Assembly (NCBI GenBank): GCA_031257835.1
Contig: JAIRNY010000016.1
Location: 1 to 55,106 of the forward strand
Length of the DNA stretch: 55,106 nucleotides
Direction of reading: 5' to 3'
Source of the DNA: Candidatus Endomicrobiellum cryptotermitis
Lineage (GTDB): Bacteria > Elusimicrobiota > Endomicrobiia > Endomicrobiales > Endomicrobiaceae
Part shown: one piece after another, positions 1 to 55,106 of the stretch
How the letters are laid out: each line of letters opens with the position of its first letter
How positions within the stretch are numbered: the first letter of the stretch is position 1
Translations under genes and position numbers: made by a program
The notes under the pieces: model-generated
The model's database searches: none
The model's input: the letters and a program-made list of their open reading frames with translations, nothing else
What the model was told of the DNA's origin: nothing

Positions 1-521
1 TGATATCTTTGCCTCTCTATAACCTCTTGTATATTATTATATACTGCAATATATTGTCTCTCTATTTTTGGCTCTTCTACTTCTGTACTATTAGACTCTC
101 CCTTTTGCATGCGCCTATATTGCTTTATCAATCTATCTGATATGTTTTTTATACTCTCTAGCGACAACTCAAACATCTTTTTTCCTGGCTCTGGCAAATT
201 GTCTGCGCACATATATTTTACTGCATTTAATGCAGAAATTGGTGAGCATATATCATGGGACACTCCTTTGGCTATCTCATATAACTCTTTCTGCTTCTCT
301 TGCTCTATTTTTTCTAATCTTAATTCTAATTCTTCCGCTCTTTTCCTGTCTGTTATGTCTATTGAGATACCTAATAAACCAATAATTTTCCCTACACTGT
401 TTGTCAATGGAATTTTATGGGACATATACACCCTAAATCCATTATGCATAGAAGCTTTTTCTTCGCCAGTATATAGTTTAGACTTTTCGATTACTAATTT
501 GTGAATATTGTTATGTTTCTT
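1..521 (-). pseudogene. Sensor histidine kinase fragment (end of PAS domain plus H-box), 5' end missing
   Basis: Read on the minus strand the frame is open from the TAA that ends the neighbouring gene to the left window edge, without a start codon at its beginning. It shows the end of a PAS domain (GLLGISIDITDRKRAEE), a charged coiled linker, and a dimerisation/phosphoacceptor box SHDICSPISAL whose His is intact but is followed by Asp rather than the usual Glu. The PAS N-terminal part and any upstream sensor region are missing. The ATP-binding domain would lie beyond the window. An internal ATG near 453 could restart translation but would begin in mid-PAS, so a truncated remnant is likelier than a gene. 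Confidence 0.65.
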
Positions 522-905
522 TTAATATACATGTCCTGGCATTTTTGCGATGATAATTGTCAAAAGCTCTGTCTTTGCGCGCTCGTTAATCAATTTAATC
601 CAGTCTACTTGTTCATCTTCTCCTTTGACTACAGCTTCTTCAAGCTCTTCTATTGAACAATTTTCTTTTGGTTTTGTTAAATAATTATAACGGCTTAAAT
701 ATCCTGTGCGTACTTCATATTTTTCGCAGGTTTTCATATCAAATTTTTTAGGAATTAAATCTATTGTGGCGTGAATTTTTCCTTTATCTTCTGGATTTTT
801 TGTATGAGATTCCCAGAATACAACAACTGAGTCTTTGATTAATGTTGTTGTGGGTAAATTACGAAAAGAAGCTACTGTAGATTCAATAACTATGGCATTA
901 TCCAT
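522..905 (-). CDS. Small hypothetical protein downstream of ruvA
   Basis: A 127-residue protein I do not recognise. It is soluble, with no signal peptide or membrane segment; the middle is rich in Lys and Glu and the C-terminal third looks helical. The start is well supported: a strong AGGAGG lies six bases before the ATG, 15 bases after the ruvA stop, so it is probably co-transcribed with ruvA. Its TAA is in frame with the kinase remnant that follows. The usual ruvA partner, ruvB, is not adjacent, and this protein has no Walker motif, so it is not a RuvB fragment. It may itself be C-terminally shortened by whatever rearrangement brought the kinase fragment here. Confidence 0.6.
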   Translation of the reverse strand: MDNAIVIESTVASFRNLPTTTLIKDSVVVFWESHTKNPEDKGKIHATIDLIPKKFDMKTCEKYEVRTGYLSRYNYLTKPKENCSIEELEEAVVKGEDEQVDWIKLINERAKTELLTIIIAKMPGHVY

Positions 906-920
906 TGTTTTCCTCCTAAT

Positions 921-1535
921 CTATAAATTTTGCAAAGATTTTCTAATTAAATCTTCAACAGCAATATTTTCTGTAGATGCATATATTTTATTTACTACAG
1001 AACGAACTTGGAGTTCTTTATATCCAAGGGCTACAAGAGCATCCATAGCTTCTGAAATAATTGAATTTTCAATTGTGTTCAAATTTGCCCATTTTTGTTC
1101 TCCAGCAACGTATATATCTTGTATTTTATCTTTTAAAGCAGAAATAAGTTTTTCAGCAGTTTTTTGGGTAAATCCAAATATGTTGTGCAGTAAAGTAGTA
1201 TCTTTTTTTATTATTGCAGTTTTAAAATCTGTGGCAGATTTAGAAATTTTGTCTATATATTCCATAGCTTTTTTTGCGCCAGTGCCTGGTACTTCATCTT
1301 TAATTAGTATATACATATTTCTATCTTCTTTAGATAAAAAACCGTACAAATATATAACTCCACCATACATGCCAGACATAGCTTCTACAATATATACTTT
1401 TACTTGTTCTCCTAAACCTGGAAGTTTAGAAAAAGTGTCAACAGATACACATACAGTATAGCCCATGCCATTGACATCAATTGTGATACTATTAATTGTT
1501 TTTGATTCTAAAGTGCCTGATAAATAATCTAACAT
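921..1535 (-). CDS. ruvA: Holliday junction branch-migration protein RuvA
   Basis: RuvA binds four-way DNA junctions as a tetramer and loads the RuvB motor. At 204 residues it has the usual length. The N-terminal OB fold (about 1-65, starting MLDYLSGTLESK) is followed by the two helix-hairpin-helix motifs (about 70-130) and the small C-terminal RuvB-contact domain (about 155-204). The hairpins are worn: the first reads VPGTGAKKA and the second FGFTQKTAEKL instead of two clean GIGxKxA motifs, which may weaken DNA contact. It follows ruvC by 4 bases. No ruvB is visible in the window. Confidence 0.92.
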   Translation of the reverse strand: MLDYLSGTLESKTINSITIDVNGMGYTVCVSVDTFSKLPGLGEQVKVYIVEAMSGMYGGVIYLYGFLSKEDRNMYILIKDEVPGTGAKKAMEYIDKISKSATDFKTAIIKKDTTLLHNIFGFTQKTAEKLISALKDKIQDIYVAGEQKWANLNTIENSIISEAMDALVALGYKELQVRSVVNKIYASTENIAVEDLIRKSLQNL

Positions 1536-1539
1536 ATTT

Positions 1540-2016
1540 TTACCATCTTATTGTGTTTATGTGGCATATAGCCATTGCAAGTGCGTCTGCTGCATCGTCA
1601 GGCTTTGGAATTTCTTTAAGCTTGAGAAAGGTTTTTACCATGTGTTGTATTTGATATTTATCTGCAGAGCCGTAACCAGTCAAAGCTATTTTAACACTTC
1701 TAGGGTTATACTCAAATAATGGAATTTTATTCATAGAAATAGTTAACAATATAGCACCTCTAGATTGCCCTACAGCTGCAACACTTTTAGCCGCTTTTAG
1801 AAAAAATATTTCTTCTATAGCTACTACGTCAGGTTTATATGTATCTATAATATCCTCTAAGTTATCATGTACAACTTGAAGTCTTTCTATAAGAGTAGCT
1901 GGAGGAGAAGTTTTTATGCAGCCATACTTTAAAGCATGCATTTTGTCTCTAGATACAGCTTCTATAATTCCCCACCCTGTTAGTGACAATCCTGGATCTA
2001 GCCCAAGTATTACCAT
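1540..2016 (-). CDS. ruvC: Crossover junction endodeoxyribonuclease RuvC
   Basis: RuvC is the resolvase that cuts Holliday junctions symmetrically, using an RNase H-like fold with four acidic residues. All are visible in this 158-residue protein: Asp in the N-terminal GLDPG, Glu in AIEE, and the two Asp in PDDAADALA near the C terminus. Length is normal. It starts 5 bases after yebC ends and is followed by ruvA, the common yebC-ruvC-ruvA order. Here the set is appended to the ATP synthase operon, so its expression may depend on that transcript. Confidence 0.95.
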   Translation of the reverse strand: MVILGLDPGLSLTGWGIIEAVSRDKMHALKYGCIKTSPPATLIERLQVVHDNLEDIIDTYKPDVVAIEEIFFLKAAKSVAAVGQSRGAILLTISMNKIPLFEYNPRSVKIALTGYGSADKYQIQHMVKTFLKLKEIPKPDDAADALAMAICHINTIRW

Positions 2017-2021
2017 TTATA

Positions 2022-2777
2022 CTAAGCTTCTATTTTTTCCATTTCTTCATTAGAAATGTCAAAATTTGCATAAATATTTTTAACATCATCGTGCTCTTCC
2101 AAGGCGTCCATAAGTTTTAGCATACATTTTGCCTCATCCTCGCTAAGAGCTATTTGGGTTTGTGGTATCATTGTAATTTCACTGGATAAAATTTCTATAT
2201 TTCTATTTTTTAAAGCATTCTTTACAGAGTTTAAATCTGTTGGTGAAGTAATAATTTCGTACGCATCGCTTCCTCCTTCATTTTTAAAGTCTTGTGCACC
2301 TGCTTCTAATGTTAAATTCATTAGAGACTCTTCATCTACTTTAGACTTGCTTACAGTTATATAACCTTTTTTATCAAACATCCAACCTACACAACCTGCC
2401 TCTCCAAGGTTTCCTTTATGGCTTGCAAATATTTTACGTATATCAGAAGCTGTTCTATTTTTGTTATCTGTTGTTACTTCTACAATTAAAGCTACACCAT
2501 TAGGCCCATATCCTTCGTAAACCATTTCTTCATAAATAGCACCTGGTATTTCACCATTCCCTCTTTGGATAGCTTTTTTTATATTATCTTGAGGCATATT
2601 TGCCTCTTTAGCATCTTCTATAGCTTTTCTTAAACGAGCATTATTTTCAATTTGAGGACCACCCTCTTTAGTAGAAACAACAATCTCTCTAATAATTTTT
2701 GTAAAAACTTTACCCTTTTTTGCGTCTGTTGCTGCTTTTTTATGTTTAATACTAGCCCATTTATTATGACCTGACAT
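2022..2777 (-). CDS. yebC: YebC/PmpR-family protein
   Basis: A full-length member (251 residues) of the YebC/TACO1 family, known as DNA-binding regulators and, more recently, as factors that help ribosomes through difficult sequences. The family N terminus MSGHNKWASIKHKK, the acidic middle and the C-terminal negatively charged loop are all present, with no gap. It lies between atpC (24 bases upstream) and ruvC (5 bases downstream). Next to ruvC is its usual neighbourhood. Which of the family roles applies here cannot be told from sequence. Confidence 0.93.
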   Translation of the reverse strand: MSGHNKWASIKHKKAATDAKKGKVFTKIIREIVVSTKEGGPQIENNARLRKAIEDAKEANMPQDNIKKAIQRGNGEIPGAIYEEMVYEGYGPNGVALIVEVTTDNKNRTASDIRKIFASHKGNLGEAGCVGWMFDKKGYITVSKSKVDEESLMNLTLEAGAQDFKNEGGSDAYEIITSPTDLNSVKNALKNRNIEILSSEITMIPQTQIALSEDEAKCMLKLMDALEEHDDVKNIYANFDISNEEMEKIEA

Positions 2778-2800
2778 AATATCTCCTTATTAAACTTTTA

Positions 2801-3220
2801 CTACATTTTTCTACGTCTTAGACCAAGCCCAGATTTAAGTTCTACTACAGATTTTTTAAGTTCAGATTCTATAACAGACATGTCAACAAATTTTTTTCTT
2901 TTTTCTTTCATTGTTCTAGCAAGTTTTATAGCATTTTCTACTTTTTGTTTATTAGCCTCATCTGACTGTGTAGCAAATTCAGCAATGACGTTTACATGAT
3001 TATTTTCTATTTCTATAAAACCGTTAGTTACTGAGAACTTTTTTAAACCTTCGTCAGTAGTGCTAACAACTATTTCACCGTTAATAAGTTTAGTAACAAG
3101 ACTTGTATGGCCTGGCAAAACAGTTATAACTCCGCTAGCTGTAGGGAACGTTGCAGCAAACAGATTGCCTTTAAATAAAACACCTTGAGGTGATAAAATT
3201 TCTATTTCAAATTTGTTCAT
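2801..3220 (-). CDS. atpC: ATP synthase epsilon subunit (F1)
   Basis: Last gene of the F-type ATP synthase set, 11 bases after atpD. The 139-residue protein has the N-terminal beta sandwich (FEIEILSPQG at the start, LPGHTSLVTKL around residue 35) and a C-terminal helical hairpin of normal length with a basic tail (LRRRKM). Epsilon couples the rotor ring to gamma, and its C-terminal helices can inhibit ATP hydrolysis. The hairpin is retained here, so regulation of hydrolysis is still possible. Confidence 0.93.
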   Translation of the reverse strand: MNKFEIEILSPQGVLFKGNLFAATFPTASGVITVLPGHTSLVTKLINGEIVVSTTDEGLKKFSVTNGFIEIENNHVNVIAEFATQSDEANKQKVENAIKLARTMKEKRKKFVDMSVIESELKKSVVELKSGLGLRRRKM

Positions 3221-3231
3221 ATATTTAGTTT

Positions 3232-5474
<2,243 letters not shown>

Positions 5475-5500
<26 letters not shown>

Positions 5501-7016
5501 AATTATTTATATTCTTAAACTCTTTAATTTCTCTTTCAAGTTCTGCTTTTAATACATCGTCAATTTTTGAGCCTAATGAAAGTTTTTTAATTATTGCAGG
5601 ATAAGTTTGTTTTATATAGTCTCTCATTTTGTGCTCTACGTCTATAATATCGTTTATAGATATATCGTCAAACAAACCTGAAGTTACAGCAAACAAAGAT
5701 AAAACTTCTGAAATTTCATCATAAGGCCTATATTGAGGTTGTTTTAAAATTTCAGTTGTTCTTTTACCTCTTTCAAGCCTTTTTAGTGTGTCTTCATCTA
5801 AATCGCTTCCAAATTGTGTAAAGGCTTGTAATTCCCTAAATTGAGAAAGCTCAAGTCTGACAGGACCTGCAAGTTGCTTCATAGATTTAGTTTGGGCAGC
5901 TCCTCCTACACGAGAAACAGAAAGGCCTACGTTTATAGCTGGGCGAATACCTGCATTAAACAAATCTGCTTCTAAATATATTTGACCGTCTGTAATGGAA
6001 ACTACGTTAGTTGGTATATATGCTGACAAATCATTACCTTGCGTTTCAATGATTGGAAGAGCTGTAAGAGACCCACCACCATTTTTATCTGACATTCTGG
6101 AAGCTCTTTCTAAAAGTCTTGAATGTAAATAGAAGATATCGCCCGGGTATGCTTCACGACCAGCAGGTCTTTTAATTAAAAGCGCAAGTTGTCTATAAGA
6201 CCAAGCATGTTTAGTTAAATCATCATAAATTACTAAAACATCTTCACCTTTGTCCATAAAATATTCACCTATTGCACATGCAGCAAGCGGAGCTATATAT
6301 TGCATAGAAGCAGGTTCAGAAGCTGTTGCTGCAACAACAATTGTATAATCTAATGCACCTTCGTCTTTTAATTTTGCAACAATAGAAGCTAAATTGGACT
6401 GTTTTTGCCCTATAGAGCAATATATACAAATTACTCTTTTTAGACTCATGTCGCATTTTTTTTGGTTTATTATAGTGTCGATAGCTATAGCTGTTTTCCC
6501 TGTACCTCTGTCGCCTATTATTAGTTCTCTTTGTCCTCTGCCTATTGGCGTCATAGCGTCAATAGCTTTAATACCTGTTTTTAAAGGTGTGTCAACTGGA
6601 CTTCTATGTATAATACCGGGAGCTATTTTTTCTACAGGGTAAAATACAGGCTTTTCATGCTTTAATTCTGTTCCATCTAACGGTTCACCTAACGTGTTTA
6701 CAACGCGCCCTATAAGTTTTTCTGAGACAGCAACATTTAAAACTTTACCTGTAGCTTTAACTTTCATTCCGCGTACAACATGTCCAGAATTTTTAAGTAA
6801 AACTATAGAGACAAAATCCTCGTCAATATTTAAAACAAAACCTATTGAGCCTTCCTCACATTCTACTTCTTCATAATAGCCAGCATTAGAAAGCCCGGAA
6901 GCTTTAACGATTTCGTCGCCTACAGATTCAACTATTCCAAAATTTACAAGCTCAGGATTAGTTTGATTAGAATACAATTCTTTTTCTATTTTCTGTATAA
7001 TTTCTTCTGGTTTCAT
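5475..7016 (-). CDS. atpA: ATP synthase alpha subunit (F1)
   Basis: Regulatory, nucleotide-binding subunit of F1, 513 residues, as expected. It carries the P-loop GDRGTGKTAIA near residue 170 and the conserved PAINVGLSVSRVGGAAQ stretch near residue 370. The ATG shares a base with the stop of atpH (one-base overlap). The 3' end extends over the first 26 bases of atpG, adding a non-conserved tail (NNYGTESATA). The F1 head genes are complete and show no decay. Confidence 0.97.
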
Positions 7017-7372
7017 TACAATCTCTCTTTTATTACATTTAAAACTCTTTTTACTGTTGCGTTTACACTACAATCCAAAACAAAATCTCCATATTCCAAA
7101 CAAACACCTCCTATCAAAGACTCATCCTCTCTATTAAAAGTGACTTTTTTGTTTGGAAACATTTCTAAAAACTTGTTTTTATTTATATCGCTTAAATTTC
7201 CAGCAAAACTTACCGAAACATTATTATCTTTAATTTCTTTAGACAACAACATCCTAAACAACTTAAGTTCTTTTCTAGAAAAAGTTGAAGTAATCCATTT
7301 CAAGTCTTTCTCAGATAACTCATCATATTTTATAATCGATTTTGTAAGTTCTCTAAATTGTGATCTTTTCAT
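7016..7372 (-). CDS. atpH: ATP synthase delta subunit, short form
   Basis: Delta links the b-subunit stator to the top of F1. This protein is only 118 residues against about 175-180 for the family. The C-terminal domain that contacts b is recognisable (GGVCLEYGDFVLDCSV, then a final helix), but roughly the first 60 residues of the N-terminal six-helix bundle that binds alpha are absent. The start overlaps the atpF end by 20 bases, so there is no hidden 5' extension in the same frame without running through atpF. Either the stator contact is slimmed down or delta is beginning to decay. Confidence 0.85.
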   Translation of the reverse strand: MKRSQFRELTKSIIKYDELSEKDLKWITSTFSRKELKLFRMLLSKEIKDNNVSVSFAGNLSDINKNKFLEMFPNKKVTFNREDESLIGGVCLEYGDFVLDCSVNATVKRVLNVIKERL

Positions 7373-7862
7373 CTATTTTTTCCAAAGCGCGTGACATAAG
7401 CTTTTGTTTTTCTTCTTCATTAAATAAGTCAGACAAAACTTTTGCTAGCACTTTTTCTGATAAATTTATGGACATTTTTCCAAGTTGCTTAGAAATATTG
7501 TCAAATTCTAAACTAGCTTGACGTTTTGCTTCATCTAGAATTGTCTGGAATTGTTGTTTTGCTTCTAAAGTAGCTTTTTGTTTTTCTTCTTCAATAGTAA
7601 TTTTGACAGAAGAAGCTAATTTTTCTGCATTTAGTTTAGCTTCAGATAATATTTTTCTTTTTTCTTGACTAGCATTATCTAAAGCTATTTTAGCATTTTC
7701 TGCATCTAGTAAAGATTGTTCTATTTTACGCTTTCTCTCGTCAAACACCTTTCTTAAAGGAGCAAATAAAAACTTTTTAAGAATAAATACAATGATTAAG
7801 AAATTAACGAGTTGAAATAAAAATAATTTTGTTTCAAGTCCAAATTTTTGTATTATTTCCAT
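7353..7862 (-). CDS. atpF: ATP synthase b subunit (Fo stator)
   Basis: A 169-residue protein with one N-terminal membrane helix (about residues 10-30, LFLFQLVNFLIIVFILKKF) followed by a long charged coiled coil rich in Glu, Lys and Ala, the classic b architecture. Only one b gene is present, so the stator is expected to be a homodimer. It follows atpE by about 20 bases and overlaps atpH. Confidence 0.93.
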   Translation of the reverse strand: MEIIQKFGLETKLFLFQLVNFLIIVFILKKFLFAPLRKVFDERKRKIEQSLLDAENAKIALDNASQEKRKILSEAKLNAEKLASSVKITIEEEKQKATLEAKQQFQTILDEAKRQASLEFDNISKQLGKMSINLSEKVLAKVLSDLFNEEEKQKLMSRALEKIDEKITI

Positions 7863-7882
7863 TTTTATCTCTTGTTATAACT

Positions 7883-8089
<207 letters not shown>

Positions 8090-8104
8090 TTACTACATTA
8101 AAAA

Positions 8105-8830
8105 TTAGTGAGACTTATCTGTCATTATATGCATAAATGTCATAGTTAGCATTGCAAATACTATTGCTTGTATAAGTGCTACCATAAGCTCTAAGGCTAT
8201 AAAAGGAAGAGGTAATACAAATGGGCACATTCCGTACATTGTTGCCATAACTTTTTCCCCTGCAAAGATATTTCCAAATAGACGGAAAGAAAAAGATATA
8301 AATTTTGCAAGCTCGTTTACAAATTCTAATATACCTACAAACAAAAGTATAGGGAACATTTTTAAACTAAGAAATCTTATTAAATAACCTTTTATACCAG
8401 TATGTTTAATGCTTAAGAAATGAGCTGTTACAACAGAAGCAACTGCAAGTGCTAAAGTCAAGTTTAAGTCACTTGTTGCAGCTCTTAAAAGAGGTACTCC
8501 GTACTCTCCAGAGGACAGTGAATGAAATCTTATGGATTCAAAACCTGGAATTTGTGCCACTAAATTTGAAATTAATATAAATAAAAAAAATGATACCACC
8601 CAAGGGTATATAAAAGAAGCCCTGCTGCCAGCAATACTTTCAGCTGTTTCCTTAAAGTAATCTATAACAGTTTCGACAACATTTTGAGTGCCTTTTGGTT
8701 TTAAAGATATTTTTTTAGTAGCTAATATAACAATTACAATGATGACGATATCTGTAATCAAAGTAGTAATAGTTGTGTTTGTTATAGAAAAACTAGCTAT
8801 AGAAAATAATACATCAGGACTAATTTGCAT
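8105..8830 (-). CDS. atpB: ATP synthase a subunit (Fo)
   Basis: The Fo membrane subunit holding the two ion half-channels, 241 residues with about five to six hydrophobic segments. The essential Arg of the channel helix is visible in SFSFRLFGNIFAGE. First of the ATP synthase genes; no atpI precedes it. It starts 32 bases after the end of a Wzy-like TPR protein gene, with no promoter I can see between them, so the ATP synthase genes probably share that gene's transcript. Confidence 0.95.
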   Translation of the reverse strand: MQISPDVLFSIASFSITNTTITTLITDIVIIVIVILATKKISLKPKGTQNVVETVIDYFKETAESIAGSRASFIYPWVVSFFLFILISNLVAQIPGFESIRFHSLSSGEYGVPLLRAATSDLNLTLALAVASVVTAHFLSIKHTGIKGYLIRFLSLKMFPILLFVGILEFVNELAKFISFSFRLFGNIFAGEKVMATMYGMCPFVLPLPFIALELMVALIQAIVFAMLTMTFMHIMTDKSH

Positions 8831-8862
8831 CTTTTATAAATACCTTTACACCTGTTTTTTAG

Positions 8863-10971
8863 TTATGTTGGTTTGTCGAGTTTATCTAAAGCAAGTTTAG
8901 CATTTAAATTAGAAGAATTCAAGTCTAAAGCTTTTTTATAAGCCTTTTTTGCATCTATAGGTTTACCCATATGAGTGTATAGTTTACCAAGGTGCATATA
9001 TGTTTGAGAGTATTCTGCTTTACGTCTTTGAGACCAATCTTCTACCCAAAAATTGTGCGGAGGATTTAGTAAGTTTTGTGGGTATTCTAAATGTGATTTT
9101 AAAATTTTTTCAGCTTCACCAAAGTTGCCCGTTTTTACATATAGGCTAGCAAGGGCATAATAAGTTATAGGGTATATTGGATCTATTTCAATATATTGTC
9201 TATAGTATTTTACAGCATTATAAAAAGCGTTAACAAGTTTCTTTTGTTGAGATTCTATAATATTTTTGGATTTCCCCTTAGATATATAATCGTTTATAAG
9301 ATCCATATGCGACAATATTTGCTTTTCATACATTGTACCTGCAATATACTTTGACTGCACATAATTTGGAGCAATAGTCCATAGATCTTTAAAAGCTTGC
9401 TCTGCTTTTAATGGATCACCTGCTTTCCATCTTTCAATATAAGCGCTTGTTTTAAAATACATGGGCATTACAAATGACGGATTATACTTATTTACTTTAT
9501 CAAATGTAGCTATAGCATCTCCAAAGTTTAAAGATTTTGAAAGACCTATAGCTCTAACGTTTAGATAATCTGCAATAAAAAACCTAAACGTAAAGGCTAT
9601 AGCTATCGAAAACATAATTGCGACAATTATTTGCAGTAAAATTTTAACTGGTTTTTTTAGAACATTTACATTATCAAAATTATTTTTTTCATTTAAAATT
9701 CTAATTCTTACAGCGATAGCCAAAGTTAGTCCTATTAATAGCCATAGCATAACTCCAGAAGAAACAAATCTTAAAGATACACATAAACTATCATGTACAA
9801 GTTGCGCCGTAAACGCAGAAGTTACACCTAATTGAAGGTATAAAATAGGTAGCTCTTTAGTACTTTTATTTGAATGTAAAAATGTTATATTTTTATAACC
9901 AACAACAAGAATTAAAATTATAAGGGTTAAAAATACTGATATACCTACTATTCCTTCTTCATACCAAACTTCTAAATATTCATTTTCTGGGTGGTCAGTT
10001 TCTGTATTGTGTTTCTCTTCAATAAAAAATATTTGAGGTCTTCTCCATGAAGGGTAAGTTAAGTAAAAAGTGCCTATACCAGTACCTAAAAAGGGATGTG
10101 TGTTTATCATTTCCCATGTAGAAAGCCAAGTAAAGACTCTAAAAGAAGCACTATCTGTCCTTTCTAAAGTTTTTCGGTATGTACCAAAACCAAAAATTGA
10201 TAAGCCAATAAACAAACCAATAGAGCTAATTATAATATTTTTTTTGTTTAATTTATGACGCAAAAATATAAGAATATATATCACTGAAAACACAAAAAGG
10301 CCTGTCGCAAAACCAATCCAAGCACCTTTAGAACCTGTATTATAAGTACACAACACAATTGCTAGCCATAAAAAAAATAAAAAAACATTTTTTTTATACA
10401 TACACAATGCAAGTACTATAGGGTTCACAACAATTAAAAAATCACCAAAAAAGTTTGGGTTACCAAAAGTAGACATAATTCTATTGCCAAAAGCTCGTCT
10501 CCACGTAAATGGGTCAAAGCCTGGTATAACATAATAGTCCAATATTTGAGCTATACCATAAGAACACACTGTAATAGTTGCTGCTAAAATCCAATTTTTT
10601 AATGTTAAAATTTTTTTATCATCGTTAAATTGATCTATTAAAACAAAAACAAGGCCAGAGTATATAAACCTTTTAGTAAAATCATTTAAACTTGCAAGCT
10701 TAAATGGCGAACAGGCGAGCGAAAATATTCCAGAACACAAAAATAAAATCAATGGGAATATATAAATAAAATTTTTCTTTAATAGTGACAAATTACCTTC
10801 TTCTAATTTTAGAAGAATCCAAGACATAATAATAAAAAGTCCACCAACGTGGAAAATAGTAATTTTTATTTGGGCAGAGTCATAAGTGCCAAGATAAAAA
10901 GATATAGCTATAAAAAAATATAACGCTACAGTACCATATAAAACTATGTTTTCTAGTTTAGTTTTGAACAT
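8863..10971 (-). CDS. O-antigen ligase/polymerase-like membrane protein with C-terminal TPR repeats
   Basis: About 702 residues. The first 430 hold roughly ten membrane helices and the Wzy_C/WaaL-type region, including a GTGIG stretch and a periplasmic loop with the conserved HPENEYLE. The remaining 230 form a soluble tetratricopeptide region; the last repeat (AKKAYKKALDLNSSNLNA) is clear. The family joins or polymerises glycans or transfers them to lipid A or proteins. I choose the ATG at 10971 with AAAGG upstream; the open frame runs to a TTG at 11010, but the promoter -10 box is at 11011-11016, so that TTG would not be transcribed. It is the first gene ahead of the ATP synthase set. Confidence 0.85.
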   Translation of the reverse strand: MFKTKLENIVLYGTVALYFFIAISFYLGTYDSAQIKITIFHVGGLFIIMSWILLKLEEGNLSLLKKNFIYIFPLILFLCSGIFSLACSPFKLASLNDFTKRFIYSGLVFVLIDQFNDDKKILTLKNWILAATITVCSYGIAQILDYYVIPGFDPFTWRRAFGNRIMSTFGNPNFFGDFLIVVNPIVLALCMYKKNVFLFFLWLAIVLCTYNTGSKGAWIGFATGLFVFSVIYILIFLRHKLNKKNIIISSIGLFIGLSIFGFGTYRKTLERTDSASFRVFTWLSTWEMINTHPFLGTGIGTFYLTYPSWRRPQIFFIEEKHNTETDHPENEYLEVWYEEGIVGISVFLTLIILILVVGYKNITFLHSNKSTKELPILYLQLGVTSAFTAQLVHDSLCVSLRFVSSGVMLWLLIGLTLAIAVRIRILNEKNNFDNVNVLKKPVKILLQIIVAIMFSIAIAFTFRFFIADYLNVRAIGLSKSLNFGDAIATFDKVNKYNPSFVMPMYFKTSAYIERWKAGDPLKAEQAFKDLWTIAPNYVQSKYIAGTMYEKQILSHMDLINDYISKGKSKNIIESQQKKLVNAFYNAVKYYRQYIEIDPIYPITYYALASLYVKTGNFGEAEKILKSHLEYPQNLLNPPHNFWVEDWSQRRKAEYSQTYMHLGKLYTHMGKPIDAKKAYKKALDLNSSNLNAKLALDKLDKPT

Positions 10972-11010
10972 AATTATAAATAACCTTTTAAATTTATTTT
11001 TCGAGGGCAA

Positions 11011-11039
11011 ATTATACTTAAAAAAATGTGGTTAATCAA
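11011..11039 (-). promoter_or_regulatory. Sigma-70 type promoter for the Wzy-like gene and ATP synthase operon
   Basis: On the minus strand TTGATT (11039-11034) and a perfect TATAAT (11016-11011) are separated by 17 bases, the ideal spacing. The expected start of transcription is near 11004, 33 bases upstream of the chosen ATG. It is the only convincing promoter between here and the left end of the window, suggesting one long transcript of at least ten genes. Confidence 0.7.
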
Positions 11040-11054
11040 ATTTTATAATTATTT

Positions 11055-12410
11055 TTATAAGTCTTTGTAAAATACTACACTCTCTCTTCCATTATTTTTT
11101 ACTTTATATAATGCAACGTCAGCAGTGTTAATTATTGCGTTTACTTCTAAGTTATCTTTTGAATTGCAACTTATCCCAATACTTGCTGTAACGTTAAATT
11201 TTTCATTATTTTCTTCAAAGAAATTATTTTTTAAAGATTTATTAATGTTATTTGCTATAAGTAAAATTTCTTTTTTAGGTAAATTGGGGACAAATATTAT
11301 AAACTCATCACCTCCATATCTGCCAACCAAACTATCATTTCCTACACAAGACAGAATAACTTTAGTAATTTCTATTAGAACTTTATCGCCGATTAAATGG
11401 CCATACTTATCGTTTACATTTTTGAAGTTGTCTAAATCCACCATCAAAATATAAAACCTATCTTCATAGTATTTAGTTCTTTGAATTTCAGATTTTAATT
11501 TCTCTAGAAAGTAAGATCTTAATAGTAGACCAGTTAAAGAATCAATTCTTGATTTTTGTCTTATATCGTTAAAGATATTTGTTCTTTTTAAACCTAAAGC
11601 AAAGTGAGAAGCAAAAATAGAGCCATCTTTTATATATTTTGCTTCTAAATCTTTTTTTATAACAATAAACATACAACCTAATACATTACTTTCAATAAGC
11701 ATTGGAAAATATAAAATGCTAAAGTACTGTTTATTAAATTCTTTGTTATCTATAGCATAACAGATAGTTTCATTATTAGTTAATTTAATGGATTCTATAA
11801 AAGAAGCTAAATCATTGCCTTGTAAAATGCCAGAAACAGATAGTTTTTTCCATCCAGACGAAACTTTTTCTAAGATAGCTCCACCAAAAACCCCATAGTC
11901 TTGACTAAAAAAGTCTAAAATTAAATTTACATATTCTTGTTTTGATGTAATTGTAGATAATTTAGCATCTAAAGCATATAATTTAGATAATCTTTGCATG
12001 TCTTCTTCATATTCTTTTTTTGTTTTTATAGATTGTTGATATTCTATAAAAACTTCTCCATACTCATTTTTTAATGCATCTCTTTTTTTGATTAAGTTTG
12101 TTTTTAATTTTCTTAATTTTATATTTACATAATATGGAAATGGTATCAAAGAAATAAAAATTAAGCACATCAAAAATGACATGAAGGAAAAATTTCTTGC
12201 AATAAACATAAGGATACAACATGCAAGGATTGAAGAAAAAATAATAGAGCTTGTAAAGTATAATGAATAATAAAAGCCCACTAAAACCATAAAGCTTACC
12301 CATATTATAATGGCACCACCAAAAGACGGTACTACAAAATACAAACATACTACTATAAGAATTATATATATTAATTTTAGTATTCTTTTATCAATAGTTA
12401 TATTTTTCAA
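11055..12410 (-). CDS. Membrane GAF-GGDEF protein (probable diguanylate cyclase) without I-site
   Basis: Predicted to make cyclic di-GMP from two GTP. Four to five membrane helices occupy about residues 10-100, a short coiled region follows, then a GAF-like sensor domain (about 140-280) and a C-terminal GGDEF domain (about 290-450). The active loop is intact: GRYGGDEFIIF. The upstream inhibitory site, usually RxxD five residues before, reads VGND, so product feedback should be lost. The start is a TTG at 12410 preceded by GGAAG at 8 bases; it overlaps the end of the previous GGDEF gene by 20 bases, implying translational coupling. No EAL or HD-GYP phosphodiesterase is in the window. Confidence 0.88.
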   Translation of the reverse strand: MKNITIDKRILKLIYIILIVVCLYFVVPSFGGAIIIWVSFMVLVGFYYSLYFTSSIIFSSILACCILMFIARNFSFMSFLMCLIFISLIPFPYYVNIKLRKLKTNLIKKRDALKNEYGEVFIEYQQSIKTKKEYEEDMQRLSKLYALDAKLSTITSKQEYVNLILDFFSQDYGVFGGAILEKVSSGWKKLSVSGILQGNDLASFIESIKLTNNETICYAIDNKEFNKQYFSILYFPMLIESNVLGCMFIVIKKDLEAKYIKDGSIFASHFALGLKRTNIFNDIRQKSRIDSLTGLLLRSYFLEKLKSEIQRTKYYEDRFYILMVDLDNFKNVNDKYGHLIGDKVLIEITKVILSCVGNDSLVGRYGGDEFIIFVPNLPKKEILLIANNINKSLKNNFFEENNEKFNVTASIGISCNSKDNLEVNAIINTADVALYKVKNNGRESVVFYKDL

Positions 12411-13791
12411 TTCTATTTCTTCCTAATTTTTTTGCTTTATAAAGAGCTTTATCAGAATTTTCTATACACTCTTCAATGTTTAAGTTAACGTTTTGTTTAG
12501 TTAGCGATACAAAACCAAAACTTGCAGTTATGTTTATACTAACAGGGGAAAATTTTTCTAACGGTAAGTAAAATTTTGTTTTTTCTATAGACAATCTTAC
12601 TTTTTCTAGTATTTTCAAAGCATCATCAGCATTAGTATTTATCATTATAAAGGAAAATTCATCACCACCATATCTAGCAATAATATCTGCTTCTCTAAAT
12701 ATTGAACGTAAAATTGATACAAGTTGTCGTAAAACTGAATCTGCTGCTATATGTCCATAGCTGTCATTAATACTTTTAAAAAAATCTATATCTAAAATAC
12801 CAAGCGTTAAAGGTACCTTGCTTATTTTTGCTCTCTTTAATTCTTCGTTAAGCCGTTCTTTAAAAAAATCTTGTCTATAACATCCTGTGATGTCATCAGT
12901 AATAGCAAGAGTTCTAAGTTTTTCATATAAGTAATAATTGTCAATTATTTTGCTTATGCTTAACGAAAATAGAGATAACTTTTCTACATCTTCATTATAA
13001 AAAAAATTGTTTATATATGAAAATCCTTCTATAGTTCCCCAAAACATACCATTAACTGCTATCCTAACAGCTAGTATAGACTTTTTTTTACTGTTTTTTA
13101 TATTAAAGCGTTCGTCCTTAGCTAAATCATTTACTATTAAAGCCGTATTTTCCTTTATTATATAATTTGCAAAAGTATCATCTTCTTTATATTTTTGTAG
13201 TTTCCAACTTCCTTTACCCATAAAATTAATAGCTCTATCTTCAATCTTTAAAAATAAGTCATTTTCATTAGAAAATACCTGAAAAGACTGTATAATATTA
13301 CCAAGATTAACAAAATTTTCAATTCTTTTGGACAGTTTTTTTATCTCTAGATTGTTTTTTAAAATTTTGTTCTTTTTTAACATTATATCAAGTAAAATAT
13401 TATTGTTTTCAGCTAGCAATTTATTTTCAATTTTTTTATACCTATTTTGGTACATTTCAAAAATTATATATAACAATATAAGAGCTATACATTCAAAAGA
13501 AACTAACCTAGATCGAAAACGAATAAGTATGGGAAATTCTGCTGAGTTAACAACAAAAGCCATAGTATATATAAATGCTACAACCACAGCTAAGCAAGTT
13601 ATGGTTCTAGCATAATTACTTTTAAAAAAATAACATAAAGCTATTATTGGTAGTGTTATTATAGGAAAATTTATAAGGATATTATTAGGTAAAATCAACG
13701 CCCAAACAATAAAGAATACTCCCAGAATAATAGGGAAGCACACTTTCAATATATGTTTAATCTTAGAATTTTTTAAAGAATCATTTTTCAT
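12391..13791 (-). CDS. Membrane GAF-GGDEF protein (probable diguanylate cyclase) with I-site
   Basis: Same layout as its downstream neighbour: several N-terminal membrane helices (to about residue 115), a coiled coil, a GAF-like domain (about 170-300) and a C-terminal GGDEF domain. The active loop ARYGGDEFSFIM is intact and is preceded by READ, a good RxxD inhibitory site. The pair may be an ancient duplication. I take the ATG at 13791; AGGAG lies very close (two bases before it). The open frame extends to a TTG at 13812 that has no ribosome-binding site. The 5' end overlaps the preceding gene by 11 bases. Confidence 0.88.
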   Translation of the reverse strand: MKNDSLKNSKIKHILKVCFPIILGVFFIVWALILPNNILINFPIITLPIIALCYFFKSNYARTITCLAVVVAFIYTMAFVVNSAEFPILIRFRSRLVSFECIALILLYIIFEMYQNRYKKIENKLLAENNNILLDIMLKKNKILKNNLEIKKLSKRIENFVNLGNIIQSFQVFSNENDLFLKIEDRAINFMGKGSWKLQKYKEDDTFANYIIKENTALIVNDLAKDERFNIKNSKKKSILAVRIAVNGMFWGTIEGFSYINNFFYNEDVEKLSLFSLSISKIIDNYYLYEKLRTLAITDDITGCYRQDFFKERLNEELKRAKISKVPLTLGILDIDFFKSINDSYGHIAADSVLRQLVSILRSIFREADIIARYGGDEFSFIMINTNADDALKILEKVRLSIEKTKFYLPLEKFSPVSINITASFGFVSLTKQNVNLNIEECIENSDKALYKAKKLGRNRIEKYNY

Positions 13792-14323
13792 AACTCCTAG
13801 TATAGTCGACAATCAGTTTTGTTTCAACTTCTTTTTGTAAACTTTTATTTACAAATTTAAAATTTTTAACCCATTTGTTGTTAATTTTAGTACTGGGCCA
13901 GGCTATCCATAAGCCACTTTTCCCTTGCATTATACGACACTCTACCTCAATTTCATTATCGAAAATTACAGAAGCAAAAGCTCTAACAGTAGTATTATTT
14001 TTTAACTTATATAACTTGTTGATGTTAAAGGAGGATATACTTCCAATATTGTTAAAAACTTTGTTTTTTAGCAAAGAATCTTTTAAATATGCTTTAAAAT
14101 CTCTTTTTAATACGAAAATCTGTTTGTATTGTTTATTTTTTGATTTGTATATTGGAAATTTTAATTCATTATCTTGTAGCTCTACATTTAAAATTTGAAT
14201 ACTATTGTTTAAAGTTATACTAAATTTGTTGTTTTTCGTTGAAATTTCAGTAATTTTTAAACTAGCAAATGCACAATCAAAAAAGATTATAATAGTAAGA
14301 GAAAGTGGAAAAAACCTCACCAT
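13781..14323 (-). CDS. Exported protein with two SpoVG-like halves
   Basis: 180 residues beginning with a signal peptide (basic start MVRF, hydrophobic core, probable cleavage after AFA near residue 20). The rest looks like two tandem SpoVG folds. The first spans about residues 21-90 (LNNSIQILNVELQDN, then LKRDFKAYLKDSL). The second spans about 105-178 and is the clearer match: RAFASVIFDNEIEVE, then QGKSGLWIAWPS and a basic tail VNKSLQKEVE. SpoVG proteins elsewhere are cytoplasmic nucleic-acid binders affecting septation and gene expression, so an exported double form is unusual. It is coupled to the downstream GGDEF gene and follows the CpXC gene by 19 bases. The fold assignment is by eye. 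Confidence 0.6.
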   Translation of the reverse strand: MVRFFPLSLTIIIFFDCAFASLKITEISTKNNKFSITLNNSIQILNVELQDNELKFPIYKSKNKQYKQIFVLKRDFKAYLKDSLLKNKVFNNIGSISSFNINKLYKLKNNTTVRAFASVIFDNEIEVECRIMQGKSGLWIAWPSTKINNKWVKNFKFVNKSLQKEVETKLIVDYTRSYEK

Positions 14324-14342
14324 ATTTACTCGATAGCCTTGG

Positions 14343-14939
14343 TTATTTCTGTAAACATATTTTTATATTTTGATATCTTTTAAAAAAATCAATATAATGT
14401 TCAAGATTTGGATTATGTTTTATTAGATCTTCTAAACCTGAAAGTAAAGATTTTTCACTGAAATCTTGACTGTTTTTATAAAAAGGCATAAGTTTTGGTA
14501 TAGCTAACTTTCTAGCAATACTTGGAGTTATTTTTACAATATTTAGCTTAAGATTGCTAGCTAAATGTATTAAAATAGCTTCCTCATCTTCTATACCAAA
14601 CAGCAATACTGGTTCATAAGTAATTTTATTTTTGTCATTAAAATTTTCCAAAGCTAGTTTAAATTCCTTTTTCATTTTAGCCACGCATTGTGTTGCTTGC
14701 TCTTGAAAACTTCGGGGATATACAAAAGATATAAGCTCATTTTGACTGTCGTGATAGAGGATAAAACATTCAGCATAAAACATTTGCCCACATTCTGGGC
14801 ATGTAACAAGATTTATTTCTCCAGCAATTAAAGCTTCTTTGAGTTCATAGTTATCAGAGACACTTATCGCTGAAAGTAATTGTGTTTGGAAAGTATGGCT
14901 TTTAGGACATTTAATCTCTTCTAAATTTGAAATCGTCAT
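14343..14939 (-). CDS. CpXC-domain-like protein with a degenerate metal site
   Basis: 198 residues. The N-terminal 60 match the CpXC domain pattern: a first knuckle CPKSH where CPxC is expected, the spacer SDNYELKEALIAGEINL, and an intact second knuckle TCPECGQMF. One of the four cysteines is therefore lost. The remaining 140 residues are a helical region I do not recognise. CpXC proteins have no established function. First gene of a four-gene minus-strand cluster with the SpoVG-like and the two GGDEF genes. A TATAAT lies 18-23 bases upstream, but with no good -35. Confidence 0.7.
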   Translation of the reverse strand: MTISNLEEIKCPKSHTFQTQLLSAISVSDNYELKEALIAGEINLVTCPECGQMFYAECFILYHDSQNELISFVYPRSFQEQATQCVAKMKKEFKLALENFNDKNKITYEPVLLFGIEDEEAILIHLASNLKLNIVKITPSIARKLAIPKLMPFYKNSQDFSEKSLLSGLEDLIKHNPNLEHYIDFFKRYQNIKICLQK

Positions 14940-14956
14940 TTTTTTTATTTTATCAA

Positions 14957-14962
14957 ATTATA
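14957..14962 (-). promoter_or_regulatory. Possible -10 box for the CpXC-SpoVG-GGDEF cluster
   Basis: A perfect TATAAT on the minus strand lies 18 bases before the CpXC start codon. The sequence 17-18 bases further up (AAGCTC region) does not resemble TTGACA, so the assignment rests on the -10 and its position only. The rest of the divergent gap up to the plus-strand ATPase remnant shows nothing more that I can name except a short run of ATAC repeats near 15116-15130. Confidence 0.3.
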
Positions 14963-15143
14963 CAAAAGCTTAGCAATAAGAGCTTAGAAAGACTCCTATC
15001 CCTTCAAAAAATGATATTATATAGCAGTTAAATTGAAAATAAGAACTGGGATTGTTATCTGTCTTTGTCATGAATCAGATCCTTTTTTGGTAATATAAAT
15101 GGAACGGGAACGTAGATACATACATACATAAAGGAAGTTCAAT

Positions 15144-15822
15144 ATACTTACTCACGGACTGGAAAAGAGTTCCTATCTTTACAATTTGCCTGTTGTTCAA
15201 TATTTACTGTCTGGCAACAAAATAGTATTTAATAAAGATGTTGTGTTTTTTGTAGGTGAAAATGGTTCTGGAAAATCCACATTAATTGAAGCTATTGCTA
15301 TATGTTTTGGATTTAATGCTGAAGGCGGTTCGCAAAATTTTAATTTTGCAACTCGCAATACTGAATCTGAATTGTTTAAACATATAAAAATAATAAAATC
15401 GGCTTTTCCTAAAGATGGTTACTTTTTGCGGGCAGAGAGTTTTTATAATGTTGCTTCAAATATTGATGGGCAAAAATCATATGGAAGTCGTAGTTTACAT
15501 GAACAATCCCACGGTGAAAGTTTCTTTACACTATTTCAAGAGAGATTTTGGGGAAACGGTCTTTATATACTTGATGAGCCAGAAGCTGCATTGTCGCCAT
15601 CAAGACAAAGGTCTTTATTAGTTAAAATAGATGAATTAGTTAAACAAAATTCTCAATTTATTATTGTAACACTTTTTCCAATTGTGCTTGCATATCCTCA
15701 TGCAACTATATTTGAATTAAAAGATTCAAATATAACAGAAATCTCTTTTGAAGAAACAGAAATTTATAAAGTGTATAAACACTAATGAGCCTAAACAAAT
15801 GTTAAGACATCTTTTAGATTGA
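15144..15822 (+). pseudogene. Decayed AAA/ABC-type ATPase, only real gene remnant on the plus strand
   Basis: Matches the family of about 240-residue predicted ATPases with P-loop GENGSGKSTLIEAIA, signature SLHEQSHGESFF and Walker B LYILDEPEAALSP. Three signs of decay are seen. Family-like N-terminal sequence (YLYNLPVVQ) extends upstream of the first usable start (TTG 15186) to an ATA at 15144 that sits six bases after AGGAAG. The switch His after Walker B is lost: THSP has become TLFP. A one-base shift at the 3' end breaks off the tail, which continues in the next frame as NEPKQMLRHLLD to a stop at 15820-15822. The family is often found as an orphan ATPase and its role is not established. 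Confidence 0.75.
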
Positions 15823-15866
15823 GAGCTAGATGTGTTAGCAGTTCTTTCCCGTACCTAATCTCAAAA

Positions 15867-15941
15867 CTATAATCTTGAAAACACTTTTTCAAAGGCCTCA
15901 ATTATACACTGTTTTAAAAAATCAGTATTAATTTCGTTCAT
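15867..15941 (-). pseudogene. Truncated second copy of the HEPN gene 5' end
   Basis: A 24-codon frame beginning MNEINTDFLKQCI is identical in its first 13 residues to the intact HEPN protein at 16318-16734, then diverges and stops. The DNA repeat is 44 bases long and includes the region just upstream of the start codon. It lies downstream of the MNT gene and converges with the ATPase remnant. This looks like the stump of a duplicated or recombined toxin-antitoxin locus rather than a functional peptide. Confidence 0.7.
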
Positions 15942-15946
15942 TATTA
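15903..15946. repeat. 44-bp direct repeat, copy 1 (HEPN start region)
   Basis: Identical over 44 bases to 16696-16739, same orientation, about 0.79 kb apart. It covers the first 13 codons and the few bases before the ATG of the HEPN reading frame. The two flanks carry diverged but related sequence (ACTCCTGAA here, AGTTCCTAAA in the other copy). Confidence 0.95.
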
Positions 15947-16007
15947 ACTCCTGAATTGACCATTAAGGTTTTATAAAATTGACAAGCCGGTAGACTTTCA
16001 ATAGGAC

Positions 16008-16325
16008 TTATTGGTTACCATTATAAATAACTATATATTGCTTTCTAATTTCATTTTGAAAACTAATTGGCAAATTATCAAAAACTGACACATCAATTAT
16101 AAATGGTATGCTGCTATTTTTCAAAGCTTCTTTAAATTGTCCGATGTTATGTTTTTTTTGTCCAAATTCTTTAATCGTTAAATCTAGATCACTAGATTCG
16201 TATACATTTTTTATATTGTATCCTACTCTGCTGCCATAGGCCCAAACAACAGAATTTGGGTACATTTTTTTTATTATTGAAATGAGTTCATCTAAATGTT
16301 TTTTTTTGATAAAAATATCAACCAT
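16008..16325 (-). CDS. MNT-type minimal nucleotidyltransferase (antitoxin-like)
   Basis: 105 residues with the nucleotidyltransferase signature GSRVGYN followed at the right distance by SDLDL, and a later acidic strand (FIIDVSVFD). Members paired with HEPN proteins act as antitoxins by adding AMP to the HEPN partner. The gene overlaps the end of the HEPN gene by 8 bases, so the pair is translationally coupled, and both reading frames are intact. It lies downstream of the tRNA/DNA-repair operon ending in the lipoate ligase-like gene, on the same strand. Confidence 0.88.
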   Translation of the reverse strand: MVDIFIKKKHLDELISIIKKMYPNSVVWAYGSRVGYNIKNVYESSDLDLTIKEFGQKKHNIGQFKEALKNSSIPFIIDVSVFDNLPISFQNEIRKQYIVIYNGNQ

Positions 16326-16734
16326 TTTCGATAATTTCCTTTAATTTTTTTACATCTTCTAAAAAACCCTCAATCAAATTTAACGTTTCTTGGGCAAATT
16401 TCTGTCCATAATCATGAGCAGTATTATTCCTATTGTCTCTATATTTAAACCATCTGGTAACATCGTTTTCTGTTAATAAGTTGTACGCTGCAGCGTGGCG
16501 GAATAAATCTTTAAAAGTTAAAGCATTTACTGCTTTTTTTGTTGCAAAGTAAGGAGTAATTTTTTTTCTTAAAAGTTTACCACTTTGTTCTAAAGTCATT
16601 TCAAAAGATTTAACAAGAGAGTTACGATACATTTCAAATTCTATAGAGTTTTCTTTACTTTTTTTTAAGTATTCATAAGATTTTTCAAGTGTCAATATAC
16701 ACTGTTTTAAAAAATCAGTATTAATTTCGTTCAT
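16318..16734 (-). CDS. HEPN-domain protein, HI0074 type (toxin-like partner of MNT)
   Basis: 138-residue all-helical protein of the nucleotidyltransferase-substrate-binding family. The HEPN active motif Rx4-6H is visible near residue 105 (RNNTAHDYG), so ribonuclease activity is possible. Paired proteins of this kind form toxin-antitoxin systems in which MNT adenylylates the HEPN protein. The start is 16 bases after the stop of the preceding lipoate ligase-like gene, with AGGAAC-like sequence upstream, so it may ride on that operon's transcript. A truncated copy of its 5' end lies at 15867-15941. Confidence 0.88.
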   Translation of the reverse strand: MNEINTDFLKQCILTLEKSYEYLKKSKENSIEFEMYRNSLVKSFEMTLEQSGKLLRKKITPYFATKKAVNALTFKDLFRHAAAYNLLTENDVTRWFKYRDNRNNTAHDYGQKFAQETLNLIEGFLEDVKKLKEIIENG

Positions 16735-16739
16735 TATTA
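16696..16739. repeat. 44-bp direct repeat, copy 2 (inside intact HEPN gene)
   Basis: Second copy of the repeat at 15903-15946, here as the genuine 5' end of the HEPN gene. Confidence 0.95.
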
Positions 16740-16750
16740 GTTCCTAAACA

Positions 16751-17407
16751 TTAAAATTTATTATTCCAATTTTTTGTAGAATATTTTTCTTTTGCAAGTA
16801 TATTTGCAGTCTCTATTTCTTTGTTATAGAAATAATCTTTTTGTGTTTTAGTATTTAAGTATTTAGCTAAATTTTTAGCAAAATGTTTTGTAAAAGTACT
16901 TCTGTCTAGATCGTTTAATTTTAAATGAACTGATCCCTGTATTATAACTTTGTTTAAACGTCGTCTTAAGCAAGATCCTACAATTTTTTTATTGTTTAAA
17001 AATAAATCATTTTCACAAAAACTATCAACACACATATTATTTATATTTTCCCCTTTACAACTTAATATTTGAGGGTTAATATTTAGTATCTTAAGAGCAC
17101 TTTTTATTGCTAAGTGTATATTTTTGTATGTTTTAACTTCATTATACACATCCCAACAAATAGAAGAAACTATAAAACAGTAAGATATATCATTTTTGTG
17201 GTTTACTGTAAGACCTCCGGTAAAGCGTCTAACAAAATTAGTTTGCTTTATTTCTTTAGCTTTTTGAAAATACCCAATAGTAGTATAACGTCCGTCCCAT
17301 AAATACGTTCTTAGAACGGGGTTATTGTTGTAATTATTGAATATAGCCTCATCTAAAGACATATTTGTTATAGCATCTTTTTTATCATCACATATCCAGC
17401 GAAGCAT
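16751..17407 (-). CDS. lplA: Lipoate-protein ligase A-like protein, single domain
   Basis: About 218 residues of the biotin/lipoate ligase fold. The ligand-binding loop RRFTGGLTVNH (RRxxGGGxVxH type, with one Gly changed to Leu) is near residue 60, and the conserved Lys sits in KKIVGSCLRR near 140. The C-terminal accessory domain of the long LplA form is absent, as in many short homologues. It would attach scavenged lipoate or octanoate to lipoyl domains. I take the ATG at 17407 (MLRWICDD), overlapping ogt by 20 bases, with AAAGGAA 12 bases upstream; the open frame starts 7 codons earlier. Last gene of the miaB-lplA operon. Confidence 0.75.
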   Translation of the reverse strand: MLRWICDDKKDAITNMSLDEAIFNNYNNNPVLRTYLWDGRYTTIGYFQKAKEIKQTNFVRRFTGGLTVNHKNDISYCFIVSSICWDVYNEVKTYKNIHLAIKSALKILNINPQILSCKGENINNMCVDSFCENDLFLNNKKIVGSCLRRRLNKVIIQGSVHLKLNDLDRSTFTKHFAKNLAKYLNTKTQKDYFYNKEIETANILAKEKYSTKNWNNKF

Positions 17408-17714
17408 TTTTACCAGTTTCCTTTTCATATTTAAGCATTTTAATTTTTTTATTTACCCCACCTTTTGCAGAATACCCACCCATGGCACCATCAGTTCTTA
17501 TAACTCTATGGCATGGAATTGTTGGCGCAAATGGATTTTTGCTTAAAGCTAAGGCTACTGCTCTAGCAGATTTGGGAGACCCTACAATTTTTGCAATTTG
17601 TTTGTAAGTTAAAGTTTTTCCCGGCGGGATATTAAAACAAGCTTTCCAGGTTTTTACATAAAAACTAGGATATTTGTCCATTTGTTTAATAATATCTTGT
17701 GGTATCTTTTTCAT
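17388..17714 (-). CDS. ogt: Methylated-DNA-protein cysteine methyltransferase, C-terminal domain form
   Basis: Repairs O6-methylguanine by transferring the methyl group to its own Cys. This 108-residue protein is just the DNA-binding/active-site domain: the helix-turn-helix region (LTYKQIAKIVGSPKSARAV) and the active site PCHRVIRTDGAMGGYS. The Cys is present, so it is not an alkyltransferase-like protein, which has Trp there. The family N-terminal domain is missing. It overlaps uvrC by four bases (ATGA), so the two repair genes are coupled. Confidence 0.88.
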   Translation of the reverse strand: MKKIPQDIIKQMDKYPSFYVKTWKACFNIPPGKTLTYKQIAKIVGSPKSARAVALALSKNPFAPTIPCHRVIRTDGAMGGYSAKGGVNKKIKMLKYEKETGKNASLDM

Positions 17715-19012
17715 GATAAATTAAAACTCCTTTCTCTTAATTTACGGTGATAACTTATTGCAAATCTATGAGCTTCGTCTCTTACAGATTGTAAAAGTTT
17801 TAAGCCTTGAGAATGTCTGCTTAATAGTATAGCTTTATCTTTGTTTGGCAAAAAAATTTCTTCATTTCTTTTGGCTAGAGATAGAATAGGTACTTTTATT
17901 TGTAATTCTTCTAATGCGCTTACAGCAGCATTTAGTTGCCCTTTACCCCCATCAATTAAAATTAAATCGGGGAATATTTCATTTTTTCTAACCAAATAAG
18001 AATATCTTCTAAAAACCACTTCTTTCATACTAGCAAAATCATCTGCTCCTATAACAGTTTTAATTTTAAATCTTCTATAATTTTTCTTATCAGCTAAACC
18101 GTTATGAAATCTCACCATAGACGCTACTGCGTTTGTTCCTTGAATATTTGAATTATCAAAACCTTCTATTATCGCAGGTAGTTTGTGTAAATGTAAAACT
18201 TTTTTAAGTTCGTTTATACTGTCTGCCCTTTTTATAGATTGATTTATTTCATCTTTATTAATTTCGCTAATCATAACTCTTTGAGCCATACTTTTAATAG
18301 CATAAAGCCTGTCTCTTATTTCCCTAGCATCTTCATAAAGCATACAATTGCTTAAATTAGACATTTGCATCTCTAAGTCTGTTTTAAGTTTTTTAAATTT
18401 GCCATTTAAAAACAGTTCTATATTTTTAGTTTTATCTTTATAATCCTTAGAGGTAATTACTCCTAAACATGGCCCATAACACATTTGAGTATGATAATAG
18501 ATACAAGATTTAACCTTTTTTTCTTCAGGAAGAGCTTGTTCACTGAATTCTAATTTACATGGACGAATTTTGAAAAGTTTTATAAGCCACCTTATAAACT
18601 TTTTTATGTACAAAAGCTGAGGATATGGACCAAAATATAAAGCACCATCTTTAAGTTTTTTTCTTGTAAATGTTAAACGAGGAAAGTCTTCTTTAATTGA
18701 AAATTTTATATATGGATAAGATTTATCATCCTTCCACATAGAGTTAAAATAAGGTTTTACTTTACTTATAAGTTCCCTTTCAACGAGCAAAGCTTCCCTT
18801 TCAGAAGTACATAAAATATAATCTACTTTACGCATCGCAGTTATAATTGTAGTAGCTTTAGAGTCTACATTTGCGTTAAAATAGGAAGATAACCTATCTT
18901 TTAAACTTTTTGCTTTACCTATGTATATGATGTTTCCTAAAGCGTCTCTCATTATATAAACGCCAGGAACTTTAGGGATTTCTTTTAATTCTTTATATTT
19001 AAAATCCTTCAT
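17711..19012 (-). CDS. uvrC: Excinuclease subunit UvrC, compacted form
   Basis: Makes the two incisions of nucleotide excision repair. Residues 1-95 are the GIY-YIG nuclease domain (VPGVYIMRD, NIIYIGKA), followed by the Cys-rich stretch (CIYYHTQMCYGPCLG) and the UVR helix that binds UvrB (about 205-245). The RNase H-like 3' half begins at EGFDNSNIQG near 285 and keeps its acidic and His residues (LILIDGGKGQ; RDEAHRFAI). At 433 residues against about 600, it lacks about 90-100 residues between UVR and RNase H parts and the whole C-terminal helix-hairpin-helix domain. There is no frameshift, and the stop overlaps the ogt start, so this is a settled short form. UvrA and UvrB are not in the window. 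Confidence 0.92.
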   Translation of the reverse strand: MKDFKYKELKEIPKVPGVYIMRDALGNIIYIGKAKSLKDRLSSYFNANVDSKATTIITAMRKVDYILCTSEREALLVERELISKVKPYFNSMWKDDKSYPYIKFSIKEDFPRLTFTRKKLKDGALYFGPYPQLLYIKKFIRWLIKLFKIRPCKLEFSEQALPEEKKVKSCIYYHTQMCYGPCLGVITSKDYKDKTKNIELFLNGKFKKLKTDLEMQMSNLSNCMLYEDAREIRDRLYAIKSMAQRVMISEINKDEINQSIKRADSINELKKVLHLHKLPAIIEGFDNSNIQGTNAVASMVRFHNGLADKKNYRRFKIKTVIGADDFASMKEVVFRRYSYLVRKNEIFPDLILIDGGKGQLNAAVSALEELQIKVPILSLAKRNEEIFLPNKDKAILLSRHSQGLKLLQSVRDEAHRFAISYHRKLRERSFNLS

Positions 19013-19018
19013 AACGTT

Positions 19019-20554
19019 TTATTTTTTTAGAAAGATATACTTAAACGATTTAAGTTCTTCAGATTTTAAAATATATGAAACTATCATAAATACAACGACT
19101 CCTGACAATATAGCAATTGGTACAGACAAAAACAAACTGGTTGAAACTTTACTTGCATGCCAAGCTACAATACCTGTACATATAGATGCTATAAAAGATT
19201 TTAAAAAAGAAACTAATATATGCTTAGTTCCTATATTGCCTATACGTTTTCTTAAAAAAACGGCCAATATAATAAAGTTAAAATAAGATGAAATTGCTGT
19301 AGAAAAAGCAAGTCCGCTAACACCCATAGGGGTCATTAAAACAATGCAGGAAACCACATGTACAATCATTGAAAATATGGCGGTTTTTACAGGTGTTTTT
19401 GTATCTTGAAAAGAATAAAATGCGTTAGCAAAAATTTTAGATATAGCATAAGCAGGAAGTCCTAAAGAATAAAAAAACAAAGCTTTGTTTGTCATAATAG
19501 AACCTAAAGCATTAAACTTGCCATGTTCAAATAAAAGTTTTACTATTGGTAACCCTATAACCATAAGCCCAATAGTTGCAGGCATTAAAGTAAAAATTGT
19601 AAATCTTATTGAATAATTAAGCGAATTTTTAAGTGTTACAATATCTTTTTTTGCATAAGCCTTTGACATTGCAGGTAGTGATGCTGTGGCAAAAGCAAGC
19701 CCAAAAACAGCTAATGGCATCTGCATTAATCTATTAGAATAATACAATGCAGATACAGGACCATTGCCTAAAAAAGAAGCACAAATGTTATCTACAAAAG
19801 CATTTATTTGATCTACAGAAAGTCCAATTAATGAAGGAATCATAAGCAAGGCTATTTGTTTTATCCCAGGATGTTTTAAGTTAATTTTAAAATTTAGACG
19901 CCAACCAAGACTTTTAAGTTTAGGGTATTGAACAAAAAAATGTAAAGCAGCTCCTAGTATGACACTTAATGCAAGACCTTTAATTTGGTTTTCAGGAGAA
20001 ATTAATGGCGCAATAGACAATAGATAAAAAATTTCCGACACGCTTAAAGAAGTGGGCGCAAGTGCAGGTATAAAAAATGAGTGTAATGTGTTAAGTATTG
20101 CCAAAAGGAAAGCAGCTAAACATATAAATACTATAAAAGGAAACATTAAACGTGTAAGTTCTATCGTTATTTTCATTTTTTCTGGGGTGTCAGAAAATCC
20201 CCATGCTACTATCTTTGTAAGCGCTGGAGAAAACAACATGCCAAGAATAGATATTATTATAAGAATAAGAAGTAGAACTGTAAATATTGCGTTTAGAAAC
20301 TTTAGGGTTTCTTCTTTATCTTTAGTATGTAGATATTGGCTAAAAACTGGTATGAAAGACGCAGAAAATGACCCTTCTCCAAACATGCGTCTAAAAAGAT
20401 TAGGTATCCTAAAAGCTGCATAGAAAGCATCTGCAAACATGCCAACGCCAAACAAGTTTGCAACCAGCATGTCTCTTATATATCCTAAAATTCTTGAACA
20501 AACTGTACCAAAAGCAGTTTGGCCTGCATGTTTTGCAAGTGTTTTATCGTCCAT
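19019..20554 (-). CDS. murJ: Lipid II flippase MurJ (MviN)
   Basis: A 511-residue polytopic membrane protein of the MOP superfamily with about 14 hydrophobic segments; it flips lipid-linked peptidoglycan precursor across the inner membrane. The N-terminal signature is clear: FGTVCSRILGYIRDM, then FRRMFGEGSFSASFIPVF. Full length, no breaks. It starts inside the last 11 bases of miaA and ends 6 bases before uvrC. Its retention, with the lytic transglycosylase upstream, says the cell still builds a peptidoglycan wall. Confidence 0.95.
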   Translation of the reverse strand: MDDKTLAKHAGQTAFGTVCSRILGYIRDMLVANLFGVGMFADAFYAAFRIPNLFRRMFGEGSFSASFIPVFSQYLHTKDKEETLKFLNAIFTVLLLILIIISILGMLFSPALTKIVAWGFSDTPEKMKITIELTRLMFPFIVFICLAAFLLAILNTLHSFFIPALAPTSLSVSEIFYLLSIAPLISPENQIKGLALSVILGAALHFFVQYPKLKSLGWRLNFKINLKHPGIKQIALLMIPSLIGLSVDQINAFVDNICASFLGNGPVSALYYSNRLMQMPLAVFGLAFATASLPAMSKAYAKKDIVTLKNSLNYSIRFTIFTLMPATIGLMVIGLPIVKLLFEHGKFNALGSIMTNKALFFYSLGLPAYAISKIFANAFYSFQDTKTPVKTAIFSMIVHVVSCIVLMTPMGVSGLAFSTAISSYFNFIILAVFLRKRIGNIGTKHILVSFLKSFIASICTGIVAWHASKVSTSLFLSVPIAILSGVVVFMIVSYILKSEELKSFKYIFLKK

Positions 20555-21446
20555 AGATAAATCCTATATCGTTTTGAACATTTTGTGTTCTAAACCAAGT
20601 ATTTTGACGTTTAGCATAATGTCTTGTATCTTTAGAAAATTCTAAAATCATTTCTTCTTTGGAAATTTGCTTATCTAAATATTTTACAATATGTCTATAA
20701 CCTATACTACTTAAAGCTGGACATTCTTTACCAAATCCTAAACTTAAAACTTTTTTAGTTTCGTCTATCATTCCATTTTCTATCATGTACTTACAACGGT
20801 TATTGATTCTACTATAAAGTTTTTCTATCGGCACAACGATACTAAAGTGTTTAAAATTATAACGCTTTTTTTTTGGCTTAACGTGTTCTTTTACAGTTTT
20901 ACCTGAAATAATATTTATCTCTAAAGCTCTAATAAGTCTTTGCGGGTTTGACTTGTTTTTTTTTGCAGATTCTATATCTAACTTCATAAGTTCATCATAT
21001 AACTTATCTTGAGAAAGTTTTTTTAATTGCACTCTTAAAGTTTCGTTTGTTTTAGGCATGTCGTCTAGACCATAGAGCAAAGCTTTAATATATAAACCAG
21101 TTCCCCCTACTACAACTGGAATTTTAGCTTTATTTTGTATTTCTTTTATTTTTGAATCTGCCTGGGTTTTAAATTCGTCTACACTGTAACTTTTATCTGG
21201 AGTGACAATATCAGTTAAATGTTGTAAAACGCCATCTACTTTTCTGACACTATTTTCTAAAAAAGTGCCTTCTTTATTTGTGCCTATATCCAAATACTTA
21301 TAAACTTGTCTTGAATCACAAGAAATAATTTCACCATTGTACTTTTTACAAAACTCAACAGCCATTTTTGTTTTCCCACTTGCTGTAGGGCCGGAAATAA
21401 CAACTATGTCTAGCAATCTAGAAAAAGAGATATCTGCAATATCCAT
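20544..21446 (-). CDS. miaA: tRNA dimethylallyltransferase MiaA
   Basis: Adds a dimethylallyl group to A37 of tRNAs reading codons that begin with U. It has the P-loop GPTASGKT near residue 18, the catalytic region CDSRQVYKYLDIGTNK, and a C-terminal stretch with HYAKRQNTWFR that contacts tRNA. At 300 residues it is normal. Its ATG shares a base with the mutL stop (TAATG). MiaB, the enzyme that acts on its product, is encoded at the head of the same operon. Confidence 0.95.
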   Translation of the reverse strand: MDIADISFSRLLDIVVISGPTASGKTKMAVEFCKKYNGEIISCDSRQVYKYLDIGTNKEGTFLENSVRKVDGVLQHLTDIVTPDKSYSVDEFKTQADSKIKEIQNKAKIPVVVGGTGLYIKALLYGLDDMPKTNETLRVQLKKLSQDKLYDELMKLDIESAKKNKSNPQRLIRALEINIISGKTVKEHVKPKKKRYNFKHFSIVVPIEKLYSRINNRCKYMIENGMIDETKKVLSLGFGKECPALSSIGYRHIVKYLDKQISKEEMILEFSKDTRHYAKRQNTWFRTQNVQNDIGFIYGR

Positions 21447-23260
21447 TATTTTCTCTTAAAAAACTTTTCTAAATCGTTGAGTGAAATTTTATATGCTGTA
21501 GGTCTTCCATGAGGACAAGTGAAAGGATATTCACATTGGAAAAGATCATCAATTAACTTTTTTATTTCTGTTAAAGAAATGCTGTCTCCTGCTTTTATGC
21601 TTGCTCTACATGCAAAACGTATAATTTTATCTCTTTTTTGTGATATTTCTATGTTTTTAAAATCTTCCATGCCTGCAACTATATTTTTTACAATAGGTTC
21701 AACTTCTATGTCTCCTAAGAGCGCAGGATAAGCGGCTATCCTAAAAAAGTTGTCTCCAAACTCTTCTATATCTATTCCTATATTTCTAAGCAAGTTTATA
21801 TTTGCTTTTATAGTTTGTGACTCACTTTTAGAACAACTTATATTTTCAGGCATAAGTAGCGCTTGTTTTTTTATAGAACTATTTTTTATTTGAGAAAGAT
21901 ATAATTCGTATTTTACTCTTTCTGCTGCTGCGTGCTGGTCAAAAATATATAAATTGCCTTCATTTTCAACAATTACATATGTGTTGAAAGCTTGTCCTAA
22001 AACTTTTATATTGTTATCAAATTTATTGTTAACTAAAAAAGGTTTTTGTTTGGCAAATACATTTACATAGTTGTCAATGGTATAATTTTTTTTAGGGAAG
22101 GAAGCCTTTCCATACTCTATTTTAGGTTCTTGAATATAATCAGGTTTTGACATATTTTTATTATCATAAAAAGAGTTTTTTGGAGCTGTGCTCACGCTTA
22201 CATTATTTGTTTCTAAACTGATATTTTCTTGACTTTTATTGGTAGGTGTAACGCCAGGCATATAGGAGTAAGGTTGTGAAACTAAAGCATTTTTTAAAGT
22301 TTTATACACTATGTCATACATTGCACTTTCATTAGCAAACTTTATCTCTTTTTTGGTTGGAGAAATATTAACGTCAATCTCACTAGGCTTTATATTAATA
22401 TAAAGTAAAATTCCAGGATATTTGTCATGCGCGATAGACTCTTTGTAAGATTGGTTTATACAATGTATAAGCCATTTAGGAAAATTTACAGCTCTAGAAT
22501 TTACAAAAAGATATTGATATTTTTTGTTTTGTAAAGCATTGTCTCTACCTGTAAAATATATGTTTAAAGAAACTGTTTCAAAAGTGGCGCTGACATTTTG
22601 CAGTTTTTGTGCAAAATCCTTACCTAAAACATCTGAAATTCTATTTATTGTTTTATCTGTTTTTACAGTAGAAAAAATTATTTTGTTTTCAGAAACCATT
22701 TTAAAAGAGACATCTTTATTAGCTAGAGCAATTTCTTCTAAAGTGCTTATGATCTTTGTTCGTTCTGTGACATCACTTTTTAAAAATTTATATCTTACAG
22801 GCACATTAAAAAATAAATCTTTAACTTCCGTTATAGTACCTTCAGCCAAAGAGGATGGGGAAACTTCTATACCTTTGTTACCTTTTACTGAAAGCTTCCA
22901 ACCAGAAACATCGCCTCTTCTTCTAGTTTTTATTTCAAGGTTTGAAACAGCTGCTATAGATGCTAGGGCTTCTCCTCTAAAACCAAAAGAATGTATGTAA
23001 GATAGATCATTAAAATTTGCTATCTTGCTTGTAGCATGCCGCATTACGGAAAGCTCCAAATCAGTTTTGTCCATACCAAATCCATCATCTTGTACTCTTA
23101 TAAACTTTTTACCTGATTGCTCTATTTCCACTATTATAGACGAAGAAAGTGCATCTAAAGAGTTGTCTACTAACTCTTTAACTACACTTAAAGGACGCTC
23201 TACAACTTCACCTGCAGCTATTTTGTTAATTGTTTCTTGAGACAAAATGTTTATAGACAC
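21446..23260 (-). CDS. mutL: DNA mismatch repair protein MutL (endonuclease type)
   Basis: 604 residues. The GHKL ATPase motifs are intact at the N terminus (KIAAGEVVERP, VKELVDNSLDA, DDGFGM, FGFRGEAL). After a variable linker (about 335-400) the C-terminal half contains DQHAAAERVKYE, which fits DQHA(x)2E(x)4E, and the late CPHGRP motif; together these mark MutL proteins that nick DNA themselves, as in bacteria without MutH. The start is a GTG at 23260, 10 bases after mutS. Confidence 0.95.
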   Translation of the reverse strand: MSINILSQETINKIAAGEVVERPLSVVKELVDNSLDALSSSIIVEIEQSGKKFIRVQDDGFGMDKTDLELSVMRHATSKIANFNDLSYIHSFGFRGEALASIAAVSNLEIKTRRRGDVSGWKLSVKGNKGIEVSPSSLAEGTITEVKDLFFNVPVRYKFLKSDVTERTKIISTLEEIALANKDVSFKMVSENKIIFSTVKTDKTINRISDVLGKDFAQKLQNVSATFETVSLNIYFTGRDNALQNKKYQYLFVNSRAVNFPKWLIHCINQSYKESIAHDKYPGILLYINIKPSEIDVNISPTKKEIKFANESAMYDIVYKTLKNALVSQPYSYMPGVTPTNKSQENISLETNNVSVSTAPKNSFYDNKNMSKPDYIQEPKIEYGKASFPKKNYTIDNYVNVFAKQKPFLVNNKFDNNIKVLGQAFNTYVIVENEGNLYIFDQHAAAERVKYELYLSQIKNSSIKKQALLMPENISCSKSESQTIKANINLLRNIGIDIEEFGDNFFRIAAYPALLGDIEVEPIVKNIVAGMEDFKNIEISQKRDKIIRFACRASIKAGDSISLTEIKKLIDDLFQCEYPFTCPHGRPTAYKISLNDLEKFFKRK

Positions 23261-23270
23261 AAAAAAACTC

Positions 23271-25826
23271 TTAGTTATATTTTTCTTTCCAATCAGATAG
23301 TATCTTTAAAGCTTTTGTTGGGCTTAAAGCATCAAGATCTACATTACGTAAATCTTGTAGAATTTTTGAATCTTCTTGAACTAAACTATTTTTGCCGCCA
23401 ATAATAAAAAAGTCCATTTGACTATCTGTGTTAGTTTTAGAAATTATTTGGTGATTTGCTTCTAACTTATTTAAAATTTTATACGCTCTATCTATAACTT
23501 TAATTGGAATACCAGCAATTTTTGCAACGTGTATACCATAAGATTTATCTGCACTACCTTTAATTATTTTATGTAAAAATACAAGATCGCCATTATATTC
23601 TTTGACGCTAACATTATAGTTTACTATACCACTAAAAGTGTTTGATAAATCTGTAAGTTCAAAATAATGTGTTGCAAAAAGCACTTTTACACCATTATTA
23701 GCTTCCTTTTTAGCATCTGCAAAAAACTCTATTATAGACCAAGCTATAGACATTCCATCGTATGTGGAAGTTCCTCTGCCAACCTCATCGAAAATAATTA
23801 AACTTTTTTGAGTATATTTGTTTAGTATCGTTGCTGTTTCAGACATTTCTATCATAAATGTAGATTGGCCACCTGCAAGATTATCGCCTGCTCCTATTCT
23901 TGTAAAAATCCTATCTATAACGCCGATTTTAGCTTCTCGTGCAGGGACAAAACAACCAATTTGTGCCATTATAACAATAAGTGCAGTTTGTCTCAAATAA
24001 GTTGATTTACCGGCCATATTAGGACCTGTAATGATGATGATTTTTGAATTTTCGTTAAAACTAACGTCATTAGATACAAACTCGCCATTTTTTAGAATTC
24101 GTTCAACCACTGGATGTCTGCCATCTTTAATATAAAGTTCTTGTGTATTTGTTATTATAGGACAAATATAATTATGTTCTAAAGCATCTTTAGCAAAACT
24201 ACAAAAAATATCTATTTTAGCAACAATTTGTGAGGTTTTTAAAATATCTTGCAAATATGAAATAATTTCTAGTTTCAAATTATTAAAAAGTTCATTTTCT
24301 AATATTAAAATTTTTTCTTGAGAAGATAAAATTTTTTCTTCTAAAGCTTTCAATTCTTCAGTTATATAACGCTCTGCATTTGTAAGTGTTTGTTTCCTGA
24401 TATAGTGTTTTGGAGCTAAAGCAATATTGGATTTAGTAATTTCTATATAGTAGCCAAATACAGACGTGAACCCTATCTTAAGATTATTAATACCTGTTGC
24501 TTGTTTTTCTTTGGTTTCTATATTAGATAGATACGTTTTAACGCCTGTAGATAATTCCCTTAATTCGTCTAATTTGTCTGATACTCCATTTCTGATTACG
24601 CCTCCATCTTTTAAAGATATTGGAGGATCCTCTACGATAAAATTAGAAATTTTGCTAATAACTTGCTCGTTTTTGGGAATATTAATAGGGAGTCCAGGCA
24701 CAGAATTAATAATGTTAGATATTTCATTTACCAATTTCAAAGAATGTTTTAATGCTATTAAATCTTTTGGACTTACAGTTAGAGAAGAAATTCTTGCCGC
24801 TATTCTTTCAATATCTAAAATTCTTTTAAGATTTTCTATAACATCTTTGCAAACATTAGAGTTATCTATAAAAAACTTTACAACATTGTGACGATCTTTT
24901 ATTTTTTCAATATCTAAAAGAGGTTGTATAATCCAGTTACGTAAAGTTCTTGCCCCCATAGCAGTTTTTGTAGAGTCTACTACCCAAAGAAGAGAATTTT
25001 CAAGATTTCCGCTACACATAGAAGATAATATTTCAAGATTTTTTATTGCAACAGTATCCAAGTACATAAAATCTGAATTTCTAATATACCTTATATTGGA
25101 AAAAATACCAACACTTTGCGGTTGCATTTCTTGTATATAAGAAACTAAAGCACCGCATACACAAACTGTCCCTTTCTTACTTAAGCCAAACTTTTTTACA
25201 GCATTAAAAGCAAAAAGTTTTTCTATGGTATTTTTAGCATTTTCATAGTCAAAAAAGTTATTATCTATCTTTGAAATAGGTATTTTTATATTAGAAACCA
25301 GATCTTGCACATACTTATTTTGAATATTATTTGAATATATAAGAAGTTCACTGACATGATATTTTGATATTTCTGTAGTGATTGCTTTTAATGTTGTTTC
25401 TAATGTAAAAAATTGTCCTGTAGATATGTCTGCAAAAGCAACAAAAAAAGAATCATTTACATTTTCAAAATATAGTGCCATTAAAAAATTATTTTCTTTT
25501 GATTCTAAAAGTATATCATCTAAAACAGTACCTGGCGTTATAATTTTAGTTACTCCTCGTTTTACTATACCGTTTGAAATCTTGGCATCTTCAAGTTGAT
25601 CACAAATGGCTACTTTTAAACCATTTGATATAAGCTTTCTAATATAAGAATTTGCCGAATGATATGGTACTCCACACATGGGAATACCTGAACGCTGAGT
25701 TAATACAACGTCTAAAAGAGGAGCAGCTTTTGATGCATCCTGGCCAAACATTTCATAAAAATCACCTAATCTAAAAAATAGAATCATTTCAGAATACTTT
25801 GACTTAATATCCCAATATTGTTGCAT
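23271..25826 (-). CDS. mutS: DNA mismatch repair protein MutS
   Basis: Recognises mismatches and recruits MutL. The mismatch-reading Phe-x-Glu is in GDFYEMFG near residue 23, the Walker A is GPNMAGKSTYLRQ and the Walker B region DEVGRGTSTYDG. 851 residues from the first ATG, near full length. That ATG has no ribosome-binding site (ACACCCTTA before it). Family-like sequence KLTPLMQQY continues upstream through it to an ATA at 25859 that stands seven bases after GGGAG. Translation may start at this ATA (862 residues), or the original ATG may have mutated to ATA. No other damage is seen. Confidence 0.95.
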   Translation of the reverse strand: MQQYWDIKSKYSEMILFFRLGDFYEMFGQDASKAAPLLDVVLTQRSGIPMCGVPYHSANSYIRKLISNGLKVAICDQLEDAKISNGIVKRGVTKIITPGTVLDDILLESKENNFLMALYFENVNDSFFVAFADISTGQFFTLETTLKAITTEISKYHVSELLIYSNNIQNKYVQDLVSNIKIPISKIDNNFFDYENAKNTIEKLFAFNAVKKFGLSKKGTVCVCGALVSYIQEMQPQSVGIFSNIRYIRNSDFMYLDTVAIKNLEILSSMCSGNLENSLLWVVDSTKTAMGARTLRNWIIQPLLDIEKIKDRHNVVKFFIDNSNVCKDVIENLKRILDIERIAARISSLTVSPKDLIALKHSLKLVNEISNIINSVPGLPINIPKNEQVISKISNFIVEDPPISLKDGGVIRNGVSDKLDELRELSTGVKTYLSNIETKEKQATGINNLKIGFTSVFGYYIEITKSNIALAPKHYIRKQTLTNAERYITEELKALEEKILSSQEKILILENELFNNLKLEIISYLQDILKTSQIVAKIDIFCSFAKDALEHNYICPIITNTQELYIKDGRHPVVERILKNGEFVSNDVSFNENSKIIIITGPNMAGKSTYLRQTALIVIMAQIGCFVPAREAKIGVIDRIFTRIGAGDNLAGGQSTFMIEMSETATILNKYTQKSLIIFDEVGRGTSTYDGMSIAWSIIEFFADAKKEANNGVKVLFATHYFELTDLSNTFSGIVNYNVSVKEYNGDLVFLHKIIKGSADKSYGIHVAKIAGIPIKVIDRAYKILNKLEANHQIISKTNTDSQMDFFIIGGKNSLVQEDSKILQDLRNVDLDALSPTKALKILSDWKEKYN

Positions 25827-25855
25827 TAAGGGTGTTAGTTTGTTAGAAAGATTAC

Positions 25856-26410
25856 TTATTTGTCTGCTCCCTTAAAAAAAATAAAATTTAAAGATTTATA
25901 TACTTTATAAGTAAATATTATTGATTTTACATAATTTTTCGTTTCGTTAAATGGTATATCTTTAATTTTAAAATCTGTTTTTTGTTTATTATACCACTTA
26001 TCTACATTACCTATCCCTGCATTATATGCAGATAAAGCTAAGATTAAATTATTATTATAGTAATTTAAAAGTTTAGACACATAGTAAACACCAAACATAA
26101 TGTTTGTTTTTGGTTCTTTTAAAGAGCTAATAGAAAAATTTGGAACTTTTAATTGTTTTGATATTTCTCGTGCAGTTTTTGGCATTAACTGCATTAAACC
26201 AACCGCACCTTTACTGGAAATAGCATTTACATTTAAGTTAGATTCTTTTTTCATAATAGCCTTTATTAAAATAGGGTCAACATTAAAACTATTAGAATAT
26301 TCCTGTATATAATAATCGTATGGGTTTTTTTCAAATAAACCTAATACCTGCAAAATACTAAAAATTGTAATTAGAACTACTATAAGTATTATATAAACAA
26401 GTTTTTTCAT
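25856..26410 (-). CDS. Membrane-anchored lytic transglycosylase, SLT family
   Basis: Cleaves peptidoglycan glycan strands. The 184-residue protein has one N-terminal hydrophobic anchor (about 4-24) and a goose-type lysozyme/SLT domain: catalytic Glu in IMKKESNLN, then GAVGLMQLMPKTA and ALSAYNAGIGNV. It resembles the catalytic domain of soluble lytic transglycosylase without the large superhelical part. The start overlaps miaB by four bases (ATGA). The coding end carries the GGGAG that may serve mutS translation. Confidence 0.92.
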   Translation of the reverse strand: MKKLVYIILIVVLITIFSILQVLGLFEKNPYDYYIQEYSNSFNVDPILIKAIMKKESNLNVNAISSKGAVGLMQLMPKTAREISKQLKVPNFSISSLKEPKTNIMFGVYYVSKLLNYYNNNLILALSAYNAGIGNVDKWYNKQKTDFKIKDIPFNETKNYVKSIIFTYKVYKSLNFIFFKGADK

Positions 26411-27666
26411 ACAATATTGCCAAAAAGCGAGTTTACTTTTGACTCGTTTATTTGCACCTTAAAAATTTTTCCAATGTAATCTTTGTCTGTATCTTTTATA
26501 AAAACTTTACGCCCACTGTTAGTTCTTGCTTCTAAAACATTAAAATTAAAACCTTCAGCTAAAACTTCAAAAGTTTTACCAACCATAGAAGAGACAATCT
26601 CAGTAGAAATTTTATTTGACGCATTTAAAATAATAGAGTGCCGCCTCTTTTTTTCCTCTAAAGGCACATCATCAAACATGGTTGAAGCTTTGGTACTAGG
26701 TCTTGGCGAATATCTAAACACATACAGACCATCAAAACGAATATTTTCTACAGCCTTAAAAGTATCGTTAAAATCTTTTTCTGTTTCACCAGGGAAACCG
26801 ACTATAACATCTGTTGTTATACTTATATCATGAATTTTGTTTTTTAAATTATTTACGAGTTCTAAATAGTGCTCATAAGTATACTTTCTATTCATCTCTT
26901 TTAAAACTTTGTTTGAGCCAGATTGCATTGGTAAATGAATATGATGACAAATTTTCTTTTCACTAACAATAAGATCTATCAAGTCATCGCTTAAATCTTT
27001 GGGATGATTTGTCATAAATCTTAATCTTTCTAGTCCATCAATTTTACAAATATTTTTAACTAAAGATACAAAATTTGTCGAATTATATTTATAAGAATTC
27101 ACATTCTGGCCTAAAAGCATTATTTCTTTTGTCCCATTTTTTACCATTACTTTACATTTATCAAATATACCTTTGTTGTCTAAACTAATTTCTTTTCCTC
27201 TTACAAAAGGGACTACACAATAAGCACAAAAATTATTGCAACCTTTCATAATTGTAATGTACCTTACAATTTCTGATGATCTGTTAATTAAAATATCGCT
27301 ACTTATTTTTTCAAAATTACATAAATTCAGAATTTTTAAAGCAAAATTATCTATGTCTTTTGCTCCAAGCACTAAATCTACAGTTTTAAAACGCTTTTTA
27401 ACTTTTGTTCCTAACCTTTCTGCCATACAACCAATTACAACAATTTTAATGTTTGGTTTTTGTTTTTTAATCTCTTCTACTCTTCCAAGGTAAGAAAATG
27501 CCTTTTGTTCTGCTTGCGCTCGTACTGAACATGTGTTCAATATAATTATATCAGCATCTAATGTATTATTTATCTGTACCATTCCGTAAGTTGAAAGCAT
27601 GCTAGAAAGCGTTTCTGACTCACACACATTCATTTGACATCCAATAGTCTCAATCAAATATTTCAA
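26407..27666 (-). CDS. miaB: tRNA methylthiotransferase MiaB
   Basis: Radical SAM enzyme adding a methylthio group to i6A37 in tRNA. The N-terminal UPF0004 domain has the first cluster Cys in GCQMNVCESE; the radical SAM cluster is in GCNNFCAYCVVPFVRG; a TRAM domain closes the protein (about 355-419). The GCQMN start and CVVPFVRG argue for MiaB over RimO or MtaB. Translation starts at a TTG (27666) with GAGG nine bases upstream. First gene of the long overlapping operon, directly behind a promoter-like sequence. Confidence 0.93.
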   Translation of the reverse strand: MKYLIETIGCQMNVCESETLSSMLSTYGMVQINNTLDADIIILNTCSVRAQAEQKAFSYLGRVEEIKKQKPNIKIVVIGCMAERLGTKVKKRFKTVDLVLGAKDIDNFALKILNLCNFEKISSDILINRSSEIVRYITIMKGCNNFCAYCVVPFVRGKEISLDNKGIFDKCKVMVKNGTKEIMLLGQNVNSYKYNSTNFVSLVKNICKIDGLERLRFMTNHPKDLSDDLIDLIVSEKKICHHIHLPMQSGSNKVLKEMNRKYTYEHYLELVNNLKNKIHDISITTDVIVGFPGETEKDFNDTFKAVENIRFDGLYVFRYSPRPSTKASTMFDDVPLEEKKRRHSIILNASNKISTEIVSSMVGKTFEVLAEGFNFNVLEARTNSGRKVFIKDTDKDYIGKIFKVQINESKVNSLFGNIV

Positions 27667-27695
27667 AAATTAACCTCATTTTCTTTTATTGTTAT

Positions 27696-27704
27696 ATTAT
27701 ACCA
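27696..27704 (-). promoter_or_regulatory. Extended -10 promoter element for the miaB-lplA operon
   Basis: On the minus strand TGGTATAAT gives a TG-extended, perfect -10 box, 30 bases before the miaB TTG start. No convincing -35 lies at 16-18 bases, which extended -10 promoters can tolerate. It is the only candidate ahead of nine overlapping genes. Confidence 0.5.
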
Positions 27705-27795
27705 AATTATTAAATGCCCAAGATTAAAAGTGGTGTCTGACTTAACCGATAAGTTTGCATCAAACTAATAAGATTCCTAAGTAAACTTTATACAA

Positions 27796-27813
27796 TTGAC
27801 TAAAACTGGTCAA
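27796..27813 (+). promoter_or_regulatory. Palindromic operator-like site overlapping a -35 box
   Basis: TTGAC, eight bases, GTCAA: a perfect inverted repeat. Read on the plus strand TTGACT could be a -35 with TAAAGT (27819-27824) 17 bases on as a weak -10. Such arrangements are common at self-regulated antitoxin promoters, but no intact gene follows, so this may be the leftover control site of a lost gene. Confidence 0.35.
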
Positions 27814-28144
27814 ATTAGTAAAGTTGATTTAGTGTAGAATCTTACCTGCGTTACGAGAGCGTTCTATGAGCAAGAAACATCTAATATTGCAAAAGGAGTC
27901 TCTCTAAAAACCCTAATGCCTATAATTGCTATGAATTTTTTGACAATGCAAGGCAAAAAACGCAGGATTTATAGTGTCATAAACACAAGTTTTTTAACGC
28001 AGCAGTGTAGAAAAAGGCATAATAAGGATATGCGCTAAGGCTTTTAGACAGAGCCTATTCATTGTTTGAAGGAAAATTCATTTAAGTCGTTATTGTCTTT
28101 TCATTTTGCTAGTTTGCTAATTTGATTATAATGTTTGTTGTGAT

Positions 28145-28180
28145 TGCTCTAGCAACGTAGATAGCTACTACACTAGAGCA
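28145..28180. other. Strong inverted repeat in non-coding DNA
   Basis: TGCTCTAG (28145-28152) pairs with CTAGAGCA (28173-28180), and inside the loop GTAG (28157-28160) pairs with CTAC (28165-28168). Neither side is followed by a T run, so it is not a standard intrinsic terminator. It may be a fragment of a structured RNA or a repeat element. Confidence 0.5.
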
Positions 28181-28222
28181 GACTAAACGTATACCGCTTA
28201 TTGTAGCACTTGTAGTTTAAAA

Positions 28223-28547
28223 TTATTCAGAAATTATGTTTCCAATATCTGCTATAGAAGAATTTATTTTAGTGTACTGTTCTAGAATGGCTATGTGTAG
28301 TCCAGATGTTTCGATAGATTCTCTTAGATTTGCGTGAAGACGGGTTATGTGCATTAAATTTCTATCTATAATCTCTGATATTTCAGACAAAGTTGAGAGA
28401 ATATAAAAAAGACGTATCTCTTCCTGAGATTGAGTTTCGTTTAATTTTTTGTGCTAAATTAGCGATATAGGGTACAATTTTTTGTTTAGGAACTCTATTT
28501 TTTAGAGCTTTTTGCTATATTTTTTCTGATAATGTATGTCTTTTCAT
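28223..28547 (-). pseudogene. Broken small helical protein gene coupled to cdd
   Basis: The reading frame begins at an ATG overlapping the cdd stop (TGATGA), meets a TAG after 10 codons, continues (NRVPKQKIVPYIANLAQK) and then needs a frameshift near 28430 to go on to the end (SEISEIIDRNLMHITRLHAN, SIADIGNIISE). Reconstructed, it is about 105 residues, entirely helical and charged, with no match I can name. Continuous coding character across one stop and one frameshift indicates a recently lost gene at the end of the nucleoside salvage operon. Confidence 0.6.
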
Positions 28548-28939
28548 CACAAATTTTGTCTATTAAATGAATGAGGTAACAAGTCTGTTATTTTAAATAT
28601 TTTAAAACTATCTTTGCCTGCTTTTATAATGATATCTGAATTGTTTGCAAGCTCTAAGATAACTTGACAACATGCTCCACAAGGAAACACTTTAGACAGA
28701 GGTGTCCATATAACTATTGCTTTTACTTGTTTTTCTCCATTTGAAAAAGCATTAAATAAAGCAGAGCGCTCTGCACAGTTTGTAAGTCCATAAGATACAT
28801 TTTCTATGTTTGTTCCTAAATAAATTTTACCACTACCTGCTAATACAGCGCTGCCAACAGCAAAGTTTGAGTATGGAGAGTAAGAGTACTTTGAAGCCTC
28901 ATAAGCTTTTTTTATAATTTGTTTGTATTTTGTATTCAT
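28547..28939 (-). CDS. cdd: Cytidine deaminase
   Basis: Converts cytidine and deoxycytidine to uridine forms. The zinc site is complete in this 130-residue tetrameric-type enzyme: NCAERSALFNA with the catalytic Glu, and PCGACCQVILE with the two further Cys. Length fits the homotetrameric class. Its product feeds the pyrimidine-nucleoside phosphorylase encoded 3 kb upstream. It follows mtnP by 52 bases and runs directly into a broken small gene. Confidence 0.93.
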   Translation of the reverse strand: MNTKYKQIIKKAYEASKYSYSPYSNFAVGSAVLAGSGKIYLGTNIENVSYGLTNCAERSALFNAFSNGEKQVKAIVIWTPLSKVFPCGACCQVILELANNSDIIIKAGKDSFKIFKITDLLPHSFNRQNL

Positions 28940-28991
28940 ATAATTCCATATAAATTATAAGTTCAATAAAAAGTTAAACAAAATAATTTAA

Positions 28992-29876
28992 TTACTCTAA
29001 ATCGCATAATGATGACTTGTAATATTTATCAAGAAATAAAGATAAGTTGTTATAGTTAGCACTTAAGAGAACCCTTTGGCTAGGAGTCATAATAGATTTA
29101 GCTAGAGCACTGCTACAAGAACACTGTGTTTTCCTTTCTGCAAGTTTTAAAATTAAACTCTTTATAATATCCTTAATACTAACTGATACTGTTGAGGCAA
29201 CTAAATCATTTGTTACTTCTTGACCATCTTTCCAAGCATCACAATCTGTTACAAGAGAAATATTTGCGTAACACATTTCAGCTTCTTTTGCAAGTTTAGC
29301 TTCTGGAAAAAGAGTCATTCCAACTATAGAAAAACCTAACTGTCTGTTGGTTTGGGATTCTATTTTTGTTGAAAATTGAGGCCCTTCAATACACACATAA
29401 GTGCCGCCGAAATGGTGTTGTAGTCCGAGCTCATATACAGATTCATGTATTAAGTTTCTTATTTGGTTACAAAAAGGTTCTGCCATAGACACATGAACAA
29501 CTATACCTTTTTCAAAAAAAGTTGAAGGTCTATTTTTCGTTTTATCAAACACTTGATCAGGTATAACGAAGTCTTTTGGTTTTATATGTTCTTGTAAAGA
29601 GCCACAAGAATTAAATGAAACTATTTGTTCCACCCCTAAAGATTTTAGTGCATATATGTTAGCTCTTTGATTAATTTCTGACGGATTGAGCGTATGATAT
29701 TTGCCATGTCTTGGCAAAAAAGCACAAGATATACCGCTTATTGTACCAATTACAATTTTATCGGAAGGGTTCCCAAAAGGTGTGTCAATGCCTTTTTCTA
29801 TAATATTTTCAATACCTTCTATTTCATACAACCCAGTTCCACCAATAAAAGCAATTTTTGTAATTTGTTTTGACAT
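28992..29876 (-). CDS. mtnP: S-methyl-5'-thioadenosine phosphorylase
   Basis: Phosphorolysis of methylthioadenosine, a by-product of polyamine synthesis and radical SAM reactions, to adenine and methylthioribose-1-phosphate. The PNP-superfamily motifs are GGTGLY near residue 13, PRHGKYHTLNPSEINQRAN near 53, IEGPQFST near 165 and TLFPEAKLAKEAEMCYA near 188. 294 residues, normal. Some relatives also accept other purine nucleosides, which matters here because the separate purine nucleoside phosphorylase gene at 33215-34056 is broken. Confidence 0.9.
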   Translation of the reverse strand: MSKQITKIAFIGGTGLYEIEGIENIIEKGIDTPFGNPSDKIVIGTISGISCAFLPRHGKYHTLNPSEINQRANIYALKSLGVEQIVSFNSCGSLQEHIKPKDFVIPDQVFDKTKNRPSTFFEKGIVVHVSMAEPFCNQIRNLIHESVYELGLQHHFGGTYVCIEGPQFSTKIESQTNRQLGFSIVGMTLFPEAKLAKEAEMCYANISLVTDCDAWKDGQEVTNDLVASTVSVSIKDIIKSLILKLAERKTQCSCSSALAKSIMTPSQRVLLSANYNNLSLFLDKYYKSSLCDLE

Positions 29877-29893
29877 TGTATTACTCCTAAAAA

Positions 29894-31915
29894 TTAGTTT
29901 AATGCAGGTTTGATGTCTATAATTTGTAACTGTGCTAATTTATCTTTGTTTCTTTCTACGATGTCAACGTAAAAAGCAATATCTAATAAAGGTTCAGACT
30001 TTACTGCCTTAGCAAATTTAGATTTGTTCCAAAAAACAGCTTCAATATTCTTGCTACCTTTATGAGAAACTTTAAACTTTAAGTGTTCCCCCCTACTACC
30101 AAAAACAGCAATTTCTGTAGGATTCACGTTTTTTATACAAAACACTGGTTTTGTGTTTCCCATACCAAAAGGCTCCATCTTTTTTACTTGTTTATAAAAA
30201 TCGATAGTAATATCAGATATTTTTAATTCGCCTTCGACTAGTATTGTCTTATCGTAGCTTGTATATTTTAGATTTTTATTTGCATAGTCGGAAATTCTTT
30301 TTATAAAGTCTCCTATTTTAGAATGATCTAAAGTAAAACCTGCTGCTTGGTTATGCCCACCGTATTTTGTTAGTATATCTTTTACGCTCTCTAAAGCTGC
30401 TACCACATCAAACCCCTCAAGAGAACGAGCTGCACCAGTTGCTTCTTTACCGTCTGTAATAAATAAAAATGCTGGTTTAGAGTACATTTTTACCATTTGA
30501 GAAGCTACTATGCCTGTGACTCCATGTTCCAAGTTAGACGCTTTTACTATTAAAACTTTATCGTTTTCAAGGTTACATTGCTCTCTTAAAAGATGTTTAA
30601 ATTGCTCTATATTTTCAGACTGCAAATATTTTCTATTTTTGTTTAATTCAAGGATGTCTTCATACAATTTTTTTGCTTTTTTTAAATCTTTTGTCATAAG
30701 AAGTTTAGCCGAAAGAATGCCTTTTGACATCCGACCAGAAGAGTTTAACACTGGGGTAATAGTCCAGGACACTAATTTTGCAGTTATATTAGAAATATCT
30801 TTTGAAATTAAAACATCATCAAGTAAAAGGCCTAGGCCTGTATGAGAGTGAGGATTATTTTCTATTATCTCCAAACCATTTTTTACTATTATTCTATTTT
30901 CTTCAATTAATGGGACAGAATCTGCAATTGTGCCAAGAGAACATAAATCAAGGTTGTTTTCAAAAAAGGTTTTTATGTCTTTATTTTCAAAAATCTCTTT
31001 TTTATATGCTTTTTCAACAGAAAAAGCATCTTCTATATTATCACGAAAAACAACAACTTTAGTGCAAAAAAGAGAGGGATCTTGCAACATACTACTCTTT
31101 AGGTTTACTGAGTTTACATATATCTTAAATACATTTTTAAAATCTTTTTTTATGTCAGAAACAGATTCATATGCCTTTTCACTTATTTTTACACCATTTT
31201 TTACGTGTATACATATTATCGAAGATTCTTTACAATAACATAACAAAATATCTTTGTTATATTCTTCATTATGGGAAAATATCAAAGCGTGCATAAGCTT
31301 TAATGCTACTGTACAACCAGCTATATTTCTAAAAGGATATTTAGAGTCAGAAAGTTTAGGGTTAATAATTGCATTGGCTTTAGGTACTCCTTCATAGAGG
31401 GCTTCATGATGATCTGTAAGGATTACATACATGCCAAGCTGTTTTGCATATTCAATTTCCTCTATAGCAGAAATTCCGCAATCTACAGTAATCAAAAGTT
31501 TAACTTTTTCTAATACAAACTTTGAAAGCACATCTTTGGAAATGCCATACCCCTCTTCAGCAGGAACGTACCATAAGACATCTCCACCCAAAGTTCTTAA
31601 AGTATTTACAATAACGTTTACTGCAGTAATACCGTCTACATCTTTATCTCCATACACTAAAATTTTTTCTTTTAATTTAAGTACTTCTCTTAGTTTTTCA
31701 ACTGCTTTTTTCATGTCACAAAATAAAAAAGGGTTGTGTAAATTTTCTAGACCATTACTTAAAAACTCTTTAGCTTTTTCCACAGTGTCTATTCCTCTAT
31801 TTACTAAAACTCCTGAAATTTTTGCAATTTCTGGCAAAGCTGAGGCAATTTCTTTAACTTTTGGCACGTTCTCTTTTAGGATGTGCCACTTTTTTTCACT
31901 TTCCTTGCTCATCAT
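29894..31915 (-). CDS. recJ: Single-stranded-DNA exonuclease RecJ
   Basis: 5'-3' exonuclease of recombination and mismatch repair. DHH phosphoesterase motifs are present: YGDKDVDG near residue 83 (one position differs from the usual GDYDVDG), VDCGIS near 140, TDHHE near 165, and the DHHA1 motif GGHNQAAGF near 560. A C-terminal OB domain follows. 673 residues, somewhat longer than the common 570, with a 90-residue insertion around 225-315 that I do not recognise. The start lies within the last 20 bases of pdp. Confidence 0.92.
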   Translation of the reverse strand: MMSKESEKKWHILKENVPKVKEIASALPEIAKISGVLVNRGIDTVEKAKEFLSNGLENLHNPFLFCDMKKAVEKLREVLKLKEKILVYGDKDVDGITAVNVIVNTLRTLGGDVLWYVPAEEGYGISKDVLSKFVLEKVKLLITVDCGISAIEEIEYAKQLGMYVILTDHHEALYEGVPKANAIINPKLSDSKYPFRNIAGCTVALKLMHALIFSHNEEYNKDILLCYCKESSIICIHVKNGVKISEKAYESVSDIKKDFKNVFKIYVNSVNLKSSMLQDPSLFCTKVVVFRDNIEDAFSVEKAYKKEIFENKDIKTFFENNLDLCSLGTIADSVPLIEENRIIVKNGLEIIENNPHSHTGLGLLLDDVLISKDISNITAKLVSWTITPVLNSSGRMSKGILSAKLLMTKDLKKAKKLYEDILELNKNRKYLQSENIEQFKHLLREQCNLENDKVLIVKASNLEHGVTGIVASQMVKMYSKPAFLFITDGKEATGAARSLEGFDVVAALESVKDILTKYGGHNQAAGFTLDHSKIGDFIKRISDYANKNLKYTSYDKTILVEGELKISDITIDFYKQVKKMEPFGMGNTKPVFCIKNVNPTEIAVFGSRGEHLKFKVSHKGSKNIEAVFWNKSKFAKAVKSEPLLDIAFYVDIVERNKDKLAQLQIIDIKPALN

Positions 31916-33218
31916 AATAGATTTCCTTTATTAATTTTATATTTTTATTTTTATTTTTAGATATTACATAAGCATCTTTTATTATAGTAACAGCTTCTTC
32001 TATATTTTCTGACCTGTTATATACAACTTCAGCAAGAGTTTCACCTTTTTTCACATAATCATTAGTTTTTTTATATAGAATAATGCCTGCCGAGTAATCT
32101 ATAGTGTCTTCTTTCTTTGTTCTTCCTGCTCCAGAGAGCATCTCTGCAATGCCAATTCTGTTCGAATTTATAGTAATAACAAAACCCTCTTGGTTAGATT
32201 TTATCTCAAGTTTGTGTTTTGCCTTAGGCAAAAATCGTTGAGGGTCTTCTATAACTTTCACATCTCCACCTTGGAGGTGAACAATTCTTTTAAATTTTTC
32301 TAAAGCATTTCCATTATTTATTTGCTTTTCAGCAAGAATTTTCGCTTCTTGCAAACTGTCAGCTTTTTTAACACTATAAATCATAAGAGCTGACAAAAAT
32401 ATTGAAAGTTCATATAAATCGTTTTTTAATGTACCTTTTAATATTTCTATTGCTTGTTTAATTTCTAAAGAGTTTCCTGCGCAATTGCCTAAAGGTGTGT
32501 CCATATCGCTAATAACTACAGAAGTGTTTACACCAAATTTTTTGCCTATGTTAACCATTTTTTCTGAAAGGATTTTTGCATTAGCATAACTTTTCATAAA
32601 AGAACCACTACCTATTTTAACATCCAGTACAAGGTTTCCTGTCCCTTCAGCAATTTTCTTAGACATTATGCTTGAACATATTAAAGGAATAGACTCTACT
32701 GTAGCAGTAACATCTCTTAACGCATACATTTTCTTATCTACAGGCGCAATTTCTGAAGTTTGTCCAATAATAGCAACACCATTTAAATCTAAAATATTTA
32801 AAAATTCCGTTTTATCTATATTTGTTCTAAAACCTGGTATAGATTCTAGCTTGTCAAGAGTTCCTCCTGTATATCCAAGTCCTCGCCCTGCCATCATAGG
32901 CACACATACACCTAAACTAGCTACAATAGGCGCAACTATCAAAGATGTACCATCACCTATTCCACCAGTGGAATGTTTATCAACAGACGGCATGTTTAAA
33001 GAAGACAAGTCCATTCTTTGACCAGAGCTTATTATAGCAGTGGTTAAGTAAAAAATTTCGTCCTCACTCATACCAGCAAAAAATATAGCCATCAAAAACG
33101 CAGCCATTTGATAATCTGCAATATCACCGTTATTATAGCAAGCAACGATAAATTCTATTTCACTTTTTGATAGTTCTTCTTTTTGTCTTTTTTTATATAT
33201 TACATCGTAAGCTCTCAC
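31896..33218 (-). CDS. pdp: Pyrimidine-nucleoside (thymidine/uridine) phosphorylase
   Basis: Splits uridine, thymidine or deoxyuridine to base and (deoxy)ribose-1-phosphate. 440 residues with the phosphate-binding motif DKHSTGGIGDGTSL near residue 83 and the signature MAGRGLGYTGGTLDKLES near 110. Length and C-terminal domain are complete, as in Firmicute-type Pdp. It touches the broken purine nucleoside phosphorylase gene upstream by a four-base overlap and overlaps recJ downstream. Confidence 0.93.
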   Translation of the reverse strand: MRAYDVIYKKRQKEELSKSEIEFIVACYNNGDIADYQMAAFLMAIFFAGMSEDEIFYLTTAIISSGQRMDLSSLNMPSVDKHSTGGIGDGTSLIVAPIVASLGVCVPMMAGRGLGYTGGTLDKLESIPGFRTNIDKTEFLNILDLNGVAIIGQTSEIAPVDKKMYALRDVTATVESIPLICSSIMSKKIAEGTGNLVLDVKIGSGSFMKSYANAKILSEKMVNIGKKFGVNTSVVISDMDTPLGNCAGNSLEIKQAIEILKGTLKNDLYELSIFLSALMIYSVKKADSLQEAKILAEKQINNGNALEKFKRIVHLQGGDVKVIEDPQRFLPKAKHKLEIKSNQEGFVITINSNRIGIAEMLSGAGRTKKEDTIDYSAGIILYKKTNDYVKKGETLAEVVYNRSENIEEAVTIIKDAYVISKNKNKNIKLIKEIYYDEQGK

Positions 33219-34056
33219 TTATCTATCCTTTTTGAATTTATAAAATCAACAACTCCTTTAATTAGTTTTGAAATTTTGTTAGTCGCTTTTTTACCATTTT
33301 CAACTACTTCTTTGTGGTTTAAAACTTTACCATTTGAGTTTTGTACTATATTTGAAACATGTGCAATACTTAAAACATTCATTTTCATTTGGCTAGCAAC
33401 TATTGCTTCATATACTACAGACATGCCAATAACTTCTGCTCCAAGTCTTTTGAAAGCTTTTATTTCAGCTGAGGTTTCGTAAGATGGCCCTGCAACGCTA
33501 CAGTAAACGCCTTCTTTAACTTTATTTTATGTTTTATAGCAACGTTTAATGCTTTTTCTTAGCTTAACATCGTACACATTTCCCATACTAGGAAACCCTT
33601 CACCAAAAACTTCTAAATGTTTCCCTATTAGAGGATTATATCCAGTAAAGTTCAAATGATCTTTTATTAAAACAATATAACCTACTGAATACTTTTTATT
33701 TATTGCCCCGACAGCTGCTGTTATTAAAAGAGTTTGTATGCCTAAAAATTTCATAACTCTTAAATAGGATAAACAACCTCTTTTGCAGAAAAACCTTCAT
33801 ATTAGTGGAATCTTTTAAATATCAAAATGTTAGTATTTTGATAAGAACATAAAAGAAGCTCTCCCTTATGACCTTGAACTGTTACTTTCGAAAAATGTGG
33901 GATTTTTGAATACTGTATTTTTTTTAGAACTGTAAAATTTTTTTCTATATCGCTAAGACCAGAACCTGTTATAATAGCAACTGTTGCCGTAAAACCCTTT
34001 AAAGAAAGGATATACTTTGTTGTTTCTTTGATTTTTTTTAATATATTTTGTTCCAC
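33215..34056 (-). pseudogene. punA: Purine nucleoside phosphorylase, broken by stop and frameshifts
   Basis: Three pieces of one trimeric-type PNP lie in order. Residues 1-84 (33802-34056) carry the phosphate loop ITGSGLSDIE and the GHKGE motif, and end at RFH where TAA replaces the Tyr codon of HYYEG. The next segment, YEGFSAKEVVYPI, is readable but a two-base shift precedes KFLGIQTLLITAAVGAIN (33527-33754). A further shift is needed to reach GVYCSVAGPSYETSAEIK and then the C-terminal part (33215-33424). No catalytic protein can be made. The gene lies between deoB and pdp, where it would complete the salvage operon. Confidence 0.93.
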
Positions 34057-34130
34057 ACTTAATCCCTTAAAGAATCAAATTTTTAGTTGTATTACTTAAT
34101 ACATAGATATTATTATATTACAACAACACA

Positions 34131-35312
34131 TTAATTAACTATACCATAAAAGCTTATACCATTTTTCATTTTAGCAAGTTTGAAAATGTCAGCTATAGTT
34201 TGAGCTATGTCTGACAAAGTATCTCTTACGCCTATATTTACATCATTTTTCAAATTCTTACCGTACACTAAAAGTGGAACATATTCTCTTGTATGGTCTG
34301 TGTGTATTTTATATGTAGGGTCACAACCATGATCTGCCGTAATAATAAGTATATCATCTTCAAGCAAAGTGTCTATAAATTTTGGCAAAAAGTTATCAAA
34401 ATCTTTTAAACCATTAGCATACGCCTCTACATTCCTGCGATGGCCCCAAAGCATGTCAAAATCCACAAGGTTTGTAAAAATTAATTTGTTTTTTTCAAAA
34501 GGTTGTTGTAATTGTCTTAAAGTAGCTTCCATACCATTTTCATTTCCAGTGGTGTGAATGAATTTAGTTATTCCCTTGGCGTTAAAAATATCAGATATTT
34601 TTCCTACTCCTACAACATCTGCGCCAGAACTTTTTAATTCATCTAAAACAGTTGTTTCTGGTGGAGTTAAAGAATAATCTTTTCTGTTTGAAGTTCGCTT
34701 ATAGTTACAGTTTTCGCCTATAAAAGGTCTAGCAATAACTCTACCAACAGCCTTTTCACCTTTTAAAATATCTCTTGCTATTTGGCAAATATCATAAAGT
34801 TTCTCAAGACCAAAAGATTGTTCATGAGCTGCAATTTGAAAAACAGAGTCAGCAGAAGTATAAACTATAGGGAAACCGGTCTCTTGGTGCTTTTTCCCTA
34901 AATCTTTTATTATTTGAGTACCTGAAATTGCTATATTTCCAAGAATTTTTGTGCCTATTTTTTGTTCAAATTCTTCTATAATTTCTTTTGGGAAACCATT
35001 TGGATAAACGGGGAAAGGCTTTTTTAAAATTATGCCAGACATTTCCCAATGTCCAGAGGTAGTATCCTTGGCTGGAGACTTCGTCATCATTTTGCCATAA
35101 CAACCTTCCACAGAAATGTTAGGCAAATCATTTTTAGTGTCTATTATTTTATAAAGTCCTAACTTTGCCATGTTAGGCAAAGAAAAAGAATCACCCATAA
35201 AGTCAAAAATATGACCTATTGTGTTTGCACCTTTGTCTTTATATTTAGCAGAATCTGGCAACTGTCCGATCCCTGCACTATCTAAAACAATTAGCACAAT
35301 TCTTTTTTTCAT
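34131..35312 (-). CDS. deoB: Phosphopentomutase
   Basis: Interconverts ribose-1-phosphate or deoxyribose-1-phosphate with the 5-phosphates, linking nucleoside phosphorylases to the pentose-phosphate pathway. 393 residues of the alkaline-phosphatase superfamily with metal motifs at the N terminus (VLDSAGIGQLPDS), TTSGHWEM with the phosphorylated Thr, and ADHGCDPTY and HTDHTREYVPLL near the C terminus. Two bases separate it from the transketolase C-half gene. Full length. Confidence 0.95.
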   Translation of the reverse strand: MKKRIVLIVLDSAGIGQLPDSAKYKDKGANTIGHIFDFMGDSFSLPNMAKLGLYKIIDTKNDLPNISVEGCYGKMMTKSPAKDTTSGHWEMSGIILKKPFPVYPNGFPKEIIEEFEQKIGTKILGNIAISGTQIIKDLGKKHQETGFPIVYTSADSVFQIAAHEQSFGLEKLYDICQIARDILKGEKAVGRVIARPFIGENCNYKRTSNRKDYSLTPPETTVLDELKSSGADVVGVGKISDIFNAKGITKFIHTTGNENGMEATLRQLQQPFEKNKLIFTNLVDFDMLWGHRRNVEAYANGLKDFDNFLPKFIDTLLEDDILIITADHGCDPTYKIHTDHTREYVPLLVYGKNLKNDVNIGVRDTLSDIAQTIADIFKLAKMKNGISFYGIVN

Positions 35313-35313
35313 T

Positions 35314-36261
35314 TTATTTTCTCTTTAATACTTTTAAAACTGCTTCAGCAATATTTACATCCTTTAACCCATATTTTGCAATCAAATCCATCCCATCGCC
35401 TGATTGTCCAAACTTGTCGTTTACTGCAACCATCTCGACCGGCACTGGAAAATTTTTCACCAAAACTTCACTAACTGCAGAACCAAACCCACCATAAATT
35501 TGATGTTCCTCGGCAGTTACAATTGCTCCACACTCTTTAGCTGCACCAATAATCGCGTTTTCGTCTATAGGTTTAATTGTATGTATATTTATAACTTTTG
35601 CTTTAATACCTTTTTTTTCTAAAATTTCTGTAGCCATTAAAGACTCATAAACCATAGTCCCAGAAGCTAAAATAGCAACGTCTTTACCATCTTTTAAAAT
35701 GTTAGCTTTACCTATTTCAAAAGGTGTACTTTCTTGCGTAAATATAGGTATATTCTCTCTCCCATATCTTATATAAACAGGCCCGTCACTGTAAGCGCTT
35801 GCTATTACAGCTTTTCTAGTTTCAATTAAATCACACGCAGATATAACTTTCATGTTTGGGATACATCTCATGATCGCAATTTCTTCTAAAGCTTGATGAG
35901 TGGCTCCATCTGGACCTACCATAAGACCAGAATGAGAACCTCCTATTTTAACATTCAAGTTAGAATAACAAATTGTTGTCCTAATTTGTTCCCAAGGTCT
36001 ACCTGAAGCAAAAACACCATACGTAGAAACAAAAGGTATAAAACCTGCAACAGCAAGACCTGCTGCCATGCCTAACAAGTTTGTTTCTGCAATACCAACG
36101 TTTAAAAATCTGTCTGGAAACATGTCTTTAAAATTATTTATAGCAACAGACGAAATTGTGTCCGCCCCTAAAACAAATATCTTAGAATTTTTTTTTCCAA
36201 GCTCAACAAGACCCTCACCAAAACCAAACCTCGTAGCTTTTTGCCCAAAAGTTTCCACCAT
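35314..36261 (-). CDS. Transketolase, C-terminal half
   Basis: Second part of a two-gene transketolase: pyrimidine-binding domain (ETNLLGMAAGLAVAGFIPFV, with the catalytic Glu, near residue 60) and the C-terminal domain. 315 residues. With the N-half encoded 24 bases upstream it forms the enzyme moving two-carbon units between sugar phosphates, thiamine-diphosphate dependent. Split transketolases are well known in archaea and many anaerobic bacteria, so this is not a break. Confidence 0.93.
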   Translation of the reverse strand: MVETFGQKATRFGFGEGLVELGKKNSKIFVLGADTISSVAINNFKDMFPDRFLNVGIAETNLLGMAAGLAVAGFIPFVSTYGVFASGRPWEQIRTTICYSNLNVKIGGSHSGLMVGPDGATHQALEEIAIMRCIPNMKVISACDLIETRKAVIASAYSDGPVYIRYGRENIPIFTQESTPFEIGKANILKDGKDVAILASGTMVYESLMATEILEKKGIKAKVINIHTIKPIDENAIIGAAKECGAIVTAEEHQIYGGFGSAVSEVLVKNFPVPVEMVAVNDKFGQSGDGMDLIAKYGLKDVNIAEAVLKVLKRK

Positions 36262-36285
36262 ATATTTCTCCTAAAATGCAAGTCT

Positions 36286-37104
36286 TTACCCTACTGATTC
36301 GTCAATTTCTTGTAGTGCTTGTTCAATTAGTTTTTTAGATGGAATTTTGCCATGCCACTGGGCAAGATTTTCCATGTAAGAAACACCTTTACCTTTAATC
36401 GTTTTTGCTATTATTGCTGTAGGTTTTTGTTTTTCTTCTTTAAATTTTAAATAAGCGTTATCGATTTGTTCTAAATTATGTCCATCTATTTCTATAACAT
36501 TCCAACCAAAAGATTTATATTTATCGGATAAAGGTTGGACATTCATTACATCTTTTGTAAAACCGTCTATTTGCAGCCCGTTGTCGTCAACAATAGCGCA
36601 AAGATTGTTTAAATTATAATGAGAGGCTGCCATAGCAGCTTCCCAAACACTACCTTCTTGTTGTTCTCCATCACCCATAAGAACATAAACTTTATTATCT
36701 TTTTTTGCCTGCTTCATACCTGAAGCAACGCCTGCACCAATTGATAAGCCATACCCAAGAGAACCAGTGGACACTTCTATACCAGGCAAATCTTTATCTT
36801 TTGCAGGATGGCCTTGAAGTCTACTTCCAGCTTTCCTTAAAGTGCAAAGTTCGTCTGGACTAAAACACTCAAGTTGTGCTAAAACTGCATATAATACTGG
36901 ACAAGCATGTCCTTTTGATAAAATAAAATAATCTCTATTTGGATCGTTTGGATTTTTAACGTTAAACTTCATATGTTTAAAATATAAAGATACAACAAGT
37001 TCAACAGAAGATAAACTACCACCAGGATGTCCAGAGCCTGCAAGTTCAAGCATTTTAATAATATCTTTTCTTACATTAGCAGACACCAATTTTAAATTCG
37101 TCAT
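36286..37104 (-). CDS. Transketolase, N-terminal half
   Basis: Carries the thiamine-diphosphate/magnesium site (GDGEQQEGSVWEAAMAASHY, about residue 145) and the substrate-binding GHPGGSLS and SKGHACPVLY stretches. 272 residues, normal for the split form. Follows rpiB by about 18 bases. It needs the C-half product from the next gene for activity. Confidence 0.93.
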   Translation of the reverse strand: MTNLKLVSANVRKDIIKMLELAGSGHPGGSLSSVELVVSLYFKHMKFNVKNPNDPNRDYFILSKGHACPVLYAVLAQLECFSPDELCTLRKAGSRLQGHPAKDKDLPGIEVSTGSLGYGLSIGAGVASGMKQAKKDNKVYVLMGDGEQQEGSVWEAAMAASHYNLNNLCAIVDDNGLQIDGFTKDVMNVQPLSDKYKSFGWNVIEIDGHNLEQIDNAYLKFKEEKQKPTAIIAKTIKGKGVSYMENLAQWHGKIPSKKLIEQALQEIDESVG

Positions 37105-37122
37105 ATAAAATAAACTCCTTTT

Positions 37123-37587
37123 TTAACAAGTACAGCTTTCCATTTTTTCTATTTGTTTAATCTTTTCTATTCTCCTAGAATGCCTTTCTTTAAACGGAGT
37201 TTCAAGGAATATTTTTATCCTATGACATACTTGACTAACAGTGGCTGTCCTAGAACCCAGACACACAATGTTTGCACAATTGTGCCTTGCAGCAAGCCTT
37301 GCTGTGTCTTCATCCCAACAAACAGCTGCAATAACACCTTTTACTTTATTGGCAGCAATAGACATCCCTATACCTGTACCACATATTAAAACACCTTTGT
37401 AAACTTCATTGTTTGCTACTGATTTTGCAACTTTTAAAGCATAATCTGGATAATCACAATTACCATTTCCACAAAAACCAAAATCTATGACTTCATACCC
37501 TAAATCTTTTAAATAATTCTTTACGTTTTCTCTTATCTCTATAGCTGCATGATCAGTACCAAAAGCAATTCTTTTTACGGTTTCCAT
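37123..37587 (-). CDS. rpiB: Ribose-5-phosphate isomerase B
   Basis: Interconverts ribose-5-phosphate and ribulose-5-phosphate. 154 residues with GTDHAAIEIRE at the start, the catalytic Cys in LICGTGIGMSIAANK and the second site NCANIVCLGSRT. The RpiB/LacAB family also includes allose-phosphate isomerases, but the setting with transketolase and deoB supports RpiB. Located about 49 bases downstream of tpiA. Confidence 0.92.
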   Translation of the reverse strand: METVKRIAFGTDHAAIEIRENVKNYLKDLGYEVIDFGFCGNGNCDYPDYALKVAKSVANNEVYKGVLICGTGIGMSIAANKVKGVIAAVCWDEDTARLAARHNCANIVCLGSRTATVSQVCHRIKIFLETPFKERHSRRIEKIKQIEKMESCTC

Positions 37588-37636
37588 GGGAGAAGTTCCT
37601 ATAGAATTTAGTTTGTTTATGTTTAATATATAAAAT

Positions 37637-38392
37637 CTAATTCTTAAAATACTTTACAAGTTTTATAAAAGATTCAACTTCTAAACTTGCACCACCAACT
37701 AAACCGCCATCTATATCAGACTGTTTCATAAGTTCAGAAACGTTGTCAGGCTTTACAGACCCACCATAAAGAATCCTTACCTTATCAGCAGCGTTTTTAT
37801 AAAGTTGGGAATATATCTCTCTTATAAAAGCGTGCACTTCTTGAGCCTGTTGTGGAGTTGCTGTCTTGCCTGTACCTATTGCCCATACTGGCTCATAAGC
37901 AATAACTAATTTAGAAGCTTCTTCTTGGCTAAGATCTGACAAAGATTCTTTAACTTGCTTTTTTATAACTTTAAAAGTAGTGTTCTCTTCTCTTTCTTTT
38001 AGAGTTTCCCCTACACAAACTATCGGAACAATGTCATTTAGTGAGGCTGCTTTTACTTTTTTATTTACAGTTTTATCAACTTCTCCAAAATACTGTCTAC
38101 GTTCTGAATGCCCAATTAAAACGTATGAGCAACCTGCATCTTTTAGCATGGACGCAGACACCTCACCTGTAAAAGCTCCCTTTTCTTCCCAAAAAAGGTT
38201 TTGAGCACCAACTTTTATATTTAAACCTTTAACTTCATTGTAGACCGCATTGGTAGATATAAACGTAGGGAATACCAGAACATCTACATCTTTTACATCA
38301 GAAACTGCAGTTTTAAGCATATGCACAAAACTTACAGACTCTGCAATAGTTTTATTCATTTTCCAATTGCCAGCCATTAATGGTTTTCTCAT
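37637..38392 (-). CDS. tpiA: Triosephosphate isomerase
   Basis: Glycolytic enzyme, 251 residues, complete: GNWKMNKT with the catalytic Lys, IGHSERR with the His, AYEPVWAIGTGKTA with the Glu, and the C-terminal phosphate loop ILYGGSV. First gene after a good promoter at 38424-38453, so it probably heads the tpiA-rpiB-transketolase-deoB-(punA)-pdp-recJ-mtnP-cdd transcript. Confidence 0.97.
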   Translation of the reverse strand: MRKPLMAGNWKMNKTIAESVSFVHMLKTAVSDVKDVDVLVFPTFISTNAVYNEVKGLNIKVGAQNLFWEEKGAFTGEVSASMLKDAGCSYVLIGHSERRQYFGEVDKTVNKKVKAASLNDIVPIVCVGETLKEREENTTFKVIKKQVKESLSDLSQEEASKLVIAYEPVWAIGTGKTATPQQAQEVHAFIREIYSQLYKNAADKVRILYGGSVKPDNVSELMKQSDIDGGLVGGASLEVESFIKLVKYFKN

Positions 38393-38423
38393 ATCAATAC
38401 CCCATATTGCGTTGATTTTAGTT

Positions 38424-38453
38424 ATTATACTAGATTTCTCATTGATTTTTCAA
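38424..38453 (-). promoter_or_regulatory. Sigma-70 type promoter for the tpiA to cdd gene cluster
   Basis: On the minus strand TTGAAA (38453-38448) and a perfect TATAAT (38429-38424) are 18 bases apart, about 30 bases before the tpiA ATG. It lies over the last codons of the decayed YhcG gene, so that gene's downstream end has been kept or reshaped as control sequence. Confidence 0.6.
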
Positions 38454-39370
38454 TTTTTGCCACCCAAATCATAGATTTTACTTCATCAATCTGTCTCATT
38501 AACTTCCGTCTTATAATTAATTTTAGATATTGGTTCATTTGCCCTGCATATTCGACTTTCATATCGCCGATTTTCAAGTCTATTAGTACGTAAGCTTTCA
38601 AAAGTTTATTATAAAAGACCATATCAACATAGTAGTTATTTTTACCGATATTTATTCTTTGCTGAGCCCCTACAAACACAAAATCCCTCCCTAATTCCAG
38701 CAAAAAATCTTCAATATGGCGTAATAAGTTTATACTCAAGTTCTTTTTCAAGAATAGGCTTATTCTCTTTAAGTCCTAAAAATTCAAAAACCATAGGAGT
38801 TTTTAAAATATCTTCTGGTTTATTTAACTCCAATCCTTTATTTGAAAGCTCTAAAACTTTTTGTTTATTCATTTTCTCATTCGATAACAAAAGCCTTTAA
38901 AAAAGAGAAGTTTCTACTTGCTTTTGCAAGTCTCTGACAGACCAATTTGAATTTATACATTCTTTTTCATAAAAAGAACGAGCATCGTTATCTTTTATAG
39001 TTAAAAGCTCACAATAGTGTGTCCAAGTTAATTGTCCAGTCACCGATTGGACAATTGGATATGTAAGATAAAACAATCGCATATTTGCAAGACCAGAACG
39101 TGAAAAACCTCGTCCTAATTGCTTTGTAAGTTTTTTTGAAAGTTCAATCAATAGTTTATCCCCATATCTAGATTTAACTTTTCCATCTTGCTCTTTCTCC
39201 ACTGTTATTTGCCCTATTTGCCAGTAAGTTTTTAATGATTGATTATTAATGTCTCTAAATATGATTTTTCTTGAACTTGCCATTAATGCTCTAATTTTTG
39301 AAACAACGTCATCAATCAAATCATTATTTGTATGTTTGATTGTAAAAGATCTTACTTTTTTCGATTTCAT
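38425..39370 (-). pseudogene. YhcG/DUF1016-family PD-(D/E)XK nuclease gene, broken
   Basis: The N-terminal domain is intact (38897-39370: TYWQIGQITVEKEQ, GRGFSRSGLANMRLFYL, WTHYCELLTIKD) but stops at TSLF. The same frame continues past this TAA with RLLLSNEKMNKQKV and PEDILKTPMVFEFLGLKENK, then a frameshift leads to the nuclease domain (38425-38751: INLLRHIEDFLLELGRDF, VDMVFYNKLLKAYVLIDLK). The catalytic Asp and the lysine-containing DLK triad are still legible. After GQMNQYL a third lesion destroys the C-terminal tail. These proteins are thought to act on DNA, often near restriction systems. Confidence 0.88.
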
Positions 39371-39419
39371 ATTTTCCCTTTTTATTTTATCAATATTTTA
39401 TTCTTTTAGAATCTAATAT

Positions 39420-40664
39420 CTATTTTAGTTTTGTACAATTTTCGCAACACATTTTATATGCCAATAAAGCCTGTGGAAAAACTTCAAGAACTTTTTCCAT
39501 AACTCCTGAAAAAACTGATATCGCCATCCCATAATTTGTTATAGGCACACCTAACTGGTTTGCTTTATCTAACCGTGCAAGCATGCCTTTTCTATTTAAA
39601 GTGCATGCACCACAATGTATTATTAAGCTATATTTTGAAAGATTCTTTGGATAATCCTGTCCTGATACATATTCTACAACTAAATCTTTTTTTGTGTACT
39701 CTCTAATCCAGTTAGGAATTTTTACTCTACCTATGTCATCTGTAGAAGCGTGATGCGTACAAGCTTCTGCAATTAAAACTTTATCCTTATCTTTTAAAGA
39801 GTTAATTTTAGCAGCGCCTTTTGCCATATCAACAATATCAGATTTATCCGCAGCATAAATTATTGAAAAAGTTGTAAGCTTAACATTTTTTGGAGTTTTT
39901 ATAGCTATAGTTTTAACAACTTGAGAATCTGTTATTACAAGCGCTGGAGGTTCTTTAAGAGCTTTTAAAGCTATTTCATATTCTCTATCTTGAACGGTAT
40001 AAGAAGCAGCGTTTAAATCTAAAATATGTCTTAATGTTTGCACTTGAGGCATTATTATTTTACCTTTAGGAGCACCTAAATCTATAGGCATAACTAAAAT
40101 TACCGTATCATTTTTTTTTACTATATTTTTTAATGATATATAGTTTTCTATATAGTTATCTGGCAAAATTTCTAAAAGTATTTTTTTTAAACTATTTAAA
40201 AAAATATCTCTGTTACTATTAACATTTGAAAATTGTAAAATATTTTTTGAATATGTTTGTAATCTGTTTAAGAACTCTTCGCTTGGTTCTTGTAAATCTG
40301 TTTTACTTATAACAATAACCACTTTAGTGTTTCTTTTATTTGCTTCTTTAACAACATTTTCTTCATAAATACCAAACTTATTAAATTCACACATTAGAAC
40401 AACAATATCACAGCTATCAAAAGCTCTTTTAGTTTTTTCTACTCTAGCTTCCCCTAAACTAGATTTATCATCAACGCCTGCTGTATCAAATAAAGTTATA
40501 GGTCCTAATGGATTAAGTTCCATTTGCTTATGGACAACATCTGTAGTAGTTCCTTCCATGTTAGAAACAATAGACGTTTGTTGATTTGTTATAAAATTCA
40601 TAAGAGAAGATTTTCCAACATTTGTCCTACCAAATATGCCAATCTGTATAGTTAGTGCTTTCAC
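39420..40664 (-). CDS. hydF: [FeFe]-hydrogenase maturation GTPase HydF
   Basis: Scaffold that assembles the di-iron subcluster and delivers it to [FeFe]-hydrogenase. The GTPase domain has GRTNVGKSS near residue 12 and DTAG near 59. The C-terminal cluster-binding domain has CTHHASTDDIGRVKIP and HCGACTLNRKGM, matching CxHx(n)HCxxC. 414 residues, full length. It starts at GTG with GGAGGG closely upstream. HydE, HydG and the hydrogenase are not in the window, but retention of hydF implies that the cell makes or uses hydrogen. Confidence 0.95.
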   Translation of the reverse strand: MKALTIQIGIFGRTNVGKSSLMNFITNQQTSIVSNMEGTTTDVVHKQMELNPLGPITLFDTAGVDDKSSLGEARVEKTKRAFDSCDIVVLMCEFNKFGIYEENVVKEANKRNTKVVIVISKTDLQEPSEEFLNRLQTYSKNILQFSNVNSNRDIFLNSLKKILLEILPDNYIENYISLKNIVKKNDTVILVMPIDLGAPKGKIIMPQVQTLRHILDLNAASYTVQDREYEIALKALKEPPALVITDSQVVKTIAIKTPKNVKLTTFSIIYAADKSDIVDMAKGAAKINSLKDKDKVLIAEACTHHASTDDIGRVKIPNWIREYTKKDLVVEYVSGQDYPKNLSKYSLIIHCGACTLNRKGMLARLDKANQLGVPITNYGMAISVFSGVMEKVLEVFPQALLAYKMCCENCTKLK

Positions 40665-40702
40665 ATTCCCTCCAATATAAACAGTCTACAAAAAAATATT
40701 AA

Positions 40703-42703
40703 CTATTTTCCTGTCTTTCTAATTAAATAATCAGAAATTGCAACCATAGACAAAAATTTTTTTAACAATTTTTTATGCTCATTAGTTTCGTGTGAGATAG
40801 TCAACTTAGAATTGTTTAAAGTATAAAATGTTTGTTTTTGAGAAAAAATATCTTTACAAACTGCATAATTTTTATTAAATATATAATCTCCGTAAATCAT
40901 TACATGATCTTCGGATTTTTTAGAAAACAAGTTTTTCCCTTCAGACATATATTCCACATCTGACAAAGACAGATTATACAAAGTTGGCATTATATCTAGA
41001 TGGCAACCAAAAACTGTGTTATCATATTCTTTAGGTTTTAAAGTATTAGGGACATACAAATAAAAAGGAACTCTAATACTGTCAAAAAAATTTTCTATAT
41101 TGTAGTTGTTAAAGTTATGATCACCTGTCACAGCTATTATTGTGTTTGAGGCATATTTTGAACTTTTAACTTTAGAAATAAACCTACCCAACATTTCATT
41201 AGAGTATTGATATGACGCAAATCTTTTTTTTGCTTCACTCATATCTTGTATATTATTTTTTAAACTGTCAGGAATTTCTAAAGGTAAAACACTATACCTA
41301 TCATGGATTGTGTAGGGAGGATGGTTAGTAGTTGTTAAAACATATATAAAATTTCCATTACTGCTTTTAGATAAAGTTTCAAAAACTAAATCAAAAAGAT
41401 ATTCGTCATATACTCCCCAAGGCCCTCTAGGAAAATCTTTTTTTATAATTCCAGCACTTAAAACCTCATTGAAACCTAAATTTAATGCAAAAGATCCAAA
41501 ATTGCGCCAACTAGTATTGTCTCCATATATAAAAAAAGATTTATAATTGTTTTGGTTATATGGCGCTACTGAAGCTAAAGGATAACTTTTGTATGCATAC
41601 TTGGATTGAGACAAACAAATAGAATTTGGCCGTACTACTGTATTTAAAAGTGTTGCTTCTATAGCAGTTATAGTAACACTACCTTCAGATGAAAAATTAT
41701 AAAAAACTATATCTTTGTCAAAATGTTCTTTTAGCTTGCCCAAAACGTTAAATTTTTCCGAGTTGTACTTAATTAAATCGTTCCCAAAACTTTCCATAAC
41801 AATAAGTATAACGTTGGGTTTTAGTTCTTCTATTTTCTTGTTTTTGGCAATCCTTAATACAAGAGATTCTTCAGGGTTGTCTTTGGGTATATCTTCAACA
41901 TCTTTATCTAAAAAATCTGCAAAAGCTTGCCTAATATCGTTTTCGTAACCCGTTTTTAAAATATAATCAATTCCGTCATCTCTAGAAGCTTTTAATTTAT
42001 GTTCAAATGCTCTTTGTAATGTAAATAAACAATTAATGGCAGTTTTGTTTAAGAATGTGTTTGATGATATGTCAGAATATACGCCAATAGGTTGTAAACC
42101 AACACTACCTCTTATCATCAAAAATAATGAAAACAACAGAACAACTGATATAAAAACTCTAAAAAATATTTTTGGCAAACGAAAATTATATTCTTTAAAT
42201 CTTAAAAGTTTATTAGATAAAAAGAAAACTAACAAAAAAAGAAAAACAACTCCAGAACATATTAAAAACAAATTATAGTTCTCATAAAAAGTTTTTATTA
42301 AAGCTAAAGTGTCGTCTTCAACAAAACCAAAAACTAAAATATTAAGATGATCTTTAAAATACGAATAAAAATCAAAATCTATACAAAACAATGTTAATAT
42401 AGTCCCTATAAAAAAAGTATAGTAATATTTTAAAAGTGAGCTAAAAAATTTGAAGTAGGATTTTTGGCCTATAATAAACAAAACAACAAACAAAAGCACA
42501 GGCGGCGCATTTACAGCAGCTATTGCTGACAGGTCAAATCTAAACCCCATGTAAAAGGATTTAAAAATATCTAATCTAAAACCACTTAAATCTATCCCTT
42601 TGCTAAAATAAACAAAAAAAATAAATCTATAAAGAGACATAAACAACAAAAATATAAAATTAAGTACTATTATTTTTAAAGGTATTGTTTTAAAAAAAGT
42701 CAT
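40703..42703 (-). CDS. Membrane sulfatase-family (LTA synthase-like) phosphotransferase
   Basis: 666 residues: five membrane helices in the first 215 residues, then a periplasmic alkaline-phosphatase-superfamily domain. Metal-site motifs are visible: ILIVMESFGNDLI (first Glu), the probable nucleophile Thr in EGSVTITAIEATL, and TGDHNFNN with Asp-His. This architecture is shared by lipoteichoic-acid synthases, OpgB-type phosphoglycerol transferases and phosphoethanolamine transferases. In a Gram-negative-type cell with lipoproteins and a Wzy-like protein, transfer of phosphoglycerol or a similar group to an envelope glycan is plausible. Substrate unknown. Confidence 0.8.
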   Translation of the reverse strand: MTFFKTIPLKIIVLNFIFLLFMSLYRFIFFVYFSKGIDLSGFRLDIFKSFYMGFRFDLSAIAAVNAPPVLLFVVLFIIGQKSYFKFFSSLLKYYYTFFIGTILTLFCIDFDFYSYFKDHLNILVFGFVEDDTLALIKTFYENYNLFLICSGVVFLFLLVFFLSNKLLRFKEYNFRLPKIFFRVFISVVLLFSLFLMIRGSVGLQPIGVYSDISSNTFLNKTAINCLFTLQRAFEHKLKASRDDGIDYILKTGYENDIRQAFADFLDKDVEDIPKDNPEESLVLRIAKNKKIEELKPNVILIVMESFGNDLIKYNSEKFNVLGKLKEHFDKDIVFYNFSSEGSVTITAIEATLLNTVVRPNSICLSQSKYAYKSYPLASVAPYNQNNYKSFFIYGDNTSWRNFGSFALNLGFNEVLSAGIIKKDFPRGPWGVYDEYLFDLVFETLSKSSNGNFIYVLTTTNHPPYTIHDRYSVLPLEIPDSLKNNIQDMSEAKKRFASYQYSNEMLGRFISKVKSSKYASNTIIAVTGDHNFNNYNIENFFDSIRVPFYLYVPNTLKPKEYDNTVFGCHLDIMPTLYNLSLSDVEYMSEGKNLFSKKSEDHVMIYGDYIFNKNYAVCKDIFSQKQTFYTLNNSKLTISHETNEHKKLLKKFLSMVAISDYLIRKTGK

Positions 42704-42711
42704 ATGATGCT

Positions 42712-44079
42712 CTATTTAGTTAAATAATGTATTATATTTTTTGCTGCTTGTTTTCCCATGCCCATTGCAGAAATAACAGTGGTACCTCCAACAATATCTC
42801 CTCCTGCAAAAACGCCTGCAAGAGATGTCATATAAGTTTCATCACATAAGACATGTCCTTTAGCGTCTGTTTTTAATGCTCTTGTAAGAGAAGTCAAAAT
42901 TGGGTTTGGGTTGAGCCCTAAAGCTAAAATAACCATATCTGTTTCTAAAATATAATTAGAACCTCCTAGAGCTTTTGGGTTTCTTCTTCCTGATTTGTCA
43001 GGTTCTGTAAGTTCAACTTTTACACATTCAACAGCTTTAACAAAACCCTTTTCATCGCCAATAAATTTTATTGGTTTTGTTAGTATAACAAATTCTATGC
43101 CTTCTTCTTTTGCGTGTATACGTTCTTCTAACCTTGCAGGCATTTCGCTTTCTGATCTTCTATATATAAGCTTTACACTTTCAGCTCCAAGCCTTATTGC
43201 TGTTCTTGCTGAATCCATTGCAGTATTTCCACCACCTACTACAACAACATTTTTGCCTTTATATACTGGTGTGTCATAATTAGGAAAATCATAAGAACGC
43301 ATTAAGTTAACTCTAACTAAAAACTCATTTGCGCAATATATATGGTTTAAATTTTCTCCAGGAAGGTTTGGAAATATAGGTAAGCCAGCTCCTACAGCTA
43401 TAAATATAGCTTTAAATCCTTCTTCAAACAAATCTTGTACTGTTTTTGTTCTCCCTATAAGGGTATTTAGGACAAATTTCATGCCAAGATTTTTTAACTT
43501 ATTTAATTCTATATCTAAAACTTCTTTAGGAAGCCTAAACTCTGGTATGCCATATCTTAAAACACCACCAGTATTGTGAAGAGATTCAAAAACTGTAACA
43601 TCGTATCCTTGTTTTAATAAACCTCCGCCGCATGTAAGACCTGCAGGACCAGAACCTATAACAGCAATTTTTACATTATTTTTTTTTATACAAACATTTT
43701 CATCTTTATCATTTGCTGTAACATCTGCAGCATAACGCTCTAAATTTCCTATAGCAATGCTTTCGTTTTTAATTTCTAAAACACAATTTTTTTCGCATTG
43801 GTTTTCTTGAGGACAAACCCTACCACATACTGCAGGGAGACTAGTTTTTTGATTTAAAACTTCTATAGCAGCTTTTGGCTTATCTTCTAAAAGGCACTTT
43901 ATAAAGCCGGGTATATTAATCTCTACTGAACATCCTTTTACACACATAGGAGTCTTACATTGCAAACATCTTTTTGCTTCTAAAAGCATTTCTTCTTTAG
44001 TGTATCCTATGTTTACTTGTTTAAAATCTTTTTTCCTTATTTGTGGATCTCTTTGTGGCATTTTTATTTTGTGTGACAT
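42712..44079 (-). CDS. nfnB: NADPH-binding large subunit of NfnAB-type transhydrogenase
   Basis: Glutamate-synthase-small-subunit-like flavoprotein, 455 residues. The N-terminal region binds two [4Fe-4S] clusters (CLQCKTPMCVKGC; VCGRVCPQENQCEKNC), followed by FAD and NADPH Rossmann motifs (VIGSGPAGLTCGG; VVVGGGNTAMDSARTA) and FAGGDIVGGTTV near the end. Next to nfnA it forms the electron-bifurcating NADH-dependent ferredoxin:NADP+ oxidoreductase. I prefer the ATG at 44079 with GGAG five bases before it; the open frame reaches a GTG at 44085. It overlaps nfnA. Confidence 0.88.
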   Translation of the reverse strand: MSHKIKMPQRDPQIRKKDFKQVNIGYTKEEMLLEAKRCLQCKTPMCVKGCSVEINIPGFIKCLLEDKPKAAIEVLNQKTSLPAVCGRVCPQENQCEKNCVLEIKNESIAIGNLERYAADVTANDKDENVCIKKNNVKIAVIGSGPAGLTCGGGLLKQGYDVTVFESLHNTGGVLRYGIPEFRLPKEVLDIELNKLKNLGMKFVLNTLIGRTKTVQDLFEEGFKAIFIAVGAGLPIFPNLPGENLNHIYCANEFLVRVNLMRSYDFPNYDTPVYKGKNVVVVGGGNTAMDSARTAIRLGAESVKLIYRRSESEMPARLEERIHAKEEGIEFVILTKPIKFIGDEKGFVKAVECVKVELTEPDKSGRRNPKALGGSNYILETDMVILALGLNPNPILTSLTRALKTDAKGHVLCDETYMTSLAGVFAGGDIVGGTTVISAMGMGKQAAKNIIHYLTK

Positions 44080-44909
44080 TTGCACTCCATATTGTAAGAA
44101 AAAATATCAAGCGATACTTTTTCAAGATTTTTATATAACCCTAAGCGTAAAGAAAGTTCTTTCCATGCTATAGAATGGCCATCAAATTCTGGACCGTCAA
44201 CACAAGCAAATCTCGTTTTATTGTCAACAGTAACCCGACAGGCGCCACACATTCCAGTACCATCAAGCATTATAGGATTTAAAGAAACTATTGTTTTTAT
44301 ACTTTTTCCTTTTGTAAGATCAGAAACTGCTTTCATCATAGGAATAGGCCCTATGGCATATACAACATCTACTTTTTCTTTAACTATAACATTCTTTAAA
44401 ACGTCTGTAACAAAACCTTTTAATCCATAAGTGCCATCATTAGTAGCAAACAATAGCTCGTCACTAACTTCTTTTAATTCTTCTTCTAGTATTATTAAAT
44501 CTTTACTTCTTGCGCCAATTATCGTAACTATTTTATTTCCTACTTTTTTTAACTCTTTTACTACAGGTAAAACTTCAGCAGCGCCTACCCCGCCAGCTAC
44601 TGCTACAAATACACCATACTTTTTTATCTCTGTTGGGTGACCTAACGGTCCAACAAAATCTTTTATAACGTCTCCCTGAGCTAATAAAGAAAGTTGCAAA
44701 GTGCTTTTTCCTACTACTTGAAAAATTATCCTAACACTACCTTTATCGACATCTATACCTGCAACTGTTAAAGGAACACGTTCGCCTTTATCCTCAATCC
44801 TAAATATTATAAATTGACCTGCTTTAGCATTTTTTGCAATTTCTGGGGCATAAATTTCCATAGAGTAAACATTGTTGCCTATCTCTTCTTTTTTTAAAAT
44901 TTTATACAT
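44064..44909 (-). CDS. nfnA: NADH-binding small subunit of NfnAB-type transhydrogenase
   Basis: 281 residues of the ferredoxin-reductase fold, close to dihydroorotate dehydrogenase electron-transfer subunits. FAD-binding REDOX loop AKAGQFIIFRIEDKGERVPL near residue 28; NAD site VAVAGGVGAAEVLP near 105; C-terminal [2Fe-2S] ligands in MCGACRVTV and RFACVDGPEFDGH. I take the ATG at 44909, preceded by GGAGAGG; the open frame extends 16 codons further without homology. With NfnB it balances NADH, NADPH and ferredoxin, fitting a fermentative hydrogen metabolism with hydF nearby. Confidence 0.88.
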   Translation of the reverse strand: MYKILKKEEIGNNVYSMEIYAPEIAKNAKAGQFIIFRIEDKGERVPLTVAGIDVDKGSVRIIFQVVGKSTLQLSLLAQGDVIKDFVGPLGHPTEIKKYGVFVAVAGGVGAAEVLPVVKELKKVGNKIVTIIGARSKDLIILEEELKEVSDELLFATNDGTYGLKGFVTDVLKNVIVKEKVDVVYAIGPIPMMKAVSDLTKGKSIKTIVSLNPIMLDGTGMCGACRVTVDNKTRFACVDGPEFDGHSIAWKELSLRLGLYKNLEKVSLDIFSYNMECKCHTK

Positions 44910-45016
44910 TTTCCTCTCCAGAAACATAAACCTAAGTGTTTTTAGCAGTTTTAACAAAGCTGCTGTAATCTTTTTAATTATAAATTTACAAAAATAACTT
45001 TATATATAAGCAATAC

Positions 45017-45041
45017 AAAAACTGCAGACTATGGTCTGCAG
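45017..45041 (-). terminator. Intrinsic terminator
   Basis: A perfect 8-bp stem (CTGCAGAC/GTCTGCAG) with a four-base loop, followed on the minus strand by TTTTT. It sits 33 bases after the stop of the ATPase/nuclease mini-gene and would end that transcript before nfnA. It is the only textbook intrinsic terminator I found in the window. Confidence 0.85.
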
Positions 45042-45073
45042 CATATAAAATTACTAGACTATCTCGGAAAATA

Positions 45074-45382
45074 TTAAAAATAACCAAACCTTACAAATTT
45101 ACATCCTATTTCTTTCCCAAATGCTATCGCCAATAATACAACATCATTACTTACATAACTCTTGTAATACTTTCTATCTCGTATTTGTTCAACGCCTTCT
45201 TGTAACAATTCTTTATTGCCTAAAAATAAATGTTTCATTGTACTTAAAAGCATTGACTTTCCAAATCGACGCAGTCGTGATAAAAAATAATATCCACCAT
45301 ATTTGGTAAGATTATATATACTCACTGCATTCTTATTATGTAACTTTTCAAATGTTTGTATCAATATTAGCCATATTTTCAT
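45074..45382 (-). pseudogene. Internally deleted AAA-ATPase/PD-(D/E)XK family gene (102-codon mini-gene)
   Basis: The N-terminal part matches the AAA-ATPase-like family (GGYYFLSRLRRFGKSMLL, with the Walker Lys-Ser but Pro changed to Leu). It joins directly, in frame, to the extreme C-terminal nuclease-associated end (EQIRDRKYYKSYV, VVLLAIAFGKEI). Several hundred residues in between are gone, and a shorter gap appears near residue 20 (NAVSIYNLTKY). Yet the frame is open, AAGGA lies seven bases before the ATG, a good promoter precedes and an intrinsic terminator follows. A related C-terminal end is at 54966-55106. Enzymatic activity is not possible; a small expressed protein is. Confidence 0.8.
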
Positions 45383-45421
45383 GTGTTTGTCCTTACATTA
45401 AACTGTCTATATATTTGGTTT

Positions 45422-45451
45422 ATTATATCATTTAACTTTAAAAAAACTCAA
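45422..45451 (-). promoter_or_regulatory. Sigma-70 type promoter of the ATPase/nuclease mini-gene
   Basis: On the minus strand TTGAGT (45451-45446) and a perfect TATAAT (45427-45422) are 18 bases apart, about 40 bases before the mini-gene ATG at 45382. Promoter, ribosome-binding site and terminator are thus all preserved around a gutted gene. Confidence 0.65.
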
Positions 45452-45662
45452 AAAATTTATGTAGTTTTTGAAAATAAATTTTTTAGGGGAAAAACGAACT
45501 CGAAGCATTAGGGCATAGTATCAGCGTGATAGTGGTTTCGTTGTGATATATTGGTGTAGGGGAGTTGGCAAGACAACGCTTATAATAACTTGACTTTTTT
45601 TAATTTAAATTATATTCCCTTTATACTTTATATATGATCTTTCATAAATATGGAGGTCTTAA

Positions 45663-45761
45663 ATGCATAGCTTATATTGTCTTGTATCCCTTTACGCATA
45701 CTTTGATTATTCACTAATGGACAAAGTTGTAATTCTAAAGAATGGGAGCATTGAATTATAG
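45663..45761 (+). CDS. Possible 32-residue small protein with strong ribosome-binding site
   Basis: ATG preceded by GGAGG at six bases, the best plus-strand ribosome-binding site in the window outside the 15.1-kb remnant. A TTGACT at 45590 with TATATT 15 bases on is a weak promoter candidate. The peptide begins MHSLYCLVSLYAYF and ends VVILKNGSIEL; the first half is hydrophobic. I recognise nothing. It could equally be the stump of a longer lost gene. Confidence 0.3.
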   Translation: MHSLYCLVSLYAYFDYSLMDKVVILKNGSIEL

Positions 45762-45812
45762 TCTATACTGCAACAATACAAATTCATTAATTTACAATTA
45801 TTTTATACGTTG

Positions 45813-55106: not shown

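Follow-up and report, generated by a model that had tools for sequence, protein, structure and literature searches.

The known role of SpoVG (PF04026; B. subtilis 2ia9, S. epidermidis 2i9x/2i9z) is that of a site-specific DNA-binding protein of the cytoplasm; it is built of a single domain that carries a K/R-R/K doublet for DNA contact. In the YfiBNR system, YfiB is an outer-membrane lipoprotein, YfiN has a periplasmic sensor domain, and YfiR has a different fold from SpoVG. The periplasmic YfiR acts there with YfiN, a membrane diguanylate cyclase (PMC2837407, PMC3375315). Both basic residues of the SpoVG doublet, K50 and R51 in S. aureus, are needed for DNA binding (PMC3688583), and the MshEN domain of PilB/MshE ATPases is a known c-di-GMP receptor (PMC5013675). 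GAF-GGDEF diguanylate cyclases such as DcsBis (4zmu) join a GAF-like domain and a coiled coil to a GGDEF domain with catalytic residues.

The locus described here lies in a 55,106-nucleotide stretch of DNA, referred to as the window, from the shrinking genome of a Candidatus Endomicrobiellum (Elusimicrobiota), an endosymbiont of termite-gut protists. The four open reading frames of the locus, all on the minus strand, lie at the coordinates given in a preliminary description:

14947..14976, minus strand: weak sigma-70-like promoter match upstream of the CpXC gene (9/12 match)
14343..14939, minus strand: CpXC-domain protein (PF14353), 198 aa, a late neighbour and partly degraded here (Pfam 53.7 bits)
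13781..14323, minus strand: SVG, predicted exported tandem SpoVG-fold protein, 180 aa (Pfam SpoVG 47.8 bits, AF2 model, Foldseek, hhalign)
12391..13791, minus strand: DGC1, predicted diguanylate cyclase with four transmembrane helices, coiled coil, GAF and GGDEF, 466 aa (GGDEF 122.7 bits)
11055..12410, minus strand: DGC2, predicted diguanylate cyclase with four transmembrane helices, coiled coil, GAF-like domain and GGDEF, 451 aa (GGDEF 149.1 bits)
8863..10971, minus strand: O-antigen-ligase/TPR membrane protein directly downstream of DGC2 (profile match and neighbourhood)

The preliminary description had presented the first four genes as a tightly packed, fully intact operon. With the starts used here, an ATG for DGC1 (13791; a longer TTG start is open at 13812) and a TTG for DGC2 with AGGAAG 8 nt upstream, the 19-bp gap and the 11- and 20-bp overlaps come out as described, and all four family assignments score above the Pfam cut-offs. 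The export signal and the double SpoVG architecture also stood up, but the intactness of all four genes did not, the exception being CpXC.

SVG begins with a predicted Sec-type signal, MVRFFPLSLTIIIFFDCAFA with cleavage before S, which is its only hydrophobic segment, and the cleavage-like A-x-A is largely kept in an alignment of 40 relatives; the protein is thus probably periplasmic or surface-located. The signal peptide (residues about 1-20) is followed by a SpoVG-like domain at about 22-88 and a second SpoVG domain at about 98-179. Pfam recognises the C-terminal half (47.8 bits against a cut-off of 29.6; matched in 40/40 relatives at E <= 0.01) and gave no recognition of the N-terminal half. 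The AF2 model (pLDDT 88.7), in which the strand/helix order is repeated twice, Foldseek, whose best seven PDB matches were all SpoVG (probability 1.00), and alignment of the N-terminal against the C-terminal half (hhalign E 7.8e-6) agree with one another and together confirm SVG, at the level of prediction, as two fused SpoVG-fold domains. The fold is thus that of canonical SpoVG, present twice in a single chain that, unlike SpoVG, is predicted to leave the cytoplasm, with the sequence likeness in the C-terminal half.

The GGDEF and DxDxFKxxND...H..[GA]D motifs, which hold the signature and the residues for substrate and metal, were found in both DGC1 and DGC2, with the catalytic D/N/D and GG[D/E]EF residues retained across their orthologues, the I-site (RxxD, an optional motif for product inhibition) retained as READ in DGC1, and a GAF domain in 20/24 DGC1 orthologues. 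The AF2 model of DGC2 (pLDDT 83.9) comprises four N-terminal helices, a long coiled coil, an alpha/beta GAF-like domain and GGDEF, and its top Foldseek matches were sensor-GGDEF enzymes, e.g. 5llw and 4zmu. We infer that both proteins, the only GGDEF proteins of the genome, produce c-di-GMP. In domain content they resemble DcsBis; they differ from enzymes of that type in being membrane-anchored by prediction and encoded as a pair, whose members fall into two separate orthologous groups with joint retention or loss. Hypr-type cGAMP synthesis, against which the Asp of HxxGD is a general criterion, is not favoured, since this residue is present in DGC1 and DGC2. A relationship between the membrane part of DGC1 and a 7-TM protein found after SVG elsewhere (29 columns, probability 26%) was not accepted.

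A survey of up to 341 Elusimicrobiota genomes indicated that the SVG, DGC1 and DGC2 genes belong together. In 21/21 readable DGC-pair loci of the family's other genera the three genes have the same order and orientation and overlap or nearly so. Most of the family's genera have them as neighbours, and so do another four families within the order, where they are adjacent in G322 and G323, separated by one gene in G324 and partial in G326, while the flanks differ between genomes. All three have dN/dS values of 0.18-0.37, and by these comparisons they are intact and under purifying selection, and SVG-DGC1-DGC2 is a real, old, conserved three-gene module of Endomicrobiales. Conservation far beyond strains, low dN/dS and a full set of catalytic motifs make a joint signalling role reasonable for this trio, although the preliminary description had proposed one for all four genes, and CpXC is no part of the module. 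Its remark that no such function has been reported for these families stands as far as the literature searched is concerned.

The reading we favour, at a probability of about 0.45, is that SVG is a periplasmic input protein for the paired membrane cyclases, in a module once used in pilus or surface control and now decaying. The tandem SpoVG protein would be a periplasmic partner that senses the state of the envelope or surface and reports it through the four-helix membrane anchors to one or both cyclases, and DGC1 and DGC2, probably as a pair, would set the c-di-GMP level. The targets of this c-di-GMP in free-living relatives would be PilZ proteins and the MshEN domain of the pilus/secretion ATPase. 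What Ca. Endomicrobiellum has would be a shrinking remnant of the module, its receptors lost, its HD-GYP phosphodiesterase broken in this genome, and the cyclases, SVG and CpXC dropped separately by different species. Contact of SVG with the cyclases, the sensed signal and the link to pili are all putative parts of this proposal.

A close parallel is YfiBNR, where the gene for a membrane diguanylate cyclase likewise comes directly with one for a small periplasmic protein. The locus here differs in that its exported protein has the SpoVG fold and its cyclases, two in number, have short loops; the predicted transmembrane loops leave no large periplasmic domain on either enzyme. The resemblance is one of logic only, with no homology. 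The same short loops, which offer no evident binding surface for SVG, count against the input-partner model, as does the largely independent retention or loss of SVG and the cyclases within the genus.

Neighbourhoods elsewhere in the phylum bring SVG close to other c-di-GMP genes. It adjoins a PilZ gene at one locus outside the family (L219), directly follows a PAS-HD-GYP gene at L197, and lies near MshEN-containing PilB/MshE-type ATPase genes in families f16, f21 and f29, ATPases that are absent from the window's genus. In families f7-f11, which hold most SVG loci of the class, no recognised c-di-GMP gene was found nearby. A wider proposal, that extracytoplasmic tandem SpoVG proteins form a new class, serve as input partners of membrane c-di-GMP cyclases across Endomicrobiales and belong more generally to the circuits of c-di-GMP and type IV pili in Elusimicrobiota, is tenable though doubtful. 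At L230-L238, gene sizes had suggested SVG as a minor type IV pilus component at the PilP position; annotation instead identified EF-P, HAD hydrolase, subtilase, DUF192 and MshEN-PilB genes, and we rejected the idea, proximity to PilB remaining.

A rather unlikely alternative, though the likeliest of the rivals, makes SVG an envelope protein in its own right, such as a factor of the Elusimicrobiota for assembly or surface anchoring, which would be transcribed together with the two cyclases but would not regulate them. SVG is widespread in the phylum, also in contexts without GGDEF genes, and in several families it is followed by the gene for a polytopic membrane protein. At least six genomes of the genus, including the 99%-complete G043 and G004, have SVG without cyclases, as do genera g5, g7 and g9, which means that SVG must also do something by itself; three genomes of the genus have cyclases without SVG, and among genomes at least 80% complete no significant association between SVG and DGC presence was found (Fisher p = 0.25). 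Against full independence stand the strictly kept arrangement of SVG and the two cyclase genes throughout the order, in sequence, orientation and overlap, while the flanks change, and the repeated proximity to other c-di-GMP genes. SVG was also strongly associated with a Tad-type ATPase over all genomes of the genus, which we put down to genome reduction, as significance was lost in genomes of at least 1.0 Mb.

It is unlikely that this species retains the module as a vanishing relic, perhaps expressed but with no working c-di-GMP circuit. PilZ and MshEN receptors have been lost throughout the genus; PilZ, MshEN and EAL were looked for in the window's genome and none was found, its HD-GYP gene is frameshifted, the I-site of DGC2 is lost in the window's clade, and relatives carry cyclase pseudogenes (L074, L079). 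A search for c-di-GMP-I riboswitches as a read-out gave no match, but control genomes likewise gave none, so this negative is uninformative. Genomes of the genus have either zero or exactly two GGDEF matches, with G019 and G042 as exceptions. Unlike genes in free decay, however, SVG and both cyclases are open here, with intact catalytic motifs and dN/dS of 0.18-0.32 against the two nearest relatives. The genus offers a natural series of stepwise dismantling of a c-di-GMP system during endosymbiosis, in which the receptors are gone genus-wide and genomes differ in which of the phosphodiesterase, the cyclases and their predicted periplasmic partner they have lost. The earlier argument that a decaying genome keeps all four genes fails on this record, since SVG, the cyclases and CpXC have been lost separately within the genus.

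A single signalling operon in which CpXC acts jointly with the other three genes, as first suggested, is very improbable. Where a genome of the genus has both CpXC and SVG, the two mostly do adjoin or overlap, and they are retained together (17/3/1/8, p = 3e-4, genomes at least 80% complete), but significance is gone when the comparison is confined to genomes no smaller than 1.0 Mb (p = 0.19), so linked deletion can account for the co-retention. Across the phylum CpXC adjoins SVG only in this genus; in other genera it is on another contig or, in a closed 1.59-Mb genome, about 37 kb from SVG, and its neighbour there is the gene of a small membrane protein, followed by M50 protease/trpS/scpA or by efflux genes. 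The CpXC profile match (PF14353) covers residues 9-91. Compared with three close relatives (G012, G017 and G018), the window's copy has a 39-bp in-frame deletion at about 14592, a 1-bp deletion at about 14377 that puts its final ~17 codons out of frame, and a G14S change at the first Cys knuckle, which reads CPKSH here, mostly C-x-CG in other genera, and is degenerate across the window's genus. Its dN/dS is 0.45-0.52 against G012 and G017, compared with 0.13 in longer comparisons. On this comparative evidence CpXC is a passenger that arrived upstream of SVG in this genus, is decaying here and lies outside the module.

It is scarcely credible that SVG binds nucleic acid as an ordinary SpoVG does and that its N-terminal hydrophobic stretch is no signal peptide, for despite its SpoVG fold and Pfam match its signal-peptide-like N terminus and largely conserved A-x-A argue against a cytoplasmic, DNA/RNA-binding protein, one relative (L200) reads as a lipoprotein (MLTACG), and the DNA-binding doublet is not conserved. 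Both doublet positions are basic in 3/40 exported SVG proteins and not in the other 37/40, whereas the canonical SpoVG proteins of three genomes from this family have PSRK/PSKK there; near-invariant in SVG are instead C129, W139 and W142. A phylum-wide, predicted exported tandem SpoVG lacking DNA-contact residues suggests that the fold has been re-used outside the cytoplasm, and the strict coupling of SVG to two Endomicrobiales diguanylate cyclases turns its role into a testable claim.

The transcript may extend beyond the four genes to the O-antigen-ligase-like gene, which begins 44-84 bp downstream of DGC2 on the same strand. Sigma-70-like promoter matches in the region were no commoner than chance (34 found, 29.7 expected from shuffles), and the O-antigen-ligase-like neighbour is common only to the nearest relatives.

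The preliminary description had placed four genes on the minus strand of the window, and open reading frames were found at those positions, with the family of each confirmed by Pfam:

14343-14939, minus strand: CpXC
13781-14323, minus strand: SVG, the SpoVG-like protein
12391-13791, minus strand: DGC1, the first GGDEF protein
11055-12410, minus strand: DGC2, the second GGDEF protein

The 19-bp gap and the overlaps of 11 and 20 bases are correct given an ATG start for DGC1 at 13791 and a TTG start for DGC2 at 12410. Contig C11, which makes up the window, belongs to a 1.05-Mb genome (28 contigs, 87% complete) from Candidatus Endomicrobiellum (g1), a genus whose members live as symbionts inside the cells of termite gut flagellates (PMC11257099). 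The majority of the genomes compared were metagenome-assembled, and single frameshifts and absent genes among them could be assembly faults. Beside CpXC, at 15186-15785 on the plus strand, is a gene for an ATP-binding (ABC/AAA-type) protein of 199 aa that has no equivalent at the compared loci of relatives.

Profiles of CpXC and SpoVG were run against 77 genomes of the family Endomicrobiaceae, and the DNA around the matches was compared by BLAST and clustering. Outside g1, the order and orientation SVG-DGC1-DGC2 were constant, with overlaps in most, in all 21 loci where the cyclase pair and the upstream side were readable (G044-G050, G052, G055, G057, G060-G065, G067-G069, G071, G072). The flanks of this trio vary by genus, including an ABC-type ATPase with malic enzyme, a PEP-utilising enzyme, and others, so the trio is not simply frozen synteny. 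A search of 341 genomes of the phylum with the SVG profile, followed by retrieval of loci from the matches, showed that further families of the order have the trio as well, adjacent in G322 and G323, with one membrane-protein gene in between in G324, and partial in G326. The proposed four-gene neighbourhood stands across genera and families for the trio, but CpXC adjoins SVG in g1 only; in other genera it is on a separate contig, or about 37 kb away in the closed genome G047, beside genes that we take from their sequences to be an M50 protease, trpS, scpA/scpB, or efflux genes. In locus L209 (G332), two exported tandem-SpoVG genes occur in succession (1618-2250 and 2762-3385).

The claim that all four genes are intact fails for CpXC. 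Compared with its close relatives G012, G017 and G018, the window's copy has an in-frame deletion of 39 bp (EDLVSLLRREQDI in G012) and lacks one base near the 3' end, a frameshift that alters the last ~17 residues and accounts for the 19-bp gap to SVG. The first Cys knuckle of CpXC is degenerate throughout g1. Ratios of dN/dS (Nei-Gojobori) were low in every comparison for SVG (0.18-0.29), DGC1 (0.24-0.37), and DGC2 (0.24-0.36), as expected of genes kept by selection, but for CpXC they reached 0.45-0.52 against the two nearest relatives, with 0.13-0.14 in longer comparisons.

SVG is predicted to be exported: it begins with a Sec-type signal, whose cleavage-like A-x-A is largely conserved among 40 orthologues. 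An AlphaFold2 model built from these orthologues (alignment A1; mean pLDDT 88.7) has one run of strands and helix present twice, at 24-85 and 99-179, and its top seven Foldseek matches in the PDB were SpoVG, with probability 1.00. The Pfam SpoVG match is confined to the C half, and profile alignment matched the two halves over 66 columns (E 7.8e-6, probability 84%). DNA binding by Staphylococcus aureus SpoVG requires the K50-R51 doublet (PMC3688583); the equivalent SVG positions, 145-146, are both basic in 3 of 40 orthologues, while canonical SpoVG, in three proteins from the Endomicrobiaceae, reads PSRK or PSKK there. W139 is invariant, and C129 and W142 nearly so. In the closed 1.59-Mb genome G047, canonical spoVG is split across two frames (G047:C1:1446254-1446501); canonical SpoVG was not found in g1, nor elsewhere in g3.

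DGC1 and DGC2 are predicted diguanylate cyclases by their motifs, with complete catalytic motifs and hydrophobic N termini in both. DGC1 retains the I-site, which DGC2 has lost in the window's clade. A GAF domain was found in 20 of 24 DGC1 orthologues, and the DGC2 model (pLDDT 83.9) runs from four N-terminal helices through a long coiled coil and a GAF-like domain to GGDEF, with sensor-GGDEF cyclases as its best fold matches. The most economical reading is that SVG would act in the periplasm as partner of the paired membrane cyclases, a module that may serve free-living relatives in surface or pilus control. It resembles YfiR-YfiN in logic, not in homology (PMC2837407, PMC3375315). The domains are already known; what is new is the combination of an exported tandem SpoVG with a cyclase pair. 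In agreement with the earlier statement that a joint function was not described for these families, the literature searched contained no report of exported or tandem SpoVG or of a SpoVG-cyclase operon, and c-di-GMP was not mentioned in the main text of the study on genome reduction in Endomicrobia.

Alternatively, the c-di-GMP circuit of this species may no longer work. Its genome has two GGDEF matches; PilZ, MshEN, and EAL were not found in it, and its only HD-GYP gene, a c-di-GMP phosphodiesterase, is split over two frames by a frameshift:

G000:C20:74740-75226 (locus L250, about 2693-3380), minus strand: split HD-GYP gene

Orthologues are open in G012 and G017 (239 and 245 aa) and longer in other genera (410-430 aa). 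PilZ and MshEN were not found in any g1 genome save for one marginal PilZ, but are present in many other genera. A Tad/Flp-type pilus ATPase (697 aa) without MshEN is kept (L245, G000:C4), and its neighbours are presumably tadB/tadC and cpaB. Judging by the selection on SVG and both cyclases, though, these proteins still matter.

Loss within g1 has been piecemeal. SVG occurs without cyclases in 6 of 42 genomes (G004, G015, G020, G021, G022, G043), suggesting that it also does something alone, and cyclases occur without SVG in three (G005, G006, G013); in G018 they are on separate contigs. Cyclase pseudogenes were seen in L074 and L079, and fragments of CpXC or SVG in G007, G008, G016, G019, G021, and G040. 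GGDEF matches numbered zero or exactly two per genome, except in G019 and G042. With p-values taken only as a guide, as the genomes are related, SVG and cyclase presence were not associated (p = 0.25; genomes at least 80% complete), and the cyclase pair was associated with HD-GYP, also when only genomes of 1.0 Mb or more were counted (p = 0.0075).

Elsewhere in the phylum, DUF192 and a MshEN-PilB ATPase follow closely downstream of SVG in three families outside the order (f16, f21, f29); SVG adjoins a PilZ gene in G334, also outside it, and within the order lies directly behind a PAS-PAS-HD-GYP gene in G324. The class loci of families f7-f11 had no MshEN-PilB, PilZ, or HD-GYP near SVG, save one distant HD-GYP-like match, so this proximity is recurrent, not universal. 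Directly downstream of SVG in families f4, f13, f18, f19, and f27 is an unnamed 7-TM protein, which matched no Pfam family above cut-off (three tested); it is 263-320 aa long and carries the motif TRPxQILxGPHPxPLIxNNIREF (L197/L220, L222, L228, L229, L233).
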